Of a DNA stretch of 64,000 nucleotides, positions 1 through 64,000 are shown one piece after another. Source of the DNA: Cokeromyces recurvatus. Taxonomy: Eukaryota; Mucoromycota; Mucoromycetes; Mucorales; Mucoraceae. The notes beneath the pieces are model-generated. The model was not told the origin of the DNA. It ran no database searches and saw only the letters and a list, made by a program, of their open reading frames with translations. A program made the translations under genes and the position numbers. Where the stretch lies: positions 62,001 through 126,000 of the forward strand of contig NW_026251414.1 in assembly GCF_025118155.1 (NCBI RefSeq). Direction: 5' to 3'. How positions within the stretch are numbered: the stretch's first letter is position 1; each line of letters opens with the position of its first letter.

Positions 1-534
1 ATCCTTTGGAATTAAAAGATGAGGATCTAGAAGCATCATGGACCAATATAGAACGCTAATAAGTCCTTCTAACTATAATATTTGATATGATTAACCCTAT
101 TATTTATTTATTTTTTAAAGAGAAAAAATAATAATAATAATATGTATATAATTTCACTTACTGGTGTAGCAATATTTGTTATAATTTCGTAAATAACTAG
201 TATCTATAATGTAAATAAACTACTACTTGAAATACTATTACTTTTACTTTACCTGTAGAAAACTTGGGTATAAAGTATCGGATAATCTTTAATGTAAAAG
301 CGATTGTAGCAATAGTTAAGCCTAGAATTGTCAAATACTATATGTTTTCTTTTATGTAAGAAAATTTATTGAATGAAAAAGAAAAAAAAAGGGCGTTTTG
401 AAATGTACCTGATATTGCCCACCAAAACCTAAAGCATAATGATTTTCAAAAGGTCCTGTATTCATATTTCGGAGAGCATAAACATTGGATAAAAATCCAA
501 TGGTATTCAAAACTAAATTTAATCTTTGGGTCAT
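1..534 (-). CDS. FAR-17a/AIG1-like membrane hydrolase, 3' end outside window
   Basis: Four exons on the minus strand, complement(<1..72, 162..203, 248..337, 409..534), all joined in phase; the C-terminus lies beyond base 1. The protein starts MTQRLNLVLNTIGFLSNVYA, has the family block GGQYQYLTILGL, and the last visible exon reads LEGLISVLYWSMMLLDP, which is characteristic of AIG1/ADTRP/FAR-17a proteins. Known members are multi-pass membrane threonine hydrolases that cleave fatty acid esters of hydroxy fatty acids. The threonine of YLT corresponds to the family's catalytic threonine; the partner histidine would lie in the missing part. The segments are strongly hydrophobic, as expected for transmembrane helices. 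The donor after exon 2 was chosen at 247 rather than 252 because only that keeps the family reading frame. A long T-run lies just upstream on the coding strand. The family call is fairly secure; the substrate is unknown. Confidence 0.8.
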
Positions 535-562
535 AATTGAAAAAAAGAAAAAGAAAAAGAAG

Positions 563-565
<3 letters not shown>

Positions 566-617
<52 letters not shown>
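566..617. repeat. A52 homopolymer upstream of AIG1-like gene
   Basis: Uninterrupted run of 52 A on the plus strand (T on the coding strand of the AIG1-like gene). It ends 32 bases upstream of that gene's ATG, with further T-rich sequence between. Similar runs occur at 1338-1377, 7562-7600, 12427-12453, 12606-12638, 23855-23895, 31685-31723, 44574-44616, 47829-47870, 51292-51329 (T), 54971-54993 and 59761-59800 (T). Confidence 0.9.
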
Positions 618-619
<2 letters not shown>

Positions 620-819
620 ATAAAAAGCCTGGATATACAACAAACAACTAAATTTGAATGTTATTTATGATTCGATCTTTTCGGAATTACATTTCACCCA
701 TTACCTATTTGTGACTGGTAATAACAACAAAAAAAAAAGCATTTCATGGTATTTTGTCTTTTCCAAATAAATAAGAAAGCTATGCAATAGAAAGAAAAAT
801 TAATATAAAAAAAAAACGA

Positions 820-975
820 GAAAGGCTTTCACTGTTTACTAAGGGGCAATGAGAACAATAGGAACGCATATGAAACACTATCTTTCAAACACAAAGATAT
901 AAATAGCAGAGATTAATAATGCAGAGTACGAATGAAACTCAAGGAAGCAATAATAAAGACGCCTGATAAGAAGTT
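820..975 (+). repeat. Left arm of diverged inverted repeat
   Basis: This stretch is the reverse complement of about 1905-2072. The outer ~90 bases (from the GAAAGGCTTTCACTGTTTA end through AAGATATAAATAGCAGA) match with only about five differences. The match weakens toward the inner end, around 975. The pair encloses about 0.93 kb with no coding frame that I can support. The arrangement resembles a non-autonomous hairpin or terminal-inverted-repeat element, but no target duplication is evident at the outer ends. Confidence 0.8.
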
Positions 976-1334
976 CATTATACTCATTATAAATCAGTAA
1001 CCGCTAGGGATGAAAAAGATACAAAGTTGCAAAGTTATTATTTCTATTTTCCAAAGGGCTTTAGAAGTGTGTCTTATTGACAATAATCTATATCTACATT
1101 ACCACGGCTTATTGACAGGATTGTTTCTAGTAACCAGGGGCATTTGTTTCTAGGATAGTATACCTTTGCTTTAAAAAAAAATAAAATAAAATCAATACCT
1201 AAGCTTGTATTTTATTAGTAACAAAAACCAGAGTAGTAAATAATTAATCACAAACAAAAGCTCGTAAAACAGAATACAATTATTACATCAAGTATTTGTG
1301 GATTGATTGAGATTATAGGTATTTAATAAAGCTA

Positions 1335-1380
<46 letters not shown>

Positions 1381-1904
1381 TTCTTAAAATAAAAAAAGGG
1401 GAGGGTGGTATTAGAGATTTTGAATACTGGCTTGCTCAAAATCCTGGCCTTGATTTCTTCTAATGTGTTGGAAATCTGAGTTTCTAGAGTAGGAATCTAT
1501 AACAATAATTTTAAAGAAAAGTATGATAATTTATGTTTACTAAGAGCATCCATCACGTTGTCAAATAATACAAAAATTATCTATTGTTTTATCTATTTTG
1601 TTATCGAATATTTTTCTCTCTCTTTTTTTAGTAGAAATGCGTGTTCCATTTTATGTCTTTTGAAATCGATATACAATAGAAAGTGAAACGCTTATTCTTG
1701 CTGGCACAATAATAATGTTAGTCATTTTATCTCTCCAAGAGATAAAGTCAACAGCTTGCTTTTTAGTGTAATATTTTCTTTTTTCATTTAATCATTGTGG
1801 TATTGCTCGCAAAAACTGCTGATGAATTCTCTAAATTTGAATTTTTTCATTCCCTGTTCATATATTGGTCATAATTGTCTTCCTTTATATTATTTATAAT
1901 TTTA

Positions 1905-2072
1905 GGTATTCTTCATTATCTCTTCCTCGATGTCTACTATTACTTTCTTGAGTTTCTATTCGTACTTTGCATCATTAATCTCTGCTATTTATATCTTTGT
2001 GCTTGAAAGATTGTGTTTCATATGCATTTCTATTGTTCTCATTGCCCCTTAATAAACAGTGAAAGCCTTTCT
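1905..2072 (-). repeat. Right arm of diverged inverted repeat
   Basis: Partner of the arm at 820-975, in opposite orientation. Its outer end lies 119 bases upstream of the small ORF at 2191, so the arm may be part of that gene's upstream region. Between the arms (976-1904) I see AT-rich sequence, an A40 run at 1338-1377, and no supported gene. Confidence 0.8.
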
Positions 2073-2190
2073 GATTATAGAAATTTTATTTTCTCAATCA
2101 GCCAATAGAGTTTTTCTCAGTTTATTGAAAAGCTTTCTCATTTTAGAAAAGATTATACATGTTTTTCTTTATATACATACATTTATAAAA

Positions 2191-2361
2191 ATGGCATTAC
2201 CTAACCTTTGGAAGATATATTCTTCATTTCGTACACCAGAAGAAGAGCGACAATTTTCTCGATCAGCATTCTTTAAATTTAGTGGCTTCATTCTTTCATG
2301 TATAGTAATGACCGTACTTGCTTCACGTCACAGTAACAAACACAAGTTGATTAGCTGCTAA
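2191..2361 (+). CDS. Small single-span membrane protein, hypothetical (56 aa)
   Basis: ATG at 2191 opens a 56-codon frame. The protein is MALPNLWKIYSSFRTPEEER followed by a basic/aromatic linker, then a hydrophobic span (about residues 31-46, FSGFILSCIVMTVLAS) and a short basic tail. The frame is open further upstream (from a GTG at 2059), but 2191 is the first ATG. The layout of a short charged N-terminus with PEE and one helix near the C-terminus resembles tail-anchored proteins such as small TOM-complex subunits. I do not claim homology: the likeness to Tom5 is only in layout. Codon use is plausible, but the frame is short and could be non-coding. The inverted-repeat arm ends just upstream. 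Confidence 0.45.
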   Translation: MALPNLWKIYSSFRTPEEERQFSRSAFFKFSGFILSCIVMTVLASRHSNKHKLISC

Positions 2362-3916
2362 TTGTACTAGACCAATTACAATAATTAAAGAAAAAAAAAG
2401 GGGGAGAATAGCTATTCACTACATCAATAAGTACACAGCTTTTACATCAATTTTATTTTCATTACAATTTAACTTATACATAATTGTATTTAACTGCAAA
2501 ATTTTGAAATGAATAATAAAATACATGTGGATTGGTTTTTAGTAAAGAAAAAAAAAACAAACAAAGATTATCTTTTTATTGATTTTAGTGTTTAAAGATT
2601 TTATTCAATTCAATAGAAAGAAGAATACGTATAACGTTTGTTTCAATTGTAAAAACAGTTAGAAATGGTTAATTGTTAACAATTACAAACATAGATGAAC
2701 TTAAGTAGCCGTTGTTGACTACAATCACCACTTTTTGCGTACCTAACAAAATCTTAAAAGTTAATTTATTGCCCGATCATTTAAAGTGTATTGTTCCAAC
2801 AGATGTATGACATGATTACGCCATTTACATATTTAAGTATCTATTTGCAAAGGTAACTACTTGAATCTATTGTATATATTTGTTCATTATTATTCATTAG
2901 AGATAATTAAAAAAAAAAAAAAAAAAAAAGTTCATAAAGGCTGTACCACATACCATCTAAGTATTTTATCTCAGCGGATAATAAGATTTATCCTTGGATC
3001 AACGCCATATAAAAACATCAAAGGGGAGAAGGAGACAAACAAACCAAAAATACTATTAAGTTCATAATAATCTCGAATTTATATGTTGTAATCATCATAG
3101 GAATAGCAGAGACATATAAATGTATAAATAAAGTACAAAAAAAAAAAAGGTACAAGCAACAATAGTATGATATAAAAAGTGACTTGTTTAAATCTATATA
3201 GCATTGTTATATAGACAATTATCTCATATTAAAATAAGTCATGATTTAATAAATTGACTATCCTTGAGGCCCTTAAACTGAACTTGTCAAGTAATTATCT
3301 TATTCCAAGATAGAATGAATAGAACTGCCATCAAATTAAAAGCTTCACATGATTTTGATCAATAGATAATAGCTAAATCAAGCTCTTTCTTTTTAAACTT
3401 GTCTATGTAACATATGAATGCATGTTCTAATATGCTTAGTACACTTTTTTTTCTTAAACAAAAAAAAAAAATACAGCACGATTCTTTTAAACTTATGTAT
3501 AACTAAGCAATATAGAATAATTTAGCTTTAAACGGAAAACGTATATTATGAGTATACGTGTGTGATCTATCTTCGTTCCTGTTGTTATTTAATCAATAAT
3601 ATGATTTCAGCATTTAACTAGTGAATAGGAAATATAATCTTCCTAAAATCAGAAATTTATATTAATTCATTATTTCAATACTTACTAAAAATGTTCCGCT
3701 AACATTGTCGTCTTCTCTGAGTTGTTGAAATAAAATGTCGAACCAATTAATATCTTCTCTTTTATTGTGTACTAAATTTTGTGAAAAGTTAAATTTCGCC
3801 GCCTCAATGCATTATAATAAGTAACCAAACTTTATTTATTATTTGATTTCTTTTCTTCTTTAATATATAATAATTCCTTCTTTCTTCAGGTCATCATATA
3901 CTTTATACTGTCCTTA
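2362..3916. other. Intergenic, no gene seen
   Basis: AT-rich spacer of 1.55 kb with A-runs (for example at 2909-2929). The only long open frame, 2861-3067, starts at TTG and owes part of its length to an A-run, so it is not annotated. The last 100 bases are the T-rich upstream region of the aldehyde dehydrogenase gene. Confidence 0.6.
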
Positions 3917-6043
<2,127 letters not shown>

Positions 6044-6115
6044 TCATATGTATTTATTTATTTATTTATTTATTTTATTTTATTTTTTGTAATAAACTAG
6101 GATAATAATTTATAT

Positions 6116-7555
6116 TTAAATAAAAACCGTAAACTGTGCTTGTTCAGTAGAAGAGCTAACAGCTTGTAAATGAATTATACCATTTGCTTGTAATTCATGT
6201 ATTTCACCATCTAAACATAATTCAGCTTTATCCTTCACACGTAGTAATAATTCAGATGCCTTGAAATATTCAACTCCTTCTATATCTATATGTTGGCCAT
6301 TTTGAAATGCTGCTAAACTGACTTTTGTTAATTTATCCCGAGTTTCATTTCGTAACATGATGATGTCCATTTCTTCAGTCAGTGGGGAGGCAAAAGGTGC
6401 AACTCGAAATCCTTTTTCTAATGAATCTTGCTTGCTCACAACAAAGTAGGTGAATTGTTTATCGTCCAACATACATGTTGTTTTGGGTCCATCAAACTGA
6501 TGTGTCTCTCGATTATATTTCTTTGCATTTTTTAGCAGTAAATCACCTTGGTATTGTTTTAAGAATGTTAACAGATACATAGCAACCCAAGAGAATCGAG
6601 CGTTACCCATAAAGTAGCGTAAATAACGGGACTTAGACACGACTTGGGCATGAAATCCCCAGCTCATGACAACCAACAAACGAATCGAATCTGTATTGTC
6701 GTATACACAGTTTTCTGGCCAATCTTTAGCAAATCCCATCTTGGCCTCTATCATATAAAATGGGGATTCCTTTTCTTGTTTAATAATCTTTAGAGTTGCT
6801 TGTTCTATACTTTGAATGCCCATACCCAGAGCAAATGCATTTCCTGAGCCAGCTGGAATCACACCAAGTCTGATCTGTTGGCGTTGTTGTTGTTGTTGTC
6901 CTTCCTTTGGAATAGTAATTGCATCAACCAGACCATTTACAACCTCATGTAAAGTACCATCACCGCCCATACTAATTATAATAGTTGACTCTAGCTTGAT
7001 TTGTTGTTTTCCCAAGTCTTTGGCTAAGGCTCGTGTTTCACCATTACGTTTCGTATTGATCTTTGTTATATTGGTATCCAAGAAACCGGCATGGAGTAGC
7101 ATAGGTTTTATTCTCTTGATAAAATCTGTTTCTGCTCTTTGTGAACCAGATGTAGGATTTAAGATGACGAAAACTTTAGTCTTTGAGTAGGTTCGATAAT
7201 GAGGCAAAGCCCTTTCACGAAGTGATGTTATAAAACTGGATAATAATGCGTCGTTGTTGTTGTCTTTCACTTTTGTACAATTATATTGTAAGGTATTCAA
7301 TTCCCATTGCCGGATATCATTTGGTTGTTGATTATTATCATTTCTAATCGGTTCACTTTTCATATTTCCTGACGAAACATAATGAATTATTAACGTCTCC
7401 TCATCAAAATCAATACCATAGATAAATTCAAATTGAACTACTAGTACTATTTGCTCTCTATTATTATCAACAGTCTCTATTCTTAATTGGTCTTTATCTA
7501 ATATTAATTTTGTTAAATTATTATCTTTATTATAGACTAATACTGAATTTATCAT
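6116..7555 (-). CDS. Sphingoid long-chain base / diacylglycerol-type lipid kinase
   Basis: Single-exon gene of 479 aa. It carries a DAGK catalytic domain: VFVILNPTSGSQRAE near residue 128, the nucleotide loop SMGGDGTLHEVVNGL near residue 196, and GVIPAGSGNAFALGMG near residue 229. The C-terminal half ends with ELCLDGEIHEL, the typical lipid-kinase end motif. Family members phosphorylate sphingosine or other long-chain bases (Lcb4/Lcb5 in yeast) or diacylglycerol at membranes. The N-terminal ~120 residues resemble the extra domain of sphingosine kinases, so I favour a long-chain base kinase, without certainty on substrate. A short Gln-rich loop (QQQQQRQQ) is inserted after the GGDGT block. An A39 run on the plus strand (T39 on the coding strand) ends six bases before the ATG. 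Confidence 0.88.
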   Translation of the reverse strand: MINSVLVYNKDNNLTKLILDKDQLRIETVDNNREQIVLVVQFEFIYGIDFDEETLIIHYVSSGNMKSEPIRNDNNQQPNDIRQWELNTLQYNCTKVKDNNNDALLSSFITSLRERALPHYRTYSKTKVFVILNPTSGSQRAETDFIKRIKPMLLHAGFLDTNITKINTKRNGETRALAKDLGKQQIKLESTIIISMGGDGTLHEVVNGLVDAITIPKEGQQQQQRQQIRLGVIPAGSGNAFALGMGIQSIEQATLKIIKQEKESPFYMIEAKMGFAKDWPENCVYDNTDSIRLLVVMSWGFHAQVVSKSRYLRYFMGNARFSWVAMYLLTFLKQYQGDLLLKNAKKYNRETHQFDGPKTTCMLDDKQFTYFVVSKQDSLEKGFRVAPFASPLTEEMDIIMLRNETRDKLTKVSLAAFQNGQHIDIEGVEYFKASELLLRVKDKAELCLDGEIHELQANGIIHLQAVSSSTEQAQFTVFI

Positions 7556-7561
7556 ATTTAG

Positions 7562-7605
<44 letters not shown>

Positions 7606-8107
7606 GGAGAACTGATGAAGTAGAATCCTCACATAATAATTAAAATTTTGTAGACCGACTATCAATCAATAGAAAGAACAATTGTTATGCAACTTAGATA
7701 ATCACAAAAAAAAAAAAGTTATAAACAGGTATTATTTGCTACATGTAAATAGAATAGAATAAATTATCATTTGATAGCAGCTATAGAAAATATATTTACA
7801 TTATACTAAATGGGGTTTATTTAATCATCTTGTTGTTTTTCCTTCTTCTTCTTCAGTGTTGACTCAAATTATAATGAGTTGTATGGTTTAGTTATGTAAG
7901 CAATGACTCATAGAAAAGTCTTTTTTGTTTACATCAAAATTTTCACTGTTTTTAAAAATTAATATTTTTTTTTTCTCTTTTTCGACAGTCTTTGTGACTG
8001 TCATCTAATGTGAAAAAAAAAATGTATCCTCAGATTTTTTTTTTTAACTTCTTCCAGTCCGAGATAGATAAACCTCGATACAATAGTTTTATTTCACAAT
8101 TTCGAAC
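7556..8107. promoter_or_regulatory. Divergent promoter region, lipid kinase / PRPP synthetase
   Basis: A 552-bp spacer between two divergent start codons. It contains the 39-base A-run at 7562-7600 and T-rich stretches before the PRPP synthetase ATG. I recognise no specific operator, and no RNA gene. Confidence 0.5.
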
Positions 8108-9797
8108 ATGCGTAATACCAAAATCTTGGCTGGTTCCTCACATCCTGAGCTTGCTGAACTTGTCTCTAAACGCCTCGGCACACCCCTTTCTAACTGTACA
8201 TTAAAGAAATTCAGCAATAAAGAAACTAGCGTTGAAATTGGTAAATGGGTCATAAGCATTTAAGAAATCAATAATATCTAAATTGCTTCATTTAGGTGTT
8301 TCTGTTCGTAATGAGGATGTATTTATCATTCAATCTGGTTCCAACAACATGAATGATAATATTATCGAGCTTTGTATCATGATTCAAGCTGCTCGTATTG
8401 GTTCAAGCAAACGTATTACTGCCGTTTTGCCTTACTTCCCTTATTGTAAGCAAAGCAAGCGTAAGGGTAGAACCAGCATTACTGCCAAGTGTAAGTAACA
8501 ACAACAATAACCTCAAGTTATTGTATTAAATTTTTTTATGAATAGTAATTGCAAATATGTTGGCTGTTGCTGGTGTTGATCATATTATTGTAAGTTGAAC
8601 TTTTTAGTATCACAGTTCGTTATACTTTTTTTTTTTATTCATCTATATGTATATACATATATACATATACATATATATATGTATCTTAGACAATGGATCT
8701 TCATGCTTCACAAATGCAAGGTTTCTTTCAGCGCCCCGTTGATAACTTGTATGCTGAACCTGTTATTGCTCGATGGATCACACAAAGTGTTCCCAACTGG
8801 CAAAATGGTGTTATCGTCTCAAAAAATGCAGGTGGTGCAAAGAGGTAAGTGAGTGGAGGGTAGGGAAGAAGAGAGAAAAAAAAAAGGAGAAAGAGAGGGA
8901 GATAGTGTTATTTCTAAATTGATATGTATATTAACTTTACAGAATTTTAGAGTTACATCCTTGGCTGATGCTCTTCGACTCGATTTTGCTTTAATTCATA
9001 AGGATCGTTCTCGTATGGGACCTCAAGGTCAAAATCGTCCTTATAGTGGTATGCCTAAATCAGGCGAAGGTGATTCCTCTGCTCGTGTTTACGAAGAAGA
9101 ACTTGCTGTAAAAGAAGACAATCATGATGAAGATTTAACTGCTTCTATTTCTTCATTAAATGATGCTGGTATTAATGGGGATGTCTTAAATGCTGCCGTA
9201 TCTGTCGTATCTGATAAAGATGGTGAAAGTACAATTACTTTGGTTGGTGATGTTAAGGGCAAGATTGCGTTCTTAACTGTAAGTAGGGAGGAATATATTA
9301 TATGTATATGTATATATATATATATATGATACTTATGTAATCTATAGGATGATATTATTGATAATGTTGGAACTTTCTTAGATGCAGCTGAACATTTAGT
9401 AAAGAAATGTGGCGCAGATAAAGTCTATATTATTGCTACACATGGTGTCTTGAGTGGCAATGCAATTCAAAAGATTGAAGCTTGTGACAGTGTATATAAG
9501 GTAAGTTACAAACAAAATATGCTCCTATCAATAATTAACTCTCTCTCTCTCTCTTTTTTTTTCACATTATTTAGTTGGTTGTCACGAATACCTTCCCCAT
9601 TCCTAAAGAAAAGATGGATCAATCAAGTAAATTGATTGTTATTGATATTTCTTATACACTTGCTGAAGCAATTAGAAGAACTGTAAGTGTACATTTTCCA
9701 TACATTTAACTACGTATTAATATTTCCTCTGCCTTTTTCTTTTTCTAAATAGCATAACGGTGAAAGTGTAAGTTACCTCTTTAATCATGCGGAATAA
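8108..9797 (+). CDS. PRS1: Ribose-phosphate pyrophosphokinase (PRPP synthetase), Prs1-like
   Basis: Eight exons: 8108..8240, 8296..8490, 8546..8589, 8690..8844, 8951..9278, 9348..9500, 9575..9682, 9753..9797, giving 386 aa. Makes PRPP from ribose 5-phosphate and ATP for purine, pyrimidine, His and Trp synthesis. The protein starts [20 protein letters not shown]; it has [30 protein letters not shown], the flexible-loop region, and the C-terminal signature [17 protein letters not shown]. The PRPP-binding loop reads DDIIDNVGT, with Asn where the human enzyme has Thr. An acidic insert of roughly 50-70 residues follows [10 protein letters not shown], before [13 protein letters not shown]. Such non-homologous inserts are known in yeast Prs1/Prs5, which act in hetero-oligomers. 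I infer the Prs1 assignment from the insert and loop; a paralogous subunit is possible. Confidence 0.93.
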
Positions 9798-9864
9798 AGT
9801 GTCATTTTTATTATAATAAAATAATGAATATAATTATCCCTTTTTTCATATATTTATATGCATA

Positions 9865-9903
<39 letters not shown>

Positions 9904-11543
9904 GAAAAACAAGAAGGGGTCAATCAATTGTTTATATCAGGAGATTATAGCGTTTCCAATTTAATGAACTTTATCATTGATAATAAATTATAAATTCCAT
10001 TATAGAAACTGATAAGGATAAAGTAAACTGATTACAATTATACCAAAATTGTCTTTCAACGTAATTCTTCAAGGGGAAAAAAAAATTTAAAATAGGATAC
10101 TGTATTTTTCGAGTCAAAAGGTCCATAATACAACTATAATGCTTTATTTAACAAATCTGTATAATATTTAGTGAGCTTCCATACGGATTAACGCGATAAG
10201 AATGCTTTTATTCAAACTAATAAACGCGACGCGTCGTACTTTGAGAAGCTGCTGTTATTATTACAGATTAAGACACCGAATACATGTAGTAGTTGTCTAC
10301 GAATATACAACAACTATAATTAGGGTGAAGGAGTAGAGAGTGCATCAGATATATTCAATGAAGCTGATTTTCACATACATACATACATACATATATGTAT
10401 ATAAATAAATATAAAGAGTCTCACTCATATTGTTCTTCATTATTGCAAAAGCAAACTATGCAACACATAATGTATAAAAATAGACAGAAAAAGAAAACAA
10501 AAGCTTAAATCAATTCAGGAAACAATTTTTTTTTTTTTTTTTTTAAGACAGGTTATCTAGGAGAATAAAAAAGTAGGCTGGTGATTTCTCCGCTTTTGCA
10601 TTTTATCATTCCCACTCCTCCTTCCTCACTTTCCCTCCCTCCCCCCCCCGCAATTTTCTTTTACCGAACTAACAGATTATATAATTTATCCGAAATCTTC
10701 TTACGATGATTTTTGTCACCTTTCTATTACTACTCATAAATCAATATGTTATAAAATAATAATTCATTCCATGTTTGGTACCTGACAGCTCTGGCAAACT
10801 ACTACTCTTTGTTAAATAGAGAGAGATACTTGAGACAACAAAACGATAGGATCGTCACTTCAGTTGTAGTAACTGTTTTCATTGTAGAGCAAAGATTAAT
10901 TATAGTTTAGCTCCTTATAGAATTAGTTTATACAAATATATACTGACACGCAGAAGGAGATATAAAAAAAAAACGAAAAAACAAAGCCAATTATGGGCTA
11001 TATCTTAAAAACGATTTTAATAGATAAAATAACTGTCAATTACATATAAACTAATTTTAGTGATTGCTTAAAAGAGAACTTCTCTCTCTCTCTTTTATTA
11101 TGATTATTATTTCATGATTAAAAGTAAGGTCTACCTATAATTTATTAGATGCGGCTGCTTTTACATACAACGATTTTATTTTGGGTGGTGTAACAACGGA
11201 ATCAGCAATTTTTTTTTATTGTTTTGTTTTCCATTTATAGTATTTTTCATTTATGATGCATATATTTTGTATTCACTAGAGAATAAAAAGGAAGTTTGTA
11301 AACAACATAGAACAAAGATAACTTATTTTATTTATATATTCATATCTTATATTGTTTACACTCTGGTGATCTGGATTTAAGTATCATGTTGAATTGAGAA
11401 GTAAAAATAAAAAATAAAAAATAAATAAAAAGTATTATGATTTATTTTATACGCGTATATAAAGAGGGAATAATTATATAATATTAAATATAAAGATGTA
11501 GTGCAGTTTTTTTTTCTTTTTTTATAGTAAATAAAATGATGGG
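9798..11543. other. 1.7-kb spacer between convergent genes, no gene seen
   Basis: Lies between the 3' ends of PRS1 and the bZIP gene. It has an A-run at about 9871-9899, CATA and CT tandem runs (about 10375-10395, 11080-11095), and three CGCG sites, in aacgcgat at about 10190, acgcgacgcgtcg at about 10225, and tacgcgtatataaag at about 11451. The last combines a CGCG palindrome with a TATA-like stretch, but I find no ORF or recognisable structured RNA near it. Confidence 0.5.
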
Positions 11544-12284
11544 CTAGGGAATATAATGATTTGGAGGAAAGTTGATTGTTGATTGTAAAGAGGGATTTGC
11601 TATTGTTGTTGGCATAATAACAGGTTTATTCCTACTAAAATGGCATTCGTTATGTGCCATCAGCATCCTTCTTAAACTCAATACTTCATCTTTCATCACA
11701 TTAGCTTGTAATTGTAATTGTTCGTTATCATTCACTAGAAATTCAACTCTTTCCTGAAGATTTCGTAGCCATTCTTTCTTTCTCTGTCTACATTTTAATG
11801 CCGCTATAAAGAGTCTAGAATTAGATCAACCATATAAAGAATAGATCTGTATATGTATTTATTTACCTTGCCGGTTACGTTCAAGAAAGTTTTTACGTTT
11901 TTCAGTATCTGATGTTGTTGTGTTTTTTTGTTTTGATGTATCAGAGCGACGTGCTGTTTTATGGATTTGTGTGTCATCTTCTTCTGCACTACTACTACTA
12001 CTACTACTGCTACTGCTACTGCTACTGCTGTGATTGATAGAAATATTATAACTTGTATCAAAATTTGAATAAGGATAGTTGCTGTTTAAGCTAGGTTGAG
12101 TTGATGTTTGAAGTGGAAATGTGGATGGATTTTGTATTGTGTTATAGGATATTGGGTACTTTATATGAGGGTCTGTAATAGGTAGTGTCTGAAAGTTAAG
12201 GTCAGTTGAATCAATTGAAGGCACTAAAGCAGTCATAGTTTGATAATTTATATTAGTAGGTTCGGATAGATCTGTCCAGTTCAT
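11544..12284 (-). CDS. bZIP transcription factor, ATF/CREB type
   Basis: Two exons, complement(11544..11803, 11867..12284), giving 225 aa. The intron falls inside the basic region, between LERNRQ and AALKCRQRKKEW. The joined basic region matches ATF/CREB (Atf1/ATF2) DNA-binding helices and is followed by a leucine-zipper heptad pattern (LQERVEFLVNDNEQLQLQ). The N-terminal 120 residues are low-complexity and Asn/Thr/Ser-rich, including a run of about 14 Ser encoded by TAG/TGC repeats. This is a plausible activation or regulatory region. Such factors bind CRE-like sites and commonly control stress or nutrient responses downstream of Sty1/Hog1-type kinases; for this gene that is inference. The protein is short for the family, with no N-terminal OSM domains visible. 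Confidence 0.88.
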
Positions 12285-12603
12285 TATATGTAACTATTAT
12301 TAAAGAAAAAGAAAGAAAGAAGGAAATGAATAGAAGAAAAAAAAAATCCTAGATTTATTTTTTTTTTTTATGTTTATGAATTGTGTTTACCTTTTTCGGA
12401 ATATGGAAATAAATGAATATAGCGAGAAAAAAAAAAAAAAAAAAAAAAAAAAACTTGAAACGTAAATAAAGTATCGATAAACAAACAAACAAACAAAAAT
12501 ATAATCTTGTTTAGCTTAGCATAAATAAAATAAAACCTTTGGAATTCTTCTTTTATGCTGAATTTGTATTCTTAATCGACAGTTTACGCTTATCATCTTC
12601 GAT

Positions 12604-12646
<43 letters not shown>

Positions 12647-13075
12647 CACAGTTAAAAGTTTATTATTTATAACATGAATAATTCTTCCGTAATTTATCTA
12701 TAATTGTTATTTATAAAAACAAGCCTGATTATTTGAGACTTTTTTATTTTCTTGATTTCCTGAAGGATTTTTTTTTTCTGCAGCTGTAATGCGTCAGGAT
12801 ATTTTAAATCGTTTAATAACGCCATTTCTTAACATGTATATTATTCTTGTATGTCATGATCATATTTATATTGATATACTGATTTTAATAGTATGTATAT
12901 AATAGTAAAATATTTTATTATTAATATTATAGTTGTAATAGTGTATAATAGAATTTATCTTTCATATTTAGTAATAGTAAAGGAAAAAAAAAAGGACGTA
13001 TTACTTTTTTTTTTCGTTTAAAGTGATGGTCCAGCCATTTACTTAAAGGAGATGGAGTGTGTGCGTTAAAAAAAA
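12285..13075. other. Spacer between bZIP start and Bem2-like 3' end
   Basis: 0.8 kb of AT-rich sequence with A-runs at 12427-12453 and 12606-12638. It presumably holds the bZIP promoter (proximal part) and the 3' UTR of the Bem2-like gene. No ORF of note. Confidence 0.5.
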
Positions 13076-16000
13076 TTAAACTTCATTATGAACTTGCTCT
13101 TCAGGTTTGCTATTATTAGTTGACAGATAGACTTCTTCAGATTCAATGTCAAACAAATAATGATAATTTAATATAAAATATTTTACAATATTTTGATGAT
13201 GACCTAAATTAGACATAGTAGTTGCAAATGATGCTGGTCCTGGTGCTGGCTGTAATAGTGTGGGTCCAAATACAATGGCTAAATTAGTTGCATACATATG
13301 ATTTGTTGCTTCAAAATCAGTGACACTACATATCATATTAGTCAGTTTCCTTTCCTTTCCTTTTTTTTTAAAAAAAAAATTCTATTTTTTTACTACTTAC
13401 ATGACAAAATGTTCAATAATTCTTTTTAATAAAACATAATTACAGTGAGGCAGTTTCTTTAAAACCTTTTTGAGCAAATAAATACGTTCATCATGATCTT
13501 CAGAAGCTTTATACATATAAATAAATAAATAAAAAATTAAATATTTATCTCTCTCACTTTTTTTTTGTTAGTTTTAGCTTACCTGATGCCATGATGAACT
13601 CGTTATAGTAAGTGTAAGTCAATAATGGCTCGGGCAACTCTCTCAAGAATTGTTTAAAAGCATCTGCAATGACATTAATATCCATCCATTTAGGTTGACT
13701 TAAATCTACTTTAGTTGCATCCTTATTAAATTCTGCTTTAAGTGCACTAACGACAGATCCAGTACCAGCTACACGATAAATGCCCACCTCTTCTAATCCA
13801 CGTCTTTCAATTTCACGTATACATTTCTCTACAACAATAGGAATCATGTTGTCATGCATAAGTGTTTCCAGTTTAACTCCATAAACGGATGTACGAGAGG
13901 CTGGCTGATTACGATTATTATTATTATTATTATTATCCATTAAAAAGGCCTCATGATTATCGTGTTCCATCGATTCGGCTGCCAAGACGGATTGTCGTTT
14001 AGCTGCAGCCTCACGAGATGCATTATTAATCTCTTGCAACCAGTCATGCATATCTTCACGATGAACGGCTTGAAACAAATATTGCCCACCTTCTTCGGTT
14101 ACAACACGAAACACAAAATCTCGTTTAGTATACGTACTGGCAACTGATGTTGTAGCATGAATCAAGTTGATGACTGTAGAGGCCTTAGTAGTTGCATCAC
14201 GATCAACAATCGAATGTGTACCCACCATGGACTGTGGACGCAAACCACGTAAAAAGGAATTAAGACGAGGCATAACACCATTATGATGATGATGATGCTG
14301 TGGTTGACTTGTTGGTAACGACTTGTTATTATGGCTTGTTTTTCGGTCTTGTTTTTCCACTAATCGAGCTTGTTCAAGCTGCTTCTTTTGTAACTTTTGC
14401 TGCAATGTAAGCCATTCCCTGTCCATCCTGTCTCGTTCTTTAAAGTCACGTTTTAATTTTTCTAATTGCTCTGTCACTAATTTGCTAAAGACGATATGTC
14501 GAATGCTGCCCTTGCTCGATGTAGTTCTGACCACAAGACTATTGACTGACCTTTTATTTTCTCGTATTGCAAATTCCTTGAGATCCTTCCAACTTTTCGT
14601 AGATTTATTTGGCGAAATCAAAAATGACATACTGAGACCTTTTGCTTCAGCGGGTTGTTCATTGAGGTCTTGTTGGATATTCATGATGAATTGCATAAAT
14701 TGATAAAGGCTACGTCGCTTGTCGAAATGAATCATCTGTCTGTTCTCAGCAGGGGCATCAGGAGAATGTGTACATAATTCAATGATACGCTCAAAGATCC
14801 AACCTAAACTTGGTACAACTGTTGTACTATTATTATTATTATTATTTGTAGTAGTCACAGTGGTTGAGACGACATTCTTCATCAATTGAATTTGACTTAA
14901 AAGGTTTTCAAGGGTGTCCAAGTTGGCATGGCCATAATGAACAGCGATATCGCTCCATGCCTTTGTAAACAGTCGAACCTCAGGACTGACGAGTGCAGTT
15001 GCAATGGCGTACTCTACGAAACCGGGCATACGACCCACGTGACTATCTGTCGAAACTGTCATCCTCTGACTCATTAATCTACTAGACATAATCATTTGCA
15101 AGAACTTTTCAATACGCGAGAAACGTGTTTTGGAGTCAATGTGAGTCGCTATGATTTCACTTATAACCCAACTACGAATAATAAAATGCAAGTAGTAAAG
15201 GTATTGAATTGAACTAGGAAAGGCCAAGAGGAGGTCATCATCTGTATAGGCGGAGGGAGCAACCAATGATCGCTTGGCACTTTCGATTGCTGTAAAGATA
15301 TCGGACACAACCACATCCTCGAGAAGGACATGATGGCTAGATAAAAAGGAGGTAGGTGCAAACAAGACAGGGGCCAATGCAGCGTTAAGACGAGAGGTTC
15401 GAGATGGCTTACGAGGAGGTAACCATGCATGGATATCCTCTAGTTGTGCTTCCAAGATACCAAATGTCTGTATCCATTCCTGTAGAGTAATGGTACTAAA
15501 TAATTGATGTACAGCATGGTTAACTTGATCTAATAAAGTATCAGAAGAAAATTGATCTAGAGGGCTCTTGGTGGTAGTATCTATGTCGTTGTGTGTTTGG
15601 GTCGAGATTGAAAGAGGCATTGATTTGTTAGTTGCTAATTGAAGTGTAATATGATAGCGATCTTTGGTTTGGTTTAATTGACTATAGACGGACTCAACCG
15701 TACGAATCACTTCAGGGTCAAAGTGAACTGCCTTCATGTCATAACAAGGGTCTAAACTCTTGTTCACAAACTGTTCTCGAATATCGATGATGCGCTGTTT
15801 AATCATTGCTGCTGTCTTGAGTGCCTCTGCATGTTCTGGTTTAATATCTTCATCATGACATTTGGCAAGCGGTACTGACCATTCTTCAAGCGCCCTCCGT
15901 GCTTGTCGTAAGAATTGGCTTATATAATGTGTTACCTCTATGTCATCGGCAAAATCGTATGGATACATTTGAACCCAATATAATAATAAATTGAGCACAC

Positions 16001-19000
16001 GAAGTTGAATCTTAGCTACCTTTTTCCAATCATACATCAGTATGTCATCTGTCTTGGTATCCATGGGCGTAAAATAGGTCTCTAACAAACTGATCGAGCT
16101 CGTTCGTTTCAAAGTAGACTTACATCGTTGTTTAGTTCCCAAAAATCGTTTTCTAAACATATTAAGCAATTCGTTTGATGAGCAATAAATACGATATGTC
16201 ATAAAAAAAGTTTGAACGTATTCTTTTTCATCCATGATGACTCTTTTTAATTTACGTTGTTGAAGCCCTTCTGATAATAAACTCATTTGCCATTGTTCCC
16301 TAAGACTTGACTCATAATTTGATAGACCGAATACAAGAATATCTACTAATTGCTCTAAACTACCAGACTTGATTGTGACAAGTAATACATCTTCATCATT
16401 CGTACCTTCGTAATCACCTAAATACAAAAAATAAATAAATTAAATTAATACAATAATAATAATAATAATAAAAATCTACATGAATATGAATTATAATGAT
16501 CGTAACTACCTTTTTCTTTAAGAAAATCAAGGTTAGGCTCTTTAACTTTTGATAGAATTAAAGCAGATTCATTTTTAAGAATAGCAGAGACCTTAAAAAC
16601 CAAGTCGTGTACAAAAAGAACAATATCACCGTCCATATCATATTGAACAGCACGACTCTTACGATGCGCTTCAATTAGAGTTCGTGTTGAATAAGTACGA
16701 TGGGATCGATTTGAAAGTAAAGAGCCTAGCCAGGTTCGATTACCATCTGATTCTAATAGATCTGTAGTTGTAGTTGTAGTTGTAGCCTTGGTGCTAATGG
16801 TCTGTACACTACTACTACTTTCATTCATACTACTACTACCTGGTGGGAAACTATAGGTGCGACGACAGAATGCTTTACGATAATTGCTGATAAGAGCATC
16901 TGTATCAGACGTATTCACCAAACTGGCACTTGAATTAGATTGTGTAGTAATACCTGTTTGTTTTTTAGTAGCAGTAGCAGTAGCAGTAGTAGCAGTAGTA
17001 GTAGTAGTAGTAGTAATACTACTACTACTACTGTTATTATTATTATTATTACGATCATCTTCTAAAAGGGACCGAAGAGAACGAATGCTGTTGTTCTTGT
17101 GTGGATGTGTTTTTTTAAATGACTGTTGTGTAGTTGAATAGCCCTGATTTGTACTCGTGTTTGACCTTTTTTTTATGATAGGCTCATTTGTTAATAAACT
17201 AAAACTGTTCAAGATGTTGGGGAATACCAAGCAAGACATTGAAGGAGGAGTTGCGAGCTCTGAAGGACTAGTTGCTTGTTGTATCTGTGATCGTCTATTG
17301 AATGTTGTACAATTAAAGATTTGTCCAAATACTTTAGGTTCACAAGCTAATGAGCATTCTTGAAGATATTTGTAACTATGCGGCACCGACATAAATTCAG
17401 TCACTGAATATTCAAAGAAAGATTGTAAAGGACTAATGAGTGGGGTACTGTTGTCTGATAGCACCTGAGGATGATGGTCATTTATCCATTCATTTAAACT
17501 TGTTGTAATCATTTCATAAATATATTGACACTGAAGAAAGTTGACTGCAGTTGGTGTTTCTAATTTTTTTGTTGTGTGTTTTCTGAAGCGATCAACGGCT
17601 TGACGAATCGTACCAAAGAAGGGCAAAGGGTTTTGAGGAATTTCTAGGTTGAGTAAGGTAGGTGAAAGTTCATAGATGGCAAAGACATCATGTATATCTA
17701 ACACTTTACAAAACTGTATCAGCATGGGCGGTTCCCCCCAACTCTCATTCCATACGTCCAGCGTAAATAATCCATAATCAGCCAATAGACGTACCCAGTC
17801 CGTCTGTACATGATTGACTAACTCTCGATTCACGCATTTCCAGCTTTCACGTAAACGAACAATACCGACTGAACAAACACCGATTGCAACAGCACACCAG
17901 CCCGTCATATCGCCCAATTTGATTAACTCTAATCCAATATGTATCCAATGCTCCAACAATTGAGATCGTATGACGGCATCATCTTGAGAATCAATTAAGA
18001 TTTGATTTCGTATAAGTCTTGTTAAGAAATGAGGAGAGGTAGTTGTAAAGAGTAATGAGTTTAGCATCTGAGCAGAGGTTTGAGGTCGAGGCAAATAAGA
18101 TATTGGATTTAACAAGTCTTGTTGGAACTGTTTATACTTTGAGAAATGAAAGAGATAAATTTGTTGTGCAAAACTTGCGGGGTCCATCTGTAAGAAAATA
18201 TCCCTTGTAAGTCCTGTGATGAGTAAATTAGATAGATTGATAGAAGAATCACGACGTTTATTGTCTAATTGACATGTATTGATATTTTCTACTTCATTTG
18301 TATTTTGTATTTCATCATCATCATCATCATCATCATGATCTTCTAACGATAAAGGCTTTGCTGTTGTCATTGTAGGCACTATTGAATAATTAAAAAGAAA
18401 AGAAAAGAAAAAAAAAAGAGAGAGAGAGAGAAAAGAATTAAAAAAAAAAGGGAGAGGGAAAATTTATCTATCACCCACACTTATATTAAATACTTGCCTA
18501 TGGCTTGCACACATGTCTTTTTTGTATTTTCAGCTACAGTCTTGAGAACCAGCTCTTTGACTTGATTCGTATTACTATATTTATCTAACAGCTCCATCAT
18601 TACAGTTGCTACATCCCCCATCACATCTAACGCATATCGTTCACACCAAACAGTAAAGATCTCCAGTAGACGTGATTGAAATGAAGGTTCCCCTTCTTCC
18701 AAAATCGATTTGATTTCATTTAAAACATGTGAACCCGATGTAAATAGAGAATAAGTTAACAAAAAGACATTTAAATACTCATGATTTCCCTCAAAGAGTT
18801 GGCGTACAAGGGCGTGAAGACTACCTCCTTGGATTTCGTCGGACCGATGATTCCGGCAAGTCAAGTTATCTTGTGTAGCGTCACACATATTAATCTGATC
18901 TTCTTCTAACTGATGAAAGACATTGATCCAAGCTTGGCCTAATTCACGGTATTGAGTAGAGTACATACCCAAGAAGGTAGAGGGACGATGAATGAGATTA

Positions 19001-19811
19001 AAGAAAAGACCATTAGAATAATCCGACTGTATTGAACTAAAGGAAGCAGGAGAGATAGGTGTGATGGTATCATTGATTTCGATTTTCAAGTCCTGAATAG
19101 GCACTTTCTTTTCAATCTTCCATAACTGGCCAATATCAGGACGAATACAGATATAAAGTGTGTCGTGCATGAGTACCAGATAGACCTCTTGTTTTGCCAG
19201 CATTGTAACTGGATTCAATTCCATAAATACACAACCTTTCGAATTTGATAAAAACAAGAGTTGTTGAGCTTCACGATCAAAATCAGATTTTACGAGTTTC
19301 ATTGTTGTATTTGATAACGAGTGATGACTTGTAGACTTATAAGATGGAGATAAAGATCGAAGAGATGATTCAGATGTTAGTTTATAAAGGTATAATTTAT
19401 GTCCTCTAAGAACAACTCGGTATAATTTCCATCCACGATCATTTTGTTTATGAAAAGGTCTAAAATCAGTCTTTTTAAATAAATAACCTTCTTTTACTAT
19501 AATTAGACTCGTTCTTTTTTCAACATTGACAGAGTCTACTTTAGGTTTTGCAATTTGAATTGTTGCTGGTAATTCAGTTGATAAAGAATCCATTCCCATC
19601 ATGGACATTGGTCGTACTTTGGAGGTAAATTCCATCAAAGAGTTGTCATCTAGGGATCTCGATAAAGGTTTATCTTCTGTAAACTCATTTTTTGTTTCTA
19701 TTGACCAAGGTTTTATAACAGCAGATCGAATAGAAGAAATAGAAGGACGTGGGCCATTTATTTTTTCAGTCTGTTGTATAGTGTTATTATTAGTGTTGTT
19801 GTTGTTGTTGC

Positions 19812-19842
<31 letters not shown>

Positions 19843-19950
19843 ATTACTTGAAGAAAAGAAGCGATTCTTTAGAAATGAAAATGCATTTCGATGGATGGAA
19901 TCTTCTTCTGAAGGTAAGGTTGTATTTCCCTTGTTCTTTCTTGACTTCAT
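13076..19950 (-). CDS. BEM2: Bem2-like RasGEF/PH/RhoGAP polarity protein
   Basis: Five exons, complement(13076..13325, 13401..13506, 13583..16417, 16510..18378, 18498..19950), encoding 2170 aa, almost the length of yeast Bem2 (2167 aa). Domain order: poly-Asn/Ser N-terminus; a PH-like region (about 150-350); a RasGEF-N helical segment (about 370-485); a CDC25-type RasGEF domain (about 520-760, DMTGWCAVAIGVCSVGIVRL); Ser/Thr/Asn low complexity; a second RasGEF-like half (from GDYEGTNDEDVLLVTIKSGS, about 1108 on); a PH-like segment near residue 1900 (FRVVTEEGGQYLFQAV); and a C-terminal RhoGAP. The RhoGAP has the arginine finger in EEVGIYRVAGTGSV. Bem2 inactivates Rho1/Cdc42-type GTPases at sites of polarised growth; the RasGEF parts are probably degenerate scaffolds. 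The intron at 18379-18497 has a GC donor (AG|GCAAGT). Confidence 0.87.
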
Positions 19951-21744
19951 CGCCTAATGACGGCGATTTTGAATCTATAAAAAAAAAAAATAAGAAAAAA
20001 AAATAAATAAAAAAATAAAAAGGTTAAAGAAAAAATAAGAAAAATAAGATAAAATAAAATAAAACTGAAACCTTTTTTTTTAAATTTTTATTTTATTTTT
20101 TTCTTATTTTATTTTATATTTTTTTTAATAATACGTTTAAATAAAGGGTTTTTTTTTTTTTTTGTTATTTTCAACCTCCCCATTTTGCTACTAAAGTTCC
20201 CAAATGCAGTAAGTTTCAAAAAAGTAAATGTTTGAGAATCTTCTATATCATCGTTTGTTGTGTGCAAGTGCTAAATAATAACACACTTTTATTTCCATTA
20301 TATAATTTGTTACAGCAACGAGTTTGAAAGTGAGATGAATAGGTTCTGTAGTATGAATCGTTCTGTTATTTCGAGTTAAAAAGAGCTCCTTACCTACTAA
20401 TTATAAAAGGAGATGGTAATTATTATTTTGTTGATGACTAGTAGTATTATCAACTAAGCCTCTTGAAAGTAATGATTATCAATAATTGTCCTATTATTTT
20501 ATTTTTTTCAAATACACACAGCTATTCCTCAGTTTAAAATAAACAGAGAGCAAAAATCACTCGTACTCCTCTCAGTCATGTATTAGAAAAAGGAAAAAAA
20601 AAAAAAAAAAAAAAAAAAGGGGGAGGAGGGTTTAAGTTGCCTATTTCTAATAAGACTATTATGTAAAGTAAAATACTTTTTATTATGATGATGATGATTC
20701 AATTGTTTGTATTTATAAGGCTTATAACATATTAAAAAAGATTCTTTCAATCTATATTATCGAATTTAATAATAAGCTTTACTTCAAGAGTAGGGTAAAT
20801 TTGTATTTTCTCCCTTTTTCTTTTTTATGAATTTAATTATTTTAGTGAATATCAAAGCCATTCTAATAATGATTGAAGGTTGTATCGTTATTTCTCTTGA
20901 CAAAGTCTTCTTTTATATGAATATATATATATAGGCCTCATGTTTTCAATGGTATTAAGTTGGAAACGATGACTTGTATTATTGTACTTTAGAACTGTCA
21001 TGTTTGTTCAACATGTAGGGTGTAGATTAAATTACAATAAGGTAAATAGTAATTTTTGCTGAAAGTCGCTTTACTAAATGAATACAGATAATACCCAAAG
21101 CATTTCATTATCATCGTACCCTTTTACAGATAATGGAAGTTAAATCATCATGTATTATTACATAATGAAAGAGGTTATCCCCATATAATAAAAACTAGTT
21201 TATTTATTATACTTTACAGCATCATATTCCTTCAGCTCTAATGATAATACTATCTTAATACTTAGTACTGTTATCGATTCATACCACTATGAATAAGCAA
21301 TAGTCACACTATTATACTCGTTTATACAACTAGTCGTTCTCCTTGTATTATGCACTCTTTAATAAATTATAGACTTGACTTTTGCTTTCTTTGTAAAATT
21401 AAAACAGAGGTGTGATAAAAGTATTCAATAATACAATTATTATGTATTAACACTAATTTATCTATTTGTAGGAAGCACTGAAACAAATTTAGATAATATA
21501 AATATCAATATTTATATATGTATATATTTATATGTATGTTTATATATTGAGTGTAAATAAATAAATATGTTTATGCTGACTGTAGAGGAAAAGTCATATT
21601 ATATTAATCTAAAAAATTTATTAAATTACACAAAACATTTTAATCTATTTTATTAGTCGGACAAAAAAAAAAAAAAAAAAAAAAAAAAGTAATAATTTTA
21701 TTTATATTTTTAAACGCAAAACCATTGTGTCTATTATACTCATC
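19951..21744. other. Divergent upstream region of Bem2-like and Rgd1-like genes
   Basis: 1.8 kb of very AT-rich sequence between the start codons of two Rho-GAP genes. It holds A/T tracts (about 19980-20160, 20591-20618, 21664-21688). No ORF or RNA gene is supported. It must contain both promoters, but I recognise no defined operator. Confidence 0.5.
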
Positions 21745-23847
21745 ATGCTTTCTTCTGATGACCTTCAAAATAACATTTCAGACGAAATGTTAAATAGTAA
21801 TCTCGATAATGATAATGATGAGTCTAAAACAGGGAATCAACCTGATTTACAAGAAGATCAACATGTCATTTCAAAATTAACAGATCTCGATGTAAGTACG
21901 TTTATTAAAAAAAAAAAATAAAAAAAATAAAAGGAAAGAAAGAAATTCATGTGGAATATTTATTTTATTTTTTTATTTTATTTTTATTTTCATTTTATTT
22001 TCATTTTATTATTTTTCGTAAAAAATACTTGTATATGATTAGGGTGGGTTTCAATGCTTACTAAATAAAGTCAAATGTGATATGCAAGCAGCAAAAGATG
22101 TTGCCTATTTTTTAAAGAAAAGAGCTGCTATTGAAGAAGAGTATGGGAAACAGATGATTAAATTATCTCAATCTATGATAGAGTCTTACGATAAAAGTCA
22201 CACAAAAGTATCAAGGTAATAAATGAATGAATAGCAAACTATTTTATTTTATTTCATCTTATTTTATTCATGTAGTTATGGTCAAGCATGGTGTCAGTTT
22301 TTAAGGGTTCATGAAAAGATTGGTGACCAACGAGTGAAGTTTTCGAATGATATATCTGAAGTATCAGACGATGTACAAATTATGTATAAAGATACCGAGA
22401 AGAGTAGAAAGCAAGTGAAAGAAATGGGTATACGACATGAACGAACTCGATTAGATGCTGAAAACTTGTTAGAAAAAGTAATAGACACTATGTAAATCTA
22501 TTAAGGATTCCCTTTTTTTTTTTCTTATATTGTAAATGTATGTATGTATGTATATATACATATTGGCTATCTTTTTCTTTTTCTTTTTTTTTTTAGTGTA
22601 GACAAAAATATGATATTCTTAGTGAAGAATGGGAAAGAGCTATATTAGCAAATAGTCATCAAGATTCTGAGCATTTACCAAAGAAAAATAGTCTTTTTAA
22701 AAGTAATAAAACACCTGCACAGGTAAATGATAATAATAATAATAAAAAGCCTATTGTATTTCTTATACACTATATACAAGTTAAAGCGTCAATTAGATGA
22801 GTCATGTGTTAAAGCAAGTCAGGCACAAACAGTTTATAAAAAGCAATTAAATGCCACTAATGCCACACGTCAAGAATATTTTCAACTTCAATTACCCGCA
22901 AACTTACTTACGTTAAAAAGTATAAGTGATGAATGTTGTGCAGCTATTCGATATCAATTAGCAAGATATGGTTATTTATTTGAAGAATCTTTGACATTAG
23001 ATGGACTAGCGATAGATAATGATGAAGGCAAGGGTCTAAGATCTTTAACAGAGAAAATTGATTTTGCAACAGATATTGTACAAGTTGTAAATGATTTCAG
23101 TAATCGTACATATACTATAAAAAAGTCAGATATACCCTATAAGGAATATTCAATGGTATCTTCCTACAAATCATATATATATGTATATATAGATGGCTCA
23201 TTGAAATATATTATAGTCTTTAACAGCTTTAAACGTATTAAGACCCAAGCCAGTATTTGGAATCGATTTAACTACATTGATGCAGCGTGATGGATATGAA
23301 GTTCCCCTTATAGTTAGTAAATGTGTTGAAGCAATAGAGTCTAATGGTGTAAAAACAGTTGGACTCTATCGTATCTCAGGAACAAATACACAAATTCAAA
23401 GATTAAAGAATGAATTCGATAGAGGTAATACTATACACACACCTATAGACCAGTCTGTATCTATTAATCATGTGAAATAGATTGTGCATCTGTAGATTTA
23501 ACAACAGAAGAAAACAGTTTAGATATAAATAACATTACAAGTCTATTAAAGCTATGGTTTCGAGAATTACCTGATCCATTATTTCCTCGTTCCTCATATC
23601 ATCATTTCATGAATGCTGCTAGTAAGGGAATATGACTTGTGAAGAAGTTGAGTTTTTTTAACATATCATATTCATTAGGGATTGAAAATGATCGAATGAG
23701 AGTATTGGGTCTCCATACTATCATCAATGATTTACCAGATGCAAATTACGCAACTTTAAAATATATTATGAGGCATCTTTATTTGTAAGTTATTATAAAG
23801 TGTTATCTATGCTCATATAAAATTTGTAATAACATTCTTTTTTCTTT

Positions 23848-23899
<52 letters not shown>

Positions 23900-24107
23900 T
23901 CAACAAAATCAAGAATATAACAAAATGACAGTTGCAAATCTATCAACTATATTTGCAATGACGTTAATGGGAGGAGAACAAAGTCCTAATCGGTCGTCTT
24001 CATCTTTACAAGAAAGTCAGAATTTTTCTGATACACAATGGCAAGTGAAAGTTATTCAAACGATATTGGAAAATTATCGCTTAATATTTGAACCAGATGA
24101 GGAATAA
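21745..24107 (+). CDS. RGD1: F-BAR and RhoGAP domain protein, Rgd1-like
   Basis: Nine exons: 21745..21891, 22043..22215, 22276..22477, 22597..22722, 22781..23155, 23217..23424, 23481..23621, 23679..23784, 23897..24107, giving 562 aa. The F-BAR domain covers about residues 50-330 (GGFQCLLNKVKCDMQAA; KRAAIEEEYGKQMIKLS), long charged helices that bind curved membranes. The RhoGAP domain is about 360-560, with the arginine finger in VGLYRISGTNTQIQRL and LWFRELPDPLFP. Yeast Rgd1 and fission yeast Rga7/Rga8 share this order and turn off Rho3/Rho4-type GTPases at tips and septa. ATG 21745 is used; the frame is open to a GTG slightly upstream. The last intron ends in a 41-base A-run directly before its AG. 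Confidence 0.9.
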
Positions 24108-24182
24108 ATAAATAAAAAATGTACTATAATAATCAAATTTAAGATTATTTTATTTAATTTTATTTTCTTTAAAGTCGTAAAT

Positions 24183-24730
24183 ATGGTAAATATATTATCT
24201 AAATGAAATTGCACATTGTAAATCTGATGTGTGTGTGTGTTTTTCAAAAAAATAAATAAATAAATAAATAAAAATAAACAAAAATAAAGGGTAATTGCTT
24301 TAGTTCAAAAGATCTTGATGATGGTCATGAATTGAAACCAACAAATGTGAACAATACAAAGAATAATAAAGATTTAAATAGCAAAGGGCATGTATTAGGT
24401 AGTTCTTCTCTTGAATCTCCTACAAATGTAGATTCAAGGGAAGCTATGCTTATTGCAGCTGAAAAAAGAAGACTTCAAGTAATCTTTTATATCTATATAT
24501 ATAAATGTATATAAATAAAATGGTAACATGTTATAACTTGATAGGCTGAAAACCGTGGAGTAAAAGAAGGCGGAAAATTAAGTAAACAATTAGCAGAACA
24601 AAAGAAACAACAACATCAGCCATCAACACCTAGAAATGAAGTAGATGATCGTCTTGTTGTAAGTTTGAAGCTAATAATAATATTATATATTTAAACAAGT
24701 TTTCATTCATTCATTATATAGTGGGATTAG
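24183..24730 (+). CDS. Small acylated p97/Cdc48-interacting (SVIP-like) protein
   Basis: Four exons: 24183..24185, 24290..24478, 24545..24658, 24722..24730, giving 104 aa. The first coding exon is just the ATG: it splices to GGTAATTGC so the protein begins MGNCFSSKDLDD, an N-myristoylation site (Gly2) with a palmitoylatable Cys4. The middle has AMLIAAEKRRLQAENRG, which fits the VCP-interacting motif (VIM) of SVIP. GGKLSKQLAEQKKQ follows, and the protein ends LVWD. Human SVIP has the same order, acylated MGLC N-terminus then VIM, and inhibits ER-associated degradation by binding p97. Function here is inferred from motifs. The tiny first exon makes the gene easy to miss; an ATG at 24332 inside exon 2 would lose the lipidation signal. 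It starts 76 bp after the Rgd1-like stop, on the same strand. Confidence 0.72.
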
Positions 24731-25637
24731 TAGAAAGGAGCCATAAGAATTTAAATATATTTTGTATACATAGCCATTATTATATCCTTCTATTTACTAC
24801 TACAATAAATTAATACTAATATTACGTAATAATACGTGTTACAACATGAATAGTCTCTTGGATTCTTATTGTAGAAAAGAATTTTTTTTTGTTAGACAAT
24901 TCCATTCCAATTATATCAGGAATCCTTGATTGCCACCGTAAATATCAAATAAGATTAATTATTATAAACTATGAGGGATCCTACTGATAATACAAACCAG
25001 TTCACTGAATTCACATTGACATTTAAATATCCGATATCATTCTTCAGGGTAATCCTATATTGTTGGTGAATCAGGGCAAATGACTTTAAATAGAGTCAAA
25101 TACAATATTATTTATATAATCCAAGAGCTTATTTTAATGAAAAGATGTATACATATAGATTCAATAGTATTGTAGTGAAGAATGCCTTTACCAAGTTCAA
25201 ATTTTTTTGATAGGAGTAAATTAAGATTTTCAAAAGATAATATCAAGTCGAATGTTATAATAATTAAAGCTACTTTAACCAAGTATAAACATGTTACAAG
25301 AGCCAAAGATATGTTTCGTATACATATATATAAAAAAAAAATGTGGGTTTTAATTATTATGCCATACCATATAAGATGACAAGTATAAAACTCTTAACAT
25401 ATGAGTGTGATTTTACGTAATAAAAAGTTCATATAAATCAATCTGAGTTTGGTGTATATGATTAAAAAGAAAGAAAGAAAAAGATAAGCTTATAGAATAG
25501 AAATGACACACGTTAATACTATAATTCCAATATTCAAATGTCATCATTTCACAAGAGAATATTACAACTAAGATAGATATACACATATATATAATACATA
25601 TACATACACATATATATATACATATACATATACATAT

Positions 25638-25675
<38 letters not shown>

Positions 25676-26988
25676 TATACATGTTTATGCTACAGCAAAT
25701 ATTCTAAAACTTCAATCTACGAATAGGAAAATATAAATAGTTTATTAAACAATATTTGTGTTTAAATACTATGTATTTTTGTATTACAAAACAAAATATA
25801 CCAATTATATGTAACATGAGTTACCGAAAATCAGGATTTTAATTAACAAATAAAGAAAATTATGCTTTCTTTTTACTAAAAATGGCAAAATAGATAGCGT
25901 GTGATCTTTACATTTTAAAGTAGAACAAATCTGTACCATCTGAATTTGTCTAAAAAAATTAAAATTTTCTGTCTATCAAAGCTTAAAATAAACAAACTTC
26001 AAATTCTTATTTAATTCAAATCAAAAAAAGGTAATAAATTTCAATATTTATCTTTATTGCAAATAACAAAAAGTAACTTTTTCTATTTTAAATTAGTCTA
26101 AAAATTCTTTCTTTATTAGGAATATCGTTATTACTACTTTTTTATTATTATTATTTTTTACCATTTTTTTCAAGATTATCTGTATTGAATCCCAAATAGA
26201 GGAGGTCTTACTTTAAAAAGTTAAATTACTAGCTAGTGTTTATATATGAATGGGTTTGATTACTTTCATTCATTATAGAATAATTAGAACTGTTAGAATA
26301 GAGATAGCAGGTTTATTATCTTCTTTGAACAACTACCAAATACAGAAAAATCAATATTTTTTGTATATATTTGATTAGTTATTTATTTAAAAGAATGTTT
26401 TTGTCACTTAGTGGGATTCATGTTTCTGATAGCTGTTCCGAATTAAGCTGATATTCAAATAAATAAAGAAAAAAGCAAGTAAATTGATGATTATTGTCAA
26501 AAAAAAAAAAAAAAAAAATTGCCAACTAAAAGCGTATAGAAGAATGAAAGATATATTTTAGAATAAATTAACATGGAATTTTATTTTATTTTCTATCATG
26601 TATTAATGGTAGCGTTTGTGTTTGTAGATGTAAACACATATTTTCTTTTTTTGTGTGAGATGCACAACTACTATTAGATATAAATTTACCTGTGTTATTC
26701 TATAACAGCGAAAGTGAGAACTAGCGCATTGACTCGACAGGATTAGCCAACATATTTCATTATTGAAGACGTGATCGTCGAATAAAACTATTATAAGAAA
26801 ACACGAATTTTAAATGACAGAAATAACTAGTTATTGTTTCTAACTTAAAAAAAAGTGGCATGTTTCTATTTTATTTTTATTTTATTTTAAAAAAACTTTA
26901 TTTACTATATTTTAATTTTTTTTTCTCCTCCTTTTTTTTCCCCTATCTTTTTTTTTTTGTTTTTGTCTTTGTTTCCTTTATTTTAATA
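24731..26988. other. 2.3-kb spacer, no gene seen
   Basis: AT-rich region holding a microsatellite (25563-25675) and the T-rich 5' flank of the SREBP-like gene. Short open frames here (25112-25379, both strands; 25413-25682) are repeat- or composition-driven and show no recognisable protein. Confidence 0.55.
25563..25675. repeat. TA/CATA/CA microsatellite
   Basis: Compound simple repeat: interrupted (ATAC)/(AT) units pass into a clean (AC)n run of about 14 units at about 25645-25675. The antisense open frame over it translates to alternating Cys/Val and is not a gene. Confidence 0.9.
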
Positions 26989-29354
26989 ATGTTACAACAA
27001 GGGATTCCGGGTTTGGATTTTGACACTTATTTTAATGTTGCACCAAATCCAATTCAGGTGCCTCAACAGCAACAACAGCAACAACAACAACAACAACAGC
27101 AGCAGCAGCAACATCATCATCAATTACTTTATAATCAACACCAAAATCCATCTCAGCAGCCCATTCATCCTACACAGCCTTTAAACCTTCCAAAGTTTAA
27201 CCCAGCCCAACAGCCCTATTATATACCACATCAGCAACAACAGCAACAGCAACAGCAACAACATCCATATCATCATCATCATCAACAACAACATCATCAG
27301 CATCAGCATCAACATCAACGTCATCATCACCAACAGCCACAACAGCATAATGATTCCTCTTCCTTTGAAATGCTAGACTGGTGTATGAAACAGCCACAAC
27401 AACAAAAACAGCCTACAGAAACAATCAATGTACACACCCCTATTTTAACTCCAAGTATAAATAACAATCATCCCTCACCGGTTCGAACGGATTATTTTTA
27501 TTCTACCCCACAATCCAATAACCCTTCACCTGTTTCTACTACTAGATATGATATAAGCCAACAACATCCTACTCCATTAATCATAAAAAGAGAAGATTAT
27601 GGTGGGTATCATAACACTCATTATAACTTATCAAACAATACCACGATAGCAACGACCGTGAATACTACAACTGTATCAGATTCATCTATGGCTCCCGTTC
27701 CTATTAATAATGGTCTAGCTACGCCAATATCAGAAATTGCCTTTCCTGGTACTCCTCAATCTCGTAATTCAATCCACTCCTCTGACTCTAGTTCAACTTC
27801 TACTCAATCTGAACCCGCTCATATATCTCCTATCGATGTTCCTCCGCCTCTTACAAATGCCTTTGCTACTATCGAAAAATGGGGCAAATCAGCAAATGAA
27901 GAAGGTAAAAAAAATATAAATTGAAAAAAAAAAAAAAAAACTTGAAATTCACATATATCTTCTCTTTCTTTCTTTCTTTCTTTTTTTTTGTTCATGGTTT
28001 ACTTTAAAGAAGATTATCATGAAACTCGTTATTGGAGAAGAACGAAACGTAATGATTCTACTTCTAGTAATACAACAAATTTAATAGCAGCAGCTGTTGC
28101 AGCTGTTGCCGCTCGTTCTTCTTCCAGTTCCCCCATTGAGACAGGTCGCCAATTGAAAAAAGTAGCTCATAATGCAATTGAACGTCGGTATCGTAATAAT
28201 ATCAATGACCGCATTCGTGATTTAAAAAATGTCGTTCCTGCACTCTATAAAGCAAAGATAAGAGAAAAGAAAAAGTCCAGGAATGAAGAAGAAGAAGTAG
28301 GAAGAGGAAGAGGAAGAGGAACAGAAGGAGAAGCAACAGGTGCAGGTGCAGGTGCAGACTCTGAAGAAGAAGAAGAAGAAGAAGATAATGCATCTACTGA
28401 TAGTGATCATACAGGCGAAATCATTGATGGTGTAGAAGTAGCTAAAAAGCTGAATAAGGCAACTATTCTATTAAAAGCCACTGAATATATTTATTACTTG
28501 AAACATAAAAATGAAATGGCTGAACAAGAAAATCAAGTCCTTCAACAAATCCTAGCTCAAATGCCAGGTGGAGCCAAGGTACTAGCACGCTTTCAATCTC
28601 AAAAATATGATTTTCAACAGGCTGAACAGCAACGTATGCTTCAGGAACGCAAGGAATTACAGGAACGTGAAAAGGCTGAACGTCAAAGAATACTCCGTGA
28701 ACGTGCTGCTCAAAGGGCTGCCTTGGCTGAGTTATTACCTAAACCTGAACGTAGACCTTATCGTCGTAGAGCGAAAAGGCAACAACAAGAGAATACTAAC
28801 AATAAGAAGAAGCAACAGCAGCAGCAACAACAACAACAGCAACAGCAACAACAACAACAACAACAACAAGTCTTCATGATAGAGTCATCATCATCATTAC
28901 CCTCTATTAACCAACATTCTAAGAAAGATTTAAAAAATGGTAATATTCATACTGCTGGCAGTGAAAGATCCCTACTAGAAGATAACAACAATAATAGTAA
29001 TCATGGTAATAAAGTCTTTATGGCCATGTTCTTATGTCTAGCTATTGTTTCACCTTTCTCTTTTCAAAACGTTGCTGCAAAGCCCTATTATGGGGCTCGA
29101 GTCATTTCTCAACTACAACAACAGCAACAACAACAGCAACAAATAGTGGCCCGATCTTTACCATCAACAATTGTATCTACTAATTACTGGTAAATACAAC
29201 TTTATACTTGTGTATAAAAATAAAAAAAACACTAATTATTTTTTTATTTTTTAGGTACTTGATTAAGACTGGTTTATTTATCTTATTAGTCATGACTGCA
29301 TTATTCCATTACTATACTCAATCTCGACGTATCGTCACTCAAAAGAAGGTTTAA
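26989..29354 (+). CDS. SRE1: SREBP-type bHLH transcription factor with membrane hairpin
   Basis: Three exons: 26989..27904, 28010..29189, 29255..29354, giving 731 aa. The N-terminus is Gln/His-rich with long CAG/CAA runs. The basic helix-loop-helix starts at about 355: HNAIERRYRNNINDRI has the tyrosine (Tyr366) that distinguishes SREBPs, letting them bind sterol regulatory elements. The loop is long and acidic (about 80 residues, poly-Glu), then EVAKKLNKATILLKATEYI forms helix 2. Two hydrophobic spans follow, about 641-658 and 700-720, with a short loop between. This matches the hairpin that holds SREBP/Sre1 in the ER until cleavage under low sterol or low oxygen. The C-terminal regulatory domain of animal SREBP is absent; only about 11 residues follow span 2. 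The gene starts at the first ATG compatible with the domain frame; an in-frame ATG at 26860 only adds a Phe-rich stretch from T-tracts. Confidence 0.88.
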
Positions 29355-29833
29355 CAAAAAAAAAAAAAAAAAAAGACAGCGTTATAGACTTGAAATATAT
29401 TTTTGAAGTACGTTTGTATTTCTACTTTTTCTTTTCTTTTCTTTCTCTCTTTTTCTTTCTCGTTCTTTCTTTCTTTCTTTTTTTTTTACGGTAAAAATTC
29501 CTTTATACCCAGCCTTTCTCAAAACCCCATTCATTTCTACACTAATATAATAAAGAAGGTTTTAATTTTTTTTTTTAAAAAAAAAATCTAAAACATTTAT
29601 GCTTCTTTCTATAATAGTAAAAATTTGAAATTGTGGAACTTCTTTGCAGTTGGGGAATTCAAATGGAACTCACATGTTGTAAATCAATAAGGAATTTATA
29701 TTTAGAATACTGTCATTTTATTTATTTATTTAAAGTTCAGAAATAAACAAAAATATAGCCTTTATTATTGTTAATCCTATTTTGTTTCAAAAGAAAAAAA
29801 AAAGTATACACTCTATTTTTTTATTTTTTTGTC

Positions 29834-31677
29834 TCAAGGGCGTTTAGTGAGATTGAAAACTTTTTTTTGTGAAGGAATAGCAGACCGTCCAATACCAAGA
29901 CGTCTTTTCTTAATTGGCATTTCCTGAATTGATGAAGGATCAAGAGGCGGAGATGGTGATAATGATGTAGGAAGTACGTCTTCTTCTTCTTCTTCATCCT
30001 CCTCAGAATTTAAATTGAATTCTAATATTTCTTCTTCTTCATTTTGAGCAGCTTCAATTGAACGTTTTTTTCCTTCATAAACAGATACTTCCTCATCCTC
30101 ATCTTCAGAAGAAGAAGGTACAATACTCGATGTTCTATAAAAAGTTTGACCTGAAACAGCAGCAGCAGCAGCAGCAGCAGCAGTAGAAGAATCATCGGAT
30201 ACTGATACTGACCTTTTGTTTATTCTTCCCGTTGTTTTTGAATTCGTATTTCTTTTTTGTTTCAGACCTTTTTCAGCATGCTTTTTTTTATTAGCTGGGA
30301 TTTGATGATTATCTTCAGCTAATAACATTGGGGTTTCATTCCTTTCTTCCTCCACTTCATTGTTATCTTCATCATAATAGGCCTCACGCGGAATCTAAAA
30401 AAAGAAACTGCAAAATTATACCTTCTATTTGTGTTACACAAATTTCAAAATTTTACCTGAGATGATATTTCAACCCCATTAATGTCTCTATGTTTCAATG
30501 CACCTATCAAAAAAAATTAGAATTATAGGATGAAATTACACTTTTTTCCCCCAGCTACCTACCCATAAAAAATGCAGACGAAGGTATACGATTTTCAGTT
30601 AATAGCATTTTGACTTGATAAATAACAATTTCTAGAGCTTTCTTTAAGGGTGGTACATAGGAAGCTAATTGTACTTCTTTTAATACTTTGACATGAGAAC
30701 AAATAATCTATTCATAGAAATAGTATGCTTAAAATGGTATATATAAATAATTATTCATCTATTTTTTACCTGTAGCATACGAGTACTGGATTGAAAATCT
30801 TTAAAAATATTAACTACTTCATTCGTATGTGTTTTAAATATTTTTGTAAAATAAGGAATAGAATATTTTGTAAATTGCTCAATAAATACTCGGCCTGTCT
30901 TCAATAAAATACTAAATAACGATTTATGCTCCTTTGTTTTAACATAATTTGTAATTCTCTCGAATATTTTCACAATTTGAGCATTTTGCACTAGAATAAT
31001 TTCAGAATCCTGATTAGTATTTTTAAGTAAATCCAGTGTTTTTACTATTTGATTCATGATAGCCTAAAAAGAAAAGTATATGTTTATACGTGTTAAAGGA
31101 TATACTGCATAAAAAGAGAGAGAATTTACCTGATAGTGTTGAACAATTGTTTCTTCCTTTAATAAAGGATATTGCTCTAAACTTTGTTCTTCCTCAAATT
31201 CAGGCAACACAATATCAACAAGGTTATGAAGAATAGATAAAGGATCTTGATTTAATTCAATAAATTGTTCAAATAAGAATGGTATTTCTTTCTTAATATC
31301 ACGCCAGTCAAACCATGGTGTTGTAATGATTTGCTCAACTACTTTTAATGCATCTTGTTTTAAATTTTCAATTCCTTCTTCATCAGAAAAGGACATTAAA
31401 CGTTGTAAGATTTTAAATAATAAAACTGACATTGTTGCTTGAGGTATTCCATCACCATAATTTGATAAATATCGAAATGCTTCCATTAATTCAGCTTTGA
31501 ATGCTATTTGACAATCATTGATAGTATCATGATCAGATACACGATTAGCGAGAATATGTACGAATTCTTTCAAGATGTCATTATTATCTGAATTTTGAAG
31601 TTCATTCCAACATAATAGTTTATATAAAATGTTGAATATATGTGAGACAGCTTGAACGAGTTCCTCTGATCCCTAAA

Positions 31678-31725
<48 letters not shown>

Positions 31726-34700
31726 ATCATTTTTTCATGTCTGATGAACAAACAAAATAAAATCTTACATGAATACGCCCTGGTTCAATATCCTACATTC
31801 AATTTAAATATCAATGATTCCTTTTATGTATTTTATTAGTATCATTCTTTCTTACCTTTGCTTGTAACTCAGCATAAAGATTTTCCAGTGTTTGTAAAAT
31901 AGATGGCAAATAAAGAACAACCTAAAATAAAAGTGATTAACATAGAGAGAGAACCAGTATGTTTGTATGTATGTATATATATTTACCTTTTTCATAAATG
32001 TTTGAGACTCAATTCTACCCAACATAATTGAGTTACAAGAAGGATATTTTTCGTCAATTAGATTGACTGGTTTTTTTCCAAAATGATGATTAACAGAAGA
32101 AGATGTATAGGTAATCTTGATATCTATTTTCTGATTAAGGTCTTCCAAAATATAATTGATTTCTTCAAACTAAATACATCAATAATAAGCTTATCATTTA
32201 TTTTATATAACTCTTGGAGCTTTTTTACTTACTGTCATTTTTTCATTTTCATCCTCTAATTCTTCGTTATACTTGAATATTTCTAAAATATGAATCTATG
32301 CAAAAAAAAAAAAAAAGATAAGCATAGTTTCAAACAATACATAGAATGATAAAAAAAAAAATAGCATACACAGAATGCTCTCATATAAGGCTTGATTTCA
32401 TTCACAGTTCCAAATCTGATCGTATGGGCTTTTTCTTTTTTAATTGACTTGGTATTCATACTATCTTCTCCTTCTCCTACTCCTGCGGATATAATTTGAT
32501 TGCTATGTTCATCCAAATTTGTCGGTGATACGTTATGGAATTCTAAGGGCGCATAGTTGGGTACTTGTTCCATTAATTGGTTCAATAATGTTTCCATTTT
32601 GAGAATACTTCTTAAACGGGAAATTATTCTTACTCTGTAATTTTCTTCTTTTGTAAACATGAATGCATTTAATAGTTCTCTAAACCTTCAAGTAAAATAT
32701 AAGAGGGATAGCTTACTCATAAAATCTGACTTGTATCTTTATCATTACCAATTCATTGTATAAAATAACATATCACAAGCATATTCAATTTCATTTGTTG
32801 ACAAGTCATTTAAATTCTCAGGATTAAACATAATTATACTACAACCAAATAAAGCATCTATTTCTACAAGGCTTCCATTATTTAATTGCTTTTCACAACT
32901 TTGAATTAAATTGAAGATGGAACACATGGGAACTACCATTGCCTTTTTCTTTTTTAAATCTGGGTTGTAGATTAATTCATACATCTTGATAGCTATTTGT
33001 TCTCCCTACATACACACTTGTAAGTTCAAATAGACTATTATTGTTATTATTATTATAAAACATACTTCACCATCTAAATTCATTTGACGTGCAGGCTCTA
33101 ATTTTAAATAGTGATTCTTCTGTGCTTCTTCAATAAACTCAAGAGCATCCGCTATGGCTACTACGTAGAACTCTGTAAAATCAGATGCCATATTCTCTTT
33201 TACCCACCATTCTAATCTTTCATCCATATGTGCTCCCTTCTCTTCTCTACTAAACATATGTGCTAACTCATCATAAATGAGAGCAATACAATTTGGATAC
33301 TCTTTTGAATATCTCAAGGCTAATTCTAAAATTTGAGTTGCCTGTGTCAAAAGAGGGTGTCGAAGTGTAGCATCAGTTATGTTAAGTGCTAAAGACATTT
33401 GTGAGCTTGATGATCCTCCTACTTGATTGTTCTGAATACTACAACTATTGTTGCATAACTCTTTCGATCCAAGTACTTTGACAGCTGATAAACATGCAAT
33501 AATACCAATATTTTTATATTTTTCTCTAGGACTTGAAAGTTGCTTACGAATAATGGTTTGAATTTCGGTCCAAAGATTAGCTGACCCATCTCCTGGATTT
33601 CTTGTCTATATAAAAGTTTAAACAATCATTCTCTATCATTCTATATAATACTTACAGTTAATGCAAGAAGACTAAAAATATCAAATAATGTACGAATTTG
33701 ATATATACTTAAATTATCCAAATAATCCAAAATTCCTTTTATAAACACATTGTAAACAATGACACTGCATACGTCTGTTTTAACTAATTGTAATAACACT
33801 TCTAAAGCTATGTTCATTTCTACTTCTATACCACTACCAATATGTGTAACAAGTGCGCCGATTATTTCCTATTTCATGTATGAGTTATGTTGCCTTTTTT
33901 TTTAGCTTTTAATAAATACAAACCTGTCTAAAATATGCATCCGTAGATTTAAATGAACTCGTATACAAAGTACTTGCACAAGGCGATATTACATTAAACT
34001 GCTGACAAGAACGCAATAAGCTTTCTGATAATGATAATATGGTATTCCAATATCTATTTCAGGTATTAATAATAATACTTGTATTATATATGTATATGTA
34101 TGGCTTTACCCTGCAAGGCCATCTGAATGGTACATAATTGTTTCTTGGATAAGTGAAGCAGTAATATGTCCTTTTATTATTTTCTTTCTAATAACACCTT
34201 CCACTTTCTTTTTTATGGACGTCATTGAGTATAATATAATTAAAACTAGCATATCAATCACCTTATGTTCACGCTAATTATTAAAAAAAAAAGTCAGGTT
34301 AATAATAAACATTTTTTTTTTTTTACTCCCACTCTTCACAGTAATTTTACCTGGGATTCTAGAGCGACAATAGATTTGAACCAAGCATCACAAACAAATT
34401 TATGAAACTGTAATCCTAATTTAATGGATTCTAAAATAAAAGCTTCTGGCGCATGCTTTGTTGCTCTTTGAGTTGATGGATGAATTTTACTCAACGATCT
34501 AAAATCTAGCTTTTGTCGAATACCATAAATAATCGTATCCACTGTATTTGGTGTCACGGTCTGAAGCATAAATTTGATTATGACAGCTAAATCATCTAAT
34601 TCAGCAGATTCTAGTTGATCTAAAATTGTTTCTCGAACATCATCTAAGCTTTCTGAATGAAGTGTTAGGTTGGACAAGGCATCAAGAACAGACACTGTCA

Positions 34701-35278
34701 ACTCTGGGTTATCATTCATTAATTCTTTTAAAAAAATAACAATAGGCTTCATAGATGAGGGAAAAAAAACATCATCATTAGTTTAATCTTCAACTTTTCT
34801 TTTCTTTTTTTTAAAAAAAAAAAAAAAAGAACAAATCTCTATACCTTATGTTCTGAATCGTTTATAATATCTGGTAGTGAAGTAATAATTTCATGTTGAA
34901 TAACAGTTGGTGTGATTTGAATTATCTGTTATAATAATATTTAAGTACGCTAAATAGAATAATAAAAAAAAAAGTCTGTAACTTACTTCTATTAATTTTC
35001 CAGTTAATTCCTCAGGTTGAGCAATATAGTCTAGCCAACGTAATTGATGTAGAATTAAGCGTGCTGTGCAAGAACTAGAATTATTACTAAACAAATAATT
35101 TTAGTCAATATTTATATTATTTTATTTATTTATTTTTTTCTTTCAAAACTTTACTTATTTTCTAATTCATCATAAAATTCAGGAAGTCTTTCAAGTAAAT
35201 ATGTAATTAGTTCAGGCTGAAGTGAATCAATGGCTAATAGTGTTTTAAATAAACTTTCTGTACTTGAAGTATGATTAC

Positions 35279-35309
<31 letters not shown>

Positions 35310-35665
35310 AGATCGTGAGTGATCTTTAAACCTATTTATCTAACCATTTACCTACCGATGCGTTCTTGGAACACTATCTGCAAGTCTAGAAGGTAATAAA
35401 AATTTTCGAAAATCTAAAGGATCTTGTGTATAAACTTGTAAATCTTCAAGAAATTCATCAAGTAGGTTAGGCTGACTACGTAATTTGATTTCAAGTTTTC
35501 TACGAAATAAAACAGGTTCAATAACTTGATAGGTTTAAATTAGTCCCATTACATATATAATTACGAATGTATATACATATATGTATATATACATATATAC
35601 ATACCGAAAACAACTGTGGAGGGATCAACTTGACACCCTGATTCTTGAAGCAATTCCTCTAACAT
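29834..35665 (-). CDS. FANCD2: FANCD2, Fanconi anaemia DNA crosslink-repair protein
   Basis: Twenty-one exons, complement(29834..30394, 30457..30503, 30563..30707, 30770..31063, 31130..31672, 31769..31792, 31856..31921, 31987..32169, 32233..32295, 32370..32685, 32749..33005, 33066..33605, 33656..33868, 33924..34053, 34110..34273, 34351..34746, 34845..34925, 34987..35086, 35155..35277, 35356..35524, 35605..35665). All phases agree, giving 1491 aa (human 1451). Recognisable blocks are VFIKGILDYLDNLS, IIRKQLSS, FYTMNWFRELLNAF and VPPLKKALEIVI. With FANCI it clamps on DNA at interstrand crosslinks after monoubiquitination; Lys452 (codon 33737-33739) in FIKGILDY is the equivalent of human Lys561. 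The C-terminal ~190 residues are an acidic/basic disordered tail with an Ala run and KKRRLG. Exon 16 is 24 nt. Head to head with the dehydratase gene. Confidence 0.93.
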
Positions 35666-35942
35666 TATTTATAAAATGAATAAGGAGAAACTCTATTTTA
35701 TTTTCATTTTTTTCACTCCGCATAATTTTATTCTCGAAAACCCTTAAGCAAACGCGAAATGAAAAAAAACACGTATTTTTCAACTTTTAGAAACTTTGAA
35801 TGCGACCAACTAAAAAAAAAAAAAAAAATAACGCGCCTTTTTTTTTTTTTAACTGACCTGATTTTTAAAATTTATTTTCGATTTCTATTATTTATTTTTA
35901 AACTCTTTTTTATAAAATTGTTTGTCATTTATTTATTCTGTA
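35666..35942. promoter_or_regulatory. Shared FANCD2/dehydratase promoter with ACGCG boxes
   Basis: 277 bp between divergent start codons. It contains ACGCGAA at 35752-35758 (87 bases upstream of the FANCD2 ATG) and ACGCG at 35831-35835. CGCG is rare outside coding sequence in this AT-rich window. ACGCG boxes are the known binding core of fungal MBF (MluI cell-cycle box), which drives G1/S genes. The same motif clusters upstream of the RNR paralogue. Confidence 0.55.
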
Positions 35943-37610
35943 ATGGACGATTCCTCGGACGATGAACAGCATGGGTTTCCTAATTCACAAACACTCCATG
36001 TATATACTCCACTTATTCATTCGCCAAAATTAAGTGTTAAACTAGACTGGTAAAAAAAGCAACAAAAACAAAAACAAAAAAAAAAAAAATAAATAAAGAA
36101 AAAATAAATAAATAACAAAATGTATCTGGGCACCAACAAATATGCATTTTTTTTTTGTGACAGTAATATATATTATAAGCTGGAAAACCTTCAACCTTCA
36201 GGGTCAGTAAAGATGAGGTAAATAGCTAGAATAAAATAAAGATAAAGGAAGAAATCTTATTTGTGATTATTATTATTATTAAAAAAAAAAGGGGTGTTGG
36301 AAACTTTTGTTATAAAGCAGTAGAATCAAGAGGAACGGATATTCATTTAGTTTGTGGATCAAGTATGAATACTGCTTTAGCTGTAGCGTATTGTGCACGA
36401 CAGTTGAATGTAAATGCAATTATTGTGATGCCGAAGGAGACACCAAGTTCAATTTGTGATGCTATAAGACTAGAAGGAGCTCAATTGATTTTGTTTGGAG
36501 AGAATTGGGCTGCAGCAGAATCACATGCAAGAAAATTAGTAAAGAGAAATGGGTAAATGTACATATGTATATACTATTCATAAACACAAAGGGTATTTAT
36601 ACTTTTTTTTTATGGAGATAGTATTTATGTTCCTTCAGCAGATCATGAACATATTTGGGATGGTTATTCTAGTATTATATATGAATTGAAAGCTCAATTA
36701 GGGGACAATAACCCACCAGCAGCTATTGTCTGTCCAGTAGGAGGAGGAGGTTTATTAAATGGAGTGATAATGGGATTACAAGAAATAGGATGGAAAGAAG
36801 TGCCAGTGATCGCTGTAGAGACACATGGTAGTAATGCCTTTCAGGCATCTGTCGTGGCTGGTAAACTCGTCAAATTATCGAAAATATCTACAATTGCATC
36901 AGGGTTAGCATCTAGTTCTATTAGTTCTAAATCCTTGGAGCTAAGTTTGGTTCATCCTGTTGTCCCCTTTGCCGTAAGCGATGCAATGGCTGCTGACGCT
37001 GTAAGGCTTTTTGCAGGTAAATTTTTTACATAGTAGTCGTATATGTCTATAGAGTAAGTTGTTTTAACCAGTCCTTCCTTTTTTTTTATATGTATATTTT
37101 TGCTCCCCTCCCAAAAAAAAAGAGGATAACAAAATGCTTGTGGAAGCTGCATCTGGAGCTGGTTTATCCTTATGTTATACACAAGTGATTCGTGATATAT
37201 TACCCTCATTAGAACAGGATTCTAATTTAGTCATACTAGTGACAGGTGGATCTGATATTAATTTAGGGCAATTAGATGAGTATCGAAAGAAGTATTTTAG
37301 ACCACCTGTCATTGTAAAAAGTGGTAGTGAAGTGTTTTTGAAGATGGATGATAAACTTATAGCCCACGCTGCACAAACTATAGACAGTTCTAATCCAATG
37401 GGTTTATCAGTAGAGCATCTTCAAAAATTATCACATCAAAAGCCACAAAGATTACCGTCTAATAAAGAAAACTCGTTATCACAGAAGGCATCACCTATGG
37501 TTGCAGATACACCTATGGAAGATGTATCGATAAGTACTCAAGAAGAAAAAGAGGAAGAACAAGAAGTCAATCCTTCTTCAACAGCCTTATCAACTACTAC
37601 TACTAACTAA
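35943..37610 (+). CDS. L-serine/threonine dehydratase (PLP, Cha1-like)
   Basis: Five exons: 35943..36049, 36164..36217, 36292..36552, 36622..37016, 37123..37610, giving 434 aa. This is a fold-type II PLP enzyme. The cofactor lysine lies in LENLQPSGSVKMRGVGN (the usual form is SGSFKxRG). HLVCGSSMNTALAVAYCARQ follows, and the phosphate-binding loop is VCPVGGGGLLNG. Cha1-type enzymes deaminate serine and threonine to pyruvate or 2-oxobutanoate; serine racemases belong to the same family, so the exact reaction is not fixed by sequence. A C-terminal extension of ~80 residues, Ser/Pro/Glu-rich, is longer than in yeast Cha1. Introns 2 and 4 end in A-runs directly before AG rather than a pyrimidine tract. 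Confidence 0.88.
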
Positions 37611-38262
37611 CTAACTAATAATAATAATAATAATTTAAAGACACCCGTTAAAATAAAATGAAATTTGTAAATATCTTTTGCTGTAAAATGATTATTTTGT
37701 ATGTAACAGAAAACTTATATTTCATATTAAAATTTACTGCTTGTATGCAGTCATTTAAAAGCATCGTTTATTTTCAGTGCATAAAAGACAAGTTGTAGAT
37801 TTTTTTTTTGTTTGTTTTCACCACCATATACAGTAAGGCTGGTAAATATTGGCTAATTCAGAAATTTAAATGGTGATAATAAAAAAATAATTTGGAGTAA
37901 GTCTTTTTCTCAAAAAAAAAAAAAAATAGTTAAATTTGTCACTAACTTGCTTCATATATTTTCTTTAAATAGGTTCATAGAATTCCCTTCTATTTAAAGC
38001 TCTCTATTAACCGTTAACAATACGTCTTTTTTATTTTATTTATTTTATTATATTTTATTTTTTTACATAATACATATGTCATATAGCTATAAAGAAGAAA
38101 TGAGTTTTTTTTTTCATCATTTATGCGCTTTTTTTTTGTTGTTATTGATCCAAATGAAAACAAGTTGACGGCATTTTTTTTTCTTTTTGAAACATTAAAA
38201 AAAAGAAAAGTTAATAAACCTGTGAAAATAATTATCTTTTCTTTTTTATTATTATCCTTACA
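37611..38262. other. Spacer, no gene seen
   Basis: 0.65 kb AT-rich region containing (TAA)n just after the dehydratase stop, T-runs, and the promoter of the small gene at 38263. Nothing else recognisable. Confidence 0.5.
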
Positions 38263-38530
38263 ATGAACTCTATTGGTACTAAACTTGAAGAACTAGTTGA
38301 AAAGACTCACCAAGTATGTAAAAAAAAAATAGATATTATATACAATTATATAAACATCGTCTTTTTTTTTTATATATGAATAGGCTGCTTCTGACGAAGA
38401 ACGCAAGACATTTGCCCATGAAGCAAGTGAACTTCATAAGAAAATTACAGGTCTACCTATGATCATTGACGATCAAGGTCATATTCAAACTAATAATGAA
38501 GAGGCAAAGAAGTGTCCTAAGCTTCATTAA
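38263..38530 (+). CDS. Small hydrophilic protein, hypothetical (65 aa)
   Basis: Two exons, 38263..38313 and 38384..38530, joined in phase at a canonical GTATGT...TAG intron with a T-rich end. The protein starts MNSIGTKLEELVEKTHQAAS and ends KKCPKLH. It is charged and probably helical in its first half (LEELVEKTHQ, EERKTFAHEASELHKKI), with no signal or membrane segment. I do not recognise the family. The clean intron, good start context (ACAATGAAC) and fungal codon use support a real gene. It converges with the RNR paralogue, 292 bp away. Confidence 0.6.
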
Positions 38531-38822
38531 CTGGACATGTATAATTTTATATTAATAGCAAAAAATTTGTTTACTCAGAGTGCTACTTGAAATAAAAAAT
38601 CTTTATTTATAAATGAATTTATTATGTGTTCTAATTGATATATGTAAATAAAAGAGAAGGGAGCAATTATGAATAAATTTATTTTTTCTTTTTTTTTTCT
38701 TTTTTTTTTGAAAAAGGGAGAGGTGAAGTCTATATTACAGTATGTATGTATATGTATATACATATATGATATATATATGTATATATATTTTTTTTAAAAA
38801 AAAAAAAAAACTTGTATATTAT

Positions 38823-41565
38823 TTATCCACTACAGCTAACACAAGCTTCAGGATTTTCAAGAGAACAAGCAATAGCAGCTAATTGGTCAGCAGTCTTTTC
38901 AACTTCTTCCTCAAGATCATCCTTTGATTCATCACCCATATTCATTCTCATAGCATCAAGGGGACTTGTCTTAAGGAATTGCATACCAGTCTTTAACCCC
39001 TTCTTCCAAGCATAGAAATGCATAGAAGAAAGACGACTATAATTAGGATCAGCAGAGAACAAATTCATGGATTGGGATTGATCGATAAAGGCAGCACGAT
39101 CAGCGGCCATATCGATAATCACACGTTGAGAAATTTCCCAAACTGTCTTGTAGAGCTTCTTAAGGTCATCAGAAATAAGAGGAAGCTTTTGAACACTACC
39201 ATTGGCCTTAGCTAACATATCCTTTACTTGAGTACTCCACATACCACGCTCAATAAGGTCTTTGAGGAGATGGGGATTGACAGCTTGGCATTCACCTGTC
39301 ACTGAACGATGGGTGAAGATCATGGATTGATAAGGTTCAAAACTATCATTATTACCAAAGAATTGACTTGTCATCGTCGTAGGCATAGGTGCGACTAAAA
39401 GAGCATTACGAACACCATGCGTCTTAATATCAGCACGAAGCTGATCCCATTCGAGACGATCAGAACCCTTGACCCCCCACATGTCGTGTTGTAAAATGCC
39501 TTGACTCATAGGGGAACCTTCATAAGCAGAATAGGGACCATACTTTTGAGCTAATTCATTAGATGCCTTAAGAGCAGCAAAATAAATGGATTCAAAGATA
39601 TCCTTGTTTAATTGACGTGCTTCAGGAGAGTCAAAAGGATAGTGCATCATTAAGAAGACATCGGCTAAACCTTGAATACCAACACCAAGTGCACGATGCT
39701 TAAGGGCACTTTCCTTTACTTCATCCATGATATAATGGTTGACATCAATCATCTTGTCCAAATCTTTAACAACAGCATTGACCAAGTCATGAAGGACATC
39801 AAAATTAAAGGTACGTGTATGAGCATCAACACATTTGGTAAGTGCGATAGAGGCAATGTTGGTAGAAGCAATTTCGTTACCATTAGCGTATTGAACAATG
39901 TTCGTATTATGGCTAGAACCAGAAATAACGCCATTATGTTTTTGGTTACTCTTTTCATTAATAGCATCTATAATTAAATAAATGTTAACATTTTATACGT
40001 GTATTTTTCATATATATATATATATATATAACTTACCCTTATAACACATGAATGGCATACCACTCTCAATTTGAGCATCCAAAATGGAAAACCATAACTT
40101 TTGAGCAGAAACCGTCTTTCTTGCCTTACCCATTTTTTCATATTTAATATAAAGTTCTTCAAATTCTTTACCATAAGTGGTATCAAGACCAGGGCATTCG
40201 TTAGGACACATTAAAGACCATTCACCATTCTCTTCAACACCTATAATAGTTTATTAAAAGGTAAGTAAGGCATAGAAACCCCCCTCCATACACACACATG
40301 TATAAAATAGATAATAACTTACGTTTCATAAAGAGATCAGGGATCCAAAGACCAAGAAGAAGGTGACGGGCACGAAGGTTTTCTTCACCACTATTCTTGG
40401 AAAGATCAATGTATTCAAAGATATCATAATGCCAGGGTTCAACATAAACCGTAAAAGTACCCTTTACCTTTTTGGCACCAGGGGTAATATAACGAGCGGC
40501 ATCATTAAAGACACGTAACATGGGAATAATACCATTAGAGGTACCGTTGGTACCAGCAATATAGGAACCAGAAGCACGAATCTTTTGGAAACTCATACCG
40601 ACATAACCAGATGCTTTGGAGATACGAGCACAGGTAGCAACAGTATCGTAAATACCCTCAATACTAAATATGAAATATTAATTTAGATATTTTTTTTCTC
40701 TCTCTTTCTCTCTTTCTTTATTTTTTAAGCGTACCTGTCTTCTTTCATTTGGACATCAAAGAAGCTTGAAAGTTGATTATTAGGAGTACCAGCATTCATA
40801 AGAGTAGTAGCAGCAAAAGTAAAGAATTTACGTGAGGTAAGATCATAAGTCTTGAAAGCAGCTTCTAAATCTTCACCATGAATGGCAAGAGCAACACGCA
40901 TCATCATATGCTGAGGACGTTCTACAACCTTCTCACCAATCTTCATGAGGAAATTTTGTTCAAGTGTCTTGAAACCAAAATAGTTGAAATCGAAATCACG
41001 TTGGTAATCGATGGTGGCATCAATTTTATCGGCATGTTTCAAAACCAAATCCAAAAATTCTTTGGAGATTAAGGGATTATGAGCCTTTGTGATGGGATGA
41101 ACATTATTATATAAATCTTGCATAACTCTGGAAAATTTATCATGAGTTTCCTTTTGAAGATTAGATACTGAGAGACGAGCAGCTAAGATAGCATAATCAG
41201 GATGAATGCCTGTCATATCAGCGGCGATTTCTGCAGCCAAGTTATCTAATTGAACTGTTGTAATACCAGGATACATGCTTGAAACGACCTACAGAGCGTT
41301 ATATTCTTTAGTCAATTGACATTAATATATATACATTTATGTATATTTATTTATTTATTTATTTAAAAGCAAACCTTTTGAGAGATCTTTGGTGGGTCAA
41401 CAAAGTTTTCATCGAGACCTTCACATAAGATATTTATACGAGAACTAATTTTATCGAAAAAGACTTTTTCTTGAGTACCGTCTAGAAAAAAAAAGGAGTT
41501 TTTTTTTTAGATATAATACCAAAATGCTTATCAGAATATTGCTTACCTCTCTTTATAACATACAT
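38823..41565 (-). CDS. Ribonucleotide reductase large-subunit paralogue lacking active-site residues
   Basis: Six exons, complement(38823..39967, 40037..40240, 40323..40663, 40735..41288, 41375..41481, 41547..41565), 789 aa, all in phase. It is full length and alignable with eukaryotic R1: an ATP-cone at the N-terminus ([20 protein letters not shown]), [50 protein letters not shown] and a C-terminal redox tail, CVSCSG. Canonical R1 makes deoxyribonucleotides by radical chemistry. Here, in human register, Cys218 is Phe (LSSFFD), Asn427 Ser, Cys429 Asn, Glu431 Asn, Cys444 Thr, and the radical-path Tyr-Tyr pair is Gln-Phe (GMQFLKT). The NKRPGAFA block is also changed. No frameshift or stop is present. 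I read it as a pseudoenzyme that could still bind nucleotides, R1 or R2; a canonical RNR1 must exist elsewhere. The promoter has three ACGCG boxes. Confidence 0.88.
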
Positions 41566-41683
41566 CTTCTATTATTTTTATACAAATCTCTCCTTGTTTA
41601 TGAATATTACAAACAAACAAACAAACAAAAAAAAAAAGGGAAAAAACAAAAATAAAAATAACTTTATAAATGCTGATAAAAAA

Positions 41684-41768
41684 TTCGCGTCTTAAAAACA
41701 CGTCTTATTTTATTATATAAATACATGTATATAGAAGAACGCGATTTTTTTTTTTAATAAAACGCGAA
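41684..41768. promoter_or_regulatory. Cluster of three ACGCG boxes upstream of RNR paralogue
   Basis: TTCGCGT at 41684-41690 (ACGCGAA on the minus strand), ACGCGA at 41739-41744 and ACGCGAA at 41762-41768, 119 to 203 bases upstream of the ATG at 41565. They match the core of MBF/E2F-type sites that control S-phase genes in fungi. The assignment is by motif only. Confidence 0.55.
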
Positions 41769-42679
41769 CTTTCTGTAATTTCTGAGTTTGTTCCAAAAAA
41801 GTGAGTCGATTACAGAAGCAGAGAGATTGACATCATCGGATAATTGTACAGATTTATCAAATTATTTAGCGAATAGATAGATATATAAATATATGTATAT
41901 AAAATACATGTGTATAATATATACAGGATATAAGTCAAGGGGTCAATAATAATCAAAGGAATAGGATGATTAAGGCTGTTCTTCATGACTTTCATAAAGA
42001 AGAAATTTTAATTTATAAGCATTTGTCTAATGTTTAAAGGGCCGATTTCAGACCCAAATCTCCACTTTAACACGAATGAGAAGAATATCATCCTATTTCC
42101 AACAAAGGGCGTTATTAATTTTTTTTTTTTTGTGCTTTATCTAATACACATTTATTACAAATATATACATATATATATATTTATATATAAGCAGATATGA
42201 CATGTTTAGAAATCAAACAAGTTTTGCATATATGGAAAGAATTTGTTGTGGCAAAGAAGCTGTAAATATATAATGTATATGTGTATATATATATACAAGA
42301 AATGGAGAAATTAACTTTATATAAAATCTTCAAATGGATAATACTGATTCATTCTTTATGTTAAAAGTAAAATAAATAAATAGAGTTGAAGAATAGAATA
42401 AGATAACACACACATACACACACACAATGTTATATTGATTTATTAGATACATGTTCCAATAGTATTAATACAATTGTCTGTATTCCTTATTATGCTTTAT
42501 TTAAATGTAACTATGCAAAATAGCTTAGCCTTTAATAAATTATATGTATTTATATGTATGAATGAGCGAGCGTGTTTAATAGTATGTAAAATTGTAGTAA
42601 TAAAAAATAATACTAATATTTATATATATATATATATAAAAGTCCTTCCTCGTATAATATAATAAATAAGCATATTGCT
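41769..42679. other. Spacer, no gene seen
   Basis: 0.9 kb of AT-rich sequence with TA/CATA and CA simple repeats (about 42165-42190, 42280-42300, 42405-42425, 42620-42640). The frame at 41810-41995 is composition-driven. It includes the 3' flank of the Sur7-like gene. Confidence 0.5.
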
Positions 42680-43924
42680 TTACTGAATTATATTTGCAGA
42701 TTGAAGAACCGGTGTTTGATAACCAGGTCGTATAGAGCTATCGTTTTGATCATGAGGTACACTGCTATCACCAGTAGTTAAATGGGTAGGCTGCTGGTTA
42801 TAGTTAGTATAGTGAGACTGAACATGATTGTTGTCGAGCGTGTTCGAAATACCACCAGTAGGTGTTCGTTGACGTTCTAAATTAGGAGACATCATATAAG
42901 GTTGTTGCAATACATCTGTATTCCTTTGGCCAGTTATATTATTACTGGTATTCGCATTTTGACCATAAGAAGAAGGGGAAGTAGTAGTGGCAGTAGTTGT
43001 TATGGGTTGAACACCAGATGTAGTCATATAAGTAGATTGATTTCCCCTATCTGTATCCAAGGGGACATGCGTATTATTATAGTTGGAATGATAATTTTCA
43101 TACTTGTATTGATTATCCTTGTCGTTGCTATAGACTGGACTAACCTGTGATCTATTCTTTCTTCTTCTTCTAGAAAACCATCCTCTGTTATCTTCAACAT
43201 CATAATGTCTATTGTCAGAGCCTTTGCGTCCAAAGCAAGAACCACCCGAATAAAAGAAAAAGGCTAATAAAAGAGAAACAACAGCACCAATATGAAGCCA
43301 AAGAGCATTCCCGGCATGTGCTTGCCATGGACTTGCACCACTTGTTAAATTCTTTATGCCTGCTAAAACTAAAATGAGAGCCAAGATGAGAGCGACCAAG
43401 GTAACCAAGAAATTAATAAAGGTAAGAGTGGACATTGAGTATCCCCAACCACGACGTTTCAAGCAACAAATGGGTAAACTCATGAGCCAAAGGATAAAGC
43501 TGAAACCTAGACCAATGAAAAGTAAGATAAAGAGACCCAAGAAGAGACTCTTGATATATCCACTATTAGCTAAATTAGGGACAGTGTCCACAATATTGGG
43601 TGTTTGTGCCCAATTGTAAGCTGCATAAGGATGTGCACAGCTTGTAGCATCCCCATTACCATCTACAGTACAATAATTCCTAATAAATAATAGTATATAT
43701 ATACATATCTGAATTTAATTCTGTTTAATTTCATGTTCTTCTTTTCAAACTTACCATAAGCCCAGATTATAAGATTGACCTTGATTATTCCATGCTCGTG
43801 CATAAAAAATTTTTCTTAGGAAATGTCGATTTGATATCTGACCAATAATTATAAAAAGCTCCAATAGAAAACTAAAAAGAAGAAAAAAGGAGCCTAATGT
43901 AGTAAATGCAGGAAAGAGCCACAT
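42680..43924 (-). CDS. Sur7/PalI-like tetraspan membrane protein
   Basis: Two exons, complement(42680..43679, 43755..43924), giving 389 aa. Four hydrophobic spans: about 4-24 (FTTLGSFFLLFSFLLELFII), about 95-118, about 133-155 and about 172-190. The extracellular loop carries GLWNYC, the W-x-x-C motif of the SUR7/PalI family, created at the splice junction. The cytosolic C-terminal ~190 residues are Asn/Thr/Tyr-rich and disordered, with an Arg/Lys cluster (FSRRRRKNRS) just after span 4. PalI/Rim9 proteins act in ambient-pH signalling and Sur7 proteins mark eisosomes; the long disordered tail leans to the PalI/Rim9 type, but I cannot decide. It diverges from the SET-domain gene, with 1.2 kb between. 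Confidence 0.82.
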
Positions 43925-44571
43925 ACTTGTTCAGTTGTAATAAGCAATAAAGTAAAAAAAACAAAAAACAAAAAAAAGAAAAGAAAAGAAAATGAGAGAG
44001 AAAAAAAGATGATTAAAACATGTTAAAAGGAATAATAGTCGTGTTGTTACGTAATATATAAAACGTCCCAGGCTATTAAGAAACTATGTTTTCCTAATCC
44101 AATCATGACTATTTGGGATCAAGAAACCCTTGATGGAAATTTATTCTTGTGTATTGTCTATGTCATTATGAAAAATAAAAAGAAAGAGAATAGCCAATTA
44201 GTTTCATATCATCAATAAGAAGAAGTAATAACAACAACAATAAATTCACCAGGTATACATAATAGCTATGTTTTTCTTTGTTTATTTGTTTCCATAGAAA
44301 TAAGCATGAATGATTAAAATCACGTGTTATGTATACACATATATGAATATATACATTGATCTACATGAAATAGTTTACCTAGTTTAATTTTATGCAATGC
44401 ATGCTTTTCTTCCATGTGTCAATAAACCTTATTTTAAATAATACTTTAAAATTGACGTAATTTTAAAGTTTGACGACAGAGATTTAATAATAACTAACAT
44501 CATATCCTTATTGTTGAACACAGCGTATTATTTAAAATATACTAAAGTTACTACTAGTACCGGATATGATT

Positions 44572-44618
<47 letters not shown>

Positions 44619-45122
44619 AAAAGAAATCAATCTAAAAATATGCTTTTACTGAAACCATAAATCCATGCTTTATAACACTAGAGAAAGCCTACATGATCAC
44701 ACACACATACAAGTCTAAACTAGTAAAATCGAGAATAAAAGCTAGTTAATTAAAGTGGCCAAACAACATTAGAATTATATTACATAAGCACATGAATAAC
44801 GTGAAATTCAACTCAAAAAAAGTACAATAATATCACACATGCTTATTCTATATCCTCAATAACAGAAAATCCGTTACATTCAAATACTCATAAAACATCA
44901 TTAAAGATATTCACTATATATTTCTAGCGTTATACATATTAACAATAATATTTTTTTTTTTTTGCATAGTCAAATCAACTGCTCTCTTCTGAGCTATAAT
45001 GTGTACTACAAAAAAATAATAAAAGAAATAGTCACTATCACAATTAATTTTTTTTTTCTTAAAAAATATTTGGTATAATTCACACATAACATCCATACTT
45101 TTTATACCACACAATAGTGATC
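43925..45122. other. Divergent spacer, no gene seen
   Basis: 1.2 kb between the Sur7-like and SET-domain start codons. AT-rich with an A43 run at 44574-44616. A reverse frame at 44914-45114 has no recognisable product. No RNA gene found. Confidence 0.5.
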
Positions 45123-47198
45123 ATGTCATCGTCTTCAAATCAAAAGAGATTAGACCTTTTAGTAAAATGGTTTGATGATCACAAGATTAAATGGAATAAA
45201 GAAGCTTTAGAAATTCGAGAAGTCAATGGTTCTTTTGGTGTTTATGCTAAAAAAAATGTAAAAAAGGGCAAAACAGGTAGCTAGATTTTAATCTTTTTTT
45301 TTTTGTTCTTCTTAATCATTAACATGATGCTGTTTTACGACTAGTTGTCAAGATCCCTAAAGAATGCATTCTATCTATCAAAACAACGGGCATTGCTAAT
45401 ATTTTGGATGAGGCTAACCTTGAAGGGGGTTGTCCTCTTGCTTTAGCCGTATTATACGAAATGGCACAAAAAGAGGCTTCACCTTGGTATGGTTATCTTC
45501 AAGCTCTTCCAGATCAAGGTGCAGATCTTCCTATTTTTTGGGATGAAGAAGAACAAGCAATATTTAGAGGTACTGAGATGGAATCAGCAGTACAAAATGA
45601 CTTGGTAAATTTGGATAATATGAATGATACTTTTTATTATATTTTTACTAAAGTTTTGCTTTTTTTTTCTTTTTTTTTTTTTAAAAAAAAGGATGATTTA
45701 GAAGATGATTATGGAGAATTGATTGAACCTATTTTAGAAGAGCATCCTTATATTTTTGATCGTGGTACTAATTTAGATGACGATCCTTATTCATTTGATA
45801 GATTCATCAAAGTATCTACCTTGATCTCATCACGTGCTTTTGAAGTAGATGCTTATCATGAAAACGCTCTCGTACCTTTTGCGGATTTATTTAATCATCG
45901 TGGCGAAAATGAACATGTTCACTTCGAAACTGAGTTTGAAGTGTGTGATGCTTGTGGTGCTCCAGAATATTGTGAACATGAATATCTTACATATCTCGAA
46001 CAAGAGGAAGAAGAAAAAGAAAACGATAAGGAGGAGAAAGGAGAAGATGATGGTGATGATGAAGAAATAGAAGAGGATGAAGAAGATTGGGAGGATGAAG
46101 AAGAAGAAATGCCAATGGATACTGAATTACCTGATTTAGAAGAATTAGAAAAAGCAGGGATTGACTTTTATGATGTAGACAATGACGATGATGAGAAAAA
46201 GGATACTTGTGATATGGTAGTTGATCATAATATTAAAAAGGGTGAGGAAGTGTTTAATACTTATGGCGATCATCCTAATATTGCTTTGTTGAGCAAATAC
46301 GGTTTCTGTTATGATGATAATAAGAATGATTATATTTCTATCAGTGAAGATTCGATTGTTGAATGCTGTCTTGCTATTTCTGCAGAGATTTTAAGACAAG
46401 AAAATGGGAATGATGAAAAAGAAATCGAGAAATTAGCATTAGAACGTACACGACCTCGTTGGGAATTCTTTTTACAGAACGAACATGTATTATGTCCTTC
46501 TGAAGGTGATGAAGAAGAAGAGCAAATAGATGATTATGAAGATGATCAAGATGGTTGTTGTAGTGATGATGGACATGAACATGAGCATGGACATGAACAC
46601 GAACACGAACACGAACACGAACATGATGAAAATGATGAATGCTGTGGTGGTGGCAGCGATTATGATGAACATGGTATGCAAGGTCGTTCTCGTCCCTATT
46701 TTATTAATTATGAAGGATTATTTGAGGACAAAGTAATGTGTCTACTTTATGTGATGTTTGTACCAGAAACTACATTTGCTACTTTTGTTGAAGACGTCAA
46801 TAATGCTTTGACTTATTTTGAAAACCTTGCAAAGAATAAGAGCAAAGTACCTAGTGATGTTAGACATAATGTATACCAAGTATGCCTTGCTCTCGTTGAA
46901 TACAGACGCTTAGAATACCTTGAAGAGAATGAATGGAAACCAATTGCTGAAGATATTAAAGAACGTGATAAGGTAATGAACTAATTGTACGAATAAATAT
47001 AGAATGAACTTAATTATTCTATTTTAGGCTGCTGGTGAAAATATGAGAAAATATTATGCTTTAACTTGTCGTATTAGTGAAAAGAAGATCATTGAAAAGG
47101 CTATTGACTATTATAGCAAATTAATCAAAGAACACTCTTCTACAAAAAGCAAAAAGACGTGTTCAACCAAAAACAAGACTAAAAAAATGAAATTATAA
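45123..47198 (+). CDS. SET-domain protein lysine methyltransferase, RKM/SETD6 type
   Basis: Four exons: 45123..45276, 45345..45604, 45692..46972, 47028..47198, giving 621 aa. The SET fold is split by a large iSET insert, as in ribosomal protein methyltransferases (Rkm) and SETD6. FGVYAKKNVKKGKTVVKIPK begins the SET domain, ALVPFADLFNHRGENEHV carries the SAM-binding N-H pair, and GEEVFNTYGDHPN holds the catalytic tyrosine. A C-terminal Rubisco-LSMT-like helical domain follows (RPRWEFFLQNE, TCRISEKKIIEKAIDY), ending in a Lys-rich tail. Two acidic low-complexity inserts are conspicuous: a Glu/Asp tract (about 230-280) and an Asp/Glu segment with (His-Glu)n repeats. CDACGAPEYCEHEY may bind metal. 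The 87-nt second intron contains no stop and keeps frame, so its retention would add 29 residues. Targets are inferred, not shown. Confidence 0.87.
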
Positions 47199-47275
47199 TA
47201 ATATCTTATATATACACACAAATGCATATGATAGAAAATACATATAAATATATACACACATCTACTTTTTATTGC

Positions 47276-47822
47276 TTATTTATCTATTAGTTTCATTGAT
47301 TTTTGAATCATTTTGTTTATATTGTAAAAGGACTCGATATGCTCAATATCATTTAAACTTTTTTTAACATCAATAATGTTAGATACTGCAATATTCACTT
47401 TCTCACTTGTCTCTTTTATCTTCTTTTTAGTTTCAACTATTTTTGGTACTCTACGATGAATATGCTCCGTTATTCTGTAGTAACCAATTGAACAATCATT
47501 TAAGCATAATAATAAAATATGTTTAAATTCAGTAATGTCTACATAAATTGTAATGTAATGTAAGCCAAAAATGTATGTCAAGTTATATATCTAAAGTGTG
47601 TTGTATACATGTACTTTGTTCTATTCTTTGTTCTTTTTTATCTTCTTGTTGAGTTAACATGTGGTATAAATTCTTTTTAGCATTTTGAAATGATTGATTA
47701 AAAGATGAAGTTGAAGAAGTACTAGAATAAACAGAAGCAGGTCGTTTACTCTTCTTTTTAGATTCCTCTTCTTGATGATACCATGCAGGCAATAAAATCG
47801 ATAAATGTTTTGTTGACGACAT
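47276..47822 (-). CDS. BORC complex subunit 8 (BORCS8/MEF2BNB)-like protein
   Basis: Two exons, complement(47276..47538, 47615..47822), giving 156 aa. The second half resembles animal BORCS8: CSIGYYRITEHIHRRVPKIV lines up with its YRLQEHVRRSLPEL block, followed by a helical stretch to IQKSMKLIDK. BORC sits on lysosomes and recruits the Arl8 GTPase for lysosome transport. The N-terminal 60 residues are a Ser/Lys-rich extension not seen in the animal protein. The ATG lies six bases from a 42-base T-run on the coding strand. Tail to tail with the SET gene, 77 bp between stops. The assignment rests on a modest match, so alternatives among small helical proteins remain. Confidence 0.65.
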
Positions 47823-47827
47823 GTAAC

Positions 47828-47873
<46 letters not shown>

Positions 47874-48023
47874 TTGCACATGAATATAAATAAATATTGT
47901 ACACATGTACATAATAGTGATTGGATTTTTAAATACATAATAAATTAATAATAAAAAGAAGTATACACACATACATATACATTTTTTTTTTTTTTTTTTT
48001 GGTACTTTACACATGTCATTATA

Positions 48024-49216
48024 ATGTTCGATTTGGTTCGGAATACTTTACATAAAACAGAAACGAATACTAATGAAGATAAACTCAAAGGTAACATACA
48101 CTACATTAAATCAATGACATTAATTAACTTCATCTTTCAAAACAAACTGTCTACAAATGACAGTTTTTTTAAATGTTTATGATATGGTATAAAAGATAGC
48201 AATATGAATAAAAAATATGTTATAAAATGCAATATACATTTAACAAAAATATATATTGGATAAATTAGCTACAACCAAGTTTCATTACAAAATTAGGTCA
48301 TGTTTTAGGAATTGGTAAAAAAAAAAAAAAAAAATCCAATAATATGGACATATGTGTGTTAATACATGTGTAGGCATATATCATTCAGGCATCGAAATAG
48401 GAGAACATGAATACTGTTTTGGAGGTCATGATTATGAAAAAGTTACAGGTGTATTTATAGTTCGACCGAAATCTGGGCTTCAGGGACTTTTATTCAAGTA
48501 AAATATGGTATATAAAAGTATAAAAAAGTAGTAGAATCATTAAAAAAAAAAGGATATCATTAGACAATCAATTAACATGGGCTATACTAACTTGACACGA
48601 CAACAAGTTGATAAAATTCTAAAAGATATTTCCAAAGAATATAGTGGGACATCTTATAAATTATTAACAAGGTACAAGACATGTTTAACAATCATGCTTT
48701 TTTCTTTTTTTTTTTAACATAATAAGTACAGAAATTGTAACCATTTTTCAGAAGATCTTTGTAAACGACTAACAGGGAAAACAGCACCAGGATGGATTAA
48801 TCGTGCAGCCAAGTTAGGTACAATGTTCCCCTGTGTTATACCAACAGAATGGATTGAACCACCAGATGCAAATGGAAATGGTATACTTTTATAATGTAGA
48901 ATATACTTGTACGTTAATAACAAATCATTCTATATGAATAGTCGTAGATACTTTAGATTCTTCTTCTTCGAATACTATATCAAAGAAGAATAACGATCAT
49001 ACCATAACGAATAAGAGTAACAATACGATAAATCATCATGATTGCAGTTTATCTGAAAAGGAAAAGAAAAGGAGACCTTCTTGTTATCCTTCAAATTCAA
49101 CTGATAGCATTCATTTAATGAAAACAACAGTCATTAAAGAGGATGAAACGAATCATTCAAGTCATGTTAAAGAACCAGATACCCATAGATCAGAAGTAAT
49201 TCGATCTGTTACCTAA
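48024..49216 (+). CDS. PPPDE-domain (DeSI-type) deubiquitinase/deSUMOylase
   Basis: Seven exons: 48024..48090, 48164..48186, 48269..48314, 48374..48497, 48564..48671, 48732..48880, 48942..49216, giving 263 aa. The PPPDE papain-like fold appears as VFLNVYDM, then GIGIYHSGIEIGEHEYCFGG with the catalytic His, MGYTNLTRQQVDKILKDI, and RNCNHFSEDLCKRLTG with the catalytic Cys. DeSI proteins remove SUMO or ubiquitin from targets. The C-terminal ~90 residues are Ser/Asn/Lys-rich and look disordered. Exon 2 is only 23 nt. The acceptor at 48561-48563 was chosen because the nearer AG at 48551-48552 would run into a stop. It diverges from the BORCS8-like gene (201 bp apart) and converges on RUD3 (82 bp). 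Confidence 0.87.
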
Positions 49217-49298
49217 TTATCTATCATAGCATCTGTCGTTATTGCATTATAAAGAAGTATAAATTATGTTACAATAAGTTTATTATGTACACGCAGTA

Positions 49299-51288
49299 TT
49301 AAAGTTCAGGAGTTTTACTACTATTATCAATAGATGGTAAATAAGCTTCTGATCGGTTACGACGTAAAGGATTAGATTCCTTTAATAAAAATGAAATCCA
49401 AGCATCTGTAAAAGACTATTATATACATATAAATATACACGTATGAGATATACCATAATATATATATATATGTATGTATGTATACATATATACATATTTG
49501 CTTTATATAATTCAATACATACTTCTTTTTGTGGTTGTTCTACGATAGGTGATGTGGGTTGCCCGTTATAACTAGTGTTATTTTTAGGCCTTAATAAGCC
49601 AATTTGCTCCTTTTGTTCCTCTGTTAGTTGTAAAACATTGGAAATGATAGTTAGAATATCAAACCGTTTACGATCCCCTCTTGGAGCATTAAAGAAACCA
49701 ACCAACAAATTCGTAATGAGTTGACTAGAGTTTATATGTTTAAGAAGAAGAAATAAAGTAATATAGTTAAATGCTAATTTGTTACCGGTCTACATTATTT
49801 TCGCTTGTTTCTTCTTTTAACTTTCTCATAGCTTCAACAAGGTGTTCATTTAAAATGATGGCTTCATGTCTTAGTTTACCAATTAAAAGATTCTTTTCTT
49901 TAATTTCTTTTTCGAACTTTTCTGTTTTGCCAGCATCTTGTTGGTATTTTTCTAATGATGCCTAGAATTTTGTAATATTACAAATTGGATCATTCCTTTT
50001 TGTTAGCTTCTTTACCTCTGCAATTCGTGTTCTTTCTTCATATTCTGCCCAGGATCTCTTTGCAACATCTAGTTGTCTTTCAATATGCTCTACAGCAGCT
50101 TGTATCTCAGCATCCTTGGCTTATCATTTAAATCAAGTATAAGTATTTAAATAATATATCAGAAATAAAATAAAACAACTTACTTGCTTGAAATTCTTCG
50201 AGTACTGTTTGTAAATTTGCAAGACTGACTCTTTCTGACTCTCTCTTTTTGCTGTCTACTTCTATATTTGTCTTCATTTGTTCAATCTCCGAAGTACTTG
50301 TCTTTAATTGTTCCTGAAGTTGGTTGCAATGTGCATCGAGTTGCATTGCTGTCATCTCATATTCTTCTCTTTCTCGATGTACACTTTCTAGTTTACTTGA
50401 CAGTTCTTTAATTGTATTTTCTAATTGTTGTACTTGGCTGGAATGTTCTTCATCAAGTAATATTAGATTAGATCTACACTGTTCTAATTCAGATCGTGTC
50501 GTTTCGAGTTCCTGTGAGAGTTCATTTATACGTTGTCTCAATTGTTTGTCTTGCTCTAGACGAGGTGAAAGCGTCTCTTTGATATGTGATATTTTACCCA
50601 AGAGTCTTTGATGTTCTTTACTGAGTTGTTTTTCCCTATCTTCACATTCCTTTTTCTCTTTTTCAGTTGATTCTAACTTTGATTTAAATTCTGCAACCTT
50701 GGTCTCTAGTAACATAGATTGATTTTCAAAATCTTCTTTTTCCGATATCGCTTTCTCTTTTTCTTCTATTAATCCATTTATGGTCATGTTTAATTGAGTT
50801 ATCTGTCGCTTTAAATCTATGTAAGATAAACGTCAAAAAATCAAAGTCTATTTAGGATTATAAAATAATATCAACCTTTTTGACCTTCTTCAGTGGCCGA
50901 TTTATTCATACTGGATAACTTTTGTATACGCTCTCCTTGTTCTTGTAATAGATGTCTAACTTCCTCAAAAACCAATAAAATTGTAGGTGGAACTGAGCTA
51001 TCAACAATTCCATTTTCAGGATCTTTTAATATATTTTTCAAACTGTTTTCAATAACTGTGACATGATCTATTAATTTAAGTTCTTGCAAAAAAAAAAAAA
51101 AAAAAAAAAAAAAGAAAAGAAAAAAAGGGAGGGAGGAGAGAGGAAGTTATTACATAAACGCATTTTTCTTATTTACATAAATGTAAGCTTATTTACCTTT
51201 AATCTCCTTTTCCAAGTCTTTAATTTTCATTTCTAAATTCTGTTGTATTTCTAAATAAAGTTATTGGTAAAATAATAATAATTCTTGA

Positions 51289-51332
<44 letters not shown>

Positions 51333-51918
51333 TTTCTCGGGCTTTTTTGCTTCTGAAGATTGGTTCAATAACATCTCCTGTAGAGACTTAATATAGCTGT
51401 CTAATAAAGATGGAGTAGAAACATCAGGCATTGTAGCTTCATCATCTTTTTCATTAATGGTTGACTCAAGAATAGACACGAGTTGTTTAATTCCTTTTTG
51501 ATGGCTTTGGTTCATTTTCTTAATTTCTTCTTTCAACTCTTCTTCTTTCTTTGTCCATGTTTGATGGTCATCATTATATTTCATTTCTAATTGGCTCTTT
51601 TCTTTCATCATCATCTCGGTCATCTCCTGTTGCTGTTTTTTTTGTTCAGTAACTGATTTAGTCAAGCTAGCATTTTCTTGGGTTAGTGTTTTAAGATGCG
51701 TGCCTGCTTGTGCTAATTTCTTTTGGAAATTAATAAGTTGTGTGTGTTCCTCTTTTAGTTTTTCTTTCCAGATAGCTTCTTGCTTTTCCAATTCTTGGAT
51801 TCGTAACTTCAAACTTGCCACTAGAATATATATATATATTTGTATATGTATATAAATATTCATGTTATAAATACATATTTATTTATTTTTTTCTGCTACC
51901 ATCTTCTGCAGTTGACAT
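49299..51918 (-). CDS. RUD3: Golgin with GRAB domain, Rud3/GMAP-210-like
   Basis: Nine exons, complement(49299..49415, 49523..49724, 49786..49961, 50016..50119, 50184..50816, 50876..51082, 51197..51250, 51332..51820, 51900..51918), giving 666 aa. Almost the entire protein is coiled coil (heptads rich in Leu, Glu, Lys, Gln from about residue 8 to 560). Near the C-terminus, LRHEAIILNEHLVEAMRKLK and ITNLLVGFFNAPRGDRKRFD with LQLTEEQKEQIGLLRP match the GRAB domain that binds Arf1. Rud3 and GMAP-210 are cis-Golgi tethers in ER-to-Golgi traffic. The first coding exon has 19 nt (MSTAED). The intron at 51251-51331 region has a long T-run next to its donor. The GRAB match makes the family call solid. 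Confidence 0.88.
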
Positions 51919-52583
51919 TATTAACTTTATGAACCTAATAAAAAAGAAAGAGAATAAATGAAAATAATTCTATACGATATTAGAAAAAAAAAATCCCGCT
52001 TAAAAATAAATGCACTGAATACAATAGCAGAAAAAAAAAATTGATAGAGTGTTAAATTTACATACATAGAAAGTAAATACAAATTTATTTGCAATACATG
52101 GAACATGCTACATGTATATTTTTAGAAGGAAAGTCTGCTTTAACTGCAACAGGAAGCATTATTATGTTCTCTATCTAGTCGAATGTTCTCGTGATATTCT
52201 TTTTTATTTCAAACGATATATTTATACATATCCCGTATCTAAGGTAGATAAATAAATCAAACTATCTATCTTTTGCCATTGCACCTTCCACAAAGCTATT
52301 TTCGACCAGTATACAACTATATACAAGTATATGTATATGTTTATGTGCTTCAGAAAATAGATGTGACGTATTACTACTACTAGCTTGCAAAGAGAGAGAA
52401 CAAAGGATGCAAGTTAATACATGTCATTAGCAAAAGTCTTGTCTACCATGTTAATAATCTGATATAATTGTGTGCTAAATACTTATAATTTGCTCTAGCA
52501 TTTAAAAAAAAAATGACTCAACTATTCATATACTTTAAATATTTACAATGAACTTTATTAACAGAATAATAATAAAAGTTCTC
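51919..52583. other. Spacer, no gene seen
   Basis: 0.67 kb between the RUD3 start and the TFB1 stop. AT-rich, no ORF or RNA gene recognised; it holds the RUD3 promoter. Confidence 0.5.
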
Positions 52584-54966
52584 TTATCGTTGTTGTAGTT
52601 TCTTTTTAACAGTACGCTTTTTAGACGTCTCTAATGCTCTTTCAACAGCTTGCATCACAGGTAATAATGTCTACAAAAAAAAAATGATAAGTCTTCAAGC
52701 TTCATTTATAATTCACTTGGCTTACCTGTTTGCATCTTTCTGAATCACCATTATGACTTACTATATATGTCAAAACATCTTTTAATTTCTCTTGTTGTTT
52801 CTTCAAACTGTCAATCATTCTCATATTCTTATCCGCTTTATAAGGCTCCCAAGAAGACCAAAAATGACGTAATATTTCATTTGTAGCCGAGTGATAGCTT
52901 TGTATCTTTTGTTGTACTTGAGGAGGTAATTTGACATCTAAAAGAAAAAAAAAAGATGAGTATGCATGTATATATCTTTATAAGGGTAGACATTGTGATG
53001 TATATGGACTATCTAACCTGATGCAGATTTTTCATAATGTCTCACTTTCTTTTTAATTGTATTTGTTAACTCTATACAAACATGATCTGCTAATCTGGAT
53101 TGCATTATAGTTTCTTGTTCTTTAGCCATCTCAGGCTGCCAGCCTTCAAATTTTCGTTTATAGCCTGACAATAATGTTTTTGTATCTTGTTCGCTTAAAT
53201 TTTGGTTATCTAGACCACCTGTTTGACTTTCAAAGTATCGTCTGGTATCTTGAATATCGAGAATTATTTTATCTGATGGTGGTTTATCTAATAAATCTTT
53301 AATAATAATATCTTTTTCTATTTCTTCTTCAAAGCTAGGTTCAGGCCGCTTTATTTTACTACAAAAAAAGTATGATTCATTTTTAATATTCAATTATTCA
53401 GATTTGTTTAATTCATAGATACTTTACGAGGGTGGTGTCTCAAGTACTCTGGCTGAATGTCGATTAAATCTTCGAATTAACGGTAAAGATGCTCTTCCTG
53501 GCTTCATTGTAAAATCAGGTGCATTACCACTATCAATATGATCCTCCGTTGTGGATGATAGATCAATATCAAATCGAATTTTATCCATACGTGTAATTGC
53601 AGGTGGTTTTGAATTCTCTATTAAATTCATATAATGTGAATTCTTTATTCCCACTTCTTTTAACAAGCTTGTTTTTACCTTCATCCTCTTCTTGTAAACA
53701 TCGGTCAAAAATATCATCATAAGGTGCTAATTGTGATTTACCACCACCTGTACGTGATCTATGAAAGAACTCAGATGCTAAAAATCGCTTCCAAAAATTT
53801 TGTTCTGTCATCTATAGTATGTATTTAAGTTTACAAAATATCAAGAAGAAGAAGAGTGTTGAATGCTTATACCTTATCTGGTACATTAGCGTGATATGCT
53901 CGTTTTACTAACAAAATTAAAATAATTAATCTTATCATCATCATCTCTTTGTCCCACTAAAATTTACCTGAAGGAAATTCGGTAAAAATATTATGAATAA
54001 TTTGACTTGTCAATGTGTATTTCACGTCTGAACCTTCTTGTTGTCCTGGTTTCAATTCAACCATTCTAGATGATTTTCCTTTTTGTTTCCCTTCTCTTGA
54101 TGTAACATCTTTTTTTAATTTCTAACAAAAAAAAATATGTATTATTTTACGCAGCATATCTTATATGTGTGTATTGCTTTCTTTCTTTTTTTTTCCCCTC
54201 TAGTTTACCTGTCGAATACGCTTAATATATGGACTTGACCAAAACTCTTCTTCGTCTAAATTTTTCCCAATCATAACTAGTTCTTTATGTAGTGACTGTA
54301 GTTCTCGACTGGATGTCAAGAGGTGTCGACGTTCTGCAAACTCTTCTTGTCGTCGAGAAGGACTAGAGGGTGTTAAGGGAGTTCCAGGTGGATTGATAGG
54401 TGTTGTAGGTGCTGATGCAATCAAGTTATTTGTAATGGCTTGTTGTTGTAGTGACGGTGCAGGTGATGATACACTAGCAATAGCTTGTGGTGTAGACGGT
54501 GAGGTCGATGTCGGTGTCGTCATGGCCGACGGTGTGCTTACAGTAGGAGTTCCTCTTGCCCGTGCTAATAATTCACCAATTTGTGCTTTAATCGATTCAC
54601 GTTCTTGAAGTGCTTTCATAGACGTAAACTGAAATGTATAATCTTTTGAAATAGGTGCCTTGGCTGATATTTTTAGCAACACTTTGGCCGAAGAATCAGG
54701 TGTTTGTGCCAATCCTAAATAAATAAGAGAAAAAAAAATAGAGAGAGAGAGAGACAGAGAGCCAATCAATTGTAAATTGACTGCAAACAAAGTAATTTCA
54801 TGTATACAAATTTACCTGCAATGTCATTGTAATAAATGGAAGGTATTAGCTGTGAAGATCCCATTTGTTGCCAAGCCACTCTACGTGGTGTAATAAATAA
54901 TACACCCTCATGTTTCTTATAACGAACTGGTGCTCTTAATAACAATTGTTCGTTAGGTTCCCACAT
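52584..54966 (-). CDS. TFB1: TFIIH core subunit Tfb1 (p62)
   Basis: Nine exons, complement(52584..52670, 52726..52937, 53018..53358, 53428..53617, 53679..53811, 53873..53907, 53968..54121, 54209..54714, 54816..54966), giving 602 aa. N-terminal PH-like domain (about 1-110: ITPRRVAWQQMG, YTFQFTSMKALQER). A Pro/Thr/Ser linker follows, then BSD repeats, LDEEEFWSSPYIKRIRQ and FWKRFLASEFFHRSR. The C-terminal half has TMKPGRASLPLIRRFNRHS and NEILRHFWSSWEPY, as in p62. Tfb1 scaffolds TFIIH in transcription initiation and nucleotide excision repair; its PH domain binds acidic activators, TFIIE and XPC/Rad4. Exon 4 has 35 nt. The coding-strand T-run (54971-54993) ends four bases before the ATG. Confidence 0.93.
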
Positions 54967-55081
54967 TTACAAAAAAAAAAAAAAAAAAAAAAAGGAAATA
55001 AGAAATAATCAATGCTTCAATTAAAAAAAAAAAAAAAAAAACCAGAAAAAATGTTTTATTTACTATTTAACGGGGTTTTAA

Positions 55082-56777
55082 TTATTCCCATTCATCATCG
55101 TCTTCATCTTCATCATCGCTTTGCATAGCTTGTTTACGTTGTTTCAAAACGTCTGCTAAACTAGAAGCTAAACTTCCACCAGCTGCTGCGCTACTACTAT
55201 TATTATTAGCACTTGTGAAAGCAGTAGTTGTATTTGAGGATGGAGTTGGATTAGCTTTTTTCAGTTTGCCTTGTTGTTTTAGTGCACCAAAACCACCCGC
55301 TGCACGAATAGAAGCCATTAAATTACTTCTTCCGTCAGACATAGATGGCAGATTTGAAGGAGCTGCTCCAGGAGCAGAAGGAGGAGGAGGTGGTGGTGGT
55401 GGTACTGCACCCATAGATGGAGGAGGTGGAGGTGGAGGTGGAGGAGCAGCTGCTGCATTCATAGGTGGAAGTGGAACAGAGGCTACATTCATAGGTGGAG
55501 GAGGAGGTGGTGGTGGTGGAGAAGTAGATGCTGAACTCATTGGTGGAACAGGAGGAGGTGGAGGTGGAGGTGGAGCGCTATGAGGAGCAGATGGAGGATA
55601 GTTTTGATTTATTATAGATGGGACAGGAGGAATACTTCTATTATTGTTATTATTCCTATTAGGTACCTGAGGGCCTGTTACTGGTTGTCTGTTAGGAGGA
55701 GGAGGAGGAGGAGGAGGAGGGGTTGAAGTAGCATTAAAATTATTAGTAGGTCTTCTTGGTGGAGGTGGAGGAGGAGGTTGCTGAGTATGATAACGTCCTG
55801 GTGGAGGAGGAGGAGGAGGTACTTTCTTTCTTGATGAAGGAAGAGGTGGAGGAGGAGGAGGGGTAGATGAGGATATTAGTGGAGCTGTATGAACTTGAGG
55901 AGTAGTATTATTAGCTGCTGAAGGAGTATTGCGAAGATGTTGTACATTGTTTCCATTTTGTTGTAAAAATTCTTGAATAAATTCTTGGTTTTCATTGATT
56001 TCTTCAGCAGATATACCCAACTCTCTTAGCTGCTCAAAGATACCTCCCATTTCGGGGTTATTGTTTTGAACACTAAATCCTTTTCCAGGAGTATAACCAA
56101 TATGTCCAACATGTCTAAAATCAGCCGGCATACCAATATGGTTTTTATCAATTTTACTTTTACGTTTGTTTGATTCGCTTGGTGTTTTTTTATGTCCAGA
56201 AAATACATTCTTAGTTAAAGAATCTCGACTTGATACTTTTTTATAAAATACTTCTGCTTCACCTTCATCTACAAATTCTAAAGCAGTCAAACAATCCTAA
56301 ATATATATTTGTATATATGAGTTAGATACAATAAACAATGTACCACGTATCATTATTATTATTATTATTATTTACATCAGTTTCAAAAGAATGAAAATAA
56401 GGAGCATCCTTGACATATTGAAAGCCTTCGTAAAGTTCTTGTTCCCAGATTACCCCCGCACCATTCTAGTAATTAAATGTTAATAATTCATTATAAACAA
56501 TTTGAATATACTTTACTTGAATATCAACTATACGAATAAAAAACGAGTTATTTTTTGCTTTATCAATACAAAATAGAGCAGCACCCCATATTTGTGAATA
56601 TGTCCATCTAGAAGGATCTGGACTTGCAACATGAAGTTTAGCCACCGCGGCAGTAAATATTTTCTAATGAATAGATTAGAAATAAAATATAAATGTATGT
56701 CTTGTCCTTACCGAAGTTGTAACCGCCTGTCGAACAATGTTTTTATCTTCTGGCGAAGAAAGTGTAACAGATTTCAT
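55082..56777 (-). CDS. LAS17: WASP-family actin nucleation promoter (Las17-like)
   Basis: Four exons, complement(55082..56296, 56376..56465, 56517..56663, 56712..56777), giving 505 aa. WH1 domain at about 1-120 (GVIWEQELYEGFQYV, FHSFETDDCLTALEFVDE). At about 155-175, IGMPADFRHVGHIGYTPGKG matches the Cdc42-binding CRIB/GBD motif. A long polyproline region follows with at least nine runs of P6-P9. Next is a WH2 actin-binding segment (GRSNLMASIRAAGGFGALKQ), a central helix (LADVLKQRKQAM), and the acidic DEDEDDDEWE end that activates Arp2/3. Yeast Las17 lacks a GBD, so this form resembles animal WASP. Actin patches and endocytosis are the inferred site of action. Divergent with SKT5. Confidence 0.93.
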
Positions 56778-57053
56778 TAACTATTAAAAATTGTTGCAGG
56801 AAGAAAAGAAAAATTAAAAATAAAATTACATACTTTGTTATGTAATTCATTAGCAGGTCACACAACCACACAAATTTATGTCAGAAATAGTTTCGATTAA
56901 AAAAAATAATCACATGAAGCAAGTATTAATTTAAATGCTTCCATAAATATTATACTTATACGTTCAAAGACTACATTTGCATGCTATTTCACAGAAAACC
57001 CTTCTTAAATGAAATATGTGTTTGTATGCTAGTTTCTTTTTCTCTCTCTCTCT

Positions 57054-57084
<31 letters not shown>

Positions 57085-57212
57085 CCATTTTAAGATTAGT
57101 TTGAACTCCGTCATAAAAAAAACGACTTCTTTTTTTTTTTTGTTTTTTTGGACTTAATTCTTGATTTTCATTACCTTTTTTATTTATTTATTTATTTATT
57201 TGCAATTGACGA
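56778..57212. promoter_or_regulatory. Divergent LAS17/SKT5 promoter region
   Basis: 435 bp containing a CT run (57042-57063), a T-run (57066-57084) and a TTTA tandem repeat ending 12 bases before the SKT5 ATG. No specific operator recognised. Confidence 0.45.
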
Positions 57213-58760
57213 ATGACAACATTACCTAATAGTAATAATGGTTATCAGGCAACAGTAATAGAGCCTCAAATTACTGAGAATCATTATTATACTATGAATA
57301 ATCAGTTAGCCTCTGTTAAGGGTAATTATAGTAATAGTAGCAGCGCTTATAGTACTCCATATAATGGATCTACTAGTTCCTTAACAGGCCCTCCTCCATT
57401 ACCTCCTCATCAAAACAATAGTCAACATATACAATCATATCAGCAACAACAACAAGCTATCTATTATCAACAATTTAAAGAAAATGATTTTTATAATCAA
57501 CAACAGACGTACGTGTTACCAGAAATGATGGAAGATCAGGATTATCTGCCTGACAGTTCACTAAAAATGGCTCAGCTAGCCGGAAAAAGACGTTATGATC
57601 GACTTCATGCTCCTGCAGACCCCCAATTCCCTCCTGTTACAGTAGAGAATATTAACAAATTTCGTGAAGAATCTACAAATGATCCTAAACGACAATTCTT
57701 CTTTGCTCGATTTTTGTTGTTAGATGCAATTAAACGTCTTAAGCCTAATCCTCAAGACCCACAACGCTTTCATCAACTTAAAGAGAGTTTAATGTCTGAA
57801 GCAATGAAAATTGTCAAAAAGTTAGCTTCACATAAAATGAGTTTACCAGAGGCACAATTCTTTTTAGCTAATTGTTATGGTGGTGGTCTTTACGGTCTTA
57901 AATCGGACCCTGAAAAGGCCTTTAACCTATACGTACAAGGTTCTAAACAAAATCATCCTGAGTGTACCTATAGGGCTGCTGTATGTTATGAATTGGGACT
58001 AGGGACCAGAAAGGATGCTCGTTACGCAATGCAATTCTATCGTAAAGCAGCTAGTCTAAGTGACCCCTCTGCTATATATAAGATGGGTTTAATCTTGCTG
58101 AATGGCTTATTAGGACAAGCCAAGAATTCACGAGAAGCTATATCTTGGTTTTTGAAAGGAAGTCAGATTGCAGATGAAGATCATCCACAAGCATTACATG
58201 AGTTAGCTTTAGCTTATGAAAAAACAGATGATGACATTCCTTCCATTATTCCTGATATCAATTATGCACGTCAGTTATTTAGTCAAGCTGCTCAATTAGG
58301 CTATGCACCCTCACAGTTTAGATTAGGGTTAGCCTATGAAAATGGTCAGTTACAATGCCCTATTGATCCAAGACGCTCGATTGCGTGGTATTCAAGGGCA
58401 GCAGAGCAGGATGATGCCAATGCAGAGTTGGCTTTATCAGGTTGGTACTTGACTGGTGCTGAAGGAGTTTTAGGACAGAATGATCAAGAGGCTTATTTAT
58501 GGGCCAAAAGAGCAGCAGAAAAGGGATTACCAAAGGCAGAATATGCAATAGGTTACTATACTGAGACAGGTGTAGGTGTGTTGAGAAACCTCGAAGAAGC
58601 AAAAGTATGGTACAAAGCAGCTGCAGATCATGGAGATCAAAAGGCAAAACAAAGGTTAAGTGCATTACTTGACCAAACTACCACAACGGTTAAAAGAAGA
58701 CCAACTAGAGATAAAAATGGCAAACCAAATTCAAAAGATTCTGATTGCAAAATTATGTAA
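57213..58760 (+). CDS. SKT5: Chitin synthase activator Skt5/Chs4, Sel1-repeat protein
   Basis: Single exon, 515 aa. The N-terminal 120 residues are Gln/Asn/Ser-rich and disordered. From about 180 to 470 the protein consists of Sel1-like repeats, shown by regularly spaced A-x-x-x-G/Y-x-G-x-G motifs (CYGGGLYGLKSDPEKAFNLY, CYELGLGTRKDARYAMQFY, GYYTETGVGVLRNLEEAKVW). It ends CKIM, a CaaX box for prenylation, as in yeast Skt5. Skt5/Chs4 activates chitin synthase III and targets it to the bud neck or septum; Mucorales have large chitin/chitosan walls and several such proteins. The absence of introns contrasts with most neighbours. Divergent from LAS17. Confidence 0.92.
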   Translation: MTTLPNSNNGYQATVIEPQITENHYYTMNNQLASVKGNYSNSSSAYSTPYNGSTSSLTGPPPLPPHQNNSQHIQSYQQQQQAIYYQQFKENDFYNQQQTYVLPEMMEDQDYLPDSSLKMAQLAGKRRYDRLHAPADPQFPPVTVENINKFREESTNDPKRQFFFARFLLLDAIKRLKPNPQDPQRFHQLKESLMSEAMKIVKKLASHKMSLPEAQFFLANCYGGGLYGLKSDPEKAFNLYVQGSKQNHPECTYRAAVCYELGLGTRKDARYAMQFYRKAASLSDPSAIYKMGLILLNGLLGQAKNSREAISWFLKGSQIADEDHPQALHELALAYEKTDDDIPSIIPDINYARQLFSQAAQLGYAPSQFRLGLAYENGQLQCPIDPRRSIAWYSRAAEQDDANAELALSGWYLTGAEGVLGQNDQEAYLWAKRAAEKGLPKAEYAIGYYTETGVGVLRNLEEAKVWYKAAADHGDQKAKQRLSALLDQTTTTVKRRPTRDKNGKPNSKDSDCKIM

Positions 58761-59758
58761 TAACCATCAGAATTAGTTCTCTATTTATTTAATATCATTA
58801 ATATCCATTGAAGCAATAAAATACACATACATACATACGTACATACATACATACATACATACATAATACTATTGAACGATTAACATAAATCTATTGCTCT
58901 GCTCAAGTTAATTTATATATATTCATATACATATACAAATATATATATATATTATAAAATCGTCTTCATTAATACTATTTCTTAAAGAAGCCTTTACAAT
59001 ATTTGCAAAAAAAAATAATACTTCTGCGCAGGCTATTCTTTAATTAATCAGTCAGTTAAATCATTCTCTATGAACTTGACTATCATTATAATGACACTCT
59101 AATTTTAATATAATCAGATTATAGATAACAATAATTGTACCAACGACCTGCATCTCGGCTAGTTACCTAACGGTATTTTATAATCTTGTATCTTTCATAT
59201 GAATAACAATTTTACTTGGTCCTACGCTATTGTTTGTTTGATTATATGCAGCACCAACTACTATAAACGATTAGCATAGTGGCCAATCCTTTATCTTTTA
59301 CATTTAATCAAACTCCCAATAGACATAGACTACCGTACATCGTACGAAACAGTTTCATTAATTTTGCAGGAACTATTTTCTAGCCTTTAAGATGTAAGAT
59401 ACTCTTTGAACTTGATTACCTTCACCACGATGGTAACATCCTTCCTACAATCCCCCTTGCCTACCTTCTTGATACCAGCCTAGCCAAGTAGCTATGTGTT
59501 CATTAATCTAGTGTCTAAAAATATATAATTCTATCTTTCCCTTCTCTTTTGACTATCAAAGAGATTTTTTAGTTTTCTTCTTTTTTCCTTTCTGATCTGG
59601 CCTAGACAATGCAATCCTATTTTAATATGTGTTGGAATGGGTTTTAAAATTTTATCAAAATATTTAATCGTTCACTGTAAATTAAAGAAAAAATTCCTGA
59701 CAATTAAACCTCAGCGCAATTATGTTTTTTTTTTCTCTCTCTCTCTTTCATAATTTTT

Positions 59759-59805
<47 letters not shown>

Positions 59806-59812
59806 TGATAAG
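58761..59812. other. Spacer, no gene seen
   Basis: 1.05 kb with a (CATA)n run (about 58830-58865), a TA tract (58930-58955) and T40 at 59761-59800 just before the HDAC gene. 59100-59600 is less AT-biased than other spacers but has no open frame that I can support; it could be a decayed element or an untranslated RNA. Confidence 0.5.
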
Positions 59813-61450
59813 ATGGCACGCTATAATCAAGCGGAAGACGATGATGACGACATTTACACATTTTCAGAAGATTATCGTACACAACAAAAGCAAAAATACA
59901 TGTCAGCGAGTAGTATGCGATTAGCTTCACATAGTAAAACAAGAGTCGCCTATTTCCACGATGAAGGAGTTGGCAATTATCATTATGGTGTAAGCAGCAA
60001 AATATTACAGGCCATCGCATGCATCTAATTCTGTTCTTTTTTTTTTTTTTCTTTTTTCTTTTTTCTTTTTTCTTTTTTTTTTAGGAACGTCATCCGATGA
60101 AACCGCATCGTTTAACATTGACGAATCACTTGGTATTGAAATATGGAATGCACGAAAAAATGGAAATATTTCAACCTAGAAGAGCAACTGAAGAAGAAAT
60201 ATTAAATTTTCATTCAACAGATTATGTGGAATTCCTCAAGAGGTAATATATATACATATTTTTTTTTTATTGGAGATATTTATTTTCATCCCTTTTTGGT
60301 AGAGTGACACCTGAAAATGCAGATAGTTTTGAAAGTGTATTTCAGAAATTTAATGTTGGAGATGATTGTCCAATTTTTGATGGCATCTATGACTTTTGTC
60401 AACGATATGCAGGAGCAACAATAGAAGCCTCACGTAAATTGATTGCTAATGGTGCTGATATATGTATTAATTGGTCTGGTGGACTTCACCATGCAAAAAA
60501 GAGTGAAGCAAGTGGATTTTGTTATGTAAATGATATTGTCCTTGGTACTTTAGAATTATTAAGGTAAAAAAAGAAAAGCAATAAAAATTCATTTCTCATT
60601 TCTTAATAAATCTTTTAGATATTTCCCTCGTGTTTTATATATTGATATTGATATTCATCACGGCGATGGTGTGCAGGAAGCATTTTATTCAACTGATCGT
60701 GTCATGACAGTCTCCTTTCACAAATATAACGGTGATTTTTTCCCAGGTACAGGCCATATCGATGAGATTGGCACTTCATTAGGCAAATACTATTCCGTGA
60801 ACGTACCATTAAGGGATGGTATTGATGATGATGCCTATGTCTGGTTATTTAAAGAAGTTGTAGATGCTGTTATTGATACCTTCCAGCCTTCAGCTATCGT
60901 TTTACAATGTGGAGCAGATTCATTAGGATGTGATCGTTTAGGGTGTTTTAATCTAAGTATTCGTGCTCATGGGCGTTGTGTGCAGATTATTAAGAATTTT
61001 AAAATTCCACTTTTAGTTGTTGGAGGTGGAGGTTATACTGTACGCAATGTCGCGCGATGCTGGACATACGAGACCTCTGTGCTAACGGATACAACCTTAA
61101 GTGAAGATTTACCACCTAATGAATATCGTGAATTCTTTAAGCCCGACTATAAACTTCATCCGGACCTTAAAGGAAGAGTTGAGAATCAAAATGATCGTAC
61201 TTATCTACTTAAAGTAAGAGAACGTGTGATGGAACAGTTAAGGTATCTAGATGCAGCACCAAGTATTCAAATGCAAGAAATCCCACCAGATATTCAAGGA
61301 TTCCTAGATGGTGAAAAGGAACAAAAAGATAAAGAAGAAGACTCAGAAATAGGAAAAGAGAAACGAAATCCAACAGGAGGGAAAGTAGCTCTGGAAAACG
61401 AATGGTTCGATAATGAAAAAGATAATGAAGGTGAAACATCATCGTTATAA
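59813..61450 (+). CDS. HOS2: Class I histone deacetylase, Hos2/HDAC3-like
   Basis: Four exons: 59813..59989, 60085..60242, 60303..60563, 60619..61450, giving 475 aa. Zn-dependent arginase-fold deacetylase: [33 protein letters not shown] across intron 1, the double-His charge relay in [20 protein letters not shown], Zn ligands in [15 protein letters not shown] and [13 protein letters not shown], and the transition-state Tyr in [15 protein letters not shown]. The N-terminal 40 residues are acidic (EDDDDD), and the C-terminal ~60 are charged and disordered, as in Hos2. Hos2 acts in the Set3 complex on histones H3/H4 in active genes. A T40 run ends 12 bases before the ATG. Hos2 versus Rpd3 is judged from the N-terminus and EIPPDIQG; the assignment is probable. 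Confidence 0.9.
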
Positions 61451-61819
61451 TGAAAGTGGGAAAATCGACTCAATATAGATAATTAAATGTATTTTTGTAT
61501 TATATATTATTTACTACTATTTACTACACTGTCATTTTCTTTTTTTTTTTTTTTTAATATAAAACAAAAGACAATCTTTGCATCTACACACACATGTGAA
61601 TATTTATATCTATAAAAGCAATTTAATTCCAGCATTTACGTCACGAAAAAAAAAATACAAATATTTTTATCTGGGTTTTAACATATTGTGGGGTGAAGTT
61701 TGGAGGGGTAAAAACAAAAAAAAAAAGAAGTAAAACATCATTGTTTATCTCCTCTTTTTTTTTTCATTAATTAAACCTCTCCTCTCCCCACCACCACCCC
61801 TTCTCTGTTTCTTATAATA

Positions 61820-62760
61820 ATGAATTCTATGCGTTCTCTTGTTCGACAGGCAATTAAACCACTTACTCGGAATAGCTTTGCTAAACGTACAATTTATTCT
61901 ACACCTGCTTCTTTTTCAGATGCAATTTTTGTGGTAACATAATAATCCTTAAAATTACCTACTACATACATGAACTTATATAATCGTGACATTTTTTTTT
62001 TTTATTTTTTGACACTTTATATTCAATGTGCAATTGTCGATCTAATTACATGTTTAATAGCATCGTGACACACCTGAAAATAATCCCAGCATTCCTTTTG
62101 AATTCAATGAGGATAATAAAAAGCGAATTAATGAAATTTTAAAAAAATATCCTGAACAATATAAGAAAGCAGCTATTATGCCTTTATTAGATCTCGGACA
62201 GAGACAACACGGTTTTACTTCTATTTCAGTTATGAATGAAGTTGCACGTCTATTAGAAGTTCCACCTATGCGTGTTTATGAAGTAGCTACGTTTTATACA
62301 ATGTATAACCGTCAACCAGTAGGTAAATATTTCCTTCAATTATGTACAACAACGCCTTGTCAGTTAGGTGGATGTGGATCTACAAAGATTTTGAAGACAA
62401 TTAAAGAAAACCTTGGCATTGAAGTAGGCGAAACAACAAAGGATGGTAAATTTACTTTGGTTGAAGTTGAGTGTGCTGGTGCTTGTGTTAATGCTCCTGT
62501 CATGGCTATTAATGATGATTATTATGTAAGTTTTTTTTTTTATTTTTTTATCTATGTTTAAGTATTTTAATATATTTTTTAAATAGGAGGATTTGACGCC
62601 TGAAACAACTGTAAAGCTTTTAGAAAACTTAAAAGCTGATAAACCAATTACTCCCGGTCCTCAAAATGGACGTCATACATGTGAGTACGCTCCAGGTGTT
62701 TATACTACACTAAATGAAGAGCCTTATGGTCCTGGATTCAGAGTTCGTGATGACTTGTAA
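61820..62760 (+). CDS. Mitochondrial complex I 24-kDa subunit (NDUFV2/NuoE)
   Basis: Three exons: 61820..61933, 62061..62525, 62587..62760, giving 250 aa. The first ~30 residues ([20 protein letters not shown]) are basic and hydroxylated, a mitochondrial presequence. The thioredoxin-like domain binds the N1a 2Fe-2S cluster through four Cys: two in [11 protein letters not shown] (first and sixth residues) and two in [33 protein letters not shown] and a C-terminal [10 protein letters not shown] complete the family signature. It works in the NADH-oxidising arm of respiratory complex I with the 51-kDa subunit. Presence of complex I excludes Saccharomyces-like yeasts. Confidence 0.95.
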
Positions 62761-63169
62761 TAAGACAATGATAAATAAATAAATGAATAAAAAAAATAAA
62801 TAAAAATATAGATATGATTTAGGCAAAATAAATAAATAAAAAAAAAATTAAAAAACTGCGATCTATGTTGTATAATAAATACAGTGAAGCTGATAAATAG
62901 TTTCACTTATTTCTAGAAATTGGGCTCACAATCTCAGAAAAAAAATTGCATAGTTTTTTATTTTTTCGCACAGTTTACAGAAGATTAATTTGCTCACTTC
63001 TAAAATTTAGTTTTTGCTCAGTGTATGCGAAATTTATTAGAGGGGATCTTTATTCAAACAAGTTTTGAACTTTGATTTTGAATAACGACAAAATCCTTGT
63101 TAGTCACTTATTAAAACATTTTGACATGCTTCAGTGATTCTCATATTGAGTGTTTCGGCCTCTAAAAGC

Positions 63170-63800
63170 TTTTCTCGCTTCAATTTACTCTTAACAACAG
63201 ACTAGACCAAAATTACTCAAATGGGTTGAATTCAGGGGAATATGGTGGGAGATAAACACAATTGTACCCACGACTTTCGATAAACTTTCTAATGTTATTC
63301 GAGGTATGAATAGGTGCATTGTCCATAATAAGATAATTGCCCTTCGAATTCCTCATGGCAATCCATCACATCTAGAGTATTTGCAATAAAAATTGAAATA
63401 GTGTCCAGTAACAGTTCCAGTAGTTTTTTTTTTTTTTTCAATGAAAAGTTGCATTCACTTCTCATAAAGTTATAAACAGTGCTGCGCGAAATTTTAAGAT
63501 CATTGAGCCGTTTCAATAAATGCTCGGTCACTTCAACAACAGAAGCAGAAGAATTAGCATCAATGAAAATGATATCAGTCTTTTTATGTTCTTCAGTTAG
63601 AATACACACTTGCGACCTACTCTGTTACAGCTGTCAAAAATAGTATCAGGGCACACACTATACTGCTTAACTTATCTCTATGCTGCTCGAATGTGAATGC
63701 CCAACTACTTCGTTGTAGCTGATGCACTCATGCACTTTTCAATCTTCAGACCGAAAACCTAACTTTATCCTGAACGGTATAATGCATATAGTCCCGCTTT
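63170..63800 (-). pseudogene. Decayed, internally deleted Tc1-like transposase
   Basis: On the minus strand the fragments appear in transposase order but in shifting frames. First come helix-turn-helix pieces (about 63650-63790, with in-frame stops). Next is a segment with DANSSASVVEVTEHLLKRL and SRSTVYNFMRSECN (about 63440-63600), then LDVMD, MDNAPIHTSN carrying one catalytic Asp (about 63305-63400), and VYLPPYSPEFNPFE with the last acidic residue of a DDE triad (about 63205-63250). The central part that would hold the first Asp is missing after the A-run. Several stops and frameshifts make it non-functional. The family is the Tc1/mariner type, common in Mucorales. I did not find a convincing terminal repeat; the right end may lie beyond the window. 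Confidence 0.75.
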
Positions 63801-64000
63801 GTGCTTGCCTCCTTCATACGGATATCTTTAACTTTTGGCTTTTCTACCAACATTGGGCAAGTCAGACAAGATTCACTGGAGGTCGTAGTTTTCAAGCACT
63901 CTAATATAGAGTGCAGCAAGTTAATAATTTCATTTAATTATTTCCGTGTTGGTCGGTCATATAGTCACTTTGATAAAAAGTGAGTTCAAAAGTCATTTTA

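Follow-up and report, generated by a model that had tools for sequence, protein, structure and literature searches.

How can a gene for the large subunit (R1) of ribonucleotide reductase (RNR) keep an unbroken reading frame when the residues for nucleotide reduction are replaced? The question is raised by a locus of Cokeromyces recurvatus, the product of which is here called pseudo-R1, and which lies in a window of 64,000 nucleotides (the whole stretch of DNA analyzed) that spans 62001-126000 of contig C21. The gene extends from 41565 to 38823 on the minus strand, with six exons and 789 codons plus a stop codon. The five introns are 65–86 bases each, all GT-AG, and the gene model contains no internal stop, which bears out the unbroken six-exon, 789-codon frame of the first-pass annotation. 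Residues are numbered in the mammalian R1 register, with P0098 as the ruler, and the exons are listed below.

Exon 1, 41547..41565, minus strand: start codon, 6 codons plus 1 base.
Exon 2, 41375..41481, minus strand: first half of the ATP-cone.
Exon 3, 40735..41288, minus strand: remaining ATP-cone (D57 kept), helical domain, Phe at position 218 (40761-40763), specificity-site D226 kept.
Exon 4, 40323..40663, minus strand: specificity-site K243 and R256 and loop 1 kept; loop 2 with Q288 to P and R293 to V.
Exon 5, 40037..40240, minus strand: barrel.
Exon 6, 38823..39967, minus strand: catalytic finger, phosphate loop, region 673-712 (which we take to be the R2-tail groove), Y737-Y738 to Q-F, redox tail CVSCSG, stop.

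A first exon of 19 bases is also present in the intact paralogues on C62, C14 and C4, and the N-terminus encoded by exon 2 matches that of the relatives P0003, P0004, P0012, P0013 and P0014. The deposited protein P0001, publicly annotated as an ordinary alpha subunit, is 100% identical to our model over the 94% of the model that it covers. It begins at Met47, and half of the ATP-cone is therefore missing from it; the longer N-terminus of our model is backed by the relatives with a full N-terminus. The predicted fold of pseudo-R1 is that of human RRM1. Elsewhere in the window, frames that match FancD2 (PF14631; crosslink repair) were observed at 31067-33605 on the minus strand, at a distance of some 5 kb from pseudo-R1. 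The minus strand also has three long frames side by side at 13557-19953, with RasGEF_N, RasGEF, PH and RhoGAP domains, from either one multi-domain regulator or tandem copies.

Reading the codons in the DNA confirmed the replacement of all three active-site cysteines: AAT at 39906-39908 in exon 6 (C429 to N), TTC at 40761-40763 in exon 3 (C218 to F) and ACC at 39861-39863 in exon 6 (C444 to T). The protein also has N427 replaced by S, E431 by N and Y737-Y738 by Q-F. In human R1, C218 and C444 form the redox pair, C429 carries the thiyl radical, Y737-Y738 transfer the radical, E431 and N427 are found at the ribose, loop 2 carries Q288 and R293, and S202 and T604-T607 are at the phosphates (PMC5819950, available in part). 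The earlier residue calls at 218, 427, 429, 431, 444 and 737-738 agree with the alignment, those at 218, 429 and 444 also with the codons, and further losses were found in loop 2 (Q288 to P, R293 to V) and in the phosphate loop (A605/S606 to T/M). The statement that every catalytic residue had been replaced holds for C218, N427, C429, E431, C444 and Y737-Y738, but not for S217, T604, T607 and the tail cysteines, which remain. As an enzyme, the product lacks all five of Cys429, Cys218, Cys444, Glu431 and Asn427. Given what these positions do in human R1, pseudo-R1 should not reduce nucleotides. An alignment slip as the source of the losses was ruled out, as the flanking blocks align in the mammalian register, and a pseudogene or sequencing error was judged unlikely from the identity of P0001 and the retention of the gene across a whole clade.

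This clade was recovered in a search of 5.8 billion proteins, from which the best 120 of 8,000 scored were taken as hits. The alignment contained 116 of these and the four Cokeromyces R1s; P0010, P0046, P0055 and P0061 (long or fused) were left out. Sixteen rows among the 116 aligned hits, eleven of them from ten named species in seven genera, lack the catalytic set, with P0001 represented by the window model in all counts. The eleven come from Cokeromyces, Benjaminiella, Mycotypha, Mucor lusitanicus (two models), M. mucedo, Rhizopus microsporus, R. arrhizus, R. stolonifer, Choanephora and Gilbertella; five further rows complete the 16. The 16 are not all independent evidence. P0016 is apparently a second model, of poor quality, of the gene that also gave P0005, P0007 differs hardly at all from P0009, and the model for P0033 is incomplete. 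The four rows scanned for domains contained the R1 barrel, all-alpha and ATP-cone domains, which places them in the R1 family.

The residues C218, Q288, R293 and Y737 are lost in all 16 rows, and E431 in all 15 rows that have a residue at that position, while Y738 is retained in six of the 16. None of the 103 intact R1 rows lacks C218, Q288, R293, E431, Y737 or Y738, where "intact" means all other R1 rows in the alignment and was thus assigned after the residue table was seen. Among the 100 aligned hits outside the 16, no loss occurs at C218, Q288, R293, E431 or Y737. On this comparison, the joint loss of the catalytic set in the clade is evidently not chance. Single catalytic residues persist, namely C429 in R. 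stolonifer and C444 in Mucor mucedo, R. microsporus and R. arrhizus. The R. stolonifer row (P0033) has C429, A605 and S606 and has lost C218, Q288, R293, E431, Y737 and C444, a combination that reveals an intermediate step of the decay.

A fast LG+G4 tree with SH-aLRT supports was inferred from 64 of the 120 aligned sequences, including 15 of the 16 dead rows. All 15 form one clade (SH-aLRT 100), which groups with the R1-B proteins of the same fungi (support 93.5) on a stem of 0.49 substitutions per site, a length that makes the exact attachment less certain. R1-B is a second active R1 type of Mucoromycota (Ck_C62, P0017-P0053 except P0033, and relatives) with T or N at position 287 in loop 2; the members examined in the loop-region alignment have GGGKRNG in place of GGNKRPG. 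The clade is placed within Mucoromycota R1 (supports 100 and 93.5), and the tree contains no viral R1. No dead member from Phycomyces, Lichtheimia, Cunninghamella and others was found among the aligned hits. A profile search with the 16 rows gave no further dead member by score gap among the best 120 of 7,999 scored; its 33 new rows (P0121-P0153) were judged by that gap and not residue by residue, so that lower-ranked or partial members could be missed. The Mucoromycota homologues and the tree that the first-pass annotation had named as a check on its reading thus yielded 16 rows without the catalytic set, 15 of them in one supported clade. The tree indicates that pseudo-R1 is a duplicate of the active paralogue R1-B and belongs to an old clade, and is no lone decayed copy.

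By Dollo count, C218, Q288, R293, E431 and Y737 were lost once each, on the stem; N427, C429 and Y738 were lost three times each and C444 six times. Since Dollo forbids regain, R. stolonifer is taken to have inherited its Cys429 from the ancestor. On the Dollo reading, the enzyme would have died once, after which the remaining pocket drifted.

The regulatory residues have a different fate. In human R1, D57 serves in dATP sensing, D16 in the ring, and D226, K243 and R256 in the specificity site (PMC5819950). D57 is kept in 16 of 16 clade rows, as are D226, K243 and R256, and both D16 and F15 are kept in the seven rows that have that exon. Loop 1 is identical at 17 of 17 positions in all 16 rows, and the tail cysteines C779, C787 and C790 are present in every row. 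These counts agree with the earlier description of the ATP-cone, the allosteric blocks and the C-terminal CVSC tail as remaining. Pseudo-R1 thus has the C-terminal CxxC and the regulatory residues, and may still bind nucleotides.

In the 103 intact R1s, 320 positions are invariant to at least 98%. Of these, 193 are conserved in every clade row that has a residue at the site, and 32 in none. In a separate count, the clade has 32 positions with residues that are nearly fixed within it and rare elsewhere (for example P288, V293, N322, S443 and M623), and its loop 2 is fixed in a new form. With kept or lost judged by clade majority, six of the at least 98% invariant sites were kept and 13 lost in the catalytic and loop 2 class, as compared to 14 kept and none lost in loop 1 and the specificity site (Fisher 5e-5). 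The ATP-cone had 36 kept and three lost, and all other sites in 93-792 had 222 kept and 41 lost (catalytic sites versus these, 1.4e-6).

Selection was measured as protein divergence relative to R1-B in matched species, in place of dN/dS. The comparison covered eight species for which both proteins were available; for two of them, R1-B was taken from a sister species. The mean ratio of pseudo-R1 to R1-B divergence was 1.69 (range 0.51 to 2.47, 28 pairs), and 1.89 (1.12 to 2.47, 21 pairs) for the seven species without Cokeromyces. Only 3 of the 28 pairs had a ratio below 1, all involving Cokeromyces, whose R1-B is fast; values without Cokeromyces are given in brackets below. Divergence in the catalytic finger was 0.454 versus 0.036 in R1-B, a ratio of 12.7 (10.9), and in the phosphate loop 0.342 versus 0.015, a ratio of 23 (21), both rough because of the small R1-B baselines. 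Region 613-637 was relaxed tenfold (12-fold); in the ring of human R1, a hairpin of this region shifts together with the cone (PMC5819950). Ratios were 2.7 (3.5) for region 201-254, 2.6 (3.0) for the R2-groove region, 1.45 (1.75) for the redox tail, 1.2 (1.3) for barrel 296-425 and 0.29 (0.21) for region 272-285. In the tail region, pseudo-R1 and R1-B differ at 52% of the compared residues, yet the cysteines are fixed.

Loop 1 showed no divergence in pseudo-R1 as compared to 0.088 in R1-B (0 versus 0.034). Since loop 1 of R1-B is nearly constant too, the constraint on pseudo-R1 loop 1 is retained and not extra; in protection relative to R1-B the loop 1 window ranks 43 of 775. Sixteen 17-residue windows are invariant in pseudo-R1 across the eight species, all within 253-284, and R1-B also has sixteen. 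The ATP-cone gave a ratio of 1.11 (1.33) over 1-92, a stretch for which several of the eight pseudo-R1 models lack the N-terminus wholly or nearly, and of 1.66 (2.40) over 47-92, near or above the protein average. The cone is thus kept about as well as the average of the protein, not specially. Overall, the divergence pattern indicates that the constraint is split, relaxed in the catalytic parts and retained in the regulatory parts. The view that the intact frame reflects selection is upheld in this form, with constraint on protein divergence persisting on the regulatory parts and lifted on the catalytic parts. That relatives show no stops counts for little, because a database of proteins records gene models, among which broken copies would not appear. 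From these comparisons, we conclude that pseudo-R1 is, in all appearance, a maintained pseudoenzyme.

The Cokeromyces genome contains three further R1 genes, on C14, C4 and C62, all with C218, N427, C429, E431, C444, Y737, Y738 and the tail cysteines; a second canonical RNR1, which the earlier reading presupposed, is thus present in triplicate. The C62 R1 is the closest of them to pseudo-R1 (59.2% identity), has a loop 2 of the R1-B type and has three intron places in common with the window gene, by arithmetic on the gene models. In the R1s of C62 (L011) and C4 (L010) the catalytic residues are intact but loop 1 has changed (IRGLGSPIAGTNSTSKG and IRATDSYIGGCNGEAHG), which is not the case in C14 and pseudo-R1. 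This suggests a possible reciprocal dependence of C62 and C4 on the loop 1 of a partner subunit; the pattern was seen in one species, and nine other intact rows also deviate in loop 1. Three R2 genes were found, all with the E-x-x-H-x-x-x-Y ligand block (read by eye), and by this block no Rnr4-like inactive R2 partner was seen among them.

The promoter had been described as carrying S-phase-like boxes, and the following sites are indeed present.

Three WCGCGW boxes, 41685..41767: pseudo-R1 promoter, within 83 bases, at -202, -179 and -125.

We take these to be MluI-cell-cycle-box-like. The window contains 10 WCGCGW sites as compared to 8.5 expected, three of the 10 in the pseudo-R1 promoter, and a second trio is located at 10191-10234; as evidence for S-phase expression, the boxes therefore count for little. 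The 600 bases upstream contain one site in C14, three in C4 and one in C62, and one, two and none in the R2 genes. The relative P0003 has 789 residues in a single frame, with contigs of at most 2,698 bases, and presumably derives from a spliced transcript.

What could such a protein do? We consider it about an even bet (probability roughly 0.5) that the R1 duplicate has been kept as a functional pseudoenzyme, a non-catalytic alpha-prime subunit that joins active R1 in mixed oligomers. The duplication would have occurred near the base of the Mucor-Rhizopus-Choanephora-Mycotypha group, with nucleotide reduction lost on the stem. Pseudo-R1 would pair with active R1 in dimers and join it in dATP-induced rings, with R1-B as the first candidate partner and R1-A as a possible one. 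Its ATP-cone would still be able to read ATP/dATP, its loop 1 would still contribute to the specificity site between the two subunits of a dimer, and its CxxC tail, for which its own dead site has no use, could re-reduce the active site of the neighboring subunit. Pseudo-R1 would thereby set the available active R1 and its answer to dNTP levels. Expression, hetero-oligomers, action of the tail in trans and the sign of the effect (activator or brake) are steps that we infer.

The specificity site of human R1 is located at the dimer interface, and loop 2 and the loop 1 of the neighbor touch the site (PMC5819950; the sentence is ambiguous and the neighbor reading was chosen). A good loop 1 next to a ruined loop 2 is what would be expected if the dead subunit serves the active site of its partner and not its own. 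In yeast, the R1 CxxC tail is said to act on the neighboring monomer, which would explain the persistence of CxxC in a protein without the redox pair, and even an inactivated Rnr1 mutant reportedly stimulates Rnr3. Electrons reach the active site by way of the CxxC in the tail (PMC3483043); action in trans was not found in the available parts of PMC3267527, PMC9221315 and PMC3483043 or in our literature search. A precedent for cross-talk between R1 isoforms is yeast Rnr3, which gains activity when associated with Rnr1 (PMC5673236). Against mixed oligomers stand, on the divergence data, the cone, which is evidently not specially protected, and region 613-637, relaxed about 10- to 12-fold. The tail region, with its 52% difference from R1-B, and loop 1, which R1-B conserves almost as well, weigh in the same direction. 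More tentatively, and at somewhat below even odds, we propose an asymmetric alpha/alpha-prime large subunit in the Mucor-Rhizopus-Mycotypha lineage, in which a dead dNTP-sensing R1 would complete the specificity site of its partner via loop 1 and feed it electrons via CxxC.

A moonlighting role outside nucleotide reduction is unlikely but deserves weight, since the 32 sites with residues that hardly vary within the clade and seldom occur in intact R1s demonstrate new fixed features, and since the ATP-cone is kept no better than the protein average. Such a role would resemble that of HCMV UL45, an inactive betaherpesvirus R1 homologue that acts on RIP1 signaling (PMC5469499). However, no added domain was detected in the four clade rows scanned, and the constraint sits on features for nucleotide sensing and on the redox tail, which belong to the regulation of a reductase.

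We regard it as slightly less likely still that pseudo-R1 is a decoy for the small subunit, binding R2 via the R2-tail groove, accepting no radical and limiting the active holoenzyme, without any need for mixed R1 dimers. The groove region 673-712 differs by just 19% between pseudo-R1 and R1-B, as compared to 61% in loop 2 and 70% in the finger, and Y737 is lost throughout the clade. The C-termini of the three R2s, which form the R1-binding tail, are FTLDADF in two and FSLDADF in one, and FTLDADF binds mouse R1 (PMC3483043). A decoy, however, could do without D57, the CxxC tail and the specificity site, all kept in 16 of 16 rows, and within the clade the groove region is 2.6–3.0 times more divergent than in R1-B.

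That pseudo-R1 is a functionless, slowly decaying relic is largely contradicted by the sequence data and very improbable: the drift at C429, N427, Y738 and C444 after the first losses and the preference of protein databases for unbroken models would fit, but the 193 of 320 invariant sites kept in every row with a residue there, the unchanged loop 1, the tail cysteines and an overall divergence just 1.7–1.9 times that of active R1-B do not. A reductase with altered chemistry or radical route has a very low probability despite C429 in R. stolonifer and C444 or Y738 in some rows, given the clade-wide loss of C218, Q288, R293 and Y737, the variation among relatives at 429, 431, 605 and 606, which leaves no new conserved site there, and the abolished activity in E. 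coli upon mutation of the Arg equivalent to R293 (PMC5819950).

RNR sets the dNTP supply and is also a drug target. A catalysis-free R1 with allosteric residues separates sensing from chemistry and permits each R1 site to be tested in a mixed oligomer. Because the clade includes Mucor and Rhizopus, RNR regulation in these fungi may differ from that in yeast and man. The clade rows that bear a source name are labeled as ordinary reductase or hypothetical, and the loss is thus unseen in annotation. Mucorales are said to have a B12-independent class II RNR, nrdJ (PMC7928374, available in part), a call that possibly reflects a divergent class I R1, like pseudo-R1, named by an automatic pipeline.

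A literature search of titles and abstract openings, which scarcely covered subscription literature, found no cellular inactive R1. Compared with eukaryotic class Ia R1 (human RRM1, yeast Rnr1 and especially R1-B), pseudo-R1 has the same predicted fold, ATP-cone, specificity site, loop 1 and CxxC tail, but the radical and redox chemistry of the active site is gone and loop 2 is fixed in a new form. Yeast Rnr4 is an inactive R2 and hence a paralogue of the small subunit, whereas pseudo-R1 is a large subunit. The likeness is one of logic only, a paralogue kept as a heterodimer partner (Rnr2-Rnr4; PMC5673236). Yeast Rnr3 is, like pseudo-R1 in our proposal, a second R1 that works via cross-talk with Rnr1, but it is a weak yet real reductase (PMC5673236), whereas pseudo-R1 lacks the needed residues. 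The betaherpesvirus R1 proteins (HCMV UL45, MCMV M45) are likewise retained R1 homologues without most catalytic residues (PMC5469499); these are viral and target host signaling, whereas pseudo-R1 is cellular and has kept its allosteric-site residues. If the proposal holds, the alpha/alpha-prime arrangement would match, on the side of the large subunit, the Rnr2-Rnr4 pair of yeast, and pseudo-R1 would be the first cellular R1 pseudoenzyme.
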